Shown: in pieces, positions 1 to 64,000 of the stretch | Layout: each line of letters starts with the position of its first letter | Numbering within the stretch: position 1 is the first letter of the stretch | NCBI RefSeq assembly: GCF_009379765.1 | Contig: NZ_WHTD01000025.1 | Location: 1-64,000, forward strand | Direction of reading: 5' to 3' | Source: Actinophytocola sp. | GTDB taxonomy: Bacteria > Actinomycetota > Actinomycetes > Mycobacteriales > Pseudonocardiaceae | DNA length: 64,000 nt | Notes under the pieces: model-generated | The model's database searches: none | Seen by the model: only the letters and a program-made list of their open reading frames with translations | What the model was told of the DNA's origin: nothing | Position numbers and translations under genes: made by a program

Positions 1-2
1 GC

Positions 3-74
3 ATCCCCCAACCCTCACCACTTCAGGCCCGGCTCCTGGATCTACTCGGCGTCGACCCCACCACCCTAAGATGA
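3..74 (+). CDS. C-terminal fragment of a CDS running in from the left edge (...IPQPSPLQARLLDLLGVDPTTLR*), possibly transposase-like
   Basis: Frame 3 is open from the window edge to TGA at 72-74; only 23 residues visible. Confidence 0.25.
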   Translation: MPQPSPLQARLLDLLGVDPTTLR

Positions 75-134
75 TCAAGTACCGCACCCGACAACCAACT
101 CGAGTTGATCAACCCCCATGTGCGGAATACCCGG

Positions 135-806
135 CTAGCGCTGGATCGTCCGCACGGTCAGCTGGTTGCCCGGCGGTTTGCCGGCACAGCCGGTGCCCGG
201 CGCCGGCAGGTACATCGAGTTGTACTCGTGCGGCGGGTAAACCCGCAGGCCGCGGACCGCGGTCGGCTTGCAGACGGCCGGGTCGTAGTTGCGGACCTGG
301 ACGAACCCGAGCGGCGCGTAGGCCATCTGACCGGGCTTCAGTGTGATCGCCGGGCCCTTGGCGCCCTCGCGATAGGCGGCGGGACCGACCTGGTGGCCGT
401 CGTCGCCGGTCACGTAGGACACCCCGGGGAAGCCCTGGACCGTGCAGGTGCGGCCACCGGAGTTGGTGAACCGCAGCTGGCGGTAGGTCGTGCCGGCCGC
501 GGCGTCGCCACCGGCCAGGCTGAGCTCGAGGTCGGCGACCTTGCACTCGTTGGGGTTGGCCGCCGGCGCGGGCTTCTCACCCGGCGGCTTGGCCGTGTCG
601 TTGACGGGCGGCTGAGCCTGCGGCGCGGAGCTCGGCGGCGTCGTCGCCGGTGGTTGGGTGGCCGGCGGCGCGCCGGCCGCCTCGGTGATGGACGGTACGT
701 CCGGGTTGTCCGAACCGGCGTTCGTGTTCTGGCACCCGACGGTCGACAACGCGATCGCGATGCCACCGGCGAGCAACGCGGCTCGGCTCATCCTGGTTCG
801 CAGCAT
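135..806 (-). CDS. DUF4232-like secreted lipoprotein
   Basis: Start MLRTRMSRAALLAGGIAIALSTVGCQ, lipobox-type signal peptide, then DUF4232-like domain (LRFTNSGGRTCTVQGFPGVSYV). Confidence 0.75.
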   Translation of the reverse strand: MLRTRMSRAALLAGGIAIALSTVGCQNTNAGSDNPDVPSITEAAGAPPATQPPATTPPSSAPQAQPPVNDTAKPPGEKPAPAANPNECKVADLELSLAGGDAAAGTTYRQLRFTNSGGRTCTVQGFPGVSYVTGDDGHQVGPAAYREGAKGPAITLKPGQMAYAPLGFVQVRNYDPAVCKPTAVRGLRVYPPHEYNSMYLPAPGTGCAGKPPGNQLTVRTIQR

Positions 807-926
807 GGTGTTTCGCCTCCAGACCTGGCCCCGACACCACTGGACGCTTACTACAGAGTGGACGTGTGACCCGCCTCTGGGTTGCTTGCCCACCAGAACT
901 ACCCGCGACCGGCGAACAACAAACAG

Positions 927-1616
927 TCACCAGTCGATGGCGGTGATCCAGTGCGCGGTCCGGGGCCGGTAGTCGAGCGTGTCGGCGAGGCGGTGCACGA
1001 GCCGCGGCACGTGCGCGGCGCCGTACACGACGGCGACGTCGATCCGCTCGTCCGAGCGGGTGCGGTGCAGTTCGACCAGGGCGGCGAGCAGCCGGTCGTC
1101 GCGCTCGCCGCCGAACAGCCGCTCGAACTCCTCGTCGATGTCCGAGTCCGGCAGTTCGTCGTCGTCGTTGATCGCGACGTCCGGCGCGAGCAACCGCTTG
1201 CGCCCACCCAGGAGCTGCAGCACCACGATGACCGGCAGCATGACCCACATCAGCAGCCGGCACTTCAGCGACAGCGACCGCCAGGTGCGGTCGAACTCCG
1301 CACCCGTGACGTCCGGGTTGATCACCTCGACGCCGAGCGCCCGGTAGTCGATGTCCTGCTCGACCAGCCCGGACGCGCGGTTCTGCGGGATGACCCGGTA
1401 GGTCAGCATGAGCGCCGAGCCGATGATCGTCGGGCCCGAGACACCCTCGGCCACCACCACGGCGCACTCGCCGAGCCGCCTGCGCACCTCGGCGTAGAAG
1501 ACCGGGCTGGCGACGTGGAGCATCGGGAACACCAGGAAGTTCAGCCGGCTGTCGCGTCTCTTCAGCCGCAGCACGGCCGACCTGGTCCCCAACGCGCCCG
1601 TGTCGATGATCTGCAT
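927..1616 (-). CDS. TraB/GumN-like conserved protein
   Basis: ORF 229 aa with LNFLVFPMLHVASPVFYAEV and C-terminal VVYGAAHVPRL; family by resemblance. Confidence 0.5.
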   Translation of the reverse strand: MQIIDTGALGTRSAVLRLKRRDSRLNFLVFPMLHVASPVFYAEVRRRLGECAVVVAEGVSGPTIIGSALMLTYRVIPQNRASGLVEQDIDYRALGVEVINPDVTGAEFDRTWRSLSLKCRLLMWVMLPVIVVLQLLGGRKRLLAPDVAINDDDELPDSDIDEEFERLFGGERDDRLLAALVELHRTRSDERIDVAVVYGAAHVPRLVHRLADTLDYRPRTAHWITAIDW

Positions 1617-1625
1617 GGCTCCCCC

Positions 1626-2060
1626 TCACCCGATGGTCGCGTCGCGACCTCCTGTTGTTGCGCCGTAGGAGGACAGCAGGCGGACGATCTTGTCCCGCTT
1701 GCGCTTGGTGTCCAGGTAGGACCGCGCACGCAGGAAGAAGACCCCGTCGTCGGTCAGCCGGACCCGGGTCCACACCTTCGCGGTGCAGTGGTCGGGGCGG
1801 CCTGGGTGGCTGGAGATCACCACGTGGATGACGTTGCGCGCGAAGAGGTGCCGCGTGTAGAGGCCGTTCTCGGTGAACTCGACCTGCCACATCACGCCCC
1901 GCGCGGCACCGGTGGCGACGTCCAGCGCCCGCTCAGGCCGGCAGGAGAGCTCGAGGGAGAAATCGCGGTCGAGCTCGCGAACGCGGTTTCTGCCGACCAG
2001 GAACCTCGTGACGAAAACCAGTACGACAATGCCGACCGACAAGACAAGCAACGTGCCCAT
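1626..2060 (-). CDS. Hypothetical membrane-anchored protein
   Basis: ORF starts MGTLLVLSVGIVVLVFVTRFLVGRNRV (single TM) and ends just before the preceding gene. Confidence 0.5.
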   Translation of the reverse strand: MGTLLVLSVGIVVLVFVTRFLVGRNRVRELDRDFSLELSCRPERALDVATGAARGVMWQVEFTENGLYTRHLFARNVIHVVISSHPGRPDHCTAKVWTRVRLTDDGVFFLRARSYLDTKRKRDKIVRLLSSYGATTGGRDATIG

Positions 2061-2337
2061 GATGCCCGCACCTCCTGACCCCTTCTCCGTGCTGCCACAG
2101 CCGAGGACGGCAGAGGGCCGGCAGGCGACCCGGCAGCGCCGACGGGTCATCAGGTCATTCCAGACACCTCGCGTCAGTTCCTCGACCGTTACGAAACCTT
2201 CACCAACGGAGTCCGCCGCTGATGCTTCTAATTAGCGCCGAGCATCAGAGATTCGTCAAGACTTCCGGCGAAACTGCCCGGATGCGGGAAGGATTCCTGC
2301 TTGACCTACACCTAGGTCGAGCAGGCAAGGTGGTGTC

Positions 2338-3123
2338 ATGGACGACCAGACCGTGCAGCGGTACCTCGACAGGATCGACGCGCCGGCACCCGGGGAGCCG
2401 ACCGTCGACCTGCTGCGTAATCTTCATCTGCGACACCTGCGCGCGGTGCCCTTCGAGAACCTCTCGATCCACCTCGGCGAGCCGGTCACGCTCGACCACG
2501 ACACGCTCGTGGACAAGATCATCGACCGGCGGCGCGGCGGGTTCTGTTACGAGCTGAACGGGCTCTTCGGCGAGCTGCTGCAAGCCCTGGGCTTCCCGGT
2601 CACGCTGCTGTCCGCGCGGGTCCACACGCCGGTGGGCACGCTCACCCACCCGTTCGACCACCTGGTGCCGCGGGTGGACCTGGCCGACCGCCACCTGGTC
2701 GATGTCGGTTTCGGCGCCCACTCGAGCTACCCGCTGCGGCTGGACTGGCCGGAGCCGCAGGCCGACCCGAGTGGCGAGTTCCTCGTGGTGGACGCGCCGA
2801 ACGGGGACGTCGACGTGCTGATGGACGGGACGCCGCAGTATCGCGTGGAGCCCCGCGCCCGGTCGCTCTCCGACTTCGCGCCGACCTGCTGGTGGCAGCA
2901 GACCTCGCCGGACTCGCACTTCACCCGGAGCCTGACCTGCTCGCTGCCGACGGAGGACGGCCGGGTGACGCTGTCCGGCAACCGCCTGATCACCACGGTG
3001 GCCGGCGAGCGGACCGAGACCACGCTGGACGGCGACGACACCGTGCGGGCGGCGTACCGCACACACTTCGGCATCGAGCTGGACCGGCTGCCGACGCCGC
3101 CCCGACCCGCCGTGGTGGCCTAG
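2338..3123 (+). CDS. nat: Arylamine N-acetyltransferase
   Basis: NAT family signatures: VPFENLSIHLG, RRGGFCYELNGLF (catalytic Cys). Confidence 0.9.
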   Translation: MDDQTVQRYLDRIDAPAPGEPTVDLLRNLHLRHLRAVPFENLSIHLGEPVTLDHDTLVDKIIDRRRGGFCYELNGLFGELLQALGFPVTLLSARVHTPVGTLTHPFDHLVPRVDLADRHLVDVGFGAHSSYPLRLDWPEPQADPSGEFLVVDAPNGDVDVLMDGTPQYRVEPRARSLSDFAPTCWWQQTSPDSHFTRSLTCSLPTEDGRVTLSGNRLITTVAGERTETTLDGDDTVRAAYRTHFGIELDRLPTPPRPAVVA

Positions 3124-3924
3124 CTACTTGCTGGCCACCCGGCGGTACTTGGCCACCGACAGCGGGATGAAGACCGCCAGGATGCCGACCGACGAGACGA
3201 CCGCGTAGAGCAGCGCATTGTCCGCGGGCCAACCCGGCGGCGGGGCCATCCCGGGCGGGGCCTCGTTGCCGAACAGGTCGCGCACCGACTGGATGACCGC
3301 GGTGAACGGGTTCCATTCCGCGATCGCCTTGAGCGGCCCCGGCATCGTGCCCGCGCCGACGAACGCCGACGAGATGAACGAGAGCGGGAAGAGCCACATG
3401 AGCCCGGCGCTCTGTGCCACCTCGACGCTCGGCGAGGACAGGCCGATGAGCGCGCCGATCCACGACATCGCGAACCCGAACAGCAGCAACAGCAGGTAGG
3501 CGACGACCGCGTCGAGGAAGCTGCCGCGGATCCGCCAGCCGACCAGCAGCCCGCACAACGACATGATCAGCAGCGCCATCGCGCTGACCACGAGGTCGGA
3601 CGTGGTGCGCCCGAGCAGCACCGCGAGCCGCGACATCGGCAGCGAGCGGAACCGGTCGATGATGCCCTTCTGCAGGTCGTTGCACAGCCCGATGACCGTG
3701 AACGCCGAGTTGAACGACGTGGTCTGCACGAAGATGCCGGCGATGAGGAACTCGCGGTACTGCCCGCCGCCGAGCGCGCCGCCGAACACGTAGGCGAACA
3801 GCAGCACGAACATGATCGGCTGGATGACGGCGGCGAAGAGCCAGTCGACGTTACGCCGGACATTGAGCAGGTTGCGCCAGGCGATGATCCCGCCGTCGCG
3901 GATGCCCTGGGTCAGCACGGTCAT
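3124..3924 (-). CDS. ABC-2 type transporter permease (DrrB-like)
   Basis: MTVLTQGIRDGGIIAWRNLLNVRRNVDWLFAAVIQPIMFVLLFAYVFGG...; overlaps partner ATPase by 4 nt. Confidence 0.85.
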   Translation of the reverse strand: MTVLTQGIRDGGIIAWRNLLNVRRNVDWLFAAVIQPIMFVLLFAYVFGGALGGGQYREFLIAGIFVQTTSFNSAFTVIGLCNDLQKGIIDRFRSLPMSRLAVLLGRTTSDLVVSAMALLIMSLCGLLVGWRIRGSFLDAVVAYLLLLLFGFAMSWIGALIGLSSPSVEVAQSAGLMWLFPLSFISSAFVGAGTMPGPLKAIAEWNPFTAVIQSVRDLFGNEAPPGMAPPPGWPADNALLYAVVSSVGILAVFIPLSVAKYRRVASK

Positions 3925-4907
3925 TTCGAGTCCCCCTGGGTAACCGGCTCGTCCTCGGCCGAGTGGCCGGTGAGCGACAGGAACACATCGTCGAGCGTGG
4001 GCCGGTGCAGGCTCACGTCGAGCACCACCACGCCCTTGGCGTCGAGCCGGCGCAGTGCCTCGATGAGCGACTTGGTGCCGGCATCGACCAGCACCTGCGC
4101 CCGCCTGTGGTGCGGCTCGACGCTCGGCTCGCCGGAGCCGACCTCGGCGAGCACCCGGGACGCGGCCTCGAGCTCGGCCGTCTCGGCGACCACGATCTCC
4201 AGCCGCTCGCCGCCGACCTCGGCCTTGAGAACGTCGGCGGTGCCGCTGGCGATGACCTTGCCGTGGTCGATGACGAGGATGGTGTCGGCCAGCTGGTCGG
4301 CCTCCTCCAGGTACTGCGTGGTGAGCAGCACGGTGGCGCCGTCGGCGACCAGCTCGCCGATGACCTCCCAGGTGTCGAGCCGCCCGCGCGGGTCGAGCCC
4401 GGTGGTGGGCTCGTCGAGCAGCACCACGGCCGGCTCGGCGACGAGCGCGCCGGCGAGGTCGAGCCGGCGCCGCATGCCGCCGGAGTAGGTCTTGGCGGGC
4501 CGGTCGGCGGCGTCGTCGAGCTGGAAGCGGCTGATGAGCTCGCGCGAGCGGGCCCGGGCGTCGGGCTTGTTCTTGCCGTAGAGCCGGCCGACCATGTACA
4601 GGTTCTCGAAGCCGGTGAGGTTCTCGTCGACGGCGGCGTACTGGCCGGACAGACCGATGGCGCGGCGCACCGCGTCGGGCTCGGCGAGCACGTCGTGCCC
4701 GGCGACCCACGCGCGACCGGAGTCGGGGCGCAGCAAGGTGGTGAGGATCCGCACCGCGGTGGTCTTGCCGGCCCCGTTCGGGCCGAGCAGGCCGAGCACG
4801 GTGCCGGTGGGGATCTCGAAATCGATTCCGTCGAGCGCGCGGGTGGACCCGAAGGTCTTCACCAGGGCCTCCGCGCGCACCGCGACATCGGACGCGGACG
4901 GTGGCAT
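3921..4907 (-). CDS. ABC transporter ATP-binding protein (DrrA-like)
   Basis: Walker A GPNGAGKTT, signature YSGGMRRRL, Walker B VVLLDEPTTGLDP. Confidence 0.9.
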   Translation of the reverse strand: MPPSASDVAVRAEALVKTFGSTRALDGIDFEIPTGTVLGLLGPNGAGKTTAVRILTTLLRPDSGRAWVAGHDVLAEPDAVRRAIGLSGQYAAVDENLTGFENLYMVGRLYGKNKPDARARSRELISRFQLDDAADRPAKTYSGGMRRRLDLAGALVAEPAVVLLDEPTTGLDPRGRLDTWEVIGELVADGATVLLTTQYLEEADQLADTILVIDHGKVIASGTADVLKAEVGGERLEIVVAETAELEAASRVLAEVGSGEPSVEPHHRRAQVLVDAGTKSLIEALRRLDAKGVVVLDVSLHRPTLDDVFLSLTGHSAEDEPVTQGDSK

Positions 4908-5049
4908 GACGACTCCTGCGGCAGGTGGGTGTGTTGGGCGATGGCGACTGTAGTGCGGGGCACCGACAATTCGGACCGACTGACCCGCGGCTCGTCGCCC
5001 GGTAGGCGAGGATCCCCAGGAGAACGGCGAACTCTGCCCAAGGAGAACC

Positions 5050-5484
5050 ATGAGCGCACCCGGACCCGGCCCCTACCCCTACCCACCACCGCCGGCCTAC
5101 CCGCCGCCGGTCCGGCGGCGGGGTGCGCTGGTCGTCGGGCTGGTGGTCGGCCTGGTGGTCGGGGCCGGCGCGGTCGGCCTGACCTGGACGCTGGTCGGCG
5201 GCGGGGAGGCCGACGCCGGCGCGCCCGCCGACGCCGCCGCGGCCTGCGCGATCCTCGACCGCAACGGGTCGGCGGACCTGCTGGAGACCGAGGACGAGAC
5301 GCCGCTCCGCCGGTTCGGTGCCGCGGTCGAGCTCGCCGCGCTGGCCGCCGGCCAGGACGACCGGTACCGGCCGCTGGACGAGGCGCTGCAGGAGGCCCGC
5401 GCGCTGCTGGTGGAGCGGTTCGAGTCCGGCGAGGAGTTCGAGGCCGCGGTGGCGAAGGCGAAGGAGCTCTGCGCCGATCTCTAG
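5050..5484 (+). CDS. Hypothetical membrane protein with proline-rich N-terminus
   Basis: MSAPGPGPYPYPPPPAYPPPVRRRGALVVGLVVGLVVGAGAVGLTWTLV. Confidence 0.6.
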   Translation: MSAPGPGPYPYPPPPAYPPPVRRRGALVVGLVVGLVVGAGAVGLTWTLVGGGEADAGAPADAAAACAILDRNGSADLLETEDETPLRRFGAAVELAALAAGQDDRYRPLDEALQEARALLVERFESGEEFEAAVAKAKELCADL

Positions 5485-6407
5485 CCGGTGGTGCCGCCCA
5501 GGACCGCGGTGAGCCACTCGGCGGCCGCGGCGTAGTCGGCGTCCGTGTGGCCTGCCGACGCGGTGTCCGCGGGCGGGCCCGGCTCCGCCTTCGGGTAGGA
5601 GCCGAGGAAGCGCAGCTGCAGGCAGCGCCGGTGCAGCGCGGCGAGCGCGTCGCCGACCCGCTGCTCGGCGACGTGGCCGTCGAGGTCGAGGTAGAAGCGG
5701 TACTGGCCGAGCCGGTCCTTCTGCGGGCGGGACTCGATGCGGCTCAGGTTGATGCCGCGCAGGGCGAGCTCGGTGAGCATCTCGGCGAGCACGCCGGTGC
5801 GCTCGGCGGCGGCCACCGCGACGATCGACGTGCGGTCCGAGCCGGTGGGGGCGGGCAGGTGGCCGGGACGGCACAGGACCAGGAAGCGGGTCATCGCGCC
5901 GTCGGCATCGGCGACACCGGTGGCGAGGGTGTCGAGCGCGTAGTGGGTGGCGGCCACCGGCGCGGTGACCGCGGCATCCCACTCGCCGTCGAGCACGCCG
6001 ACCGCGGCGGCCGCCGTCGAGTTGGCCGCGGCCTGGGTCGCGAGCGGCAGGTGGTCGCCGAGCCAGCCCTGGACCTGGGCGAGTGCGTGCGGGTGGCTGG
6101 CGACGGTCCTGACGTCACCGGCCTGGAGACCGGGCCGGACGAGGACGGCGAACCGCACCGGCAGGACCACCTCGGCCACCGCGACCAGCGGGGCGTCGAC
6201 CGCGAGCGCGTCCATGGTGGCCGAGACGGCGCCCTCGATGGAGTTCTCGACGGGGACGCAGGCGAGGTCGGCCTCACCCGCGCGGACCGCGGCGAGGGCG
6301 AGCGGCACGGTCGCGACGGGTACCAGCGAGTCCGCCGGCCGCGCGTAGGCGAGCGCGGCCTGCTCGGTGAACGTCCCTTGTGGTCCGAAATAGGCGATGC
6401 TCGGCAC
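5481..6407 (-). CDS. pheA: Prephenate dehydratase
   Basis: MPSIAYFGPQGTFTEQAAL, VPVENSIEGAV, ACT-domain ESRPQKDRLGQYRFYLDLDGH. Confidence 0.92.
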   Translation of the reverse strand: MPSIAYFGPQGTFTEQAALAYARPADSLVPVATVPLALAAVRAGEADLACVPVENSIEGAVSATMDALAVDAPLVAVAEVVLPVRFAVLVRPGLQAGDVRTVASHPHALAQVQGWLGDHLPLATQAAANSTAAAAVGVLDGEWDAAVTAPVAATHYALDTLATGVADADGAMTRFLVLCRPGHLPAPTGSDRTSIVAVAAAERTGVLAEMLTELALRGINLSRIESRPQKDRLGQYRFYLDLDGHVAEQRVGDALAALHRRCLQLRFLGSYPKAEPGPPADTASAGHTDADYAAAAEWLTAVLGGTTG

Positions 6408-6733
6408 GGGGTCACCCTACGCAGGCCCGATGCGAGCACCCGCCGCCGTCACGCCGATCGGGCCAATGAGACCAGCCGTTCGGCTTGTTCGGAGTGCGCA
6501 CCATAGGTGAACGCCACGCGAACTCCCGCGGCCCCGAGCCGCTCGCGCCGATACCGCCTGCCGCACCCGTGAGCAGCGGGTTCGGCGGGCCAAGTCGTTG
6601 GTACGCCACGAGAATCGCGCTCCCCCGGGTCGCGCCGGGCGAACCCGAGGTGCCCGTTCGGGGTCGCCGACCCGGGCTACCTGTCACCTGTTTGCGGTTA
6701 CCCGCAGTGCCACGAAAGTGCCATGCTGGAGGC

Positions 6734-7333
6734 GTGACCGCCGATTCGGAGGCAGAGAGCTCGGAACTCGCGACCGGACGATTGGCGTTGGTGCTCTGCG
6801 CGGTGGAGGAGCCGCTCGCGCGGGCGTGGGCGGACGCCGTTGCGGAGCGTCGTGACGTGTGGGTGCACCGGGGCTCGGTGCTGGACGTGGACGCGCAGGC
6901 CGTGGTCAGCCCGGCGAACTCGTACGGCTGGATGCGTGGCGGGATAGACGCGGTGTACGCGCGGACGTTTCCGTCCGTGGAACAGCATGTGCGCAGTGCC
7001 GTGCTCGCCTACCACGGCGGGGAGCTGCCGGTCGGCCAGGCGCTGATCGTGCCGACCGACGCGATGTCGCCGACGTGGCTGATCAGCGCGCCGACGATGC
7101 GGGAGCCGGGACAGGTGCTGCCGCCGGACACCGTGCATCCCTACCTCGCGGCGCGCGCGGTGTTCCGGCTGTGGCGCGACGGGCGCCTGGAGGACGGCCG
7201 GCTGGTGCGCGAGGTGGTGCGCACGATCGCGCTCCCCGGCCTGGGCACCGGCATCGGCGGCGTGGCGCCGCACACGTGCGCCAGACAGGTGATGGCCGCG
7301 TGGGACGAGGTGTTCGACCCCGCACGGCCATAG
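6734..7333 (+). CDS. Macro-domain-like protein
   Basis: GTG start; AVVSPANSYGWMRGGIDAVYA and PGLGTGIGGV macro-domain-type motifs. Confidence 0.65.
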   Translation: MTADSEAESSELATGRLALVLCAVEEPLARAWADAVAERRDVWVHRGSVLDVDAQAVVSPANSYGWMRGGIDAVYARTFPSVEQHVRSAVLAYHGGELPVGQALIVPTDAMSPTWLISAPTMREPGQVLPPDTVHPYLAARAVFRLWRDGRLEDGRLVREVVRTIALPGLGTGIGGVAPHTCARQVMAAWDEVFDPARP

Positions 7334-7342
7334 GTTCTTCGG

Positions 7343-7483
7343 TTACTCGGTCGTCGCGGCCCCGACGGCCGGGCGCTCGGCGCGAACCGTGATCTTGCGC
7401 GGTTCGGCCTCGGCCTCGGCGACGTCGCGGACCCGGATCTGCAGCAGGCCGCGGTCGTAGTCGGCCTCCTGCCGGCTCGCTCA
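7343..7483 (-). pseudogene. Remnant of an Hsp20/alpha-crystallin gene (C-terminal ~45 codons)
   Basis: Minus-strand frame reads ADYDRGLLQIRVRDVAEAEAEPRKITVRAERPAVGAATTE*, preceded by an in-frame TGA; Hsp20 C-terminal pattern. Confidence 0.6.
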
Positions 7484-7609
7484 GGGGTGGCCGGCGCGGC
7501 GACTAAAGGTGACGGAGTTACTCGGCGAGATTCACACGTTGGGTGGTCGCCAAAATGCCGGTCTCCGGGTTAGCTGAGTAGCGACCGGATTTTCGAGCTA
7601 GGAGGTCGA

Positions 7610-7996
7610 ATGTCGTTAACGGTTTCCCCCTCGCTGCTGGAGAAGGCGCAGCGCGGCCCGGTGTCCGACGACGATTTCATCGCGTGCATACGTGACTCGC
7701 TGCCCTATGCGTGGTCCGTGGTCACCGACGTCGCCGAGCGGCTCGCCAACGGGGGTGGCACCTTCGCCGACAACCAGAAGGAACCGCCGGACGAGGCTGC
7801 CCGCGGACAGCTGTTGCGCCTGGTGGGAAGCGATGCCATGCGTGCGGCGGTCGAGCGGCACCTCAACGTTCGGCTGGCCTTCCAGAACTGCCACCGGCTC
7901 GCCCTGTTCGACCCCTCGGCCTACAACGAGTACGCCGAGTTCGTCAGCCCGCGGTCACAGCTGCTCAACCAGAGTCCTGAATTAGTGAACTGCTGA
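7610..7996 (+). CDS. SCO5389-family conserved protein
   Basis: MSLTVSPSLLEKAQRGPVSDDDFIACIRDSLPYAWSVV..., RBS ggagg upstream. Confidence 0.65.
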   Translation: MSLTVSPSLLEKAQRGPVSDDDFIACIRDSLPYAWSVVTDVAERLANGGGTFADNQKEPPDEAARGQLLRLVGSDAMRAAVERHLNVRLAFQNCHRLALFDPSAYNEYAEFVSPRSQLLNQSPELVNC

Positions 7997-7998
7997 TC

Positions 7999-8034
7999 CT
8001 CGAAAAGGGAGCCGCGGCGGGCTCCCTTTTCGAG
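7999..8034 (+). terminator. Strong stem-loop, probable bidirectional terminator
   Basis: 15-bp perfect inverted repeat CTCGAAAAGGGAGCC / GGCTCCCTTTTCGAG with 6-nt loop. Confidence 0.8.
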
Positions 8035-8049
8035 ACGCCACCCATGCAT

Positions 8050-8214
8050 TTATTGCGATATTTCCATCTCGAGTTCTATCTCGTCCCTGATCGGGATGTC
8101 GTAGTCGCCCGACGCGGGAATTTCCGGCTTGGTCCTCCGCGCCTCGGTCACCGCGCCGAGCGACAGCGCGATCACCTCCACCGCACCCCACTCGCGTACG
8201 AGCAGCGGGACCAC
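8050..8214 (-). CDS. Possible small protein (54 aa), unknown
   Basis: VVPLLVREWGAVEVIALSLGAVTEARRTKPEIPASGDYDIPIRDEIELEMEISQ*, GTG start; codon pattern looks coding but start is uncertain. Confidence 0.35.
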   Translation of the reverse strand: MVPLLVREWGAVEVIALSLGAVTEARRTKPEIPASGDYDIPIRDEIELEMEISQ

Positions 8215-8299
8215 GGTGTCCCGATCGCCCGGGTTCCAGGCGGCGCAGCGTGTACTGAGTCACAGTGCCCAAACTGCCACGACGCCTTACGTTTGACGA

Positions 8300-9259
8300 A
8301 TGCGGGCGACACACGTGCGGCCGGTCCGGGCCGGTCGCGACCTGAGCCCCTATGTCGAGCTGCGCCGGGAACAGTGGCGCGAGCTGCGCCGGGCCACCCC
8401 GCTCACGCTCACTCTGGACGAGCTGGTGGCGCTGCGCGGCCTCGGCGACCCGGTCGACCTGGAGGAGGTCGTCGACGTCTACCTGCCGCTGTCCCGCCTG
8501 ATCAGCCTGCAGGTGGCGGCCCGACAGCAGCTGTACGAGGCCACCACGTCCTTCCTCGGCGAGGACCCCGGCGAGACCACGAAGGTGCCGTTCGTGATCG
8601 GCATCGCGGGCAGCGTCGCGGTCGGCAAGTCGACCACCGCACGGCTGCTGCAGACCCTGCTCGCCCGCTGGCCCGATCACCCACACGTGGACCTCGTCAC
8701 CACGGACGGCTTCCTGCACCCGAAGGCGGAGCTGGTCCGGCGGGAAATCATGCACCGCAAGGGCTTCCCGGAGAGCTACGACCGCCGCGGCCTGCTGCGG
8801 TTCGTGTCGGACGTGAAGTCCGGCGCTCCCGAGGTCCGGGCGCCGGTGTACTCGCACCTGGCCTACGACATCGTGCCGGGCCGGACGCAGGTGGTGCGCA
8901 AGCCCGACATCCTCGTCGTCGAGGGGCTGAACGTGCTGCTGCCCGGCCAGGGTCTCACGGTCGCGGACCTGTTCGACTTCTCGATCTACGTCGACGCGCA
9001 CACCGAGGACATCGCCCGGTGGTACGTCGAGCGCTTCCTGGCCCTGCGCGACACGGCGTTCGCCGACCCCGACTCGCATTTCCACCACTACGCCTCGCTG
9101 ACCGACGGGGAGGCCCGCGCCGAGGCGACCCGCCTGTGGCGGGAGATCAACGAGCCCAACCTGGTGCACAACATCCTGCCCACCCGCCCGCGGGCGACCC
9201 TGGTGCTGCGCAAGGACGCCGACCACCGCACCAACCGGGTCCGCCTCCGCAAGCTCTAG
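8300..9259 (+). CDS. coaA: Type I pantothenate kinase
   Basis: [47 protein letters not shown]. Confidence 0.93.
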
Positions 9260-9783
9260 AACACGTCCAGCGCCACGGCGAGGGCGACCGCGAGCCTGCG
9301 GTCGAGCCCGTCGTCGACGATCCGCACCGCGAACCGCCTGCGCGGGCCGAAGCGGCGGCGCACGGTGAACACCGGCTCGCCGGCCGCGGTGAAGTCGAAC
9401 CGCGCGGGCACCCAGCCGAACAACGCCCCGAAGAACGCGCCGACGCCGCTGCGCTCCCGACCCCGCACGGGCGCGTGCCCGGCCCGCTCGACGTACCAGA
9501 CGCGCCGGCCCCACGGCTGCTCGGCGCGGACCAGCCCGATCGCCGCCCCGTCGCGGTCGGTGACCGCCAAGCCGCTGATGGGGGCGTACTCCGACCTCGC
9601 CCTGACCGAGAACTGTGCGTCGCGCCGCCCGTCGTCCCGGTACACCGTCACCTCGGGTGAGACGCGGCTCTTCTGGGCGAACGCGACCGGGTCGCCGGAG
9701 GGCTGGGCGAGCACGTCGTACTGGTCGACGATCGGCCGAAACCGTTTGCGCACCACAAGGTGGTGCTGGTCGGTGAGAAGCAC
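9256..9783 (-). CDS. LURP-one/tubby-like conserved protein
   Basis: 175-aa frame [40 protein letters not shown]... from GTG; weak family resemblance. Confidence 0.5.
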
Positions 9784-9831
9784 CCGGCGATCATCCCGGA
9801 ACTGTCGGTGCCCCGTGGTTAGGTTGCGGGC

Positions 9832-10575
9832 GTGGACGAGTCGAGATTCCTCGAATGCCTGGAGGCGGACTACCGGCGGCTGCGTGAGGTCGCGCCCGGC
9901 GCCCTGGGTGAGAAGGTGCCGAGCTGCCCGGGCTGGACGACGGCCGACCTCGCCGGGCACGTCGCCGAGGTGTACCTGCACAAGACCGAGACCATGCGGC
10001 TCGGCGACTGGCCGCAGCCGTGGCCGCCGGACCTGGGCGACGACCCGTTGGCGGCGCTCGACCGTGCCTACCGCGAGCTCACCTGGGAGCTCAGCACGCG
10101 CAAGCCCGACGAGCACGCGCTCACCTGGTACGCGCCGGTGCAGACGGTCGGGTGGTGGGCCCGGCGGATGGCGCAGGAGACGGTCATCCACCGGGTCGAC
10201 GCGGAGCTCGCGGCGGGGCTCACGCCCACGGCGATCCCGGCCGACCTGGCCGCGGACGGCATCGACGAGGTGCTGGTCTGCTTCCTCGCGTACGCCTCCA
10301 CCGAGTACCCGGAGGCCCTCGGCGAGCACCTGGACAGCTGCGACGGCAGCACCGTGCGGATCGACACACCGTCGGCGAGCTGGCTGGTGCAGCTGGGGCC
10401 CGGCGTGGTCACCGTCGAGCGCGGCGAGGCCGACGTGGAGGCGATCGTTCGGGGATCCGAGGACGCGGTGCTGCGCTGGCTGTGGCGGCGGGTCGGCAAC
10501 AGCGCGGTCGAGCTGGACGGCAACCACGGCGTGGTCGGCAAGCTGCGTCAACTCCTGGGGGACACCACGCAATAG
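9832..10575 (+). CDS. Maleylpyruvate isomerase family mycothiol-dependent protein (DinB-like)
   Basis: CPGWTTADLAGHVAEVY, WWARRMAQETVIHRVDAE. Confidence 0.8.
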   Translation: MDESRFLECLEADYRRLREVAPGALGEKVPSCPGWTTADLAGHVAEVYLHKTETMRLGDWPQPWPPDLGDDPLAALDRAYRELTWELSTRKPDEHALTWYAPVQTVGWWARRMAQETVIHRVDAELAAGLTPTAIPADLAADGIDEVLVCFLAYASTEYPEALGEHLDSCDGSTVRIDTPSASWLVQLGPGVVTVERGEADVEAIVRGSEDAVLRWLWRRVGNSAVELDGNHGVVGKLRQLLGDTTQ

Positions 10576-10584
10576 TCTTGACGC

Positions 10585-11217
10585 ATGCCGGTGCGGGTGG
10601 CGCTCGTCGACGACCACGAGGTGGTGCGGCGCGGGCTGCGGGACCTGCTGGACGGCGAGCCGGGCATCGAGGTGGTCGCCGAGGCGGGTGGCGTCGACGA
10701 GGCGCTCACCCGGATCGGCGCGACCTCGCCGGATGTCGTGGTCGTCGACATCCGCCTCCCGGACGGGGACGGGGTGTCGCTGTGCCGGACGCTGCGCTCA
10801 CGCGACCCGGCCCCGAAGTGCCTGGTGCTCACCGCGTTCGACGACGAGCAGGCCCTGGTCGAGGCCATCATGGCGGGCGCGTCCGGGTACCTGCTCAAGC
10901 AGGTGCGGGGCCAGGACCTGGTGGCCGCGGTGCGCGAGGTGGCCGCCGGCCGCTCGCTGCTCGACCCGGTCACCACGGCCCGGGTGCTGGAGCGCATGCG
11001 CCGCTCGGCGGAGACCGACGAGCTGGCCGCTCTCACCGACCGGGAGCGGCACGTGCTGGAGCTGATGGGCGAGGGACTCACCAACCGGCAGATCGCCGAG
11101 CGGCTGTTCCTGGCCGAGAAGACCGTGAAGAACTACGTGACCTCGGTGCTGGCCAAGCTCGGCATGGAACGCCGCACCCAGGCGGTCGCCTGGATCGCCC
11201 GCCGGCCGCGGAGCTGA
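10585..11217 (+). CDS. NarL/DevR-type response regulator
   Basis: Receiver VALVDDHEVVRRGLRDLL; LuxR HTH LTDRERHVLELMGEGLTNRQIAERLFLAEKTVKNYV. Confidence 0.9.
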   Translation: MPVRVALVDDHEVVRRGLRDLLDGEPGIEVVAEAGGVDEALTRIGATSPDVVVVDIRLPDGDGVSLCRTLRSRDPAPKCLVLTAFDDEQALVEAIMAGASGYLLKQVRGQDLVAAVREVAAGRSLLDPVTTARVLERMRRSAETDELAALTDRERHVLELMGEGLTNRQIAERLFLAEKTVKNYVTSVLAKLGMERRTQAVAWIARRPRS

Positions 11218-11222
11218 CGTGC

Positions 11223-11261
11223 GGAAGGGGCGCCGCGAGTGGGAACCGCGGCGCCCCTTCC
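11223..11261 (+). terminator. Convergent-gene terminator stem-loop
   Basis: 15-bp perfect inverted repeat GGAAGGGGCGCCGCG / CGCGGCGCCCCTTCC. Confidence 0.75.
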
Positions 11262-11270
11262 TGGCCTGGC

Positions 11271-13802
11271 TCACGCCGGTGCGACAGTCGCCTCCGCCGG
11301 GCGGGGGCGCAACGTGACCCAGGTGGTCACCATCGTGGACAGCATGGTCAGCACGGTCGCCGTGCCGATCACGCCCAGGTAGATCCAGATCGGGCCGGTC
11401 GGGAGCAGCGAGCCGTCCGTCACCAGGGTGAACGGCACCAGTGTCGTGGTCGACACGATGGTCCCGAGCACGATCCCGATCGCCGACACCATGCCGGCCT
11501 CGACGAACATCATCCGGAGCACCTGGCCGCGGGTCGAACCCGTCAGCCGCTGCAGGCCGAACTCCCGCCGCCGCGCCGAGGTGGCCATCACCTGGCTGTT
11601 CACCACCGAGATCGCCGTGTACGCCACGATCATCCCGGCCATCAGGTAGTTGATCCACGCGCCGATCTCCTGCTCCTCGGCGTACGCGGCGGTCAGCACG
11701 TCCCGGTCGGCCACCGCCACCCCCGGCTGGTCGGCGACCAGCTTCGAGAGCGACACCGACAGGGCGTCCAGGGACTCCCCCGGCTCGGCCCGGACCATGA
11801 TCTGGGCCGGCAGCCCCGACGTCGTGTGCGCGGCGACCAGGTCGGCCGGCATCAGCATGGTCTGGAAGCCCACGCGACCCGGGTACAGACCGACGATCCG
11901 CACGTCCACCTCGTCGCTGTCGCCCATCCGCATGGTGATCGTGTCGCCGATGCCCCGGCCGATCGACGCGGCGTTCTCGGCGGGCAACGCCACCGTGTCG
12001 CCGGTCAGGTCGGCGAGCCTCCCGGAGGTCGGCTTCACCGCGGTCGTCTGCGCGGCACCCTCGGCGCTGACGCCCTGGATCATCCAGCCGTCCTCGCTCT
12101 GCGAGTCGTCGTAGGGTGCCGCCACGTACCCGGTCGTGCTCGCGAACTCCGAGGCCGCCGCGACACCCGGCACCTCGCGCACCTCGGCGACGAGGTCACC
12201 GGGCAGGCCACCGGTCGATGAGCTCAGCACCAGGTCGGCCCGCAGGTTCTCCGCGTAGGCCTCGTTGGCGACCGCCACCTGCGTGGTCTGCAGGTAGATG
12301 TTCGCCGTCGCGATGCCCGTGGCGAGCATGATCGGGGTGACGACCGCGGCCATCCGCACGGTGCGGGTGCGGGCGTTGAGCGTCGCGAGGTAGCCGGCCG
12401 TACCGGTCACCGCGCGCACCGGCCAGCGCAGCACCGCCAGCATGACCCGGGTGACGCCCGGGGCGATCAGCGCGAGCCCGATCGCCCACAGCAGCACCGA
12501 CGGACCGGCCGTGCTCGCCGCGATCGGCCCGGTCATCACCGCGATCGTCACGATGAACAGCGCGATCCCGCCGCCGAAGCAGAGCACCGCGAGGATCAGC
12601 CGGATCGCGGACAGCCACCGCCGCTGGATCGCGGCCTCCATCAGCGCCTCGGTCGGCCGGGTGCGGGCAGCGCGCCGGCCCGCGACGAACGCGGCGCAGA
12701 GCGAGATCAGCAGCGACGAACCGACCGCGACGACCATCGGGATCCAGCCGACCCGGAACTCCATCGCCTCGGGCACGATGCCGTTGCCGGCCAGCCGGTC
12801 GAACAGCCACCGGCCGAACGGCACGCCGAGCAGGCTGCCGAGGGTCGTGGCGAACACCGCCATGTACAGCGACTCCCCGACCACCATCCGGCGCAGCTGG
12901 CCGGGCGTGGTGCCGATGGCGCGCAGCAGGGCGAGCTCGCGCTGGCGCTGCTGGATCGACAGGCCGAGCGTCGTGGCCACCACGAACAGCGCCACGCTGA
13001 TCGCCAGGCCGCCGAACACCGCCGACAGCACGATCAGGTTCTCGCTCGACTTGTCCGCCTCGAAGTGCTCGGCGACGCCGCGGTCGCTGCCGGTCAGCAG
13101 GACCACGGGCGCGCCCTTCAGCGCCTCGCCGACGTCCTGGGTGACCTGGCCGAGATCGGCACCGGGTGAGGTGAGCACGCCGATCGCGTCGACCTTGCCG
13201 GCGTGCCCGGCGAGGCGGTCGACGTCCGCGTCGGCGAAGAACACGTCGGCCGAGCTGGTGAGGCCCGCGACGGTGTAGGTCGCGGTTCGCGCGTCGGCGA
13301 CGATCTCCACCCGGTCGCCGACCTGGTGGCCACCGGTGGCGTCGAGCACGACCTCGCCAGGGCCGGGCTCGTGACCGGCGCGCAGCGAGTACGGGGTCAG
13401 CGCGGCCGAGGACCAGCCGTGACCGCCGGTCGTCGCGCCGGCATGGCCGTCCCGGACCAACGTCGCGGGGAACGACATGTCGCCGACCGCGGTCTCGACC
13501 CCGGGCACGGCCTCGACCTTCGACACCAGGGCGGGGTCCAGCCGGACCCGCTCGGCCAGCGTGCCGGTCTCGGTGTCCTCCTCGGGGTCGTCGGGGTTCT
13601 GCTTGGGCAGCGTGGAGGACTGGCTGCCGGTGACGACCAGCGGCGCGGCGGCCAGCCGCTGGGCGGGGACCTCGGTGCGGATGCCGGTCTCCATCAGACC
13701 GCCGCAGGCCATCGTGATCACGGCGCCGAAGGTCATCGCGAGGAACGTGGCGATGAAGGCGCCCTTGCGGTAGCGCAGCGTGCGCAGGGCGACCCGCACC
13801 AT
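11271..13802 (-). CDS. FtsX/MacB-type ABC transporter permease
   Basis: MVRVALRTLRYRKGAFIATFLAMTFGAVITMACGG..., two FtsX-like TM blocks. Confidence 0.88.
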   Translation of the reverse strand: MVRVALRTLRYRKGAFIATFLAMTFGAVITMACGGLMETGIRTEVPAQRLAAAPLVVTGSQSSTLPKQNPDDPEEDTETGTLAERVRLDPALVSKVEAVPGVETAVGDMSFPATLVRDGHAGATTGGHGWSSAALTPYSLRAGHEPGPGEVVLDATGGHQVGDRVEIVADARTATYTVAGLTSSADVFFADADVDRLAGHAGKVDAIGVLTSPGADLGQVTQDVGEALKGAPVVLLTGSDRGVAEHFEADKSSENLIVLSAVFGGLAISVALFVVATTLGLSIQQRQRELALLRAIGTTPGQLRRMVVGESLYMAVFATTLGSLLGVPFGRWLFDRLAGNGIVPEAMEFRVGWIPMVVAVGSSLLISLCAAFVAGRRAARTRPTEALMEAAIQRRWLSAIRLILAVLCFGGGIALFIVTIAVMTGPIAASTAGPSVLLWAIGLALIAPGVTRVMLAVLRWPVRAVTGTAGYLATLNARTRTVRMAAVVTPIMLATGIATANIYLQTTQVAVANEAYAENLRADLVLSSSTGGLPGDLVAEVREVPGVAAASEFASTTGYVAAPYDDSQSEDGWMIQGVSAEGAAQTTAVKPTSGRLADLTGDTVALPAENAASIGRGIGDTITMRMGDSDEVDVRIVGLYPGRVGFQTMLMPADLVAAHTTSGLPAQIMVRAEPGESLDALSVSLSKLVADQPGVAVADRDVLTAAYAEEQEIGAWINYLMAGMIVAYTAISVVNSQVMATSARRREFGLQRLTGSTRGQVLRMMFVEAGMVSAIGIVLGTIVSTTTLVPFTLVTDGSLLPTGPIWIYLGVIGTATVLTMLSTMVTTWVTLRPRPAEATVAPA

Positions 13803-14629
13803 CACCGGGCTCCCGTCGGCTCGCGCTCGGCCCATGCGCCGAGATGGGTCATCCGCTCCGCGACGCCCTCGGCGGTCGGGTTCACCAGCTCGCCCACCAG
13901 CTTGCCGTCGGCCAGGAACACCACGCGGTCGGCGTAGGACGCGGCGACCGGGTCGTGGGTGACCATCACGACCGTCTGCCCGGCCCGGTCCACGGCGTTG
14001 CGCAGCAAGCCCAGCACGTCGCGGGCGGTGCGGGTGTCCAGCGCGCCGGTCGGCTCGTCGGCGAAGATCACCGCGGGGCGGGTGACCAGCGCGCGGGCGA
14101 TCGCGACGCGCTGCTGCTGGCCGCCGGACAGCTGGCCGGGCAGGTGCTTGCGGCGGTCCCCCAGGCCGACCTGGTCGATGACGCGCCGCACCAGCTCGGG
14201 CTTCGCGCGGCGGCCGGACAGCCGCAGCGGCAGGGTGACGTTGTCCTGCACGGTCAGCGCGGGGAGCAGGTTGAACGCCTGGAACACGAACCCGATCCGC
14301 TCGCGGCGCAGCTTGGTCAGCTCGACCTCGGAGAGCTCGCTCAGGTCCTGGTCCTCCAGCAGGACCGAGCCGCCGGTCGGGCGGTCGAGGCCGGCCGCGC
14401 AGTGCAGGAACGTGCTCTTGCCGGAGCCGGACGGCCCCATCACCGCGGTGAAGCTGGCTCGCGCGAACCCGATGGTCACGCCGTCCAGCGCGGTCACGCT
14501 GGTGCGCTTGCCGCCGTAAGTCTTCCGCACGTCGATCAGCTCGACGACGTCGCAAGCCCAGGGGACCGTGACGGCACCCAGCCACCAACCACCCGAGGTC
14601 CGCACCGTCCGCCGGGACGCAACCAACAC
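13802..14629 (-). CDS. ABC transporter ATP-binding protein (LolD/MacB-like)
   Basis: Walker A GPSGSGKST, signature LSGGQQQRVAIARAL, DEPTGALD; first ~27 codons lie in the 101-bp dispersed repeat, true start uncertain. Confidence 0.85.
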   Translation of the reverse strand: MLVASRRTVRTSGGWWLGAVTVPWACDVVELIDVRKTYGGKRTSVTALDGVTIGFARASFTAVMGPSGSGKSTFLHCAAGLDRPTGGSVLLEDQDLSELSEVELTKLRRERIGFVFQAFNLLPALTVQDNVTLPLRLSGRRAKPELVRRVIDQVGLGDRRKHLPGQLSGGQQQRVAIARALVTRPAVIFADEPTGALDTRTARDVLGLLRNAVDRAGQTVVMVTHDPVAASYADRVVFLADGKLVGELVNPTAEGVAERMTHLGAWAEREPTGAR

Positions 14630-14651
14630 TTTTGATTCCGGGGAGGCGGAC
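14551..14651 (-). repeat. Dispersed 101-bp repeat, copy 1
   Basis: Ungapped 88/101 identity (manual alignment) with 48879-48979 on the opposite strand. Confidence 0.85.
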
Positions 14652-14655
14652 TAGC

Positions 14656-16164
14656 CCCAAGGCCGTGTAGTTAGGGCTTGGGTGTGGTTGTCAAGCCCGC
14701 TGAAATTGGGAACGGAGTCCCTGCTAGAACAGCGTCGACCAAGATCGCTGAAACATAGGGACTCCGTTGGACTCGCAGTCTGTCATCACCCGCGCTATTA
14801 CCGTGGCAGGGGGCCGGTACGCGCCCGGCCACCTCGGCGAACTCACCCAGCTCGTGCCGTTTGAGATGGTCGATCAGGCCCTGCTCGCGACCCGGGCGAC
14901 CCAGTCCCGGCTGCGGGACCTGCCCTCCCGGGTCGTGGTCTATCTGCTGCTGGCCGCCGGCCTGTTCCCGGACGTGGGATATCCCGGTGTGTGGCGCAAA
15001 CTCACCGCCGCGCTGGCCGGCATCCCCACCGCCACGCCGACCCCCGGCGCGTTGGCCCAAGCCCGCCGACGAGTGGGGACAGCACCGCTGCGGTGGTTGT
15101 TCGATCTGCTGCGGGGCCCGGCCGCCACCATCGGCGGTCGCGGCACCTGGTGGCGTGGTCTGCTGGTCTGCGCCATCGATGGCACCACCCTGACCGTGCC
15201 CGACACCCCCACGATCGGGACCCGCTTCACCAAACACGCCGGTCACCACGGCGGCACCGGCTACCCCCAGGTCCGGCTCGTGGCCCTGGTCGCGTGCGGC
15301 ACCCGCACCCTCATCGACGCGGTCTTCGGCCCCACCACCACAGGCGAGACCACCTACACCCCACAACTGCTCCGCAGCCTGCGGGCGGGGATGATCCTGT
15401 TGGCCGACCGCAACTTCGGCGCGAAAGACCTCCTTGCCGACATCGCGGCCACCGGAGCCCACGTGCTGGTCCGCCTGAAAAACGACCGCAAAATCCCGAT
15501 CCTGGCCCGCTACCCCGACGGCTCCTACCTCTCCACACTGGGCGCACTGCGGGTGCGCATCGTCGAGTGCGAGATCACCATCTCCACCACCGCCGGACGC
15601 CACACCGGGGTCTACCGGCTGGCCACCACCCTGCTCGATCACCACCGCTACCCGGCGGCCGAACTGATCAGGCTCTACCACGAACGCTGGGAAATCGAAA
15701 CCGCCTACCTGGAACTGAAATCCAGCATCCTGGGCGGGCGAGTCCTCCGCGCCCGCACCCCGACCGGTGTCCTCCAAGAGATCTACGCGCTGCTGGTGGT
15801 CTACCAACTGCTGCGCACCGCCATCGCCGACGCGACCAGCACCCGAACCGACACCGACCCCGACCGGGCCAGTTTCAGCATCGCCTGGCAGGCCGCCCGC
15901 GACCAACTCATCCAGGCAGCAGGCGTCATCACCGACACGGTCATAGATCTGGTCGGCACGATCGGCCGGCACGTCCTCGCCAACCTCATACCCGCCCGAC
16001 GCCTGCGGGTATGCCCCCGCATCGTCAAACGCGCCATCTCCAAATACCAGGCACGAGGCCCCAACATCGACCGGACCAGCTACAAAGCCACCCTCAACAT
16101 CAACATCCTCGCCGGCGCGTCACCTTGACACCCACCACCACCGGCCTAACTACACGGCCTTGGG
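14656..16164 (+). mobile_element. Intact IS4-family insertion sequence (~1509 bp)
   Basis: 20-bp perfect terminal inverted repeats CCCAAGGCCGTGTAGTTAGG (14656-14675, 16145-16164); 6-bp direct repeat ACTAGC at 14650-14655 and 16165-16170; full-length transposase. Confidence 0.92.
14767..16128 (+). CDS. IS4-family transposase
   Basis: 453 aa; AIDGTTLTVPD, ILLADRNFGAKDLL, LYHERWEIETAYLELKSSILGG (DDE motifs); TTG start. Confidence 0.9.
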   Translation: MDSQSVITRAITVAGGRYAPGHLGELTQLVPFEMVDQALLATRATQSRLRDLPSRVVVYLLLAAGLFPDVGYPGVWRKLTAALAGIPTATPTPGALAQARRRVGTAPLRWLFDLLRGPAATIGGRGTWWRGLLVCAIDGTTLTVPDTPTIGTRFTKHAGHHGGTGYPQVRLVALVACGTRTLIDAVFGPTTTGETTYTPQLLRSLRAGMILLADRNFGAKDLLADIAATGAHVLVRLKNDRKIPILARYPDGSYLSTLGALRVRIVECEITISTTAGRHTGVYRLATTLLDHHRYPAAELIRLYHERWEIETAYLELKSSILGGRVLRARTPTGVLQEIYALLVVYQLLRTAIADATSTRTDTDPDRASFSIAWQAARDQLIQAAGVITDTVIDLVGTIGRHVLANLIPARRLRVCPRIVKRAISKYQARGPNIDRTSYKATLNINILAGASP

Positions 16165-16171
16165 ACTAGCC

Positions 16172-17308
16172 CTACCCCAGGGGCACCGTCCAGGTGACGG
16201 TGGTGCCGCGGCGCGAGGAGGAGTCGATCTCGCAACGGCCGCCTGCTTGGGCGGCGCGCTCCTCGAGGTGCTTGAGGCCGCGGTGGGTGACGCCCTGCGG
16301 GATGCCGCAGCCGTCGTCGGCGACGGTGAGCGCCAGCTCCTTCCCGCGTCCGATGTGGACGGAGACGTGGTGCGCGCCGGAATGTCTGACCACGTTGGAC
16401 AGCGTCTCGCGCAGCGCGGCCCTGGTGTGGTCGGCGAGGTCGGCCGGGATGTCGTGCAGGTCGCCCTCGATCGTCAGGGTCGGCTCGAAGCCGAGCAGCT
16501 CACCGGCGATCCCGACCTCGCCGCGGACGGACTCGGCGAGGTCGGTCGCGGTGTCGGTCGGGTCCGGGTTGCGCAGCGCGCGGACGACCGCGCGGACGTC
16601 GGCGATCGAGGCGTCGAGCTGGTCGATGGCCTCGGCGAGCCTGCTCGCGTCCTGCCGGGCGAGCTTGCGGGACGGGCGGCGCGCGACGAGGTCGAGCCGC
16701 ATGCCGGCGGCGTAGAGCCGCTGGACGATGACGTCGTGCAGGTCGCGGGCGATGCGCTCCCGCTCCTGGTAGAGACCGATCTTGGCGCGGGCGGTGGCGC
16801 CCTCGGAGAGAAGGAGCACGAGCCCGGCCTGCGCGGCGAACGCGGTGAGCAGGTCGACAGTGGTGGCCTGGAAGGGTTTCGCGCCGCGCTGCCGGTAGAC
16901 GGTGAGCGCGCCGAGCCGGCGTTGCGCGGTGCCGAAGGGGGCGGCCGCGAAGGGGCCGTAGGCACGCAGCTCGCGGAGGACGAAGGGCGCGGTCCGCGGG
17001 TCGGCCCACACGTCGTCGACGACGACCGCGACGCCGCTCCGCGCGACCCGGGCGGCGGCGGAGCGGGCGGAGAGCACGAGCCCGACGGGGTCGGTGGTGT
17101 TGGGCAGGACGGGAGCGCCGTGCGCGGCCTCGACGGTGAGCGAGCCGTCCTCGGCGCGGGCCATGACGAGCCCGAGGTCGGCCTCGGCGAGATCGGCGGC
17201 CCGGCGCACGACGAGCCGCAGCACCGCCTCCGGGTCGTCCCCGGACAGCGCCGCCGTGGCGATCTCGGTGGCCGCGCCGAGCGCGCGGGCGGCCAGGTCG
17301 GGCTCCAT
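16172..17308 (-). CDS. GAF-domain sensor histidine kinase (DevS/NarX-like)
   Basis: GAF region, HisKA_3 ERIARDLHDVIVQRLYAAGMRLD, HATPase ETLSNVVRHSGAHHVSV, VADDGCGIP. Confidence 0.9.
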   Translation of the reverse strand: MEPDLAARALGAATEIATAALSGDDPEAVLRLVVRRAADLAEADLGLVMARAEDGSLTVEAAHGAPVLPNTTDPVGLVLSARSAAARVARSGVAVVVDDVWADPRTAPFVLRELRAYGPFAAAPFGTAQRRLGALTVYRQRGAKPFQATTVDLLTAFAAQAGLVLLLSEGATARAKIGLYQERERIARDLHDVIVQRLYAAGMRLDLVARRPSRKLARQDASRLAEAIDQLDASIADVRAVVRALRNPDPTDTATDLAESVRGEVGIAGELLGFEPTLTIEGDLHDIPADLADHTRAALRETLSNVVRHSGAHHVSVHIGRGKELALTVADDGCGIPQGVTHRGLKHLEERAAQAGGRCEIDSSSRRGTTVTWTVPLG

Positions 17309-17316
17309 CGTCGAGC

Positions 17317-20300
17317 TCACGCTAGCGCGGTCCGCCCACCCGACGCCGCGGCCGAGAACTGTCGGTCCCCTCCCGTAGCGTCGAAATCGGGGGACCCCTG
17401 GGGGCCGTGCGAGTGGGCCGTTCGCACCGAGTTCACCCGACCGTGGCTGACCTCGACGATCAGGTCGGCGTAGGCCGTCTCCTCCTCGCGGTGCGTCACG
17501 TGGATCACCGTCGTGGGTAGGGCGCTGATCATCTCGAGCACGCGCCGTGCGGTGGGGATGTCCAGGTGCGCGGTGGGCTCGTCCAGCAGCACGAGGTCGG
17601 CGTGCGGGGCGGCGAGCAGCGCGCGGGCCAGCGCCAGTCGTTGGGCCTCGCCGCCGGACGCGGTCGCGGCGCGCCTCGTGTCGAGGCGGTGGGCCCAGTG
17701 GCCGATGCCGGCCAGGCGGAGCGCGTCGGCGAGCTGCGCGTCGGTCGCGTCGGGGTCGGCGAGGCGGAGGTTCTCGCGGACCGTCGTGCCGGCGAGCAGC
17801 GGTTCCTGAGGGCACCACGCGACGTCGCGCGGGATCTTCGCGGTACCGCGGTCGGCGTCCAAGAAGCCGAGCAGCAGGGCCAGGAGCGTCGACTTGCCGG
17901 CGCCGGACGGCCCGACGACCGCGACGTGCGTGCCGGGCCGGACGTCGAGGGTGACGTCCGTCAGCGCCGGCCCGGCCGCGCCCGGCCAGCGGGCGTCGAC
18001 GCCGAGCAGCTCGATGTGGTCGGCGTACTCGTGGCTTCGGGTGACGGGTTCCTCGGGCCGGGTGCGGGCGAGGGCGGCGCGGAGGGCCCGGTGGTGCTGG
18101 GCGGCCGGCGGGACGAGGGCGAGCACCTCGGCGAGGGCCAGCGGCAGGAGGGCGCAGACCGGGGCGAGAAGCGGGTCGAGCGTGCCGCCGGCGACCGCGG
18201 TGGCGGCGAGGGCCGTGCCGGCGACCGCTGCCGCCCCGGTTCCGAGCGTGCTGATCAGCGTGGCCGCACCCGCGCCGAAGGCCTCCCGCTTGGCGGACCT
18301 GGTCAGCTCGGCGTCCGTGGCGGCGATGGCGGCGCGGTGGCGGTGGTGCGCGCCGAACGCGATCAGCTCGGCGGCGGCATCGAGCAGGGTGAGCGTCCGG
18401 GTGGCGATCCGGCGCCGGCCGGTGGCGAGCCTGCTGCCGGCCCGGCGGTCGAGCGCGAGCGCGACGGCCGGCGCACCCAGTCCGGCCGCCGCGACCGCGA
18501 TGACGAGCGTGAACGCCGCGGCCGGAAGGATCACCAGCTGGACGAGCACGGCCGCCACGCATACGAGTGCCGCGACGAGCGGCGGGGTGAGCACGCGCGG
18601 GGTGAGGTCGCGGACGGTGTCGATGTCGTGGACCAGCGCGGGGAAGTCGGCGGTGTGGGCCGGGCCGTTGCGGGCGAGCCCGCGCCAGAGCGCGACCCGG
18701 TGGCCGCCGGCCGCACGGAAGGCGGCGTCGTGGGTGACGAGCCGCTCGAGGTAGCGCAGCACCGCCCGACCCAGCCCGAACGCGCGGACCCCCACGACCG
18801 CGACGGAGAGCGTGAGGATCGGCGGCTGCTGCGCGGCCTTGGCGATGAGCCAGGCCGAGGTCACGGTGAGCGCGACGCCGGCCAGGAGGGCGCAGGCGCC
18901 CAGCGCGGCACCGGCCAGCAGCCGGCGGTCGAGCAGCGTCGCGACCCGCGCCCGCGCCCGGGCCGCGGTCGCGGCCGGCCGGCTCGCGGGTGCCTCGGCC
19001 GCGGGGATGTCCTGAGTGGACGGTGTGGCTCGGTGGCTGGCGAGGATCACCGCGGCGCCGTTCCCGGCGGCCTCCTCGACGGCGGTCATGACGAGGCCGG
19101 CGGTGGCCGGGTCGAGGTGGGCGGTGGGCTCGTCGAGGAGCAGGAACATGGCGCCGTCGCGGAGCCGGCGCAGGGCGCGCGCGACGGCGACCCGCTGCCG
19201 CTCCCCCGTGGACAGCTCGGTGACCGGCCGGTCGAGCAGGTGCTCGACGGCCACCTTCGCCGCGATGTCCCGGTCCGCCGAACCGATCTCCTCGGCCACC
19301 GTGGCACCGGTGAAGGTCGGGGTCTGCGGGACCCAGGCGAGGTGGTGGCGCCAGGCCTCCGGGTCCAGGTCGGCGAGGTCCGCCCCGCCGACCTGGACCC
19401 TTCCCCCGGTCGGTCTCGTGAAGCCCAGCAGGACGGCGAACAGCGTCGACTTCCCGGTGCCGCTCGGCGAGTCGAGGCGGGTGATCTCGCCGGGGCGCGC
19501 GGTGAGCGACAGGCCGTCGGGGGCGTTTTCGTTGCGGCGGCGGACCGTCAGGTCGGTCACGACCAGGTCGCCCGGTGGGGGCGGGACGCCGGTGGTGGCC
19601 GGCGTGGTCGGGAGGTCGGCGACCCGGCGGGCGGCTTCGAGACCGTCCTCGCTGGCGTGGTGGGCGGCGCCGGCGGCCCGCAGCGGGAGGTAGCACTCCG
19701 GCGCGAGGATCAGGACGAACAGGCCCACCGCGAGGCCGAGGTCGCCGGACACCAGACGCAGGCCGATCGTCACGGCGACCAGGGCCACCGACAGCGTCGC
19801 GATGAGCTCGAGCGCCAGCGCGGAGGCGAACGCGATGCGGAGCGTGCCCATCGTGGCCGCCCGGTGCGCGTCCGAGGCCCGGCGGACCGCCTCGGCCTGG
19901 CCGGCGGCGCGGCGGAACGCGGTGAGGATCGGCAGGGCCCGCGCGAGCTCGAGCAGGTGGGCGGACAGCCGCCCGGTGGCGTCGGCGGCCTGGGTGACGC
20001 GGTCGCGGGTGCGCAGGCCGATCAGGATCGCGAACACCGGGACGAGCGGGAGCGTCACCGCGATCACGACGGCGGACGGCCAGTCGGCGAGCAGCACGAC
20101 GCCGCCGATGCCGACCGGGAGGACGGCGGCGTTCACGAGTGCGGGGAGGTAGCTGGTGAAGTAGCCGTCGAGGGCGTCGAGCCCGCGGGTGGCGAGCGCG
20201 GTGAGCTCGGCCGGCCCGGCTTCCACGATCCACTCCGGCCCGGCCCCGAGCGCCCGGTCGAGGAGGACGGCACGCAGCTCCGCCTTGGCCCCGGCCGCCG

Positions 20301-20556
20301 CCCGCGCGGCGACGACCTGGGTGGCCCAGCCGAGGATCGCGCGGGCGAGCACCGCACCGGCGAGCACCCCCAGCCGCTCGCCGATGGGTGCCCCCGCCCC
20401 CCGCACGACATCCGCCAACACGGAGGCGACCGCCCACGCCTGCACGACGAGCGCCACCGCGCTGACGGCGGCGAGCACCGCACACCCGACGAGCGCCCGC
20501 CGCGCGACCCGGGACAGCCGCAGCGCGCCGAGCGGGCCGGATTGCTTGGTGGTCAT
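17317..20556 (-). CDS. cydDC: Fused CydDC-type thiol reductant ABC exporter
   Basis: Two TM domains and two NBDs in one ORF (SPSGTGKST...LSTGERQRVAVARAL; GPSGAGKST...SGGEAQRLALARAL); next to cydB-cydA. Confidence 0.88.
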   Translation of the reverse strand: MTTKQSGPLGALRLSRVARRALVGCAVLAAVSAVALVVQAWAVASVLADVVRGAGAPIGERLGVLAGAVLARAILGWATQVVAARAAAGAKAELRAVLLDRALGAGPEWIVEAGPAELTALATRGLDALDGYFTSYLPALVNAAVLPVGIGGVVLLADWPSAVVIAVTLPLVPVFAILIGLRTRDRVTQAADATGRLSAHLLELARALPILTAFRRAAGQAEAVRRASDAHRAATMGTLRIAFASALALELIATLSVALVAVTIGLRLVSGDLGLAVGLFVLILAPECYLPLRAAGAAHHASEDGLEAARRVADLPTTPATTGVPPPPGDLVVTDLTVRRRNENAPDGLSLTARPGEITRLDSPSGTGKSTLFAVLLGFTRPTGGRVQVGGADLADLDPEAWRHHLAWVPQTPTFTGATVAEEIGSADRDIAAKVAVEHLLDRPVTELSTGERQRVAVARALRRLRDGAMFLLLDEPTAHLDPATAGLVMTAVEEAAGNGAAVILASHRATPSTQDIPAAEAPASRPAATAARARARVATLLDRRLLAGAALGACALLAGVALTVTSAWLIAKAAQQPPILTLSVAVVGVRAFGLGRAVLRYLERLVTHDAAFRAAGGHRVALWRGLARNGPAHTADFPALVHDIDTVRDLTPRVLTPPLVAALVCVAAVLVQLVILPAAAFTLVIAVAAAGLGAPAVALALDRRAGSRLATGRRRIATRTLTLLDAAAELIAFGAHHRHRAAIAATDAELTRSAKREAFGAGAATLISTLGTGAAAVAGTALAATAVAGGTLDPLLAPVCALLPLALAEVLALVPPAAQHHRALRAALARTRPEEPVTRSHEYADHIELLGVDARWPGAAGPALTDVTLDVRPGTHVAVVGPSGAGKSTLLALLLGFLDADRGTAKIPRDVAWCPQEPLLAGTTVRENLRLADPDATDAQLADALRLAGIGHWAHRLDTRRAATASGGEAQRLALARALLAAPHADLVLLDEPTAHLDIPTARRVLEMISALPTTVIHVTHREEETAYADLIVEVSHGRVNSVRTAHSHGPQGSPDFDATGGDRQFSAAASGGRTALA

Positions 20557-20594
20557 GCGCTCGCCCGACCGATCACTCCACTCGCGACCCGACG

Positions 20595-20685
20595 TTGTCC
20601 ACAGGTCCGACACAGCCCCCCTGCCCAGGCGAAACTCGAATAGACTGGCGCTGAGGGGTGCCCCCGGAGTGGGCGGGGGCTTGCG
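20595..20685 (+). other. Recurring intergenic element, copy A (DnaA-box-like + TAGACTG + hairpin)
   Basis: TTGTCCACA 20595-20603; TAGACTG 20641-20647; GGGGTGCCCCCGGAGTGGGCGGGGGCTTGCG 20655-20685. Confidence 0.6.
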
Positions 20686-20719
20686 TTTCTCGAGTTCTGC
20701 ACGCGCGCGCGAGCGAGTT

Positions 20720-21727
20720 TCATGGGGTGTGGGCCTTCGGGATGTGGTGGGTTCCTATCCGCTTGCGGAAGACCCAGTAGGTCCAGCCTTGGTACACCAG
20801 CACCGCCGGCGTGCCGAACGCCGCCACCCAGGTCATCACCCGCAGGGTGTAGGGGCTCGACGCAGTGTCCGCTATGGACAGTGACCAGGCCGGGTCGAGG
20901 GTCGAGGGCAGCACGTTTGGGTAGAGGGCGCCGAACAGGGCCGTCACCGCCGCCGCCAGGGCCACCCCCAGTAGCGCGAAGGCCTGGCCCTCGCGCGCCG
21001 CCGCGAGGCGGAGCCACGCACCGGCGCCCGCGGCCGGCACCACCGCCAGCGCAACCCAGGTCCACCCCGAACCCTCGCGGAGCTGGACCACCAGCAGCAG
21101 CGCCACCAGGGGTGCCAGAGCCAGCGGCGCGACGGCCAAGGCCAACCGGCGGGCTCGCTCCCGAACGGGGCCCTCGGTCTTCAACGTGAGGAACACCGCG
21201 CCGTGGACCAGGGCGAAGCCGGCCACGCCCAACGCACCCAGCAGGGTCTCCCAGCGCAGCGCGGCGAACGGGGAGCCGACCCGGTTCCCCGCCCCGTCCA
21301 ACGGCAGGCCCAGCACGTTCCAGGACAGCACCAGGCCGACACCCAGCGCCGCCACCGCCGAGCCGGCGGTGATCACCGTGTCCCACGTGGCTCGCCAGCG
21401 CGCCGAGTCGACCTTGCCGCGGTACTCGAACGCCACGCCACGGCCGATCAGCGCCAGCAGCACCAGCAGCAGTGGCAGGTACGCGGCGCTGAACAGGCCC
21501 GCGTACCACCCCGGGAACGCCGCGAACGTCGCCCCGGCCGCGACGATCAGCCACACCTCGTTGCCGTCCCACACCGGGCCGATCGTGTTCACGAGCACCC
21601 GGCGCGACGCCTCGTCCCGGCCGAGCACCCGCAGCAGCATCCCGACGCCGAAGTCGAAGCCCTCCAGGAACAGGTAGCCGAGCCACAGCAAGGCGATGAT
21701 CAGGAACCAGACGGTCGCCAGATCCAC
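20720..21727 (-). CDS. cydB: Cytochrome bd ubiquinol oxidase subunit II
   Basis: MDLATVWFLIIALLWLGYLFLEGFDFGVGML. Confidence 0.93.
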   Translation of the reverse strand: MDLATVWFLIIALLWLGYLFLEGFDFGVGMLLRVLGRDEASRRVLVNTIGPVWDGNEVWLIVAAGATFAAFPGWYAGLFSAAYLPLLLVLLALIGRGVAFEYRGKVDSARWRATWDTVITAGSAVAALGVGLVLSWNVLGLPLDGAGNRVGSPFAALRWETLLGALGVAGFALVHGAVFLTLKTEGPVRERARRLALAVAPLALAPLVALLLVVQLREGSGWTWVALAVVPAAGAGAWLRLAAAREGQAFALLGVALAAAVTALFGALYPNVLPSTLDPAWSLSIADTASSPYTLRVMTWVAAFGTPAVLVYQGWTYWVFRKRIGTHHIPKAHTP

Positions 21728-21740
21728 GGCACACTCCCGA

Positions 21741-23213
21741 CTAGTAGGCGAACGACAGGACGTCGTCGTCGCGGCGGTCAGGCTGGGCGGGCATGACGGC
21801 GGCGATCCCGCCGCGCACGTACCGGCGAACCAGTACGAGCTCGACCACCGCCAGCACGCCGTAGACCAGCGTCAACGCGATGAGCGAGAACAGCACCTCG
21901 CCGACCGTCAGCCCGGACACGGCCTGCGCGGTGTACATCCACACACCGTCCACACCGGACGGGTTCGGCGCGACCACGAACGGCTGGCGGCCCATCTCGG
22001 TGAAGATCCAACCGAAGCTGTTGGCCAGGAACGGAGTCGCGACACCGGCGAGCGCGAGCCGCGGGAACCAGCGCGACCGTGGCACCCGGCCCCGACGGGT
22101 CAGCCACCACACGGCCACCCCGACCAGGGCGCCGACCGCGCCGAAGCCGATCATCAGCCGGAAGCCCCAGTAGGTCACCGGCAGGTTCGGCACGTAGTCG
22201 ATCGGCTTCCCGGACAGCTCCCCCAGCCGCGCGTCCACCGGGTAGAGCTCGCCGTACCGCGCCCGGTACTCCGCGACGAGGTCGTCGACGCCGCGGACCT
22301 CCGAGTCGAAGTCGCTGTTCGCCAGGAACGACAGCAACGCCGGCACGGTGACCGACTTGACGTTCTCGCAGTCCGGAGTGGACACGTCGCCCACCGCGAA
22401 GATCGAGAACCCGGCCGGCTGCTCGGTGTGGCACAACGCCTCCGCCGACGCCATCTTCATCGGCTGCTGCTGGAACATGAGCTTCGACTGCATGTCACCG
22501 CTCACCAGCAACGCGCCGAACGCCAGCACACCGACCACCGCCCCGAGCCGCAGCGACGAGCGCCACACCCCTTCGTCCGAGGTGGACTTCCACAGGTGCC
22601 ATGCGGCGATCGCGTGCGGGAACGCGCCGGCCACCGCGAACGCCCCGGCGATCGCGTGCGGGAACGCGGCCAGCACGGTCGAGTTGCCGAGCACCGCCCA
22701 GATCGACGTCAGCCGCGGCCGCCCGTCCACCAGGTCGACCCCGACCGGGTGCTGCATCCACGAGTTCGCCGCCAGGATGAAGTACGCGGACACCATGGTG
22801 GCCAGCGAGAACGCCCACCCGCACGCCAGATGCACGCGCTTGGACAACCGATCCCAACCGAAGATCCACAGCCCCAGGAACGTGGACTCCACGAAGAAGG
22901 CGACGAGCCCCTCCATCGCGAGCGGCGCACCGAACACGTCCCCGACGAACCGGGAGTACTCGCTCCAGGCCATGCCGAACTGGAACTCCTGCACGATCCC
23001 GGTGACCACGCCCATCGCGAAGTTGATCAGCAGCAGCTTGCCCCAGAACTTGGTCATCGCGAGGTAACGCGGGTTCCCCGTGCGCACCCAGACCGTCTGC
23101 ATGCCCGCGACCAGCAACGACAGGCCGATCGTCAGCGGCACCATCAGGAAGTGGTAGACGGTCGTGATGCCGAACTGCCACCGCGCGAGATCCAGGACGT
23201 CCACGGCGTCCAC
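21741..23213 (-). CDS. cydA: Cytochrome bd ubiquinol oxidase subunit I
   Basis: LDLARWQFGITTVYHFLMVPLTIGLS, GWIFTEMGRQPFVV. Confidence 0.93.
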   Translation of the reverse strand: MDAVDVLDLARWQFGITTVYHFLMVPLTIGLSLLVAGMQTVWVRTGNPRYLAMTKFWGKLLLINFAMGVVTGIVQEFQFGMAWSEYSRFVGDVFGAPLAMEGLVAFFVESTFLGLWIFGWDRLSKRVHLACGWAFSLATMVSAYFILAANSWMQHPVGVDLVDGRPRLTSIWAVLGNSTVLAAFPHAIAGAFAVAGAFPHAIAAWHLWKSTSDEGVWRSSLRLGAVVGVLAFGALLVSGDMQSKLMFQQQPMKMASAEALCHTEQPAGFSIFAVGDVSTPDCENVKSVTVPALLSFLANSDFDSEVRGVDDLVAEYRARYGELYPVDARLGELSGKPIDYVPNLPVTYWGFRLMIGFGAVGALVGVAVWWLTRRGRVPRSRWFPRLALAGVATPFLANSFGWIFTEMGRQPFVVAPNPSGVDGVWMYTAQAVSGLTVGEVLFSLIALTLVYGVLAVVELVLVRRYVRGGIAAVMPAQPDRRDDDVLSFAY

Positions 23214-23329
23214 ATTGCCGGTCGGGGCGCGGCGGCGGCAGGTCCGCGGGTCCCGGACGAACGGGACCTTGGTCCTGTGACCCGCGCAACCGCCGGCCCC
23301 GGCCGAGGAGCCGGTAGGATGGTCAGCGC

Positions 23330-23442
23330 CTGAGGGGAGTAGTTCCCGCGGTGAGCCTCGGCTCACCCGGCGAGAACATCGACATACTGACTCGCTCGCG
23401 AGTCCGGTGCCTCACCCGCGTGCCGCGGGCGAACGAGACCTC
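23330..23442 (+). ncRNA. yybP-ykoY-type manganese riboswitch aptamer
   Basis: 5' GGGGAGTAG (23334-23342) and 3' ACGAGACC with hairpins between; upstream of GDT1/TMEM165-family transporter, the expected gene class. Confidence 0.75.
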
Positions 23443-23510
23443 CGGCCGGGATGACATTTGCCCGGTCGGAGTCGTGCTGCCTCCGTCCGGGTCGGACGGA
23501 GAGGACCTCT

Positions 23511-24110
23511 GTGGGCTCCACGATGCTGGCCCTGGTGACCGCGTTCGGTCTGGTGTTCGTCGTCGAGCTACCGGACAAGACGATGATCGCCACGCTGATC
23601 CTGACCACGCGCTACCGCGGCCTGCCGGTGTTCGCCGGCGTGTCCGCGGCGTTCGCGATCCAGTGCGTGCTCGCGGCGGCGTTCGGCGGCGTGCTCACCT
23701 TGTTGCCGGACGGGGTGGTGGCCACGGTCGTGGCCGTCCTCTTCGGACTCGGTGCGGTGCTCCTGCTGCGCGAGGGGTTCGCCGGGGGCACCGATGAGGA
23801 GGACGACGACGCCGCGTCCGGACCGGCCGCGGTGCCGTTCCTGCGTGCCGCGCTGACGTCGTTCGGCGTGCTGTTCGCGGCCGAGTGGGGCGACGCATCG
23901 CAGTTCGCCACCGCGGCGCTGTCCGCGCGGTTCGGCGCGCCGGTGTGGGTCGGGCTCGGCTCGTGGTTGGCGCTGACCGCCGTGGCCGGGATCGCGGTCC
24001 TGGTCGGCGCGAAGATCCGCGGCCGGATCCGGCCGCGACTGGTGCAGCGGGTCGCGGGGTTCGTGTTCGCCGGGTTCGCGCTGTTCGCGGCCGGGTCGGT
24101 GATCGTCTAG
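23511..24110 (+). CDS. GDT1/TMEM165 (UPF0016) family putative Mn2+/Ca2+ transporter
   Basis: Two copies of E-x-G-D/E-x-P-D-K/T-type motifs: VFVVELPDKTMIATLIL and LFAAEWGDASQFATAAL. Confidence 0.85.
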   Translation: MGSTMLALVTAFGLVFVVELPDKTMIATLILTTRYRGLPVFAGVSAAFAIQCVLAAAFGGVLTLLPDGVVATVVAVLFGLGAVLLLREGFAGGTDEEDDDAASGPAAVPFLRAALTSFGVLFAAEWGDASQFATAALSARFGAPVWVGLGSWLALTAVAGIAVLVGAKIRGRIRPRLVQRVAGFVFAGFALFAAGSVIV

Positions 24111-24736
24111 CGACGCTCCCGACGCAGGGCCGTGGCCAGGTCGCCGGTGGTGTGGATCATCGCGACGAGGAAGTCGGCGAGGTGCTCGCGGGTCACGTCG
24201 ACCTCGCCGCGCAGCCAGCTCGAGAAGACCTCCATCGTGCCGCTGACCAGCGTGAACGCCCCCAGTTCCCGATCGGGTTCCGGTGCCGCGTGCGCGCCGA
24301 GCAGCTCGGCGGCCTGGTCGGCGACGATGCGCGCGAGCATCCGCAGCATGTCCTGCCGGCGGCCGCGCAGCGCCTCGTGCGAGGCGAACACGAGGTTGCC
24401 GCGGCGCGGGTCGGCGACGAAGAAGTCGATCACCGACTCGACCACCGCCCGGATCCGCGAGCCGGGGTCCGGTGCCGTGGTCGCGATGGCGCCCAGCAGG
24501 ACCCGCAGCCCTTCCTCGGCGATGCCGTCGCGGGCGGCGAGCAGCAGCGTGTCGCGGTCGGCGAAGCTCTCGTGGAAGTAGCGGTCGTTGAGCCGGGCCC
24601 GGCCGCACACCGCGCGCACGGTGACCCGCTCCCAGCCACCCTCGGCGAACAGCTCGAGCGCGGCGTCGGTCAGCGCGGCCCGCCGCCGGGCCCGGCGCTC
24701 CTCGCCGGTCGCGCCGCCGTAGGTGCGCTGCGCCAC
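24107..24736 (-). CDS. TetR-family transcriptional regulator
   Basis: N-terminal HTH ALTDAALELFAEGGWERVTVRAVCGRARLNDRYFHESFADRDTLL. Confidence 0.88.
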   Translation of the reverse strand: MAQRTYGGATGEERRARRRAALTDAALELFAEGGWERVTVRAVCGRARLNDRYFHESFADRDTLLLAARDGIAEEGLRVLLGAIATTAPDPGSRIRAVVESVIDFFVADPRRGNLVFASHEALRGRRQDMLRMLARIVADQAAELLGAHAAPEPDRELGAFTLVSGTMEVFSSWLRGEVDVTREHLADFLVAMIHTTGDLATALRRERR

Positions 24737-24838
24737 GCGCTCGTCCTCTCCGTTGACCCGCTCACCTTATCTGGTGGACACTGTCCTCAGTTCGGAATCT
24801 GGTGATAGCCGCCACCACTTTGTCCGGGGAGGTGGGCG

Positions 24839-25702
24839 ATGCGGCAGCCGATCGAGCCGGGCACCCGGCTGTGGGAGGACACCGGCCTGGTCACGTTCTC
24901 GCTGACCACCGGGGCCGCGTTCGCACTGCAGGTGATGCACCCGTCGGTGGGCGCGGTGGTCGGCGAGCACTCGGTGTTCCGCACCGACGCGATCGGCCGG
25001 GCCGAGCGCAGCATCGCGTCGGTGCTGACCTGGGTCTACGGCGGTCCGGAGGCGCTCGTGGAGGCCGACCGGCTGCGCGCGCTGCACGCCCCGCTGCGCG
25101 CCACGGACGCCGCCGGCGTGACGCACAAGGCGCTGGCGTCCGGTCCGTGGGCGTGGATCATCCTGACCGCGCCGTACGCGTACACGGTCGCGGCGCGCTA
25201 CTTCTCCCGGCGGCCACTGCGGCGCGACGAGGCCGAGCAGTTCTACGCCGAGATCCAGCAGCTGATGCGCAACCTGCACGTGGCGGAGAAGGAGATCCCG
25301 CCGACCTACGCCGACTACCTGGCCAAGTTCGACGACATCCTCGAGCACACCCTGGTCGCGCACCCGACGACCTACGAGTTCCTGGCGGCCACCCGGCGGA
25401 TCCCGCCACCACCCGCGCTGCCGCCGGTGCTGTGGCCGCTGTGGCGGGCGGCGGCGTACCTGCCGGGCCGGGTGCAGCACTTCGTCACGATCGGCACGCT
25501 GCCGCCGAAGGCCCGCGAGATCCTGGACCTGACCTGGACCGAGCGCGACGAGCGGCGGCTGCGGGCACTCGGCCGGGTGGTCGGCCTGGTGATGACCGTG
25601 CTGCCCGAGCGGCTGCGTTACCTCCCCATCGCGTACGAGGCGCGGCGGGTCGACCGGGCGCAGCGAGCGCTCCGGCGCACGCTGGCGCGGCGCCCCCGCT
25701 AG
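24839..25702 (+). CDS. Oxygenase MpaB family / DUF2236 protein
   Basis: MRQPIEPGTRLWEDTGLVTFSL..., ALQVMHPSVGAVVGEHSVF, RAERSIASVLTWVYGG. Confidence 0.8.
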   Translation: MRQPIEPGTRLWEDTGLVTFSLTTGAAFALQVMHPSVGAVVGEHSVFRTDAIGRAERSIASVLTWVYGGPEALVEADRLRALHAPLRATDAAGVTHKALASGPWAWIILTAPYAYTVAARYFSRRPLRRDEAEQFYAEIQQLMRNLHVAEKEIPPTYADYLAKFDDILEHTLVAHPTTYEFLAATRRIPPPPALPPVLWPLWRAAAYLPGRVQHFVTIGTLPPKAREILDLTWTERDERRLRALGRVVGLVMTVLPERLRYLPIAYEARRVDRAQRALRRTLARRPR

Positions 25703-25735
25703 AGCATCGACGCGCGGGTGTTCTCTCGTCGGTGG

Positions 25736-26043
25736 TCACGCGCAGGTCGCCACGCACTGGTTGCCCACCTCGGCCAGCGGAGCGCGTTGCCGCCCGCGCC
25801 AGCCGTCACCGAGCTGGCGGGCCACTTCCTCCAGGTCCTGCGGCCACGGGTCGTACACCGCCTTGACCGTGCTCCACAGTGGACTCGACGGCTCCGGGAT
25901 CACCTCGGCGAACCGCGCGACCGTGCAGGTGAGCGCCGCGCGCACCACCGTCTGTTCCCCACCCGCCCGCGTGGTAGACCGGCAGGCTCCCAGCCGGCCG
26001 GCGGCCGGAACTCGAACTCGGCCGGCAGTCCCGTCGCCACCAT
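25736..26043 (-). pseudogene. Possibly frameshifted small gene of unknown function
   Basis: N-terminal frame MVATGLPAEFEFRPPAGWEPAGLPRG then a different frame TTRAGGEQTVVRAALTCTVARFAEVIPEPSSPLWSTVKAVYDPWPQDLEEV...CVATCA*. Confidence 0.35.
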
Positions 26044-26119
26044 GACCACTCCCCCGTCCGGTCTCCCGGGGAAGTGTGCCGGGCGCACGCCGCGGCGGGC
26101 GGCCGTTGACAGCTTCCGG

Positions 26120-26815
26120 TCAGCGCAGCGCGTTGGCGACGGCCGTCGCGGCGGCCAGCACCTGCGGGCCGACCACGTCGCCGTCCAGCTCGTGGAAGGT
26201 GATCACACCGACGCTCGCGCGCAGGCCAGGCACGCCGCGGACCGGCGCCGCGATGCCGGACGCGCCCTGCTGCAGCTCGCCGGCCGTGGCGATCCAGCCG
26301 GGGGTCTCGTCCCGCAGACCGATCGCCTTGCCCGCCGCGCCGCGGCCCAGCGAGTGACGCGTCCCCACCCGGTAGGCCACGTGGTAGGTCGTCCAGGACG
26401 GCTCGATCACCGCGACCGCCTGGGCCTCCTCGCCGTCCGCGACCGTCAGGTGCGCGGTCGCACCGACACCCTCGGCGAGCTCGCGCAGCGCCGGAAGCGC
26501 GGCCAGCCGCAGCTGCGGGGTGACCTTCGCCGCCAGCCGCAGCAGGCCGAGACCCAGGCGGACCTTCGAGCCGTCGCGGCGGACCAGGCCGCGCTCCTGC
26601 AGCGGGACGAGCAGCCGGTAGATCGCCGCGCGGCTGGCGCCGATCACCGTGGCCAGCTCGCTGATCGTCGGCGCCTCGGACTCCGCGTCGGCCACCGCCT
26701 GCAGCAACGCCAGGCCCCGGTCCAGGGTCAGCGAGCTCTCCCGACCGGCCGCCGCGCCGGGCGTGCGTGCCGGCTGCGACATCGATCCCGAGATCGGGCG
26801 GATCGGGCGGGCCAT
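26120..26815 (-). CDS. IclR-family transcriptional regulator
   Basis: SSLTLDRGLALLQAVADAESEAPTISELATVIGASRAAIYRLLVPL; C-terminal IclR effector domain. Confidence 0.88.
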   Translation of the reverse strand: MARPIRPISGSMSQPARTPGAAAGRESSLTLDRGLALLQAVADAESEAPTISELATVIGASRAAIYRLLVPLQERGLVRRDGSKVRLGLGLLRLAAKVTPQLRLAALPALRELAEGVGATAHLTVADGEEAQAVAVIEPSWTTYHVAYRVGTRHSLGRGAAGKAIGLRDETPGWIATAGELQQGASGIAAPVRGVPGLRASVGVITFHELDGDVVGPQVLAAATAVANALR

Positions 26816-28048
26816 GTCAGCCCCCGGCCGCCGGGAGGACGGTGCCGCCACCTCGGCGAGCCCCACGACGGAGCCGTCCTCGCCGGGCGCCGTCGCGGTG
26901 ATCACCACGGTGTCGCCGTCCTCGAGGAAGGTCCGGACCGATCCGTCGGCCAGCTTGATCTTCTCCCGGCCGCCCCAGGACAGCTCCAGGAAGGAGCCGC
27001 GTTGCTCGACCTCCGGACCGGACACCGTGCCGGAGGCGAACAGGTCACCCGGCCGCACGGTCGCGCCGTTGACGGTCATGTGCGCGAGCTGCTGGGCACA
27101 CGAGTAGGACAGGTCGGAGAACTGCGGTCGGGACACGACCGTGCCGTTCCACTCCACGGCCAGCCGCAGGTCCAGCCCCCACGGCGAGTCCTCGACGAGG
27201 TAGGGCAGCCGCGGGTGGCCGGGGTCGGGCAGCGGGATCCGGGCCACCGCGAGCGCGTCCAGCGGGGTGACCCACGCCGAGATCGAGGTGGCGAACGACT
27301 TGCCGAGGAACGGGCCGAGCGGCTGGTACTCCCAGCCCTGGATGTCCCGCGCGGACCAGTCGTTGACGAGCACGACGCCGAAGATGTGGTCCGGCGCGTT
27401 GGACGTCGCCACCCTGCGCGCCACCGGGCCGCCGCACACGAAGCCGACCTCGGCCTCGACGTCCAGCCGGCCGCTCGGGCCGAACCGCGGCAACGGCGAG
27501 CCCTTGCGCTGGCCGTGCGGGCGGACGACGTCGGTGCCGGAGACGACGACCGTGCCGGACCGGCCGTGGTAGCCGACCGGCAGATGGGTCCAGTTCGGCA
27601 GCAGCGGCTCGGTGTCGGGCCGCATGATCCGGCCGACGTTCTCCGCGTGGTGACGCGAGCTGTAGAAGTCCACGTAGTCGCCGACCGTGAACGGCAGCAG
27701 CATGCGCAGGTCGGCGAGCGGCAGCAACCGCGCGCCGGCCGGCTTCCCGGAGCCGGTCACCAGGTCGGTCAGCCGCGCCCGCAGCGCGCTCCACTCGGCG
27801 CGGGTGGCGGCCAGCAGCGGGTCGAGCGAGGTGCCGGTCACCAGGTCCGCGAGCCGGCCGAGCTCACCGGCGACCGACCGCAGCGGCAGCGCGTGGTCGC
27901 CGACGCGCACCGCGACCTGCGGCCCGTCGCCGGCGCCGGCCACGCCGCCGTTCGCGCTGCCGGCCACACCGTCCACGACGCCGTACGGAAGCGTTTGCGG
28001 CCCGAACGGCTTCTTCCGGTCGAACTCCGGATCGCGGACCCAGCTCAT
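26816..28048 (-). CDS. fahA: Fumarylacetoacetase; the frame has no stop before IclR (see finding)
   Basis: MSWVRDPEFDRKKPFGPQTLPYGVV, YVDFYSSRHHAENVGRIMRP, LVNDWSARDIQGWEYQPLGPFLGKSF. Confidence 0.9.
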
Positions 28049-28932
28049 AGGAGCCCGAGTTCCTCGAGGTCCGTGACCGGGTCGGTCAGCGAGCAGGAGC
28101 CGTAGGAGGCGAACACGCCACGCACCGCCAGCGCCTCGTGCTCGCCGAGTGCCAGCGCCTCCGCGGCCAGTGCCTTGCCGTCGGTCGACGCGAGTGCCTC
28201 GTGCACCGACTCGTCGGCCCTGCCGCCCGCGATGAGCCGGGCGGTGGCGATCAGCAGGTTGAGGAACCCGTGGTGGGTGAACCCGGTCTCCTGGTCCGTG
28301 TGCCGGACGGCGTTGTGCAGGCCGGCGGTGGCCTTGAACGACGAGTTCCCGGCGTTGATCACCGACAGGAACTCGGCGACCTCCTCGATGCTCGGGAAGT
28401 TCTGCTCGGAGACCCCGCCGCAGCGGATCTTGGGCCAGCTGCCGTGCTCGATCACCCGCTGGATGCCGTCCAGCCAGCCCGCACCGCCGCGCCGCGGCTC
28501 GATCACCCGGATCACGTCCTCCGGCACGAACTCCGAGACGCGCTCCAGCCACACCTCGTCCACATCGGACGGCGCGGGCATCTCGACCATGCGCAGCGCG
28601 AGCAGCTCGGCCCGCGACTCCACGATCGACAGCGCCTTGGGCACTCCGCCCAACCCGGTGTCGATGACCAGGGACAACTCCACCGGTCTCGGTGGCTTGA
28701 CCTTGATCAGGTCGGTGATCAGCTCGGGCAGTCGGGAGGCCGGGCACAGGAACAGCCCGACCAGATCGGCCCGATCGTTGGTTCTACCGTCCAGGTGCAA
28801 GCGGACCGCGTCGGGCATGGCGGCGTTGCCCGGTGGGAACAGGGCGGCGTCGTCGACGAGGCGAGCAAGCAGTGGCGGGACATCGCGTTGACCTGGCGGG
28901 GGCACGGGTGCGGCGCTTGACACGGCTGACAC
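28045..28932 (-). CDS. Conserved protein of unknown function in the homogentisate cluster
   Basis: ~295 aa; PPLLARLVDDAALFPPGNAAMPDAV, WPKIRCGGVSEQNFPSIEEVAEFL, FKATAGLHNAVRHTD; between hmgA and fahA. Confidence 0.75.
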   Translation of the reverse strand: MSAVSSAAPVPPPGQRDVPPLLARLVDDAALFPPGNAAMPDAVRLHLDGRTNDRADLVGLFLCPASRLPELITDLIKVKPPRPVELSLVIDTGLGGVPKALSIVESRAELLALRMVEMPAPSDVDEVWLERVSEFVPEDVIRVIEPRRGGAGWLDGIQRVIEHGSWPKIRCGGVSEQNFPSIEEVAEFLSVINAGNSSFKATAGLHNAVRHTDQETGFTHHGFLNLLIATARLIAGGRADESVHEALASTDGKALAAEALALGEHEALAVRGVFASYGSCSLTDPVTDLEELGLL

Positions 28933-28993
28933 GCTAGTAGCGTACCGGCAAATGAACAAAGACGTTCGACATGCGGACACTCCGGAGGGGGTA

Positions 28994-30172
28994 ATGCCTT
29001 ACTACCGCAGCGTCGGGGAGATCCCCCGAAAGAGGCACACGCTGTTCCGTTCGCCGCAGGGCGGGCTGTACGCCGAGGAGCTGATGGGCGTCGAGGGATT
29101 CTCCTCCGACTCGGCCCTGCTCTACCACCGGCACCTGCCGACGGCGATCGTGAACGCCGAGGTCGTGGCCGACCACCGGGGCGCGCTGACGCCGAACCAC
29201 CCGCTGATGCCGCGACACTTCCGCACCCAGGACCTCAAGTCGCAGAGCCAGCACGAGGTCGACGCGGTCACCGGCCGGCGCACCCTGTTCGGCAACAACG
29301 ACGTGGCGATCGCGTTCGCCGTCGCCACCGCGCCGAGCCCGCTCTACCGCAACGCCGCCGGCGACGAGCTGATCTACGTGCAGGCCGGCTCGGCGACCGT
29401 GGAGACGACCTACGGCGCGCTGGACGTGGCCGACGGCGACTACGTGGTCCTGCCGACGTCGACGACCTACCGGGTGCTGCCGCACGGCGAGACCCGGCTC
29501 TACATCCTCGAAGCGACCGGTCACGTCGGGCCGCCGAAGCGCTACCTGTCGGCCAAGGGCCAGTTCCTCGAGCACGCCCCGTACTGCGAGCGGGACCTGC
29601 GCGGGCCGGCGACACCATTGCAGGTGGACGGCACCGACGTGCCCGTGCTCGTGCGGCACCGCGCCGGGCTGACCCGGTTCACCTACGCCAACCACCCGTT
29701 CGACGTCGTCGGCTGGGACGGCTGCCTGTACCCGTGGGTGTTCAACATCCGCGACTTCGAGCCGATCACCGGCCGGGTGCACCAGCCGCCGCCCGTGCAC
29801 CAGACGTTCGAGGGGCCGAACTTCGTGGTCTGCTCGTTCTGCCCACGCAAGGTCGACTACCACCCGGAGTCGATCCCGGTGCCGTACAACCACGCCAACG
29901 TGGACTCCGACGAGCTGATGTTCTACGTCGGCGGCAACTACGAGGCGCGCAAGGGCTCCGGCATCGGGCTCGGCTCGCTGTCGCTGCACCCGTCCGGCTT
30001 CACCCACGGCCCGCAGCCCGGCGCCGCCGAGGCGTCGATCGGCGTGGACTACTTCGACGAGACCGCGGTCATGGTCGACACCTTCCGCCCGCTGGAGCTC
30101 GGCGAGGCCGCGGGCGACTGCGAAGACCCTGCCTACGCATGGTCTTGGTCCGGACGCGGACCGGGTAGCTGA
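28994..30172 (+). CDS. hmgA: Homogentisate 1,2-dioxygenase
   Basis: MPYYRSVGEIPRKRHTLFR; HQTFEGPNFVVCSFCPRKVDYHPESIPVPYNHANVDSDELMFYVGGNYEARKG. Confidence 0.92.
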   Translation: MPYYRSVGEIPRKRHTLFRSPQGGLYAEELMGVEGFSSDSALLYHRHLPTAIVNAEVVADHRGALTPNHPLMPRHFRTQDLKSQSQHEVDAVTGRRTLFGNNDVAIAFAVATAPSPLYRNAAGDELIYVQAGSATVETTYGALDVADGDYVVLPTSTTYRVLPHGETRLYILEATGHVGPPKRYLSAKGQFLEHAPYCERDLRGPATPLQVDGTDVPVLVRHRAGLTRFTYANHPFDVVGWDGCLYPWVFNIRDFEPITGRVHQPPPVHQTFEGPNFVVCSFCPRKVDYHPESIPVPYNHANVDSDELMFYVGGNYEARKGSGIGLGSLSLHPSGFTHGPQPGAAEASIGVDYFDETAVMVDTFRPLELGEAAGDCEDPAYAWSWSGRGPGS

Positions 30173-30242
30173 GCCGGGTGAAACGGGTTGGCCGTAGCGG
30201 CCGACTCACCTGGCAGGCAACCGCCAGGATTGGGGGACTCCC

Positions 30243-32534
30243 GTGCGCACCCGCCCTGCTTCCGCGCGTCCGAGAACAGCTCTGCTCGCCGCCGCCTGCC
30301 TTGTAGCGGGCACCGTCACCGCGCTGACCACGACGGGCACCGCGGCCGCCGCGGTGCCCACGGGGTTCACCGACACGGTGGCGATCGGCGGGCTGACCAA
30401 CCCGACGGTGGCGGCGTTCGCGCCGGACGGGCGGGTGTTCGTCGGCGAGAAGAGTGGCGTCGTCAAGACGTTCGACTCGCTCGCCGACACCTCCGCGACG
30501 GTGACCGTCGACCTGCGCACGGCGGTCCACGACTTCTGGGACCGCGGCCTGCTGGGCATGACCGTCGACCCGCAGTTCCCCGCCCGGCCCTACCTGTACG
30601 TGCTCTACAGCCACGACGCGTCGCCCGGCGGCACCGCGCCCCGCTGGGGTGACGCCTGCCCGACCCCGCCCGGCGCGACCGAGGACGGCTGCGTGATCAC
30701 CGGCCGGCTGTCCAGGCTGACGCTGACCGCGGGCGGCGTGGCGACCGGCGCCGAGCAGGTGCTGCTCACCGACTGGTGCCAGCAGTACCCGTCGCACTCG
30801 GTCGGCACGGTGACCTTCGGCCCGGACGGCGCCCTGTACGTCGGTGGCGGCGACGGCGCGAGCTTCAACTTCGCCGACTGGGGCCAGCGCGGCAACCCGT
30901 GCGCGGACCCGCCGAGCCCGGCCGGGGTGAACCTGTCCCCGCCGGACGCGAAGGGTGGCGCGCTGCGGTCGCAGTCGGTGCGCCGGCCGGCCGGTGAGCC
31001 GGTCACCCTCGACGGCACGATCCTGCGGGTCGACCCGGACACCGGCGCCGGCATGCCGGGCAACCCGTTCGCGTCGAGCACGGACGCGAACGCGCGGCGG
31101 GTGATCGCGTACGGCATGCGCAACGAGTTCCGGTTCGGCTTCCGGCCGGGCACCACCGAGCTGTGGGCGGGCGACGTCGGCTGGAACACGTGGGAGGAGA
31201 TCAACCGGATCCCCGATGCGACCGACGCGGTGGCCGAGAACTTCGGCTGGCCCTGCTACGAGGGCGCGGCGCGGCAGTCCGGCTACGACGGCGCGAACCT
31301 GACCGTGTGCGAGTCGCTCTACAGCGGCGCCGGGCAGACCGCGCCGTACCACGCGTACAACCACGGCGCGAACGTCGCGCCGGGCGACGGGTGCCCGACC
31401 GGCGGGTCGTCGGTCAGCGGCATCGCGTTCGAGTCGGCCAGCACCTACCCCGCGGCCTACGACGGCGCGCTGTTCTTCGCCGACAGCTCGCGCGGCTGCA
31501 TCTGGGCCATGCGCCAAGGCGCGGACGGCCGGCCGGACCCGACGCGGATCGAGCCGTTCGTGACCGGGGCGAACATCCCGGTGTACCTCACGACGGGCCC
31601 GGGCGGCGACCTGTTCTACGTGGCGCTCGGCGCGGGCCAGCTCCGCCGGGTGAGCTACCCGACCGCGACGAACCACCCGCCGACCGCGGTGGCGACGGCG
31701 AACCCGACCTCCGGCGCGGCACCGCTGACCGTGCAGTTCACCGGCTCGGGCTCGTCGGACCCGGACGCCGGCACGACCCTCGGCTATGCCTGGGACCTCG
31801 ACGGCGACGGCGGGTACGACGACTCGACCGCGGCGAACCCACAGTGGACCTACCTCGCGCAGGAGGCGGTGACCGCGTGGCTGCGGGTGACCGACCCGGG
31901 CGGGCTGTCCGACACGGACTCGGTGGAGATCTCGGTCGGTGACCCGCCGAGCGAGGATCCGGTCGTCACGATCGACGACCCGACCGCGGCGCTGTCGTGG
32001 AGCGTCGGGCAGAGCGTCCCGTTCGCGGGCCGGGCGGCCGACGCGCAGGACGGCCCGCTGCCGGCGTCGGCGCTGTCGTGGCAGCTGACGCTGCAGCACT
32101 GCACCACCCCGACGAGCTGCCACGCGCACAACCTGCAGGCGTACCCCGGGGTGGCATCGGGCAGCTTCGTCGCGCCGGACCACGAGTACCCGTCGTTCCT
32201 GGACCTGACCCTCACGGCGACGGACTCGGCCGGCAACACGGGCACGACGACGGTGCGGCTGAACCCGAAGACCGTGGTGTTGACGTTCCAGTCCAACCCG
32301 AGCGGCGCCCAGCTGACCGTGGGCACGGTGACGCAGCCGGCCCCGTTCACCCGGACGGTGATCGTCGGGTCGAACAACTCGGTCAGCGCGCCGAGCCCGC
32401 AACGGCTGACGCTGGGCCTGCGGTTCCGGTACTCGAGCTGGTCGGACGGCGGGGCGCAGAGCCACAACGTCGTGGCGCCGGCGGCACCGACGACGTACCG
32501 GGCGAACTACTCGCTCTGCCTGTTCACCTGCTGA
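30243..32534 (+). CDS. Secreted PQQ-type sugar/sorbosone dehydrogenase-like protein with PKD domain
   Basis: Signal peptide; GLTNPTVAAFAPDGRVFVGEKSG, FGPDGALYVGGGDGASF; PKD YAWDLDGDGGYDDSTAANPQWTY. Confidence 0.85.
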   Translation: MRTRPASARPRTALLAAACLVAGTVTALTTTGTAAAAVPTGFTDTVAIGGLTNPTVAAFAPDGRVFVGEKSGVVKTFDSLADTSATVTVDLRTAVHDFWDRGLLGMTVDPQFPARPYLYVLYSHDASPGGTAPRWGDACPTPPGATEDGCVITGRLSRLTLTAGGVATGAEQVLLTDWCQQYPSHSVGTVTFGPDGALYVGGGDGASFNFADWGQRGNPCADPPSPAGVNLSPPDAKGGALRSQSVRRPAGEPVTLDGTILRVDPDTGAGMPGNPFASSTDANARRVIAYGMRNEFRFGFRPGTTELWAGDVGWNTWEEINRIPDATDAVAENFGWPCYEGAARQSGYDGANLTVCESLYSGAGQTAPYHAYNHGANVAPGDGCPTGGSSVSGIAFESASTYPAAYDGALFFADSSRGCIWAMRQGADGRPDPTRIEPFVTGANIPVYLTTGPGGDLFYVALGAGQLRRVSYPTATNHPPTAVATANPTSGAAPLTVQFTGSGSSDPDAGTTLGYAWDLDGDGGYDDSTAANPQWTYLAQEAVTAWLRVTDPGGLSDTDSVEISVGDPPSEDPVVTIDDPTAALSWSVGQSVPFAGRAADAQDGPLPASALSWQLTLQHCTTPTSCHAHNLQAYPGVASGSFVAPDHEYPSFLDLTLTATDSAGNTGTTTVRLNPKTVVLTFQSNPSGAQLTVGTVTQPAPFTRTVIVGSNNSVSAPSPQRLTLGLRFRYSSWSDGGAQSHNVVAPAAPTTYRANYSLCLFTC

Positions 32535-32544
32535 CCGCCGGGGC

Positions 32545-32574
32545 CCGGCGTGGAGGTGTGCGGCTCCACGCCGG
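32545..32574 (+). terminator. Stem-loop terminator
   Basis: CCGGCGTGGAG / CTCCACGCCGG, 11-bp perfect arms. Confidence 0.65.
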
Positions 32575-32591
32575 ACCTTCCCGTGCCGCCT

Positions 32592-32741
32592 TCAGGAACG
32601 ACGCAAGGCCGGCCCGAGTACGGCCACCACACCGAGCAGGACGAGGGCGAGCAACAACATCAGCCGCCAGAACATCTTGCGACTACCGAGCACGCCTTCG
32701 AGAAAGGCGAGGAACCCCCGAGGATCCCTTACGCTGGCCAT
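32592..32741 (-). CDS. Small single-TM protein (49 aa)
   Basis: MASVRDPRGFLAFLEGVLGSRKMFWRLMLLLALVLLGVVAVLGPALRRS. Confidence 0.55.
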   Translation of the reverse strand: MASVRDPRGFLAFLEGVLGSRKMFWRLMLLLALVLLGVVAVLGPALRRS

Positions 32742-32780
32742 GCAGTGACTCCTAACCGTTGACGAATGGGACAACTGCAC

Positions 32781-32812
32781 GGGGCGGCCTTCCGTGCCTG
32801 GAAGGCCGCCCC
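32781..32812 (+). terminator. Stem-loop terminator
   Basis: GGGGCGGCCTTCC / GGAAGGCCGCCCC, 13-bp perfect arms. Confidence 0.65.
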
Positions 32813-33131
32813 TCCACGACACCTCAGGAAGACGGCGCGTCGCGGAACCACATCTTGGCCCGTCCCGGCGGCAGCGGCCGCGTACGTCCACAGTGGACTA
32901 GAAGGTCGCGGCGCCATTCGCGGATTTCTTCGTCATAGCCGCACACTCGGAGCGTCACATATGTGGTCCCCCGAAGTCTGCCCTCAGGCCGACGAGCGGC
33001 ATTTCCGCTGCTCAGCCGGGAGAAGAGCGGGCGACCCGAGCACCCGACCGAGCCAGACGTGAAGCGCGTCACAATTTCCTCGTCGAGCGTGTCGCGTGCG
33101 CCCGGCCGGCAACTGGCAGCGATCCCTCGGG

Positions 33132-33752
33132 TCACTGGATCGCGATGCGGATGCCCAGGCTCACCAGCAACGTGCCCATCACCGCGTCGATGGCGCGGCG
33201 GACCCGGTCGGCGGTGAGGAAGCGGCGCAGCGCGCTCACCACGTTGGTCAGCAGGACGAACCACACCAGCGACACCGCCGCGGCGACGCCGGCCAGCAGC
33301 AGGTGGTCCAGCGGGGTCGCCGACGTCGGCAGGAACTGCGGCAGCAGCGCGGTGAAGAACACCGCCACCTTCGGGTTGAGCAGGTTGGTCACCAGGCCCT
33401 GGCGAAACGCGGCGAGCGCGCCGGCGACGCGACCCTCGGTGATCTCCGGGGCGTCGTAGCCGCCGCGGCGGGCGGCGATCAGCGCGCGGATGCCCAGCAG
33501 CACCAGGTAGCCCGCGCCGGCGAGCTTGACCACGGTGAACGCGACCGCCGAGGCGGCGAGCAGACCCGCGATGCCGAGCGCGGTGACCGTCGCCCAGACG
33601 AACACACCCGCGCTGATCCCCAGTGCGCAGGCCATCCCGGCGCGGCGGCCGGAGAGCATGGCGTAGCGGGTGACGATCACGAAGTCCGGCCCCGGCGACA
33701 TCGCGGCGAGCAGGATCACGCCCCCGAGGGCCAGCAGTTGGGTCACGGTCAC
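33132..33752 (-). CDS. LysE/RhtB-family amino-acid exporter
   Basis: VTVTQLLALGGVILLAAMSPGPDFVIVTRYAMLSGRRAGMACALGI. Confidence 0.85.
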   Translation of the reverse strand: MTVTQLLALGGVILLAAMSPGPDFVIVTRYAMLSGRRAGMACALGISAGVFVWATVTALGIAGLLAASAVAFTVVKLAGAGYLVLLGIRALIAARRGGYDAPEITEGRVAGALAAFRQGLVTNLLNPKVAVFFTALLPQFLPTSATPLDHLLLAGVAAAVSLVWFVLLTNVVSALRRFLTADRVRRAIDAVMGTLLVSLGIRIAIQ

Positions 33753-33794
33753 CCGGTCAGGCTACCGACCTCGGACTATCGCTTTTCCCCGAAC

Positions 33795-33808
33795 TTAGGC
33801 TAACCTAA
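33795..33808 (+). promoter_or_regulatory. Partial iron box (IdeR/DmdR-type)
   Basis: TTAGGCTAACCTAA equals positions 6-19 of the consensus TTAGGTTAGSCTAACCTAA. Confidence 0.6.
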
Positions 33809-33812
33809 CCAG

Positions 33813-34586
33813 GTGACCGACCGACCACCGACTCCCGGACCGGGCGAGCGCGCCAGGACCATCGCCGCGCGTGGCCCGGCGACCCTGCTGCCGCCGCTGC
33901 CCACCCTGCCGCCGGTCGCCGCCGAGCGCCATTCGGACCGGGTCGCGCCGCTGCTGCACCACGTGCACGACGACGCCTCGGTGGCCGTGCTGCTGCCCGA
34001 CGACCACGAGATGCTCGCGTCCGCGCCGGTCACGACCATGGTGGAGGTCGTCGACCTCGCGCCGGTCCCGCTGCGGGAACCCGTGCGCGGGCTGCTGTGG
34101 ATCACCGGCCGGCTGTACCCGCTCCGGCTGTCCGAGGCGCGGAAGATCGCCGTCGAGCTCACCGAGCGGCGCCCGGACCCGCGCCTGCTCGACCTCGGCC
34201 ACGGCGCGTCGATGCTGCGCCTGGAGCCGGTCTCGATGGTGGTCGCGGACGCCGACGGGACGCACCCGATCACCGCGGAGCAGTTCGCCCGCGCCGGCGA
34301 GGACCCGTTCTGCCACCAGGAGGCCGGCTGGCTGCGGCACCTGGAGCTGTCGCACACCGATGTGATCCACACGCTGCGCCGACTCCTGCCCGACCAACTC
34401 CAGGGCGGCCACGTGCGGCCCCTGGGGCTCGACCGGTTCGGCCTGCGGCTGCGGGTCGAGACGATCGAGGGGGACCACGACGTGCGGCTGGCGTTCGAGG
34501 CGCCGATCAGCACGCCGGACGAGCTGTCCGCGGAGCTGCGGCGGATGGTCGGCTGCCCGTTCCTGGCGCTGCAGTCAGGCCGGTAG
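33813..34586 (+). CDS. DUF2470-domain protein
   Basis: GTG start; RHSDRVAPLLHHVHDDASVAVLLPDDHEML...; iron-box at start. Confidence 0.7.
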   Translation: MTDRPPTPGPGERARTIAARGPATLLPPLPTLPPVAAERHSDRVAPLLHHVHDDASVAVLLPDDHEMLASAPVTTMVEVVDLAPVPLREPVRGLLWITGRLYPLRLSEARKIAVELTERRPDPRLLDLGHGASMLRLEPVSMVVADADGTHPITAEQFARAGEDPFCHQEAGWLRHLELSHTDVIHTLRRLLPDQLQGGHVRPLGLDRFGLRLRVETIEGDHDVRLAFEAPISTPDELSAELRRMVGCPFLALQSGR

Positions 34587-34832
34587 CGGCTCGACGTCCC
34601 CGCAGAGGGACTCGACGGGCAGGCCCACCGCGCGCGCGATCGCGACGACGGTGAAGAACGCCGGGGTCGGCACCCGGCCGTGCTCGATCTTGCGCAGCGT
34701 CTCGACGGAGACGCCGGCCTCGGCCGCGACCTCGACGCTGGTGCGCCCGCCGCGGGCGGCTCGCAGGATCTCGCCGAGGCGGATGCCGCGCTCGCGGTCT
34801 TCCTGGCTCAGTGGGGGTCGCACCATGACCAC
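34575..34832 (-). CDS. XRE-family HTH regulator
   Basis: LGEILRAARGGRTSVEVAAEAGVSVETLRKIEHGRVPTPAFFTVVAIARAV. Confidence 0.85.
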   Translation of the reverse strand: MVMVRPPLSQEDRERGIRLGEILRAARGGRTSVEVAAEAGVSVETLRKIEHGRVPTPAFFTVVAIARAVGLPVESLCGDVEPLPA

Positions 34833-34880
34833 GATACTAATACCATGATATGAATACCGGGATAGTTATTGGAGGTTCAG

Positions 34881-35648
34881 GTGGTCGAGCTGAAGACGGA
34901 TGCCGAGCTGGCCGTGATGCGCGAGGCGGGCCGGGTGGTCGCGCGCGCCCTCGCGGCGATGCGCGCGGAGGCGGCGGTCGGGATGTCGCTGTGGGACCTG
35001 GACGAGGTGGCGGCCGGCGTGCTGGCCGACGCCGGTGCGAAGTCCTCGTTCCAGCACTACCGCCCGCATTTCGCGCCGACACCGTTCCCGGCGGTGAGCT
35101 GCGCGTCGGTCAACGACGTGATCGTGCACGGCATCCCGTCGGGCTACCGGCTGCGCGACGGCGACCTGGTGAGCATCGACTTCGGCGCGTGCGTGGACGG
35201 CTTCCACGGTGACGCGGCGACCAGCTTCGTGGTCGGCCCGGCCCGGCCGGAGGACCTGACGCTCATCGCGGACACCCAGGCGGCGCTGGACGCCGGCATC
35301 GCGGCGGCAGTCGTCGGTGCCCGGCTGGGCGACATCGGGCACGCGGTCGGCCGGATCGGGCGCGGCGGCGGCTACGGCATCCCGCAGGACTTCGGCGGCC
35401 ACGGCGTCGGCCGGGCCATGCACGAGGACCCGTCGGTGCCGAACGAGGGCCGCCCCGGCCGGGGCCTGCCGCTGCGCCCCGGACTGGCCATCGCCATCGA
35501 GCCGATGTTCATGGCCGGCGGCCGGGACCGCTACGTGACGGACCCGGACGGCTGGGCCCTGCGCACGGCCGACGGCAGCCGGGCCGCGCACATCGAGCAC
35601 ACGATCGCGGTGACCGAGGACGGCCCGGTTATCCTCACCGCCTTGTGA
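34881..35648 (+). CDS. map: Type I methionyl aminopeptidase
   Basis: VVELKTDAELAVMREAGRVVARAL; VSIDFGACVDGFHGDAATSFVVG; GGHGVGRAMHEDPSVPNEG; RBS ggagg. Confidence 0.9.
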   Translation: MVELKTDAELAVMREAGRVVARALAAMRAEAAVGMSLWDLDEVAAGVLADAGAKSSFQHYRPHFAPTPFPAVSCASVNDVIVHGIPSGYRLRDGDLVSIDFGACVDGFHGDAATSFVVGPARPEDLTLIADTQAALDAGIAAAVVGARLGDIGHAVGRIGRGGGYGIPQDFGGHGVGRAMHEDPSVPNEGRPGRGLPLRPGLAIAIEPMFMAGGRDRYVTDPDGWALRTADGSRAAHIEHTIAVTEDGPVILTAL

Positions 35649-36241
35649 TCCGCCCGTACCGGCCCACCGACCGCGCCGCGGTGTACGACATCTGCGTGCG
35701 AACCGCGCAGGACGGCGGCGACTCGCGGGCGGTGTACCCGGACGTCGAGCTGCTGCCGAGCATCTTCGCCGGGCCGTACCTGGAGCTGGCGCCGTCCCTG
35801 GCGTTCGTCCTGGACGACGGCGGTCAGGCGGTCGGCTACGTCCTGGGCGCGGCGGACACCGCGGCGTTCGTGGCCGCATACCGCTCGCGGTGGCTGCCGA
35901 ACCTGGTGTCGCGCTTTCCGCTGCCGGCCGAGGTGACGACGCCGTCGGACCACATGATCACACTGATGCACGACCCCGAGCGGATGATGCTCCTGCCGCT
36001 GATCGCCGACTACCCGGCGCACCTGCACATCGACCTGCTGCCGGCCTACCAGCGGCGGGGCCACGGTCGCGCCCTCATGGAGCGGCTGCTCACCGCGCTG
36101 CGGGCCGCGGGCGTGCCGGCCGTGCACCTGGGGATGGTCACGACCAACACGAACGCCCGCGCCTTCTACGATCGGCTCGGCTTCCACGAGATCGACGTCC
36201 CGAACCCGGGCCCGGTCACCTACCTGGGCCTGCGCCTCTGA
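35645..36241 (+). CDS. GNAT-family N-acetyltransferase
   Basis: LHIDLLPAYQRRGHGRALMERLLTALRAAGVPAVHLGMVTTNTNARAFYDRLGF. Confidence 0.88.
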   Translation: MIRPYRPTDRAAVYDICVRTAQDGGDSRAVYPDVELLPSIFAGPYLELAPSLAFVLDDGGQAVGYVLGAADTAAFVAAYRSRWLPNLVSRFPLPAEVTTPSDHMITLMHDPERMMLLPLIADYPAHLHIDLLPAYQRRGHGRALMERLLTALRAAGVPAVHLGMVTTNTNARAFYDRLGFHEIDVPNPGPVTYLGLRL

Positions 36242-36253
36242 CCCCGGCGCGGC

Positions 36254-37504
36254 TCAGAGGCTGGCCCTGCTGATCGGGCACGACATGCATCGCGGGCCGC
36301 CCCGGCCGCTGCCCAGCTCCGAGCCGCGGATCCGCAGCACCTCGATGCCCGCCGCCTCCAGGCGTTCGTTGGTCTCCACGTTCCGCTCGTACGCGACGAC
36401 CACGCCCGGCCCGACGGCGAGCGTGTTGTTCCCGTCGTCCCACTGCTCGCGTTCCGCGGTGACCGGGTCCAGGCCTGTGTCGATCACCCGCAGCCGGTCG
36501 ATCCCCATCGCCGACGCCGCGGCCTCCAGGAACGGCACCGGCCCTGAGACGACCACGCCCTTCCCGGCCCCGTTGTCCCCGTCGGGCTGCAGCGGGTAGG
36601 CGACCAGCGTGTCGCGCACCGCCGGGTACATCACCACGGCGTCCTGGTCGACCATCGTGCACACGGTGTCCAGGTGCATGGTCGCCCTGTCCTGCGCGAT
36701 CGGCACCGCCAGCACGGTGTGCGCGAGCCCGTCGGCGAACGCGGAGCGGGCCAGCGACTCGGCCCCGGCGGGCGTCGTCCGCTCGCCGACGCCGATCGCG
36801 AGCACGCCGGGCGCGAGCAGCAGCACGTCACCGCCCTCGACCGGTGCCGAGTGCGCGCCGTACGCGCGGCCGGCGGTACGGAACCGCGGGTGGTAGGCGT
36901 AGATCAGGTCCAGCAGCGCGGTCTCCCGGTTGCGCGCCGGCAGCGCCAGCGACGCGATCGCCACCCGGTTGCCGATCCACACCGACGAGTCGCGGGTGAA
37001 CAGCAGGTTCGGCAGCGGATCGACCACGAAGTCGTGCGGGTGGTGCATCTTGCGCACCAGCGACGCGCCCTCCGCGGCCGGCAGCTCCTCGAAGGTCATG
37101 CCGGCCATCAGCACGTCCGCGAGCACCGTGTTGTCCAAAGTCGACAGGTGCGAGCTCAGCGCGTCGGCGAGCTCGTGGCCCACCCGGCGCCGGTCGACGG
37201 CCGTGTCCGCGGCGGCGGCGTGGGCCCGCTCGTCGGACAGCGCCGTCACCAGCGCGTCGGCGAGCAGCAACACCTCGACGTCACGCGAGACGAGCGTCTC
37301 GGCGAACGCGTCGTGCTCCTCCTGGGCCCGGTCGACCCACGGGATGCTGTCGAACAGCAGCTGGTCGTTGTTGCGCGGGGTCAGCCGCTTGAGCTCGGCG
37401 CCCGGCCGGTGCAGCAGGACCGCGCGCAGCGGCCCGACCTCACTGTCGACCTTCGGCACCGGCAGGTCGTGCACGGCCAGGTCGGATGCTGGTTGAGCGG
37501 TCAC
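36254..37504 (-). CDS. arcA: Arginine deiminase
   Basis: [83 protein letters not shown]. Confidence 0.92.
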
Positions 37505-37564
37505 CCACCGAGCGTAATAAGTCGGTAAGTAGGTTGTCGCGGCCAGTCCCGCCACGATGGTCAG

Positions 37565-38092
37565 ATGGGACTTTTGCGCCGAAAGCCGTTGACGTGGGTG
37601 CTGCTCGGTGTCGTGGTGGCCGGTCTCGTCATGGGCCTGGCCCTGTTCGAGCCGTGGCGTGCGTTCACGAGCAGCCGGCTGGACGAGCCACTCCCGGTGG
37701 CCGCCGCCGACGAGCCGACCGGCGCACCGACCACGTCGCCGCCCGCGCAATCCCAGGTGCTCGCCCAGGGCGAGTTCGTGAGCCAGGAGCACGACACCGC
37801 CGGCACGGCCCGTGTCCTCGAACTGCCCGACGGGTCCCGCGTCCTGCGCCTGGAAGGTTTCGCCACCTCCGACGGCCCGGACGTCCACGTGTGGATCTCC
37901 GAGGCGACGGCGGGCGGCGACTGGCACGCCTACGACGACGGCCGCCTCGTCCCGCTGGGCGAGATCAAGGCGACCGAAGGCAACCACAACTACGCCATCC
38001 CCGCCGACGCGGACCTGGCCGGCCTGAACAGCGCCGTCATCTGGTGCGACCGCTTCAACGTGGCGTTCGGCTCGGCCCCGCTGGCGCTCTAG
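37565..38092 (+). CDS. DM13-domain protein, membrane anchored
   Basis: TM then [49 protein letters not shown]. Confidence 0.8.
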
Positions 38093-40512
38093 ACCTCCGG
38101 CAGGGCCGGGCGGTCCTCGGTGAGCAGCGGCGCCAGCAGGTCGCCGTGGTCCTCGATGCGGTCGAGCACGTCGTCGGCGGTGAAGACCAGGTCGTTGGGG
38201 TGGCGGCAGCGCGCGACCTCGTCCCACGTGAGCGGCGTCGACACGGTCGGTGCGGGCCGCCCGCGCAGCGAGTACGGCGCGATCGTCGTCTTGTACCGGT
38301 TGTTCTGGCTCCAGTCGATGAACACCTTGCGCGGCCGCAGGTTCTTGGCCATCCGCGCGACGACGAGGCCCGGCTGCTCCCGCGCCAGCTCCTCGGCCAC
38401 CGCCTTCGCGTACTCCGAGGTCCGCTCGGCGGCCGTCGTCGTGACCGGGGCGTACAGCTGCATCCCCTTGGAGCCGCTGGTCTTCGCGTACGCCGGCAGG
38501 CCGTGCGACTCGAGGACCTCCCGCAGCCGCAACGCCACCCGGCAGCACTCCACGACGGTGGCCGGCGGGCCCGGGTCCAAGTCGAACACCAGCAGGTCCG
38601 GAGTGCGGCGCTCGCCCGCGTCGTCGACCGTCCACTGGGGAAGGTGCAGCTCCAGCGCGGCCATGTTCGCCGACCACACCAGCGACGGCAGGTCGTCGAG
38701 CACCACGAAGTGGAGCGTCTCGTAGCCCCGGGTGCTGCCGGGCGTCTCCACCCGGACCTTCCGGATCCACTCCGGCGCGCTCCGCGCCGCGTTCTTCTCG
38801 TAGAACGGCTGCCCGGTCACCCCGTCGGGCCAGCGGCGCAGCGTCACCGGCCGGTCGGCGAGGTGTGGCAGCAGCACCGGCGCCACCCGGCTGTAGTAGT
38901 TGATCACCTGGCCCTTGGTGAAGCCGGCATCGGGATACAGCACCTTGTCCAGGTTGGACAGTCGCAGCCGCCGGCCACCGACCTCGACCAGCACGTTCTG
39001 CGGCTGCGGCTCCGCATCGGCCTCGGGCTCGGCGAACGGCTCACCGGGATCCCCGGGCTCGGCGACCGGCACCGTCTCCGGCTCGAGGTCCGCCGGGTCC
39101 TTGTCCGAGCGCAGCCCGCGCCACGACGGCGCCCGCAGCCGCCCGTCCGGCGTCCAGTTCCGGAACTCGACCTCACCGACCAGCGTCGGCGACGTCCAGT
39201 GCGCGCCCTTCGCCCGGTCCGCCGGCAGCTCGTCGGCGAACGGCGAGGTGGTGCGCTCCAACGGCGTCAGCCGCTCGCCCATCGCCTCGAGTGCCTTGTC
39301 GGTGAAACCCGTGCCGACCTGGCCGACGTAGCGCAGCCCCGCGTCGGTCGGCACGCCGAGCATCAGCGAGCCGATCATGCCCGACCGCCGGCCCTCACCC
39401 GGACGCCAGCCGCCGATCAGCACCTCGATGGTGAGCACTTCCTTGATCTTGATCCAGTCCGCGGTGCGCCGGCCGGGGAAGTAGCGCGACGTCAGCCGCT
39501 TGGCGATCACGCCCTCGAGCTCCTGCTCGCTCGCGGTCTCGACCATCGCGGCCCCGTCCGCGGTGTAGCTCGGCGACGTGTTCCAGTGCGGACCGCGCAG
39601 CTCGAGGCCCTCCAGCAGCACGCGCCGCTCGCGGTACGGGAGGTCTACACAGGACTTACCGTCGAGGTGGAGGACGTCGAAGATCAGGTACGTGACCGGC
39701 ACGGCGTTGGCGAGGTTGCGGGCCTGCCGGTCGTTCTGGACGTGCATGCGCTGCTGCAGCGCGGGAAAGCTCGGCCGGCCGTTCTCCATCGCGACGATCT
39801 CGCCGTCGAGCCACACCTGGGTCGCGCCGAGCTCCTCGCCGAGCTGGCGCAGCTCCGGGTAGGTCACCGTGATGTCGTTGCCCTTGCGCGAGTGCAGCCG
39901 CAGCCGGCCGCCCTCGACCCGGGCGAGCGCGCGCACGCCGTCCCACTTGAACTCGTACGCCCAGTCGTCGTCGTGGTCGGCCGGCGGCAGCGTGCCCGGC
40001 GAGGCCAGCATCGGCTCGATCAGCTCGGGCAGCCGGGTGAAGCCGGGCTCGCGCGGCGGCTCCGAGCGGCGGACCATCCAGTCCTTCGAGTCCTTGCCGC
40101 TGCGGAAGAACGTGTACCGGCCCTTGGCGCGCTCGCCGGCGAACACGACCGCGACCTCGCGGTCGGACCACTTGATCGTCTCGTAGCGGCCGCGGTCCCA
40201 GATGACCATCCGCCCGCCGCCGTACTCACCCTTGGGGATCTCGCCGGAGAACGTGGCGTACTCCATCGGGTGGTCCTCGGTGTGCACCGCGAGCCGGATG
40301 TCGCCCGGCACGTCCGGCAGGCCCTTCGGCACCGCCCAGGACACGAGCACGCCGTCGCGCTCGAGCCGCACGTCCCAGTGCAGCCGGCTGGCGTGGTGCT
40401 CCTGGATGACGAAGGTGTCGTTGTTGCCGGTGGGCAGGGCGTCGTCGGCCGGCACCGGCTCCGGGGTGCGGGCCGGGTCGCGCTTCTTGCGGTACTCGCC
40501 GAGGTCGCCCAT
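38089..40512 (-). CDS. ligD: Multidomain non-homologous end-joining DNA ligase (3'-phosphoesterase, ligase, polymerase)
   Basis: [20 protein letters not shown]; ligase [12 protein letters not shown]; polymerase [32 protein letters not shown]. Confidence 0.92.
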
Positions 40513-40544
40513 CGCGGTCCATTGTGCCTGCCGGTGTCCCGTGA

Positions 40545-41345
40545 CTAGGGCAGCCAGGACACCGCGCCGCGAAGCAGCGCGTAGCCGACGAACGCGACGA
40601 CGTCGAGCAGCGTGTGCGCGATGACCAGCGGCCAGAGCCGGTTGGTGCGCTGCCAGACCCGGCCGAACACCAGCCCCATGACGACGTTGCCGAGGAACCC
40701 GCCGAAGCCCTGGTAGAGGTGGTAGGAGCCGCGGAGCACGGCGGCGATCACCAGCGAGGCGTTCTCGTGCCGGCCGAGCTGGCGCAGCCGGGTGATCAGG
40801 TAGCCGACCACCAGCACCTCCTCGGCCCAGGCGTTGGCCGCCGCGGCGACCGTCAGCACGATCGGCCGCCACCACGTGTCGTCCAATGTGGACGGCAGGA
40901 CGGTGAGGTTGGCGCCGACCGCGCGGGCGAGGAAGTAGAACGCCAGGCCCGGGATGCCGATGAGGGCCGCGAGACCGGCGCCGCCGAGCAGGTCCTTGCC
41001 GGGCCGGCTTCTGTCCAGACCGATGGCCCGCAGCCGGATGCCGGCCCGCCACAGCAGGTAGAGGCCGAGCGCGCCCCAGGCGAACAGCTGCGCGGCACTC
41101 AGCAGCTGGCGGACGAGGTCGAGGAGCTGGACGTCGGCCTGCGGGACGTTGAGCGCGACCTGCTGGTCCGCGAGCGGCTCCGGGCGCAGCAGCGAGTCGA
41201 GCAGGGAGACGAGGCTGCGCAGCCCGGAGAGGCCGAGCGTCACCGTGAACACGATGACTAGCTCGACGACGATCATGCGACGCTCGCCGGGGTCCGTGAC
41301 CGGGTCCGTCCGGCGCTCGGGCGCGAGCCAGGCTCTCAACGACAC
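40545..41345 (-). CDS. CPBP-family intramembrane metalloprotease
   Basis: AWAEEVLVVGYLITRLRQL, GFLGNVVMGLVFGRVWQRTNRLWPLVIAHTLLDVVAF. Confidence 0.85.
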   Translation of the reverse strand: MSLRAWLAPERRTDPVTDPGERRMIVVELVIVFTVTLGLSGLRSLVSLLDSLLRPEPLADQQVALNVPQADVQLLDLVRQLLSAAQLFAWGALGLYLLWRAGIRLRAIGLDRSRPGKDLLGGAGLAALIGIPGLAFYFLARAVGANLTVLPSTLDDTWWRPIVLTVAAAANAWAEEVLVVGYLITRLRQLGRHENASLVIAAVLRGSYHLYQGFGGFLGNVVMGLVFGRVWQRTNRLWPLVIAHTLLDVVAFVGYALLRGAVSWLP

Positions 41346-41368
41346 GCGGAAACGCTACCGTTAGGCAC

Positions 41369-41827
41369 GTGCCAAGGATCGCTACCGCGGACAAGGTCGA
41401 CGTTGCCGCCCTGTCCGACTTCATCCGTCCCCGCCACCACGCCATCCTGGTCACGACCAGGGCGGACGGTGGCCCGCAGCTTTCCCCGGTCACGTGCGGC
41501 CTGGACACCGCGGGCCGGATCGTGATCTCGACCTACCCGTCCCGCGCGAAGGCCGTCAACGCGCGCCGCAACCCGGCCGTGTCGGTCTGCGTCCTGTCCG
41601 ACACCTGGGACGACGCCTGGGTGCAGGTAGACGGCACCGCGGAGGTGCTCGAGCTGCCCGACGCGGTGGAGCCGTTGGTGGAGTACTTCCGGGTGATCTC
41701 CGGCGAGCACCCGGACTGGGACGAGTACCGCGAGGCGATGCGGCGCCAGGGCAAGTGCCTGATCCGCGTGACGATCACCCGCTGGGGCCCGATCGCCACC
41801 GGCGGCTTCCCCCCTGACCTGGCCTGA
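41369..41827 (+). CDS. PPOX-class F420-dependent oxidoreductase
   Basis: FIRPRHHAILVTTRADGGPQLSPVTCGLDTAGRIVIST. Confidence 0.85.
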   Translation: MPRIATADKVDVAALSDFIRPRHHAILVTTRADGGPQLSPVTCGLDTAGRIVISTYPSRAKAVNARRNPAVSVCVLSDTWDDAWVQVDGTAEVLELPDAVEPLVEYFRVISGEHPDWDEYREAMRRQGKCLIRVTITRWGPIATGGFPPDLA

Positions 41828-41833
41828 CGCGAG

Positions 41834-41945
41834 TTGTCCACAACCCAGGAGTTATCCACAACCAAGATCGACACCGCCGGGTCCGACGCCCCCGACCGAT
41901 AGAATGGACGTATCGGGGTGCCCCCGGAGAGGGTGGGGGTTTGCC
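41834..41945 (+). other. Recurring intergenic element, copy B
   Basis: TTGTCCACA 41834-41842; TTATCCACA 41852-41860; TAGAATG 41900-41906; CGGGGTGCCCCCGGAGAGGGTGGGGGTTTGCC. Confidence 0.6.
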
Positions 41946-42039
41946 ACCGCGAGGCGGTTCGCGGACAAGGGTTCGGCAAGGGCGGGGTGGCCCAGGCGTC
42001 GGTCGGCCCCGGCACCTGGGCCCCGTCCTCACCGCGGCG

Positions 42040-42507
42040 CTATGGCTTCGTCACCGGGGAGCAGCCGGCGCCGCCGATGTAGTAGGCGTTCTCGACCTCT
42101 GTCTCGGCACCGAGCCAGGTGTCGCCGGGCGGCAGGCAGTAGATGTAGTCGTCGCCCGGCTTGTCGACCCTCACCAGCACGTTCGTCGAGCCGCAGTGGT
42201 TGTACCAGGCCGAATACAGGGACCAGTGCAGGCCGCACTGGGTCAGCACCGTCGCAGGGGCCGGGGCGGCTTCAGGAGCCGCGGCGGCGGGGCCGGAAGC
42301 GCGAGCGCGGCGAAGGCCGCCGCGATCGCTAGTGTCGCGTGATCCTGTTCCTTTGCGTCCGCTGTGGATCCACGTGGCTTCTGGCAAGGCGGAGGAAAGT
42401 CGCTCGTACCGGGTTGTACTTGGGCTTTTCTCCAACGCGGCCAGGGGCCGCGTTGGCCGCGGCGGCGTAAAGGTTTCAGGGTCACGCGACACTAGTTGCT
42501 TCTTCAT
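42040..42507 (-). pseudogene. DUF6355-like secreted protein gene, interrupted by a MITE-like element and a frameshift
   Basis: 3' part encodes TQCGLHWSLYSAWYNHCGSTNVLVRVDKPGDDYIYCLPPGDTWLGAETEVENAYYIGGAGCSPVTKP*; 5' MKKQ- is separated from -LAIAAAFAALALPAP by 42333-42491. Confidence 0.7.
42333..42491. mobile_element. 159-bp MITE-like non-autonomous element
   Basis: Termini TGTCGCGTGATCCTG / inverted TGTCGCGTGACCCTG (14/15); CTAG flanks both sides (42329-42332, 42492-42495); no transposase ORF. Confidence 0.85.
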
Positions 42508-42578
42508 GAGTCTCCTCGAAGAGTCCGCAGGGACCACAGCAGCATCGAGGAGGTCCCTAACATGGCGCTGACAACCGA

Positions 42579-43730
42579 TCACGGGGCCCAGTTCGGGTTC
42601 AGCCGGTGGTAGGTCGCGGTGTCCTCGAAGCCCTCCTCGCCCGTCGTGAAGGCCAGCGGTTCGGTGGCGACGTGGACGAAGCCGACCTGCTCCACCGCGT
42701 GCCGGGAGGCCTTGTTGCTCGCCGCGGTGGTCAGGCTCAGCCGACGCTTGCCCAGGCCACCGTCCTCGACCGGGCGGAAGGACCACTCGACCACCATCCG
42801 GAGGGCCTCGGTGAGCACGCCGCGGCCCCGGGAGTCCGGGTGGACCGAGTAGCCGAGCTTCGCCGCGGTGTCGTCCAGGCCATCGAGGTCGAACAGTTGG
42901 ATGTGGCCGATCATCAGGTCCGACTCCGGGTGGGCGATGGTCCAGTTGTACCGGTCGCCGCGCGCGACGCCGTCGACGTTGCGCAGGATCAGCGCCGACC
43001 CGTCGGCGATGTCCCGGATCGCCTTCATGCGGCCGTTGAAGTGGCGGCTGCGCGGGTCGAACACGGTCTCGCCGAAGCGCGTCGCGTCGGACTCGCGGTG
43101 CGGGCGCAGGCGCAGCCGGGGCGACTCCAGCACCGGCACCTCGTTCCACGTCGACTTCGGCTCGCGGGTGTCCTCCGCGCGCAGCGAGCCTCCCCACGCG
43201 TCGTGCCGGACGCCGCGCTGGAGCAGGAGCTTGGCCACGGTGCCGTCGAAGGCGAAACCGCTGGCCCACGCCACCCGGCGGGACGCCCAGTTGCCGACCT
43301 GCGCGAACCAGAGCACGACGTCGAAGCCCTGGACCTCGAAGCCCCAGTCCAGCAACAGCTTCACCGCGGACAGGGCGACGCCCCGGCCACGTACCGCGGG
43401 GTGCAGCCCGTAGGCGATCTCGGCGACGCCGTCGCCGTGGACGCGCAGGCTCACCGAGCCGGAGAACCGCCGCTCGCCCGAGGGGTGGGTGGCCTCGACC
43501 GCGAAGCCGAGCTCCCTGCCGGAGCGCCAGCCGCCGGGCATGATCTCGGTGACGAAGTGCACCGCGTCCTCGCGGGCGAACGGCACCGGCACGGTCGTCC
43601 ACTCGATCGAGAGCGGGTCGGTGCACTGCTCGACGGCGGCGTCCACATCGGACAGTGCATGGGCCCGCAGCGTGACGTCCGCGTCGGTGAGTGTCGGGAC
43701 GTCGTCCGGGAAAACGAAGGTGCCGGCCAT
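42579..43730 (-). CDS. Tandem double-GNAT acetyltransferase
   Basis: Two GNAT cores in one ORF: IAYGLHPAVRGRGVALSAVKLLLDW and LGYSVHPDSRGRGVLTEALRMVVEW. Confidence 0.85.
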   Translation of the reverse strand: MAGTFVFPDDVPTLTDADVTLRAHALSDVDAAVEQCTDPLSIEWTTVPVPFAREDAVHFVTEIMPGGWRSGRELGFAVEATHPSGERRFSGSVSLRVHGDGVAEIAYGLHPAVRGRGVALSAVKLLLDWGFEVQGFDVVLWFAQVGNWASRRVAWASGFAFDGTVAKLLLQRGVRHDAWGGSLRAEDTREPKSTWNEVPVLESPRLRLRPHRESDATRFGETVFDPRSRHFNGRMKAIRDIADGSALILRNVDGVARGDRYNWTIAHPESDLMIGHIQLFDLDGLDDTAAKLGYSVHPDSRGRGVLTEALRMVVEWSFRPVEDGGLGKRRLSLTTAASNKASRHAVEQVGFVHVATEPLAFTTGEEGFEDTATYHRLNPNWAP

Positions 43731-43771
43731 CGCACCATGGTCGACGGCCGGCACCCCGCGTGCAACGCCGT

Positions 43772-44716
43772 TTACGCGTCCTGCAGGCCTGGCACGCCGT
43801 CCTGCACGACGAACCGGCGGGTCACTGCGAGGGTGACCTTGGCCGGGTCCGGCTCGGTTATCGACGACACCTTCGTGAACTCCGCGGTCAGCCCCGTCCC
43901 GGTGATCGTCGCGCGGACGTACCCGCGCTGGTTTCCCACGTAGTTCACGTGCGGGTTCTTCGCCACCTCGGGCGGCGCGGGGTCGGTGCTGCCCGGGTTG
44001 CCGCCGGACGTGATCGACGACGTCACGAGCTCCGCCCCGACCAGGGGCGAGGCGTGGTCGAAGTAGTTCAGCCGCAGGTCGTTGGCCCAGTGCCGGTGCA
44101 CGTCGCCGGTCAGCACGACCGGGTTGCGCACCTGCCGGTCGATCCAGCCCTGGGTGATCCGCCGCCGCGAGGCCTCGTAGCCGTCCCACGCGTCCTCGCC
44201 GACGTCACAGGTACCCGTCGCGCCGTCGACGTCCCGGCTCGCGAAGAACACCTGCTGGCCCAGCAGGTCCCACGTGGACCCGCCGGCCGCGAGCCCGTCC
44301 AGCAGCCACTGCTCCTGCGCCGCGCCGGTGAGCGTGCGGTCGGTTCGGCGAATCTCGGTGCAGTTGTTGTTCGGCGCCTGCTGCCAGCGGTACTGCCGGG
44401 TGTCCATCATGTGGAAGCGTGCCAGCGTCCCCCACTGCACCCGCCGGTACAGCGGGATCGCCGGCCCGGTCGGCTTCAACGAGCGCGGCAGCGGCATGTT
44501 CTCCCAGTAGGCCTGGAACGAGGCCTGCTTGCGGGCCGCCGGCCAGCCAGAGCCGTTGCCGTACCAGTTGTTCGCGAGCTCGTGGTCGTCGAACACCGCG
44601 AGCCACGGCGCCACCGCGTGTGCGGCCTTCAGCCCGGGGTCGAGCTTGGTCTGGGCGTAGCACAGCCGGTACTCGTCGAGGTTGTCGACCTCGTCGAAGT
44701 CGACGTACCCGCGCAC
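43772..44716 (-). pseudogene. 5'-truncated alkaline phosphatase D (PhoD)
   Basis: Begins at internal RGYVDFDEVDNLDEYRLCYAQTKLDPGLKAAH; contains FDDHELANNWYG and LTGDVHRHWA but lacks the signal peptide and N-terminal part. Confidence 0.75.
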
Positions 44717-44785
44717 CTTGGTGTTCGAACATGTCCGAACATGAGTGGGAGAGCAACATCACGAGCGTACGGTACGAGGACGCGA

Positions 44786-44862
44786 TTAGGAATGCCTTAC
44801 CTGAATTGCGTTTCGGTAGGCTTGCCTAATCAATCGGAAATTGTCAGGCAAGGCTGCCCACA
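44786..44862 (+). promoter_or_regulatory. Tandem iron-box-like sites upstream of ferritin
   Basis: TTAGGAATGCCTTACCTGA (44786-44804), TTTCGGTAGGCTTGCCTAA (44811-44829), weaker TCAGGCAAGGCTGCCCACA (44844-44862); about 14, 14 and 12 of 19 match TTAGGTTAGSCTAACCTAA. Confidence 0.6.
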
Positions 44863-44899
44863 TTGGCGCGGGAATGGCGCCGTGCGTATTATGGAATTC

Positions 44900-45448
44900 A
44901 TGTCGAAGACAGGCAACCTCTCGAAGTTCCATTCCATGCTGCAGGAGCAGGTGCGGCACGAGTTCACCGCGTCGCAGCAGTACCTAGCCCTGGCTGTCTG
45001 GTTCGACGGCCAGGACCTGCCGCAGCTCGCGAAGCACTTCTACCGGCAGGCGCTGGAAGAGCGAAACCACGCGATGATGATCGTGCAGTACCTGCTCGAC
45101 AATGACATCGCGCCCGCGATTCCAGGCGTCGACAACGTGAAGAACGATTTCTCCGAGGCGGCCGACCTCGTCTCCCTGGCGCTCCAGCAGGAGAAGAACG
45201 TCACCGAGGAGATCATCAACCTGGCCAAGATCGCCCGCGACGAGGACGACTACAAGGGCGAGCAGTTCATGCAGTGGTTCCTCAAGGAGCAGGTCGAGGA
45301 GGTGGCGCAGATGACCACGTTGCTCAACGTGGTTCGACGAGCCGGCGGCAACCTGTTCGACGTGGAGAACTACCTCGCCCGGGAGTCGGTCGGCGACGAC
45401 GGCGACGACGACCCGCTCGCCCCGCGCGCGGCCGGCGGCACGCTGTAG
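44900..45448 (+). CDS. Ferritin
   Basis: MSKTGNLSKFHSMLQEQVRHEFTASQQYLALAVWFDGQDLPQLAKHFYRQALEERNHAMMIVQYLLDN. Confidence 0.92.
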   Translation: MSKTGNLSKFHSMLQEQVRHEFTASQQYLALAVWFDGQDLPQLAKHFYRQALEERNHAMMIVQYLLDNDIAPAIPGVDNVKNDFSEAADLVSLALQQEKNVTEEIINLAKIARDEDDYKGEQFMQWFLKEQVEEVAQMTTLLNVVRRAGGNLFDVENYLARESVGDDGDDDPLAPRAAGGTL

Positions 45449-45456
45449 GACCACCC

Positions 45457-45501
45457 GTGCGACGACGCCCCGGACCAGCTTGGTCCGGGGCGTCGTCGCA
45501 C
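45457..45501 (+). terminator. Very strong stem-loop terminator
   Basis: 21-bp perfect arms GTGCGACGACGCCCCGGACCA / TGGTCCGGGGCGTCGTCGCAC, 3-nt loop. Confidence 0.8.
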
Positions 45502-45562
45502 GTTCCCAGAAGCGGGGGCCGATCCGGGTTGCCCGCCACCGGGCTGGGTGGTGGGTCGTGAC

Positions 45563-45905
45563 CTATCCGGCCAGGGCGTCCGGCAGCTGGAAACGGCCGT
45601 CGGCCGACGGGGGGAAGTCGTGCACGGCGACCACGGCGGCCGCCGTTATCGGGCCGTAGACGTGCGGGAACCAGGCGCCGTTCGGGTCGGGCGGTGCGCC
45701 GGGCTCCCAGCGCAGCGGGACGTCGAGCCCGGCCGGGTCGACCACCAGCAGCACCAGGTCGGTGCGGCCCGCGTAGAGCCGGTTGGCCGGCAGGTGCACG
45801 GTGCCGAGGTCCGAGCAGTGGATGAAGCCCTCGGTGTCCAGCGACTCGGCGCGGTAGGGCGCGTCGGAGCGCCAGGCCTCGCGGGTGGTGATGTGCAGGA
45901 TCACG
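45563..45905 (-). CDS. DUF952-domain protein
   Basis: VILHITTREAWRSDAPYRAESLDTEGFIHCSDLGTVHLPANRLYAG. Confidence 0.85.
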
Positions 45906-46847
45906 TCAGCGGATGGTGATCTGGCGGCCGATGAGACCGTCGCGGGCGCGGCGCTCCTCGCTGGTGAGCGGCTCGTTCTCCAGCGACGCGAGCGCGGTGG
46001 TGAGCCGCTCGCCGAGCTGCTCGGCGGGCTCGGTCCACTCGCGGGCGTGCTTCTCGCTGTCGAGGTCCCACACCGGCACGAGCAGACCGTGCGCGCGGAA
46101 CGAGCCGGCGTAGCGGGAGCCCTCACCGAGGTCGAGCACGCCGCGGGCGGACAGCCGGGCCAGCGCCAGCATCAGCTGCTCCTCCGACTCCGGCCGCACC
46201 CAGCGAAGGTGGCAGCGGTCGCCGGCGTCGACCCAGTAGGCGGCCGGACCGATGCGCTCGGTCGGCATGATCGCGGCGTTGGCCCGCTCGAGGGACAGCG
46301 CGACCTCACCGGTCGGCTCCTCGCCCTCGGGCATCCACCACGAGAAGTCGGTGTGCACGGTCGGTTCCAGGACCTGCTCGACGTCGACCATGTCCTGGAA
46401 GCGCTCGCGGTCGGGCGACTCGTCGGTCTCCGGGCCGACGACCGGCAGGGCGGCGCCGTCCTCGGCCTCCAACACCCAGCGCAGCGCGCGGGCCATGTCC
46501 CGGCTGACGTCACTGGAGCGGGTCTGCACCTGCAGGCCGATCAGCGCGGTGCCGTCCGCGCGGACCAGCGCGGCGGACGCCATCGACAGCACGGTGGCGA
46601 GCGTGACCTCGCGCTCCGCGGGCTTGGCGAGCGTCAGCGGCACGGTGGCCGACGGGACGAACTCGCGCAGCGCGACGAGCTCGCACTCACCGGCGAGGCC
46701 CGCGAGCGGCCGGGCGACGGGCAGCTCGACGGGGCCGCCGGAGCTGCCGTGACATGCCTTGTACCGCTTGCCCGAACCACACGGGCACGGCTGGCGCGGG
46801 TTGATGCCGTCGGTGGTGCGCTGCTTCACGGCGGATCGCTTGGCCAT
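45906..46847 (-). CDS. DUF5926-like protein with N-terminal SEC-C zinc motif
   Basis: NPRQPCPCGSGKRYKACHG then ~280 aa conserved domain. Confidence 0.8.
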   Translation of the reverse strand: MAKRSAVKQRTTDGINPRQPCPCGSGKRYKACHGSSGGPVELPVARPLAGLAGECELVALREFVPSATVPLTLAKPAEREVTLATVLSMASAALVRADGTALIGLQVQTRSSDVSRDMARALRWVLEAEDGAALPVVGPETDESPDRERFQDMVDVEQVLEPTVHTDFSWWMPEGEEPTGEVALSLERANAAIMPTERIGPAAYWVDAGDRCHLRWVRPESEEQLMLALARLSARGVLDLGEGSRYAGSFRAHGLLVPVWDLDSEKHAREWTEPAEQLGERLTTALASLENEPLTSEERRARDGLIGRQITIR

Positions 46848-46857
46848 GGCGACGACG

Positions 46858-47673
46858 CTACCGGTTGAGCCGGGACCGGGTGGTGGCCGGGGAGTTCGTC
46901 GCGAGGTAGCGAACGCCGAGCCGCCGGCACAGCTCGATGTCGGCCGGATCGTCGACGGTCCAGGTGTAGGTCGGGTGGCCGAACGCGGCCGCGCGGGCCA
47001 CGTAGTCGGGGTCGTCGCGCAGCAGGTGCACGCCCGGCCCGGTGTAGTCGGCCGAGCGGGGCAGCGTGCCGTCCCACCGGATCGCCGACAGCTGCCTGAG
47101 CAGCAGGACCGTGGGCAGCCGGGCGGAGTGCTGGCGGACGCGGCGGATCGCCATCGCGGAGAACGACGTCACCACGACCGGCGAGTCCTCTTTGGACTTG
47201 GGGTTGGCCAGGCCGTAGCGGCTGAGCAGGGCGACCAGCTTGGCCTCGACGAGCCCGCCGTACCGGACCGGATGCTTGGTCTCGACGAAGAGCGTGGTGC
47301 CGGGCGCGTCGACGACGAGGTCGAGCAGCGACTCGAGGGTCAGCACGCCGTGGTGGTTCGGGTCGGGCGTCCACACCCGCTGGCGCACCAGGTCGTCGGC
47401 GCTCTCCGGCATCGCCGCGTCGTACCGGCCGTAGTCCAGTTCGGACATTCGGGCGAGGGAGAGCGTGCTGACCACGCCGCGGCCGGTGGAGGTGCGGTCG
47501 ACGGTGCGGTCGTGGACGCAGACGAGGTGACCGTCGCGGGTCAGGCGGACATCGCACTCAAGTCCGTCGGCGCCCTGTTCGAGGGCGAGTGCGTAGGCGG
47601 CGACCGTGTGCTCCGCCCGATGCGCGGAAGCTCCCCGGTGCGCGACGACGGCGGGCTGCACGGCGCGGATCAT
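46858..47673 (-). CDS. Glycerophosphodiester phosphodiesterase
   Basis: VVAHRGASAHRAEHTVAAYALALEQGADGLECDVRLTRDGHLVCVHDRTVDRTSTG. Confidence 0.9.
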   Translation of the reverse strand: MIRAVQPAVVAHRGASAHRAEHTVAAYALALEQGADGLECDVRLTRDGHLVCVHDRTVDRTSTGRGVVSTLSLARMSELDYGRYDAAMPESADDLVRQRVWTPDPNHHGVLTLESLLDLVVDAPGTTLFVETKHPVRYGGLVEAKLVALLSRYGLANPKSKEDSPVVVTSFSAMAIRRVRQHSARLPTVLLLRQLSAIRWDGTLPRSADYTGPGVHLLRDDPDYVARAAAFGHPTYTWTVDDPADIELCRRLGVRYLATNSPATTRSRLNR

Positions 47674-47698
47674 CGCACAGACCGGATACCGTCGTCGT

Positions 47699-48898
47699 GT
47701 GCTGTTCGATCCTCAGGATGCGGCGTTCCTCGCCGATCCGTACCCGGTGTTCGACTCGTTGCGGGCCGATGGTGAGGTGCACCGGCACGACGGGCTCGGT
47801 CTCGCGGTCGCGGTGTCGCACGCGGCGTGCTCGGCGGTGCTGCGGGACCGGTCGGCCGGTCGACTGTGGACCGACCGCACGCCGGTGGAGTCGTTCGCGG
47901 CGTTCAACCTGCTGCACCGGAACTCGCTGCTGGAGAGCGAGCCCCCGCGGCACACCAGGCTGCGGCGGCTGATCTCCACCGCGTTCGCGCGTGGGCACAC
48001 GACCCGGTTGTCGCCGTGGGTGGAGTCGGTCGCCTCGTCGCTGGTGTCCTCGCTGGCGGCGGCGATCGCCGCCGACGGGTCCGCGGACCTCCTGTCGCAC
48101 GTGGCCGCGCCGCTGCCGGTGGAGGTGATCGCGGAGCTGCTCGGCGTGCCCGCGGCGGACCGGCACCGGCTGCAGCCGTGGTCGAACGCGATCGTGAAGA
48201 TGTACGAGTACGACCTGGCGCCCGCACCGACCGAGGCGGCGGAGTCCGCCGCGGCGTCGTTCGTCGACTATCTGCGCTCGCTGGCCGCCGCACGGGCTAC
48301 CGCGCCGGGTGACGACCTGGTCAGCGACCTGGTGTCGGTGCGCGACGGCTCGGACCGGCTCACCGACGACGAGCTGGTCGGGACCGCGGTGCTGCTGCTG
48401 ATGGCCGGCCACGAGGCGACGGTGAACGTGATCGGCAACGGGGTGCTCGCCCTGCTGCGGCACCGGTCCGAGTGGGACCGGCTGGTGGCCTCGCCCGACC
48501 TGCTCCCGACGGCGGTGGAGGAGCTGATCCGGTTCGACGCGCCACTGCAGCTGTTCGAACGGACCGCCACGGCGCCGACCACGATCGCGGGGTACTCGCT
48601 GGAGCCGGGCGACCGGATCGCCGCGCTGCTCGGCGCCGCCGCTCGGGACCCGCTGGTGTTCGACCGGCCCGACGTGCTGGATGTCGGCCGCTCCCCCAAC
48701 CCGCACCTGGGGTTCGGCGCGGGGATCCACTACTGCGTGGGGGCGCCGCTGGCTCGGGTGGAGGTCGCGGCCGCGTTGTCGGCGCTGGTCCGGCTGCTTC
48801 CGGGGCTGCGGCTGGCCGAGGAGCCCGTACGGCGCGGGGAGTTCGTGATCCGCGGGCTGCGCACGCTGCTTGTGACTGGTCCGCCTCCCCGGGATTAA
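47699..48898 (+). CDS. Cytochrome P450
   Basis: LLMAGHEATVNVIGNG (I helix), EELIRFDAP (ExxR region), FGAGIHYCVGAPLARVE (heme loop). Confidence 0.92.
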   Translation: MLFDPQDAAFLADPYPVFDSLRADGEVHRHDGLGLAVAVSHAACSAVLRDRSAGRLWTDRTPVESFAAFNLLHRNSLLESEPPRHTRLRRLISTAFARGHTTRLSPWVESVASSLVSSLAAAIAADGSADLLSHVAAPLPVEVIAELLGVPAADRHRLQPWSNAIVKMYEYDLAPAPTEAAESAAASFVDYLRSLAAARATAPGDDLVSDLVSVRDGSDRLTDDELVGTAVLLLMAGHEATVNVIGNGVLALLRHRSEWDRLVASPDLLPTAVEELIRFDAPLQLFERTATAPTTIAGYSLEPGDRIAALLGAAARDPLVFDRPDVLDVGRSPNPHLGFGAGIHYCVGAPLARVEVAAALSALVRLLPGLRLAEEPVRRGEFVIRGLRTLLVTGPPPRD

Positions 48899-48979
48899 AA
48901 GTGTTGGTTGCGTTCCGGCGGAGAGTGCGGATCGTTGGTGGTTGGTGGCTGGGTTTCGTCACGGTCCCCTGAGGTTGCG
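48879..48979 (+). repeat. Dispersed 101-bp repeat, copy 2
   Basis: Ungapped 88/101 identity with the minus strand of 14551-14651. Confidence 0.85.
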
Positions 48980-49016
48980 TTTGGTCGGCGCGAGGCTTGT
49001 TTCCAAACGCCAGCCA

Positions 49017-49901
49017 CTAGCGCCTGGAGGTGGCCGGGCGTACCGGGCGGAGCCGGGGCGGCGGGGCGTTGTCGACCCGGATGACCCGCATGTAGCGGAC
49101 CTTCCGCGGGTCCAGCGGCGCCAGCAGGGTCGATATGCGGCGAACCATGAGCGCGGTGAGGACGGCGACGGTGGCGGCGGCCAGGTCGGTGAGAGCGCTG
49201 AGGATGACGCCGTCGGCCTGTGCCTGGACGCCGCCGCGCAGCCGCCACACGACGGTGGCGGCGAAGAGCAGACCGCCGACGACCCACGCGGCCCACCAGA
49301 TCGTGACCGCGCGGCCGGGCGTGGGGCGCTGGTCGGCGGGGCGGCGCAGGACGTGGTGCTCGAGCTCGGCGAGGACGACGCCGGCCATGGCCAGGTTGAT
49401 GCCCGGGATGAGCAGGTAGACGTAGACCTGCCAGTCACGGCGGGGAAGGTCCTGCTCGGCGGACTCGGCGGCGACGTGCCGGGCGAGGTGCAGCCACCAG
49501 AGCGTGACGGTGCCGGCCAGCACGGCGAACGCGAGCGCCAGGACGGAGCCGATGGTGACGACGGCGTCGGAGGAGGCGACGAGGCGGTCGGAGAGGGCGC
49601 CGCCGCGACTTTGGAGTAGCAGGACGTAGCGCCAGATCTCACCGGCGGCGGCCATGAGCGTGAGGCCGGCGAGGGTCCACATCATGGCGGCGGAGTGCCC
49701 ACCGACCGCGCGGACCCGTTCGACCGTGACGGGTTCGAACTCGCCGGTGCGCGTGCCGGGGACGGTGGTGGGCCAGCGCCAGGCCAGCGCCGGGAAGCCC
49801 CAGCGCGGGGTGTCGCGGTAGGCGGGCGGGCCGAGGTAGGGCAGCCGGCGTCGCGGCTGCCTTCTGACGCTCCCCGGGCTCGAGGCCACCCACCTGGTCA
49901 T
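49017..49901 (-). CDS. DUF4328-like membrane protein
   Basis: Multi-TM ORF with WWLHLARHVAAESAEQDLPRRDWQVYVYLLIPGINLAMAGVVLAELEHHVL. Confidence 0.75.
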   Translation of the reverse strand: MTRWVASSPGSVRRQPRRRLPYLGPPAYRDTPRWGFPALAWRWPTTVPGTRTGEFEPVTVERVRAVGGHSAAMMWTLAGLTLMAAAGEIWRYVLLLQSRGGALSDRLVASSDAVVTIGSVLALAFAVLAGTVTLWWLHLARHVAAESAEQDLPRRDWQVYVYLLIPGINLAMAGVVLAELEHHVLRRPADQRPTPGRAVTIWWAAWVVGGLLFAATVVWRLRGGVQAQADGVILSALTDLAAATVAVLTALMVRRISTLLAPLDPRKVRYMRVIRVDNAPPPRLRPVRPATSRR

Positions 49902-50236
49902 ATGACTTGCGGCTCCCCCTGGTCGCACGCGAGGTCGCGGCCGGCGGCGTGCCAGGACTGCATGCCGCCGTCGACGTTGCGTGCGTCCCAGCCGTTGGCG
50001 TTGAGGTAGGCGGTTACCCGCCCGGACCGCCCACCGGTGCGGCAGATGACCAGGACCTCGTGGTCGGCCGGCAGCTCTCCCAGCCGGCCGGCGAGCTCGC
50101 TCATGGGGATGTGCCGGGCCCGCGGTGCGTGGCCGGCGTCCCACTCGTCCTGCTCCCGCACGTCGAGGAGGGTGACGTCCTGCGGCAGCTCGGCGGGCAG
50201 CTCGGGCACGGTAACGGTGGGCACCTGGGATGGCAT
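49898..50236 (-). CDS. Rhodanese-like domain protein
   Basis: VTLLDVREQDEWDAGHAPRARHIPMSEL, EVLVICRTGGRSGRVTAYL. Confidence 0.9.
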   Translation of the reverse strand: MPSQVPTVTVPELPAELPQDVTLLDVREQDEWDAGHAPRARHIPMSELAGRLGELPADHEVLVICRTGGRSGRVTAYLNANGWDARNVDGGMQSWHAAGRDLACDQGEPQVI

Positions 50237-50294
50237 CACACCGACGATGCTGCCACGCACCCCCGTCAGACGCCCGTGAGCCCGCTCCCTCCCG

Positions 50295-51170
50295 TCACTC
50301 GTCCAACGCGGCCAGCGACCTCGCGACCTCGGCGAGCTGTGCGGCGTCGAGCGGCAGGCGGCCCCGGCCGTCCTCGACCACATAGCCGCCCAGCTCACCG
50401 GCCGGCTTCTTGTCCGACTCGCCGTACGCGGCGGTGGTGACGACGTAGAGCCGGCCGTTGGGCCGGTAGACCCGCAGGTGCTGCATCGGCAGCTCGGGGC
50501 TGTCCTCGTTGGCCTGGTAGAGCTGCAGCACGGCGCCGTTGTCGAGCAACCTGCGGCTCGGCGGCGCGCAGTTGCCGTAGGCGGTGACGTCGAGGTCCGC
50601 CGCCTGCTCCGGTTCGCCGCCGAACCGGCCGACCTCGAGCTGGACGCTGCCCGGACCGCCGTCCATGGGCACGTTCACCTCGACGAAGCCGTTCGGCGCG
50701 TTGGTCTTCTGGGAGTGTGCCTCCCAGGAGTCGTACACGACCTGCGACGGGGCGCCGGTCTGCCTGGCGATCGCGCTGTAGAAGGTCTCCTCGACGTCGG
50801 CTTGCGGCGGCAGGTCGAGCTGGGGTTCGGGGTGGTCGCTCGGGGAGCTCGCGCAGTACCTCCCGTCGCCGTCGAGGTTCCGCGCGGGGACGTCCACCCA
50901 GGTCCAGCCGGGCAGCAGGGGCGTGGTCGAGGAGGTGGGCGGCGGGGTGGCGGCGACCCCCGCACCGTCGGCCGGTGGGCGGATCAGCATCGCGCCGACG
51001 CCGATCGCGGCGACCACCGCGCCCACCCCGGCGACGGCGGCGGCGCGCTGCACGAACGCGCGGCGCCGGCCCTGGCGGATCACCTGCTCGACGGTCGTGA
51101 CGGTCGGCGGCACGGGCTCGTCGATGAGCACGTGTAGCGCGTCGCGCGTCCGGGTGTCGTCGTCGAACAT
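50295..51170 (-). CDS. Membrane-anchored protein downstream of sigma-factor remnant
   Basis: MFDDDTRTRDALHVLIDEPVPPTVTTVEQVIRQGRRRAFVQRAAAVAGVGAVVAAIGVGAML, one TM, extracytoplasmic domain; ATGA overlap with upstream ORF. Confidence 0.7.
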   Translation of the reverse strand: MFDDDTRTRDALHVLIDEPVPPTVTTVEQVIRQGRRRAFVQRAAAVAGVGAVVAAIGVGAMLIRPPADGAGVAATPPPTSSTTPLLPGWTWVDVPARNLDGDGRYCASSPSDHPEPQLDLPPQADVEETFYSAIARQTGAPSQVVYDSWEAHSQKTNAPNGFVEVNVPMDGGPGSVQLEVGRFGGEPEQAADLDVTAYGNCAPPSRRLLDNGAVLQLYQANEDSPELPMQHLRVYRPNGRLYVVTTAAYGESDKKPAGELGGYVVEDGRGRLPLDAAQLAEVARSLAALDE

Positions 51171-51563
51171 CAGGCGTTCCTCCGGCTCGGCACGTCGTTG
51201 GGGCGGTCGTCGCGGTGGTAGGCCGCGCGAAGGGTGGCGAGGCCGCGCGCGGTCTGGCTCTTGACCGTGCCCGCGGAGCAGCCCAGGGTCTCGGCGACCT
51301 GCTCGACCGAGAGGTCCGCGACGAACCGCAGCACCAGCACGGCCCGCTGGCCGGGCGGCACGCAGGTACGCGTCGACGGTGTCGATGCGGACCTTCGCCC
51401 AGCGGGCATAGATGCGGACGAAGGACTGCTGGGCGATCTCCTCCGCGTCCGACCACGAACCGCACATGGCGTAGGCGATCCGCCGCGCACCGTCGAAGCG
51501 CGCCGAAAAGAATTCGGCAAACTCCTGGTCGCGCCCTCGCACCCCGGACCACCTCCACCCCAT
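51170..51563 (-). pseudogene. SigE-family ECF sigma factor with internal deletion and frameshift
   Basis: Region 2 ([55 protein letters not shown]) in one frame; region 4 ([45 protein letters not shown]) in another, linker missing. Confidence 0.75.
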
Positions 51564-51605
51564 CTACGCCGAAGTCTTCCGTGCGGTTGCACTCTGCGAG
51601 AAGGT

Positions 51606-53870
51606 GTGCGCGTGACTCTCACCCTGGGGCCCGGTGTCGATCAGCAGGTGCCGATGGACAAGGCGCTCGGCTCACCCGGATTCGTGGTCGTGGTCCACGA
51701 CACGGCCGCCGACGCCGAGCTCGCCGTCCGCGAGTCGCTGGGCCGAACGCGCCCGGACTGCGCGCTGTTCACCGGCGAGACCGACATCTCGACCGACGAC
51801 CTCGCCGGCCATGACCACGACGCGGTGTTCCTGCTGGATCCTGAGGAGACCCAGGAGCTGCTGACCCGCGCGAAACGGATGAGCCCACTGGACCAGCTGT
51901 TCCAGCGACTCCCGAACACGGTGGTCAGCTACGGCGACGCCGGCACCGTTCGGGAGCTCCTCGTCGACCTGGTGAACCTGCCGTACCACGTGATCCGCCT
52001 CGACGCGCAGCGGCACGTGCCCGGCTACCACGCGGACACCGACGCCGGGGCCGACCGGCTCGGGATATCCGCCGACGTCGACATGCTGGCCGACCTGGTC
52101 GCGTCTCGGCTGATCAAGCCGCCGCTCTCGATCGGGCTGTTCGGCGACTGGGGCTCCGGCAAGAGCTTCTTCATGCGGCGGATGCGGGAGCGGATCCGGG
52201 TGCTCGCCGACCTGGCCGCCGCCGAGGAGACCACCGTCCGGCAGCGCGGGCCTGGGGTCTCCTCCTACTGCTCCTCGGTCCGGCAGATCACCTTCAACGC
52301 CTGGCACTACGTCGAGGCCAACCTGTGGGCGAGCCTCGCTTCGCACATCTTCGACAACCTCGCGACCGGCGACTCCGAGGACGACCTGCGAAGACGCGCC
52401 GACCGGCTGGGCGAGCTACGCAGGACCGAGCAGTCGCTGCTCACCCGGCTGAGCGCGGTGCGGCTGGAGCGGATGATGGTCGCCGCGCGGCATCAGCGGC
52501 AGCCGGTCGCGGTCGACCTGACCGGTGACGACTACGCCTGGGTCGCCAAGGAGCTCGGCGTTCCCGACGCGACGATCGGCGACGTGCGGCGGTTCGCCGA
52601 GGAGGTCAGCGGGGTCAAGGCGGAGGCCAAGCGGGCCGGCACGCTGTTCAAGAGCAGCCCGTTCGCGTGGGTGACGCTCGGCGCCGGGCTGATCCTGGCC
52701 GGCGTGCTGGCGTTCGTGGCGCAGAGCCCGGCCTGGCCGGTGGTCACCGCGGTGGTGGCCGCGGTGGTGGCCGCGACGCCGGTGGTCACCAAGGTGCGGG
52801 AGGCCGCGAAGCGCATCAACCGGGCGGCGGAGACCGACCAGGCGGCCACCGGGAAGCGGCTCGCCGAGCTGGACGCGGAGACCGCGCGGCTGGAGCGGGC
52901 GGTCGCCGAGCTGGCGCCGGGGCAGGACGTGACGGCGTTCGCGCGGTCCCGGGGCGCCGACTACCGCCAACACCTCGGCGTGGTCTCGTCGCTGCGGCGG
53001 GACCTCGAGACGTTCGCGGCGATCCTCGACAAGGAGCGGGAGTCCGACGGCGGGCTCGAGCGGATCGTGCTCTACATCGACGATCTGGACCGGTGCCCGC
53101 CGGACGTCGTGGTGAAGGTGCTCGAGGCGATCCACCTGCTGGTGGCGCTTCCCGTGTTCGTCGTGGTGGTCGGCGTGGACGATCGCTGGCTCCTGCAGGC
53201 GGTCCGGCAGCACTATGCCGCGATGTTGCCGGACGACGTCATGACGCCCGCGGACTACGTCGAGAAGGTCTTCCAGATCCCGTTCCAGCTGTCCGCCATG
53301 GACGGCGACGGGTTCGGGGACCTGGTGCACGCGCTCGCCGGCTCCGGGGCGGCCGGCCCGGGATCTCCGCGGGTGCTCCGCCCGCCGGTGGACCCGACGG
53401 CGGACACGACGGAGCTCGGCCCGGTGATGGTGACGCCCATGGTGCGACCCCGGCAGCTCGACATCTCGGCCGGCGAGCTGGAGTTCCTCACCCGGCTCGC
53501 GCCGCTGGTGCCCTCGCCGCGCGCGGCGAAGCGGCTGGTCAACCTCTACCGGCTGCTGCGGTCCCGCCTCGCCGGCCACGAGCTCGAGGACTTCGTCGAG
53601 GGCGCCGGGGCGCGGGCGGTGTTGACCTTGCTGGCCGTGCACGCCGGCGACTCGGAGGCCGCGGTCGGGTTGTTCGCGAGGATCGGCGCCGCGGGCACGG
53701 GCGTGGCGTCCTGGCGTGGGCTGCTCGACCGCTACGCGAAGGACGACGACGTCGAGACGTTGTGCGCGACGCTGCGCACGATCGACGGGATGCCCGACTC
53801 GCTCGGCGTGTACCGGGAGTGGCTGCCCCTGGTGCGGCGGTTCTCGTTCGGCCACCGACCTGGCCATTGA
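51606..53870 (+). CDS. KAP-family P-loop NTPase with TM insertion
   Basis: Walker [18 protein letters not shown]; Walker [29 protein letters not shown] pair near [20 protein letters not shown]...[16 protein letters not shown]. Confidence 0.88.
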
Positions 53871-53903
53871 CCTCGACATTGCTCGAGGTATGACGCTGAT
53901 GAG

Positions 53904-54299
53904 GTGAGCACGGAACAGGACGAGGCGGCGATCCGGCGGATCGTCGCCGATGTGCAGACCGCCTTCAACACCAACGACGCGGACCTGCTGACGAAGCACT
54001 TCGCCACGGACGCCACCGTAGTCACGGCCACGGGCACGCGGATCACCGGCCGGGACGCCCTCCTAAGGGCGAACCGCGAGGGTCTCGCCGGGATCCTGCG
54101 CGACCAGCACGCCCGCTACGACGTCACCGACATCAGGTTCCTGCGACCGGATGTCGCGCTCGCCTACAAGCGGGCCACCGCGATCACCGAGGACGAGCCG
54201 ATCGACCTCGATCACTCGATGGTCGCGCTGTACGTGCTGGTCAAGGATGACGGCCGGTGGCGGATCGCCGCCCGGCAGAACACGTTGGCCCCTCGGTAG
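53904..54299 (+). CDS. SgcJ/EcaC-like (SnoaL-type) protein
   Basis: EQDEAAIRRIVADVQTAFNTNDADLLTKHFATDATVVTATG. Confidence 0.8.
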   Translation: MSTEQDEAAIRRIVADVQTAFNTNDADLLTKHFATDATVVTATGTRITGRDALLRANREGLAGILRDQHARYDVTDIRFLRPDVALAYKRATAITEDEPIDLDHSMVALYVLVKDDGRWRIAARQNTLAPR

Positions 54300-54301
54300 C
54301 C

Positions 54302-54345
54302 GAGCGTGGCCCCCGATCCCCTGTTCGGGACCGGGGGCCACGCTC
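54302..54345 (+). terminator. Convergent terminator stem-loop
   Basis: GAGCGTGGCCCCCGATCCC / GGGACCGGGGGCCACGCTC, 19-bp arms with one mismatch. Confidence 0.75.
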
Positions 54346-54356
54346 AGACGGTGCCG

Positions 54357-55964
54357 CTAGTGGGTCACCGCCTTCTCGGCGTGCGCCCCGGTCAGCGAGC
54401 GCACCTCCATCTCCGCATACTTCGCGTCGTTGCGCTCCTTGGAGAAGATCGTCCCCAGGTAGCCGAGCAGGAACGACACGGGGATCGACACGATGCCCGG
54501 ATTGGACAGCGGGAACCAGTGGAAGTCCACCCCGCTGAACATGGGCTTCGCCCCGCCGGAGACCGCGGGTGAGAAGACGATCAGCACCACGCACACCGCG
54601 AGGCCGCCGTAGATGCTCCACAGCGCGCCGGAGGTGTTGAACCGCTTCCAGAACAGGGAGTACAGGATGGTCGGCAGGTTCGCCGACGCGGCCACCGCGA
54701 ACGCCAGCGCCACCAGGAACGCGATGTTCTGCCCGTTCGCGGCGATGCCGCCGACGATCGCGAGCGCGCCGATGACCAGCGCGGTGATCCTGGCGACCCG
54801 CACCTCCTGGGCCTTGTCGTCCACCGTGCCCTTCTTGATCACGTTGGCGTAGACGTCATGGGCGAACGACGCCGACGCCGTGATCGTCAGCCCGGCCACC
54901 ACCGCGAGAATCGTCGCGAACGCGACCGCGGAGATGAGGCCGAGCAGCACGGTCCCGCCCAGCGCGAAGGCGAGCAGCGGTGCCGCCGAGTTCTCCCCGC
55001 CGGGTGCACCCGCGATGACGTCGGGACCGACCAGCGCGCCGGCGCCGTAGCCGAGCACCAGGCTGAACAGGTAGAACAAGCCGATCAACCAGATCGCCCA
55101 CACCACCGAGCGGCGCGCCTCACGCGCGCTCGGCACGGTGTAGAAGCGCATCAGCACGTGCGGCAGGCCCGCCGTGCCCAGCACCAGCGCGAGCGACAGC
55201 GACACGAAGTCGATCTTCGACGTCCCGTCCGCGCCGTAGCGGCCGCCCGGGTCGAGTAGCTTCGAACCGGCCTCGCCGCCGCGCTCCACCGCACCGCCGA
55301 GCACGCTGGACAGGTTGAACCCGAACTTGCCCAGCACCCACACGGTCATCACACCGGCGCCGATGATCAGCAGGGTCGCCTTGATGATCTGCACCCAGGT
55401 GGTGCCCCGCATGCCGCCGATGATCACATAGATGATCATGATGGCGCCGACCACGCCGATCACCGCGGCCTGACCGCCCGCGTTGTCGATGCCGAGCAGC
55501 AGCGCGACCAGCCCGCCCGCGCCGGCCATCTGCGCCAGCAGGTAGAAGAACGACACGGCGAGCGTGGAGACCGCCGACGCGGCCCGCACCGGACGCTGCC
55601 GCATCCGGAAGGCGAGCACGTCGCCCATCGTGTACTTGCCGGTGTTCCGCAGCAGCTCGGCGACCAGGAGCAGCGCGATCAGCCAGGCGACGAGGAACCC
55701 GATCGAGTAGAGGAAGCCGTCGTAGCCGGCGACCGCGATGGCGCCCGCGATGCCGAGGAACGACGCCGCCGACAGGTAGTCACCGGAGATGGCGATGCCG
55801 TTCTGCGGGCCGGTGAACGCGTGGCCGGCCGCGTAGTAGTCGACCGCGGTCTTGGACGTGCGGCTGGCCCGGAACACGATGACCAGGGTGATCGCCACGA
55901 AGAGCGTGAAGATCCCGATGTTGAGGGCGGCGTTGCTGCCTTCGATGCCCTGCGCGAGGTTCAT
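54357..55964 (-). CDS. Cation/acetate symporter (SSS family)
   Basis: ISGDYLSAASFLGIAGAIAVAGYDGFLYSIGFLVAW; ActP-like; paired with DUF485. Confidence 0.9.
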   Translation of the reverse strand: MNLAQGIEGSNAALNIGIFTLFVAITLVIVFRASRTSKTAVDYYAAGHAFTGPQNGIAISGDYLSAASFLGIAGAIAVAGYDGFLYSIGFLVAWLIALLLVAELLRNTGKYTMGDVLAFRMRQRPVRAASAVSTLAVSFFYLLAQMAGAGGLVALLLGIDNAGGQAAVIGVVGAIMIIYVIIGGMRGTTWVQIIKATLLIIGAGVMTVWVLGKFGFNLSSVLGGAVERGGEAGSKLLDPGGRYGADGTSKIDFVSLSLALVLGTAGLPHVLMRFYTVPSAREARRSVVWAIWLIGLFYLFSLVLGYGAGALVGPDVIAGAPGGENSAAPLLAFALGGTVLLGLISAVAFATILAVVAGLTITASASFAHDVYANVIKKGTVDDKAQEVRVARITALVIGALAIVGGIAANGQNIAFLVALAFAVAASANLPTILYSLFWKRFNTSGALWSIYGGLAVCVVLIVFSPAVSGGAKPMFSGVDFHWFPLSNPGIVSIPVSFLLGYLGTIFSKERNDAKYAEMEVRSLTGAHAEKAVTH

Positions 55965-56305
55965 TCGGCATCTCCCTCGATGTCCGCACGGATCTTGTCG
56001 GCGACCGGGTCAAGGTGACGGGTGGCGTGCCGGGTGTACAGGTGGGTGATCACGAAGGTGGACACGAACTGCAGCAGGCCGAAGATGAGCCCGATGTTGA
56101 TGTTGCCGAACACCTTGGTCGACATGAAGCCGTGCGCGTAGGCGGACAGCAACACGTACAGCAGGTACCAGGCGAGAAACGCCACGGTCATCGGGAACAC
56201 GAAGCTGCGCAACCGGCGGCGCAGCTGGGTGAACTCGGCGCTCTCCTGAATGGTCGCCCAATCGGGATCCGACGTCCGTGGGGGATCCTGGTCGGTGCTA
56301 CTCAC
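55961..56305 (-). CDS. DUF485-domain membrane protein
   Basis: FTQLRRRLRSFVFPMTVAFLAWYLLYVLLSAYAHGFMSTKVFGNINIGLIFGLLQFVSTFVITHLYTRHA. Confidence 0.9.
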   Translation of the reverse strand: MSSTDQDPPRTSDPDWATIQESAEFTQLRRRLRSFVFPMTVAFLAWYLLYVLLSAYAHGFMSTKVFGNINIGLIFGLLQFVSTFVITHLYTRHATRHLDPVADKIRADIEGDAE

Positions 56306-56452
56306 AGTGCCTCCTGGGGGGCCCAAGAAGTGAAATTCGTTCTAACGACCCTAGGAAGCAGCCACTCTGCGCAAAATCATCAGCAGTCAGACCGCGCCGA
56401 GCCGCGACGAACGGTTGACCAACGGCACGCTTGACGGGCCGAGTGGCCTACG

Positions 56453-58180
56453 TCACGTTCTCGGTTCACTCGATCGAGTGGCCGCGCGGAGCGCGCGCAG
56501 GCGGTCGGCCGGTGTCGCGACGCTGTCCTCGTTCAGGTGCAGCCGCAGCATCGCGGTACGGCTCCAGGACGGCGGCCGGCCGCGCAGCGAGACGACGACC
56601 ATCGTGGCGAAGGCGAGCGGGACCGACCACGGCGCGGGCTGGGCGACGAGGATCGCGAGCCAGCCACTGACCGGCAGGCCGAGCAGGGTGCCGGCGAACG
56701 CACCGGACGCGGCGAACAGCCCCACGAGCACACCGCTCATCGCGCCGGCGACGGTAAGCCGCGACCACCAGATGCCGAGGACGAGCAGCGGGCAGAACGT
56801 GGACGCGGCAACCGTGAAGGCCCAGGTGACCAGAATCCCCGCGTCGAGCCGGATCGCTTGCAGGGCAAGGAGGACGACGACCGTGGCCACGGCGATCACG
56901 GTGAACCGCAGCCGGCTCAGGCCGCCGGGCAGCAGGTCGTAGGAGATCGCACCGGACACGACGAGGACGAGGCCGAGCGAGGTGGCGAGGAACGCGGCGA
57001 ACGCGCCACCGGTGAGCAGGGCGGTGAACAGGCTGCCCGGCCAGCCGTCGTCGACCTGGGCGGGCAGCGCGACGACGGCGATGTCGGTGGCGCCGGAGAG
57101 GTACAGCTGCGGGACGAGGACGCGGCCGAGGACGCCGTAGATGCCCGGGAAGAGGTAGAAGATGCTGAGCAGGGCGACGGTCAGCGCGGCGGTGCGGCGG
57201 GCGGCGCGGCCGTCGGGGCTGGTGTGGAAACGCATGATCACGTGCGGGAGGCCCATGGTGCCCAGGGCCAGCGCGACGACCAGCGCCCAGGTGCCGAGCA
57301 GCGGGCGGCCGGCGTCCTGGAGGTCGAGCAGCGGGCGTTCCCAGCCGGCGCCGCCGGGGCGGGCCTCGCCGGTCACCTGCGGGACCTGGGCGCCCTTCGG
57401 GAAGATGACGGTGCTGCCCTGCGGGACGTCCCAGCTGCCGTCCTTCACCTGCGCCGACTGTCCTATGTGGACTTCGGTGGGCTCGGTCATCGTCAGCGTG
57501 GTGCCGACCCGGAAGACCACCCGGGTGTCGTGTTCGAACTCGGTGAACTCGACCGGCCGGACGGCGTCGTGGCGCACGTCCGGGCCGACCTGGATGAGCA
57601 GCCAGATGGCCGGGACGATGAAGAGGAAGAGCTTGAGCACGAACTGGAAGGCCTGGACGTAGGTGGCGGCGCGCATCCCGCCGAGCGCGAGGGTGATCGC
57701 GACACCCGCGCCCGCGACCACGACGCCGACCCAGTACGGGCTGTTGCTCACCGCGGACAGGACGAGCCCGGCCGTGCGGAACTGCGGGACGAGGTAGAGC
57801 CCGCCGATGACGAGGATGACGACCGCGGTGACCCGCCGCAGTGCCGGCGAGGCGAGCCGGGCCTCGGCGAAGTCGGGGACGGTCAGCGCCCCCGAGCGAC
57901 GCATGGGCGCGGCGACGAGGACGAGCATGGCGATGTAGCCGGCAGTGAAGCCGACGGGGTACCAGAGCGAGCCGATGCCGTCCTTGACGACGAGCCCGGC
58001 CACGCCGAGGAAGGACGCCGCCGAGAGGTACTCCCCGGAGACGGCGGCGGAGTTGAGCAGCGGCGAGACCCGGCGGGACGCGACGAGGAAGTCCGACGTG
58101 GTGCGCATGGCCGCGACGCCGCGCAGCCCGATGAGGAGCGTGACGAGGACGACCGGCGCCACCGCGAAGGCGATGATCAC
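56453..58180 (-). CDS. Sodium/solute (acetate-type) symporter, paralog 2
   Basis: VSGEYLSAASFLGVAGLVVKDGIGSLWYPVGFTAGYIAML; SSS family. Confidence 0.88.
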   Translation of the reverse strand: MIIAFAVAPVVLVTLLIGLRGVAAMRTTSDFLVASRRVSPLLNSAAVSGEYLSAASFLGVAGLVVKDGIGSLWYPVGFTAGYIAMLVLVAAPMRRSGALTVPDFAEARLASPALRRVTAVVILVIGGLYLVPQFRTAGLVLSAVSNSPYWVGVVVAGAGVAITLALGGMRAATYVQAFQFVLKLFLFIVPAIWLLIQVGPDVRHDAVRPVEFTEFEHDTRVVFRVGTTLTMTEPTEVHIGQSAQVKDGSWDVPQGSTVIFPKGAQVPQVTGEARPGGAGWERPLLDLQDAGRPLLGTWALVVALALGTMGLPHVIMRFHTSPDGRAARRTAALTVALLSIFYLFPGIYGVLGRVLVPQLYLSGATDIAVVALPAQVDDGWPGSLFTALLTGGAFAAFLATSLGLVLVVSGAISYDLLPGGLSRLRFTVIAVATVVVLLALQAIRLDAGILVTWAFTVAASTFCPLLVLGIWWSRLTVAGAMSGVLVGLFAASGAFAGTLLGLPVSGWLAILVAQPAPWSVPLAFATMVVVSLRGRPPSWSRTAMLRLHLNEDSVATPADRLRALRAATRSSEPRT

Positions 58181-58198
58181 CGCGGAACCGCCGACGAG

Positions 58199-58410
58199 TT
58201 GTCCACAGCCCGCGAAGTTGTCCACAGCCGCCGCCGACGCCCCCTTTCCGTCGGCACGACCCGATAGACTGACTCCGGGGAGTGCCGGAGAAACGGTCTG
58301 GTGTCATGAGCCACGAGTGCGACGCTAACGCAGGCCAGGAAGACGGTCGCCCGTTCGTAAAGGGACTTCTCTTCCCGGCTACCGCCCGGGGAGGGGCTTT
58401 GCGTTCCTGA
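58199..58410 (+). other. Recurring intergenic element, copy C (expanded)
   Basis: TTGTCCACA 58199-58207 and 58218-58226; TAGACTG 58265-58271; ends CCCGGGGAGGGGCTTTGCG. Confidence 0.5.
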
Positions 58411-58417
58411 GGTGAGG

Positions 58418-58627
58418 CTAGACCGGAGGAACGAAGCCAGGGATCCAGCCGGGGTCATCGGAGTCACCGCACACTGGGCAAGGCTCCTCGACCATGCCGC
58501 CAGGCATACGGTCGACCCACACCGTGCCGTTACCGGGCAGGATCATCGGCCTGATTGTTCCGTCGTCCGTTCGGTACTGGGTGACCTGCCGGCACCCATG
58601 ACAAACCGTCCGGACACTCTCCGTCAT
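58418..58627 (-). CDS. Small putative zinc-ribbon protein
   Basis: MTESVRTVCHGCRQVTQYRTDDG...EEPCPVCGDSDDPGWIPGFVPPV; two CxxC pairs. Confidence 0.55.
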   Translation of the reverse strand: MTESVRTVCHGCRQVTQYRTDDGTIRPMILPGNGTVWVDRMPGGMVEEPCPVCGDSDDPGWIPGFVPPV

Positions 58628-58716
58628 CGGTTCATCCATCCTGACCCGCCGCACTGCTTGCAGATCTCCGCGTCGTACACCGTATGTGTCTTACACGCGC
58701 GCGTGCGCGCGACGGG

Positions 58717-59067
58717 TCATGGTTTGTCCTCCGCGTTCTCGGCTCGGCGCAGCTGCCAGGCGGCCAGCAGCGACAGCGCCGGGTACGGGAGCACCGCCAG
58801 GGCCAGCCAGGAGATCGGGATTCCCATCAGCCGCACCGTGTCCAGCCCGGGGAACAACGCGAAGACCAGCGGAAGGCCCAGGATGCCCACGAACAGCAGG
58901 ACGAGCGGGGCGACGGCCAGGCGACGCTGGGCCCGGTAGAGCTCCGCGGCCCGCTCCGCTCCCGCGGGGTCCAGCTTGGGCACCCGCCAGCGGCCACGCA
59001 GCCTCCTGCGGGAATGCGCCAGCCGGGTCTGCGGGCTCATCACCGCGACCCGCTTGTGGCCCGGCAT
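58717..59067 (-). CDS. Small membrane protein of the symporter/LytTR module
   Basis: Two TM; VFALFPGLDTVRLMGIPISWLALAVLPYPALSLLAAWQLRRAENAEDKP; overlaps RR by 1 nt. Confidence 0.75.
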   Translation of the reverse strand: MPGHKRVAVMSPQTRLAHSRRRLRGRWRVPKLDPAGAERAAELYRAQRRLAVAPLVLLFVGILGLPLVFALFPGLDTVRLMGIPISWLALAVLPYPALSLLAAWQLRRAENAEDKP

Positions 59068-59849
59068 CAGATCCGCCGCTCGGAGCGGTCCAGCCGACCG
59101 CTCCTGGCCGCCGCCAGCAGGCGCTCACGCAGGTCGCGGGCGTGGCGGCGGCTCACCGGCACGTCACCGAGCTCCGTGTGGGCCAGCAGGCCGCCCACCG
59201 AGTCGCTCCGCAGCTCGCGCACCGCGTCCAGCGCCACCAGGAAGCTCCGGTGCACCCGGATGAAGCCCGCCGGTTCCCAGTAGTCCTCCAGCCTGGAGAT
59301 GGGCATCCGCACCTCGTGCACGCCGGACACCGCGTGCAGCCGGACGTAGTCGCCGTGCGCCTCGACGAACAGGACCTCCGTGCGGCGCACGTACCGGGTC
59401 CGGCCCGCGCTCTCGACCGGCAGCGCGGCCATCGAGTCCGGCGGCGGCGCGGGCAGTTGCTCGGGGGCCGAGCGCGCGGGTGGCACCACGCGGTTGATCC
59501 GGGCCAACGCGTCCGCCAGCCGTTCGGTGCGGACCGGCTTCAGCAGGTAGTCCACCGCGCCGATGCCGAACGCCGCCACCGCGTGCTGCTCGTACGCCGT
59601 GACGAACACGATCGCCGGCGGCTCGGACAGCTTCGCCAGCAGGGACGCCAACTCCAGACCGTCCAGGCCGGGCATCGAGATGTCAAGGAACACCGCGTCG
59701 AACCGGCCGCTCTGGATCATCCGCAGCGCCGACAGCGGGTCGCCCGCGCCGGAGACCTCCGCGATCTCCGGCGACTCGCGCAGCAGCCGACACAGCTCGT
59801 CCAGCGCGGGCGGCACGTCGTCCACCGCGAGCACCGACAGACTGGTCAC
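59067..59849 (-). CDS. LytTR-family response regulator
   Basis: Receiver VLAVDDVPPALDELCRLL...FLDISMPGLDGLELA; LytTR VEAHGDYVRLHAVSGVHEVRMPISRLEDYWEPAGFIRVHRSFLVAL. Confidence 0.9.
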   Translation of the reverse strand: MTSLSVLAVDDVPPALDELCRLLRESPEIAEVSGAGDPLSALRMIQSGRFDAVFLDISMPGLDGLELASLLAKLSEPPAIVFVTAYEQHAVAAFGIGAVDYLLKPVRTERLADALARINRVVPPARSAPEQLPAPPPDSMAALPVESAGRTRYVRRTEVLFVEAHGDYVRLHAVSGVHEVRMPISRLEDYWEPAGFIRVHRSFLVALDAVRELRSDSVGGLLAHTELGDVPVSRRHARDLRERLLAAARSGRLDRSERRI

Positions 59850-59919
59850 GACTCCCCCTCGCAGGCCCGGTCGAGCCGCTCGCGGGTGGTCTGTGTCAAG
59901 CGTTCGCTCGCACGCTCGC

Positions 59920-61029
59920 TCACCCCGGCATCACCCCCGGCTGGAACCTCGGGATCCGCACGACCACCCGCGTCCCCTCGTCCCGCGCCGTCTCCACCAC
60001 CAGGCCGAACCACGGGCCGTAGACGTTGCGCAGTCGTCTGTCCACATTGGCCAGACCGACGCTGTCCGAACCGGCGCGGCCGGCCAGGATCTCCTCGGCC
60101 AGCGACGGATCCATGCCGAGCCCGTCGTCCTCGACGCTGATCACGCAGTCGTTGCCCTCGGCCTCGCCGCGCACCAGCACGTGGCCGGCGCCCGCCCGCG
60201 GCTCGATCCCGTGCCGCACCGCGTTCTCCACCAGCGGCTGCAGCACCAGGTACGGCAGCGCCACCGCGAGCACCTCCGGTGCCACCCGGACCTGCACCTG
60301 CAGCCGCTCGCCCAGCACCGCGCGCTGCAGCGCCAGGTACGTCTCGATCGCGTGGAACTCGTCGGCGACCGTCGTGTACTCGCCGTGCCGGGCCAGGCTG
60401 TAGCGGATGTAGTCGGCGAAGTCGATCATCAGCTCACGCGACCGGTCCGGCTCGGAGCTCACCAGCGCGGCGATCACGGTCAGCGCGTTGTACACGAAGT
60501 GCGGCGAGATCTCCGCCCGCAGCGCCCGCAGCTCGGCCTGCGCCGCCTGCTCGGCCGACGCCTCCAGCCGGCCCCGCTCCAGCGCCTCGACGATCCAGCC
60601 GGCCGCCTCCCGCACCGCCGACCGCCGCACCGCGCCCGCGACGACCAGAACCCCGGCCAGCTCGTGGTGGACGTGCAGCGGCAACGCCATCAGCGGTGGC
60701 CGGCCACCCTTGGTCTCGGAGTGCAGGACCTCTTCGACGAGCTCTGTCGCGGGCCGCTCGTCCGCGGGCGGCGCGGGCGCCCACACCGGCCGGCCGGACA
60801 GGTCCGCGAGGGCGACGCGGTCGACGTCGAGCAGCCGGCGCACCCCCCGCGCCGCGGCCCGGACGCCGGAGCCACCGAGGCCGTCCTTGAGCTCGTCGGC
60901 GATGTGCCGCGCCACGCTCAGCACGGCCACCGGATCGGTTCGGGCCCACGGTCGCACGCCGATCCGGGACCGGCCAGGCGCCGGGTCAGGCGCTCGGTCG
61001 GCGGACACCGCCATCAGCGCTCCCATCAT
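59920..61029 (-). CDS. LytS-like sensor histidine kinase (GAF + His_kinase)
   Basis: RALRAEISPHFVYNALTVIAALVSSEPDRSRELMIDFADYIRYSL; LQPLVENAVRHGIEP. Confidence 0.9.
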   Translation of the reverse strand: MMGALMAVSADRAPDPAPGRSRIGVRPWARTDPVAVLSVARHIADELKDGLGGSGVRAAARGVRRLLDVDRVALADLSGRPVWAPAPPADERPATELVEEVLHSETKGGRPPLMALPLHVHHELAGVLVVAGAVRRSAVREAAGWIVEALERGRLEASAEQAAQAELRALRAEISPHFVYNALTVIAALVSSEPDRSRELMIDFADYIRYSLARHGEYTTVADEFHAIETYLALQRAVLGERLQVQVRVAPEVLAVALPYLVLQPLVENAVRHGIEPRAGAGHVLVRGEAEGNDCVISVEDDGLGMDPSLAEEILAGRAGSDSVGLANVDRRLRNVYGPWFGLVVETARDEGTRVVVRIPRFQPGVMPG

Positions 61030-61083
61030 CGGCGACCGGGGCTCGGGTAGATGGTAATGGCCGGGTTCCCCGATCCCCGATCT

Positions 61084-62871
61084 TCATTTCCGGTGCCGAC
61101 CGTCGGCCAGCCGGGCCCGCTCCTCCGCAGTGCCGAACCGCGCGATGGCCCGGTCGCGGATGAACCCGAGCCCGTCCGGCGCGTGCATCCGCAGCCGGAT
61201 CTGCGCCACGTCGGGCGGCACCTTGCTCTGCGTTGCCTTGCTCACGATGATCACTGTCAGGAACGCGACCGGCACCGTGATGAGCGCGGGCTGCCCCAGC
61301 ACGCTCGGCGCCCAGCCACCGGTGAACCCGCTGACCGTGTTCAGCACCAGCGACGCCAGCACCAGGCCGCCGCCGACCACCATGCCGACCGCCGCGCCGA
61401 CCCAGGTCAGCCGCCGCCACCACACGCCGAGCAGCAGCACCGGGCAGAACGTCGACGCCGCGAGCGCGAACGACATGCCCACCGACAGCGAGATGTCCGA
61501 CGGCCGCAGCACGATCGCGAGCGCGAGCGGCGCGCCACCGGCGATCGCGGTGGCGAACCGGAAGTCGCGTACCCGCCCGCGCAGCACGTCGGTCGACAGC
61601 ACCCCGGACACGCTCACCACAAGACCGGAGGACGTCGACAGGAACGCGGCGAACGCGCCCGCCGTGACGGTCGCGCCGAGGATCTGGCCGAGCACCCCGG
61701 GCGCGATCTTCGACGGCAGCATCAGCACGGCCGCGTCGGTCTTGCCGGTCACCAGCAGCTCCGGCACGTACAGCCGGGAGAGCGCCCCGAGGAGGATGGG
61801 GAACAGGTAGAACAGCGACAGCAGCAGCAGGACGTGCAGTGTCGTCCTGCGCGCCGCCCTGCCGTCCGGGTTGGTGTAGAAGCGGACCAGGACGTGCGGC
61901 AGACCCATCGTGCCGAGGAACAGCGCCAGCATCAGCGAGTACGTCGTGAACAGGTTGTCGGGCGCGGCCGCCGGCCGCAGCCAGCTCGAGTTGTCCGTCG
62001 GCGCGCCGACCACCACCGGCACCGTCGAGCCTTGGGAGAAGTGCAGCTCGGTGCCCGCGGCGACCTCGTACACGCCGGGTGTCCAGTACACCGTGCCCCC
62101 GGCCGCGATGCCGTTCACCTCGCCCCGCGCGCTCAGCAAGGTGGTCTCCTCGACCTGGAGCTGCACCGGCGTCTGGACGTCGACCGTGGTCGCCCTGGTG
62201 AAGGTGGGCGGCATCGGCTCGGTCAGCCCGGTGACCGCACCGCCGCGCGGGCCGCCGTTGCCGATGAACAGCACACACATCACGAAGGTCGGCGCGGCGA
62301 TCGCGAAGAGCTTGAGCCAGTACTGGAACGCCTGCACGACGGTGATCGCGCGCATCCCGCCGCCGAACACGTTGACGATGACCACGACGGTGACCAGCAG
62401 CGCCCCGACCCAGTTGGGCACCGGCAGGATGTTGGCGATCGAGAGGCCCGCGGCCTGCAGCTGCGGGACCACGTACAGGATCCCGATGAACACCACGAAC
62501 GCGGCGGCGAGGCCACGCAGTGCCCGGGAGCCGAGCCGGGCCTCGCAGAAGTCGGGCAGCGTGTAGGCGCCGGACCGGCGCAGCGGTGCGGCGACGAACA
62601 GCATCAGCGCGAAGTAGCCCGCGGTGAAGCCGACCGGGTACCACAGGGCGTCGGCGCCGTCCTTGAGCACGAGGCCGGCGACACCGAGGAAGGACGCGGC
62701 GGACAGGTACTCGCCGGACACCGCGGCGGCGTTGCGCCTTGACCGCACAGTACGCCGGGCGACCAGGAAGTCCTGCGTCGTGCGGGCCGTCCTGGAGGAC
62801 CGGTAGCCGATGTAGAACGTCGCCGCCGTGACGAGCGAGATCCCGGCAAGCGCCCAAATCTTTGCGTCCAC
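61084..62871 (-). CDS. Sodium/solute (acetate-type) symporter, paralog 3
   Basis: TQDFLVARRTVRSRRNAAAVSGEYLSAASFLGVAGLVLKDGADALWYPVGFTAGYFALML. Confidence 0.9.
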   Translation of the reverse strand: MDAKIWALAGISLVTAATFYIGYRSSRTARTTQDFLVARRTVRSRRNAAAVSGEYLSAASFLGVAGLVLKDGADALWYPVGFTAGYFALMLFVAAPLRRSGAYTLPDFCEARLGSRALRGLAAAFVVFIGILYVVPQLQAAGLSIANILPVPNWVGALLVTVVVIVNVFGGGMRAITVVQAFQYWLKLFAIAAPTFVMCVLFIGNGGPRGGAVTGLTEPMPPTFTRATTVDVQTPVQLQVEETTLLSARGEVNGIAAGGTVYWTPGVYEVAAGTELHFSQGSTVPVVVGAPTDNSSWLRPAAAPDNLFTTYSLMLALFLGTMGLPHVLVRFYTNPDGRAARRTTLHVLLLLSLFYLFPILLGALSRLYVPELLVTGKTDAAVLMLPSKIAPGVLGQILGATVTAGAFAAFLSTSSGLVVSVSGVLSTDVLRGRVRDFRFATAIAGGAPLALAIVLRPSDISLSVGMSFALAASTFCPVLLLGVWWRRLTWVGAAVGMVVGGGLVLASLVLNTVSGFTGGWAPSVLGQPALITVPVAFLTVIIVSKATQSKVPPDVAQIRLRMHAPDGLGFIRDRAIARFGTAEERARLADGRHRK

Positions 62872-62900
62872 CGAGTGCCTCGGGTCCTAACGAGAGCCGG

Positions 62901-63317
62901 CTACTTCTCCACCATCGCGACGAAGTCCTTCTCCTGTCGCTCGACCACCAGGTTGTACCAGTACCCGGCGCCGAACAACAGCGGGAACGGCAGCACGCCG
63001 ATGACGAGCCACGGCAGCCGCACGCCGGCGAAGCTGACCTCCGACAGCGGCGGGACGAGGAAGAACACCGCCGGGATGACCGCGAGAAGCAGGATCGTGC
63101 CGATCCAGAACCGGATCGAGGTGCGGAACTGGGTGCGGATGTACTGGCTGACGAGCTCCTCGCCGTAGCTGGTCTGCTCCTCGAGCTCGACGACCGTGCG
63201 CAGGACGGTGACCGGCGCGCGTGAGTCGGCGAGCACCACGCGCTTGCGGCGCGGCTTGGTCGGCGGGTCCTGGTACGACCCGCGTTCCGGTCCAGAACCG
63301 GCGGCGTGACGGCTCAC
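62901..63317 (-). CDS. Small membrane protein of the symporter/LytTR module, paralog
   Basis: FWIGTILLLAVIPAVFFLVPPLSEVSFAGVRLPWLVIGVLPFPLLFGAGYWYNLVVERQEKDFVAM. Confidence 0.75.
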   Translation of the reverse strand: MSRHAAGSGPERGSYQDPPTKPRRKRVVLADSRAPVTVLRTVVELEEQTSYGEELVSQYIRTQFRTSIRFWIGTILLLAVIPAVFFLVPPLSEVSFAGVRLPWLVIGVLPFPLLFGAGYWYNLVVERQEKDFVAMVEK

Positions 63318-63324
63318 GACGACA

Positions 63325-64000
63325 TCACACGCCGCCGCGCCGGGTGATCCGGTCCTTGAGCTCGCGGGTGTGCCGGCGGCTGACCGGGAGCTTGCGCTCC
63401 TCCTCACCGATCACCACGTGGTAGCCGTTGCCGCCGAGCTGCAGCTCGGTGATCAGGTTGATCGGCACCAGGTAGGACCGGTGGATGCGGACGAAGCCGG
63501 CCTTCTCCCACCGCTCCTCGAGCTGGGCCAGCGGGATGCGCACCAGGTGCGAGCCCTCCGAGGTGAACAGGCGGGCGTAGTCGCCCTGCGCCTCCACCCA
63601 GCGCACCGACGAGCGCGGGATCAGCTTGGTGTTGCCGGCGAGCTCGACGGGGATGACCTCGTCGTCGCTGGGCTCCGGGCCGCCGGCCTCGGTGGCCTCG
63701 GTGGCCAGGCCGTCGCCACGCAGCTTGGAGAAGACCCGCTGGACCGCGCGGTCCATGCGAGTCTGGTCGCACGGCTTCGGGATGAAGTCGACCGCGCCGA
63801 GCTCGAACGCCTCGACCGCGTCGTTGCCCTCGCCGTGGCCGGTGATGAACACCAGCACCGGGGACGGCTTGAAGCCGGCCAGCACCTTGGCCATCTCCAT
63901 GCCGGTGAGGCCGGGCATCTTGAGGTCGGAGAAGACCGCGTCGACGATCGGCCGGCCGGAGTTCCGGCGCGCGCTGAGCTCGGGGTCGTCGCCGGCCAGC
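63325..64000 (-). CDS. LytTR-family response regulator (5' end beyond window)
   Basis: FSDLKMPGLTGMEMAKVLAGFKPSPVLVFITGHGEGNDAVEAFELGAVDFIPKP; LytTR VEAQGDYARLFTSEGSHLVRIPLAQLEERWEKAGFVRIHRSYLV; open to window edge. Confidence 0.88.
   Translation of the reverse strand, partial: LAGDDPELSARRNSGRPIVDAVFSDLKMPGLTGMEMAKVLAGFKPSPVLVFITGHGEGNDAVEAFELGAVDFIPKPCDQTRMDRAVQRVFSKLRGDGLATEATEAGGPEPSDDEVIPVELAGNTKLIPRSSVRWVEAQGDYARLFTSEGSHLVRIPLAQLEERWEKAGFVRIHRSYLVPINLITELQLGGNGYHVVIGEEERKLPVSRRHTRELKDRITRRGGV

Follow-up and report, generated by a model that had tools for sequence, protein, structure and literature searches.

A repeat of about 145 bp in Actinophytocola and other Pseudonocardiaceae: a probable non-autonomous mobile element with DnaA-box-like sites and a putative promoter

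Dispersed palindromes of the REP, BOX, RUP, ERIC and SPRITE type are intergenic, lie near the 3′ ends of genes, form hairpins and are present in many copies. The element described here resembles them in part; it is larger, however, carries a putative promoter and upstream boxes at fixed distances, and has no sequence resemblance to any of them. A review that lists REP, RUP and SPRITE also treats the Correia elements (CREE) of Neisseria and other promoter-bearing bacterial MITEs (PMC10969869). As with these, the present repeats are short, non-coding, dispersed, intergenic and multi-copy, and combine a predicted promoter with a candidate protein-binding site. The sequences are unrelated, however, and the site is a DnaA-box-like pair instead of the IHF site of Correia. 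The repeats also lie at gene 3′ ends and not upstream of genes, and they show no consistent terminal inverted repeats.

Two other systems bear on the locus. For both Streptomyces coelicolor and Mycobacterium tuberculosis, the motif TTGTCCACA is listed as the high-affinity DnaA box (PMC4285127). The element is like DnaA box clusters outside oriC and DnaA-regulated promoters in having exact actinobacterial TTGTCCACA motifs, paired and near a promoter, but here the predicted boxes are built into a repeated, probably mobile unit that also has a G/C block. The PafBC-dependent DNA-damage promoter RecA-NDp has the form tTGTCRgtg-N8-TAnnnT (PMC5656591); a subset of the copies in the genome studied here is similar to it, and copy A differs.

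Copy A lies between cydB and cydD in a 64,000-nucleotide stretch of Actinophytocola sp. (the window; contig NZ_WHTD01000025.1, positions 1–64,000), which also holds copies B and C (Table 1). The preferred reading, with a probability of roughly 0.6, is that copy A is one of a family of mobile elements found in Pseudonocardiaceae, non-coding and non-autonomous, about 145 bp long and each a miniature transcription unit. When 161 bp around copy A were searched against the 8.36 Mb genome, about 20 clear relatives were found, and the covariance model R1, consisting of the −10 plus the G/C block and used for copy counts across genomes, finds 20 copies at E < 1e-6. The sequence-only reading had suggested a dispersed unit or a mobile-element remnant and had set about four genomic copies as the minimum; these 20 strong copies, together with the spread among genera and the empty orthologous sites described below, bear it out. 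With R1, all five congeners searched have 9–57 copies each. Of 32 Pseudonocardiaceae genera in the sample, 14 have at least one copy, with up to 53 copies outside Actinophytocola, and none was found with the same model in 24 genomes of other families in the order. Matches to the hairpin pattern in named genomes are from Actinophytocola, Actinocrispum and Herbihabitans, all Pseudonocardiaceae. Four hairpin-pattern matches in gut-bacterial and Longimicrobiales sequences have no boxes and are considered chance.

Table 1. Positions of the element copies and their parts in the window
Feature	Position	Strand	Remark
Copy A, extra DNA between cydB stop and cydD start	20558–20719	+	missing at the junction in four congeners
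Copy A, repeated unit, about −66 to about +77 relative to −10	~20575–20718	+	pairwise alignments of genomic copies
TCATG, left half of possible 5-bp target-site duplication	20553–20557		holds cydD start codon (read on −); direct reading
TCATG, right half of possible duplication	20720–20724		holds cydB stop codon (read on −)
Copy A, degenerate first box CTCCACTCG	20576–20584	+	19 bp ahead of intact box; other copies have TTGTCCACA there
Copy A, intact box TTGTCCACA	20595–20603	+	equals DnaA box of Streptomyces and Mycobacterium
Copy A, −10 hexamer TAGACT	20641–20646	+	followed by GG; TAnnnT in every copy examined
Copy A, G/C block GGGG-TG-CCCCC-GGAG-T-GGGC-GGGGG	20655–20679	+	conserved; also four G-runs
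Copy A, C5/G5 stem	20661–20665 / 20675–20679	+	within G/C block
Copy A, 3′ end of unit, GC-alternating GCACGCGCGCGCGAGCG	20699–20715	+
Copy B	41834–41977	+	right end approximate
Copy B, boxes	41834–41842, 41852–41860	+
Copy B, −10 TAGAAT	41900–41905	+
Copy B, G/C block	41915–41939	+
Copy C, left part	58199–58271	+	boxes 58199–58207 and 58218–58226; −10 TAGACT 58265–58270
Copy C, serine-recombinase gene-start fragment splitting the hairpin halves	58282–58386	+	limits approximate; start resembles degenerate recombinase gene in L017
Copy C, right-half-like element sequence GGGGAGGGGCTTTGCGTTCC	58389–58408	+	direct comparison with consensus
Copy C, second insert, zinc-ribbon segment	58422–58692	+	recurs at C61:19224 and C106:17226

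The layout of the unit is constant: two TTRTCCACA boxes 66 and 47 bp before TAnnnT, then GGGG-N2-6-CCCCC-GG(A/T)G...GGGY-GGGGG. Among 44 tabulated copies, box 1 (TTGTCCACA or TTATCCACA) starts 65–67 bp and box 2 starts 46–49 bp before the −10, and most copies have the two boxes 19 bp apart. Where boxes are present their spacing is the same across genera, and the DNA between them is poorly conserved. The degenerate first box of copy A recurs in congeners. The −10 is always TAnnnT, most commonly TAGACT, TAGAAT or TAGGCT, and GG usually comes next. The unit ends 70–79 bp past the −10; here, the end usually falls in a stretch resembling GCGCGCGAG, a statement that holds for this genome.

Much of this was visible in copy A itself. 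The strings reported there earlier (TTGTCCACA at 20595, TAGACTG at 20641 and GGGGTGCCCCCGGAGTGGGCGGGGGCTTGCG at 20655) are all present, and so is the 46-bp distance from box start to −10, which is 46–49 bp in all tabulated copies having that box (42 of 44). The near-identity of copies A and B was also noted correctly: the window has two occurrences of a 30-mer (at 20655 and 41915), and shuffled sequences give an expectation of 0.00. The extent first given, 20595–20685, is too short for the unit and for the DNA absent from congeners. Taken alone, neither TTGTCCACA with up to one mismatch nor TAGAMTG is clearly enriched in the window; the significance is in the arrangement of the motifs, not in single motifs.

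The interpretation of the boxes as probable DnaA sites gains from their fixed spacing across genera and from the genome's own dnaA–dnaN region, where one exact and three one-mismatch TTGTCCACA boxes lie within about 250 bp, and from an exact box just upstream of dnaA. The proposed −10 hexamer is likewise consistent with the fixed spacing across genera, and with retention of TAnnnT while the inner bases vary. As to promoter class, copies L149, L151, L155, L156 and L157 of this genome match 7–8 of the nine RecA-NDp positions at exactly N8. Copy A matches one of nine, and the tabulated copies of other genomes have no match at N8; the PafBC-like match is thus local variation, and a PafBC promoter was rejected as a general rule since only a subset of the copies in this genome fits. 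The right flank of copy L011 (contig C135, about 17365–17450) has a further TTGTCCACA directly after the element, as well as CTGTCGGTG-N8-TAGGCT, which closely matches the RecA-NDp type and precedes GGCCGGAGG.

The G/C block follows the pattern GGGG, 2–6 bases, CCCCC, GG(A/T)G or GGG, 1–3 bases, GGGY, GGGGG in 100 of 104 distinct copies. The distance from the C-run to the last G-run is 8, 9 or 10 nt, so that no reading frame is kept, which rules out a protein-coding reading (GTG CCC CCG GAG ...). All 21 loop variants start with GGG, GGAG or GGTG, so that every variant offers four G-runs; a quadruplex formed by the G-rich strand would fit the conservation as well as a hairpin does.

Some copies depart from the general plan. 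In one genus (G015, four loci) inverted boxes (TGTGGA...) occur at similar distances, together with a TTGAC-like −35. Three Actinocrispum copies have no boxes, and upstream they show instead an inverted repeat around CGAACGG...CCGTTCG; on the evidence of these copies the upstream module seems exchangeable. The inverted and the missing boxes together indicate that the core consists of the −10 and the G/C block, with the box pair as an upstream module of almost general occurrence. A second subfamily, seen at six congener loci, has TAGACTGGCAAGGCGGGACGCCCCCGGGATCGGGTGGGGG, usually followed by a GCGCGCGCGAG stretch.

Evidence bearing on mobility comes from orthologous sites. The matches to cydB and cydD are 1–36 bp apart (overlapping or nearly touching) in congeners G002, G003, G004 and G005, versus about 180–220 bp here; the junction in G001 holds unrelated DNA. 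In this genome the junction has 162 extra bases with TCATG on each side. As TCATG holds the cydD start and cydB stop codons, it fits either a 5-bp duplication or the mere retention of both codons, and it is the sole site with a possible target-site duplication, the limits of other sites being unclear. The ends of the copy A insertion carry inverted repeats matching at 9 of 10 bp (20558–20567 and 20706–20715), and none were seen by eye in the two-box copies. At three further sites (L013, L011 and L002, contig C135) the element is absent from every congener with a readable site. Absence at any of the sites compared could partly reflect loss, since the congeners are only about 75–84% identical in DNA. 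Boxes without the −10 and block are found at the orthologous sites of G005 (at L011) and of G002 and G004 (at L013), and boxes and core may therefore evolve separately.

Comparison of copies points in the same direction. Copies L155 and L156 lie 5 kb apart; their 94.5% identity covers the unit exactly (−66 to +79), and their flanks are unrelated. In tails and spacers, copies of one genome are closer to each other than to those of congeners (0.57 versus 0.45, and 0.64 versus 0.55), as expected from within-genome amplification. Some of the properties of a MITE are found here: a short non-coding unit, many dispersed copies with unrelated flanks, and insertion polymorphism in the form of empty sites. 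It counts against mobility that no transposase or autonomous parent was noticed in a non-systematic look. An association with DUF222 genes, as for a 13E12-type (DUF222/HNH) repeat, was also considered and set aside, as none of the 21 DUF222 matches in the genome has a box at its locus. On balance the element appears to behave as a small non-autonomous mobile element with its own putative promoter. The insertion (20553–20724) splits cydB from cydD, genes that overlap or nearly touch in congeners, and translational coupling in cydBDC has probably been lost here.

The gene neighbourhood was assessed by crude gene calling from third-position GC around 104 copies. The left neighbour is on the plus strand in 54 and on the minus strand in 18; the right neighbour is on the minus strand in 50 and on the plus strand in 20, with 27 convergent and two divergent pairs. 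In 26 of the 54 cases with a plus-strand left neighbour its stop codon lies 66–84 bp before the −10, that is, the element begins right after the stop. It does not appear that the elements serve neighbouring genes as promoters.

This location past stop codons and between convergent genes, with a G/C hairpin, might recall U-less transcription terminators that resemble each other by chance; that explanation is highly improbable, because it accounts neither for boxes and a −10 at fixed distances nor for some 145 bp common to the copies, and copy A is inside an operon on the opposite strand. A family of multi-copy small-RNA genes kept by the host, whose short transcript would pair with C-rich targets through its GGAG...GGG loop, agrees with a conserved −10, a conserved block right at the transcript start and loop bases almost as conserved as the stem. 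The RNA evidence goes against it. The G–C to G–T difference between copies A and B, taken in the sequence-only reading as an RNA-compatible change, concerns the closing pair, which is often mismatched (G–A in 23 of 100 copies). In these 100 copies the C5/G5 stem is invariant at its five inner pairs, so they carry no information on covariation, and no compensatory base changes were found in these copies. Folding is no better than that of shuffled sequences (z of −0.63 and +1.03 for copy A, −1.35 for copy B), and Rfam has no match for copy A or 11 other copies. The structured-RNA part of the earlier proposal is thus unsupported, covariation being absent and folding ordinary for the composition. 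As the tested copies are also absent from orthologous sites, small-RNA genes maintained by the host are unlikely; a functional RNA is possible but unsupported.

The boxes invite an alternative in which box pairs and promoter have been spread by selection as host sites that bind DnaA and tie its availability, or local transcription, to replication. Consistent with it are the exact agreement of the boxes with the consensus, in which position 3 is G or A, and the dominant 19-bp pair spacing: counted at all spacings there are 94 box pairs in G004, 20 here and none in a reversed control, with 10 bases between boxes strongly preferred. There are also pairs that have no block, some of them next to reversed RecA-NDp-like promoters and ahead of yraN-like genes. 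Titration, however, needs neither a −10 nor a G/C block, the positions are not conserved, the copies are unit-sized with sharp ends and those of Actinocrispum have no boxes; such host sites are a rather improbable explanation of the family. Less probable again is a variant of the mobile reading in which the units are origin-like: DnaA bound at a fixed distance would drive transcription into an R-loop or quadruplex block, coupling transcription or primer formation to the initiator as part of the element's self-copying. It is very doubtful, finally, that the repeated unit is the target, or attB site, of a serine-recombinase element. In its favour, a recombinase gene starts inside or beside the block in copies C and L017, and the hairpin halves of copy C flank the fragment. 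These are the only two such cases among all copies, however, five intact relatives of the recombinase (L171–L175) have no element upstream, and a target need not be repeated together with a promoter. The same five relatives led to rejection of the recombinase as autonomous parent; the block may have served it as a landing site.

Copy C (58199–58720) is a composite with two nested inserts, the recombinase start breaking the block and the zinc-ribbon segment breaking the tail. It had been listed as a third copy, which is right for both boxes and the −10; there is no intact hairpin. Another copy, L017, continues into a degenerate gene for a recombinase of that kind. An insertion-sequence-like start, AGGAATTGTCTCAAATTAACTTGTACATG, is found directly 3′ of the −10 region at a box-pair site (L094, C221) and again downstream of L017 (L073, C201). 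At four congener loci, pairs of the form TTGTCCACA-N10-TTGTCCACA stand before genes judged by eye to be yraN-like and DUF4192-like; some have an upstream ACCGACA (reversed RecA-NDp), and a wider box-pair regulon possibly exists.

For the mobile, promoter-bearing unit a plausible course of events can be outlined. Copying and insertion of the unit would depend on an enzyme provided in trans, and insertions would persist mainly just past stop codons, where they are least harmful. A protein that reads TTRTCCACA, most simply DnaA, may bind about 59 and 78 bp upstream of the start site and govern a σA-type promoter. RNA polymerase would start a few bases before the G-run and run into the block, which could form the C5/G5 hairpin, or a G-quadruplex or R-loop on the G-rich strand, the outcome probably being a very short RNA or a stall. 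Copy A would have entered cydBDC in this way, splitting the cydB–cydD overlap and placing an antisense-facing putative promoter between the two genes.

The element is absent from Rfam and from the searchable literature, whose coverage was incomplete; the family and its anatomy are apparently undescribed, and the kind, promoter-bearing miniature elements, is already known. In practical terms, copies can sit inside operons, as in cydBDC, and in one congener near contig ends. The repeat family extends over a large part of a single actinobacterial family, and in the genomes sampled it reaches up to 57 model-detected copies. Each copy adds a putative promoter and most add DnaA-box-like sites, which bears on the distribution of DnaA along the chromosome, pervasive antisense transcription at the ends of genes, and the spread of small promoter-bearing elements with no gene of their own.
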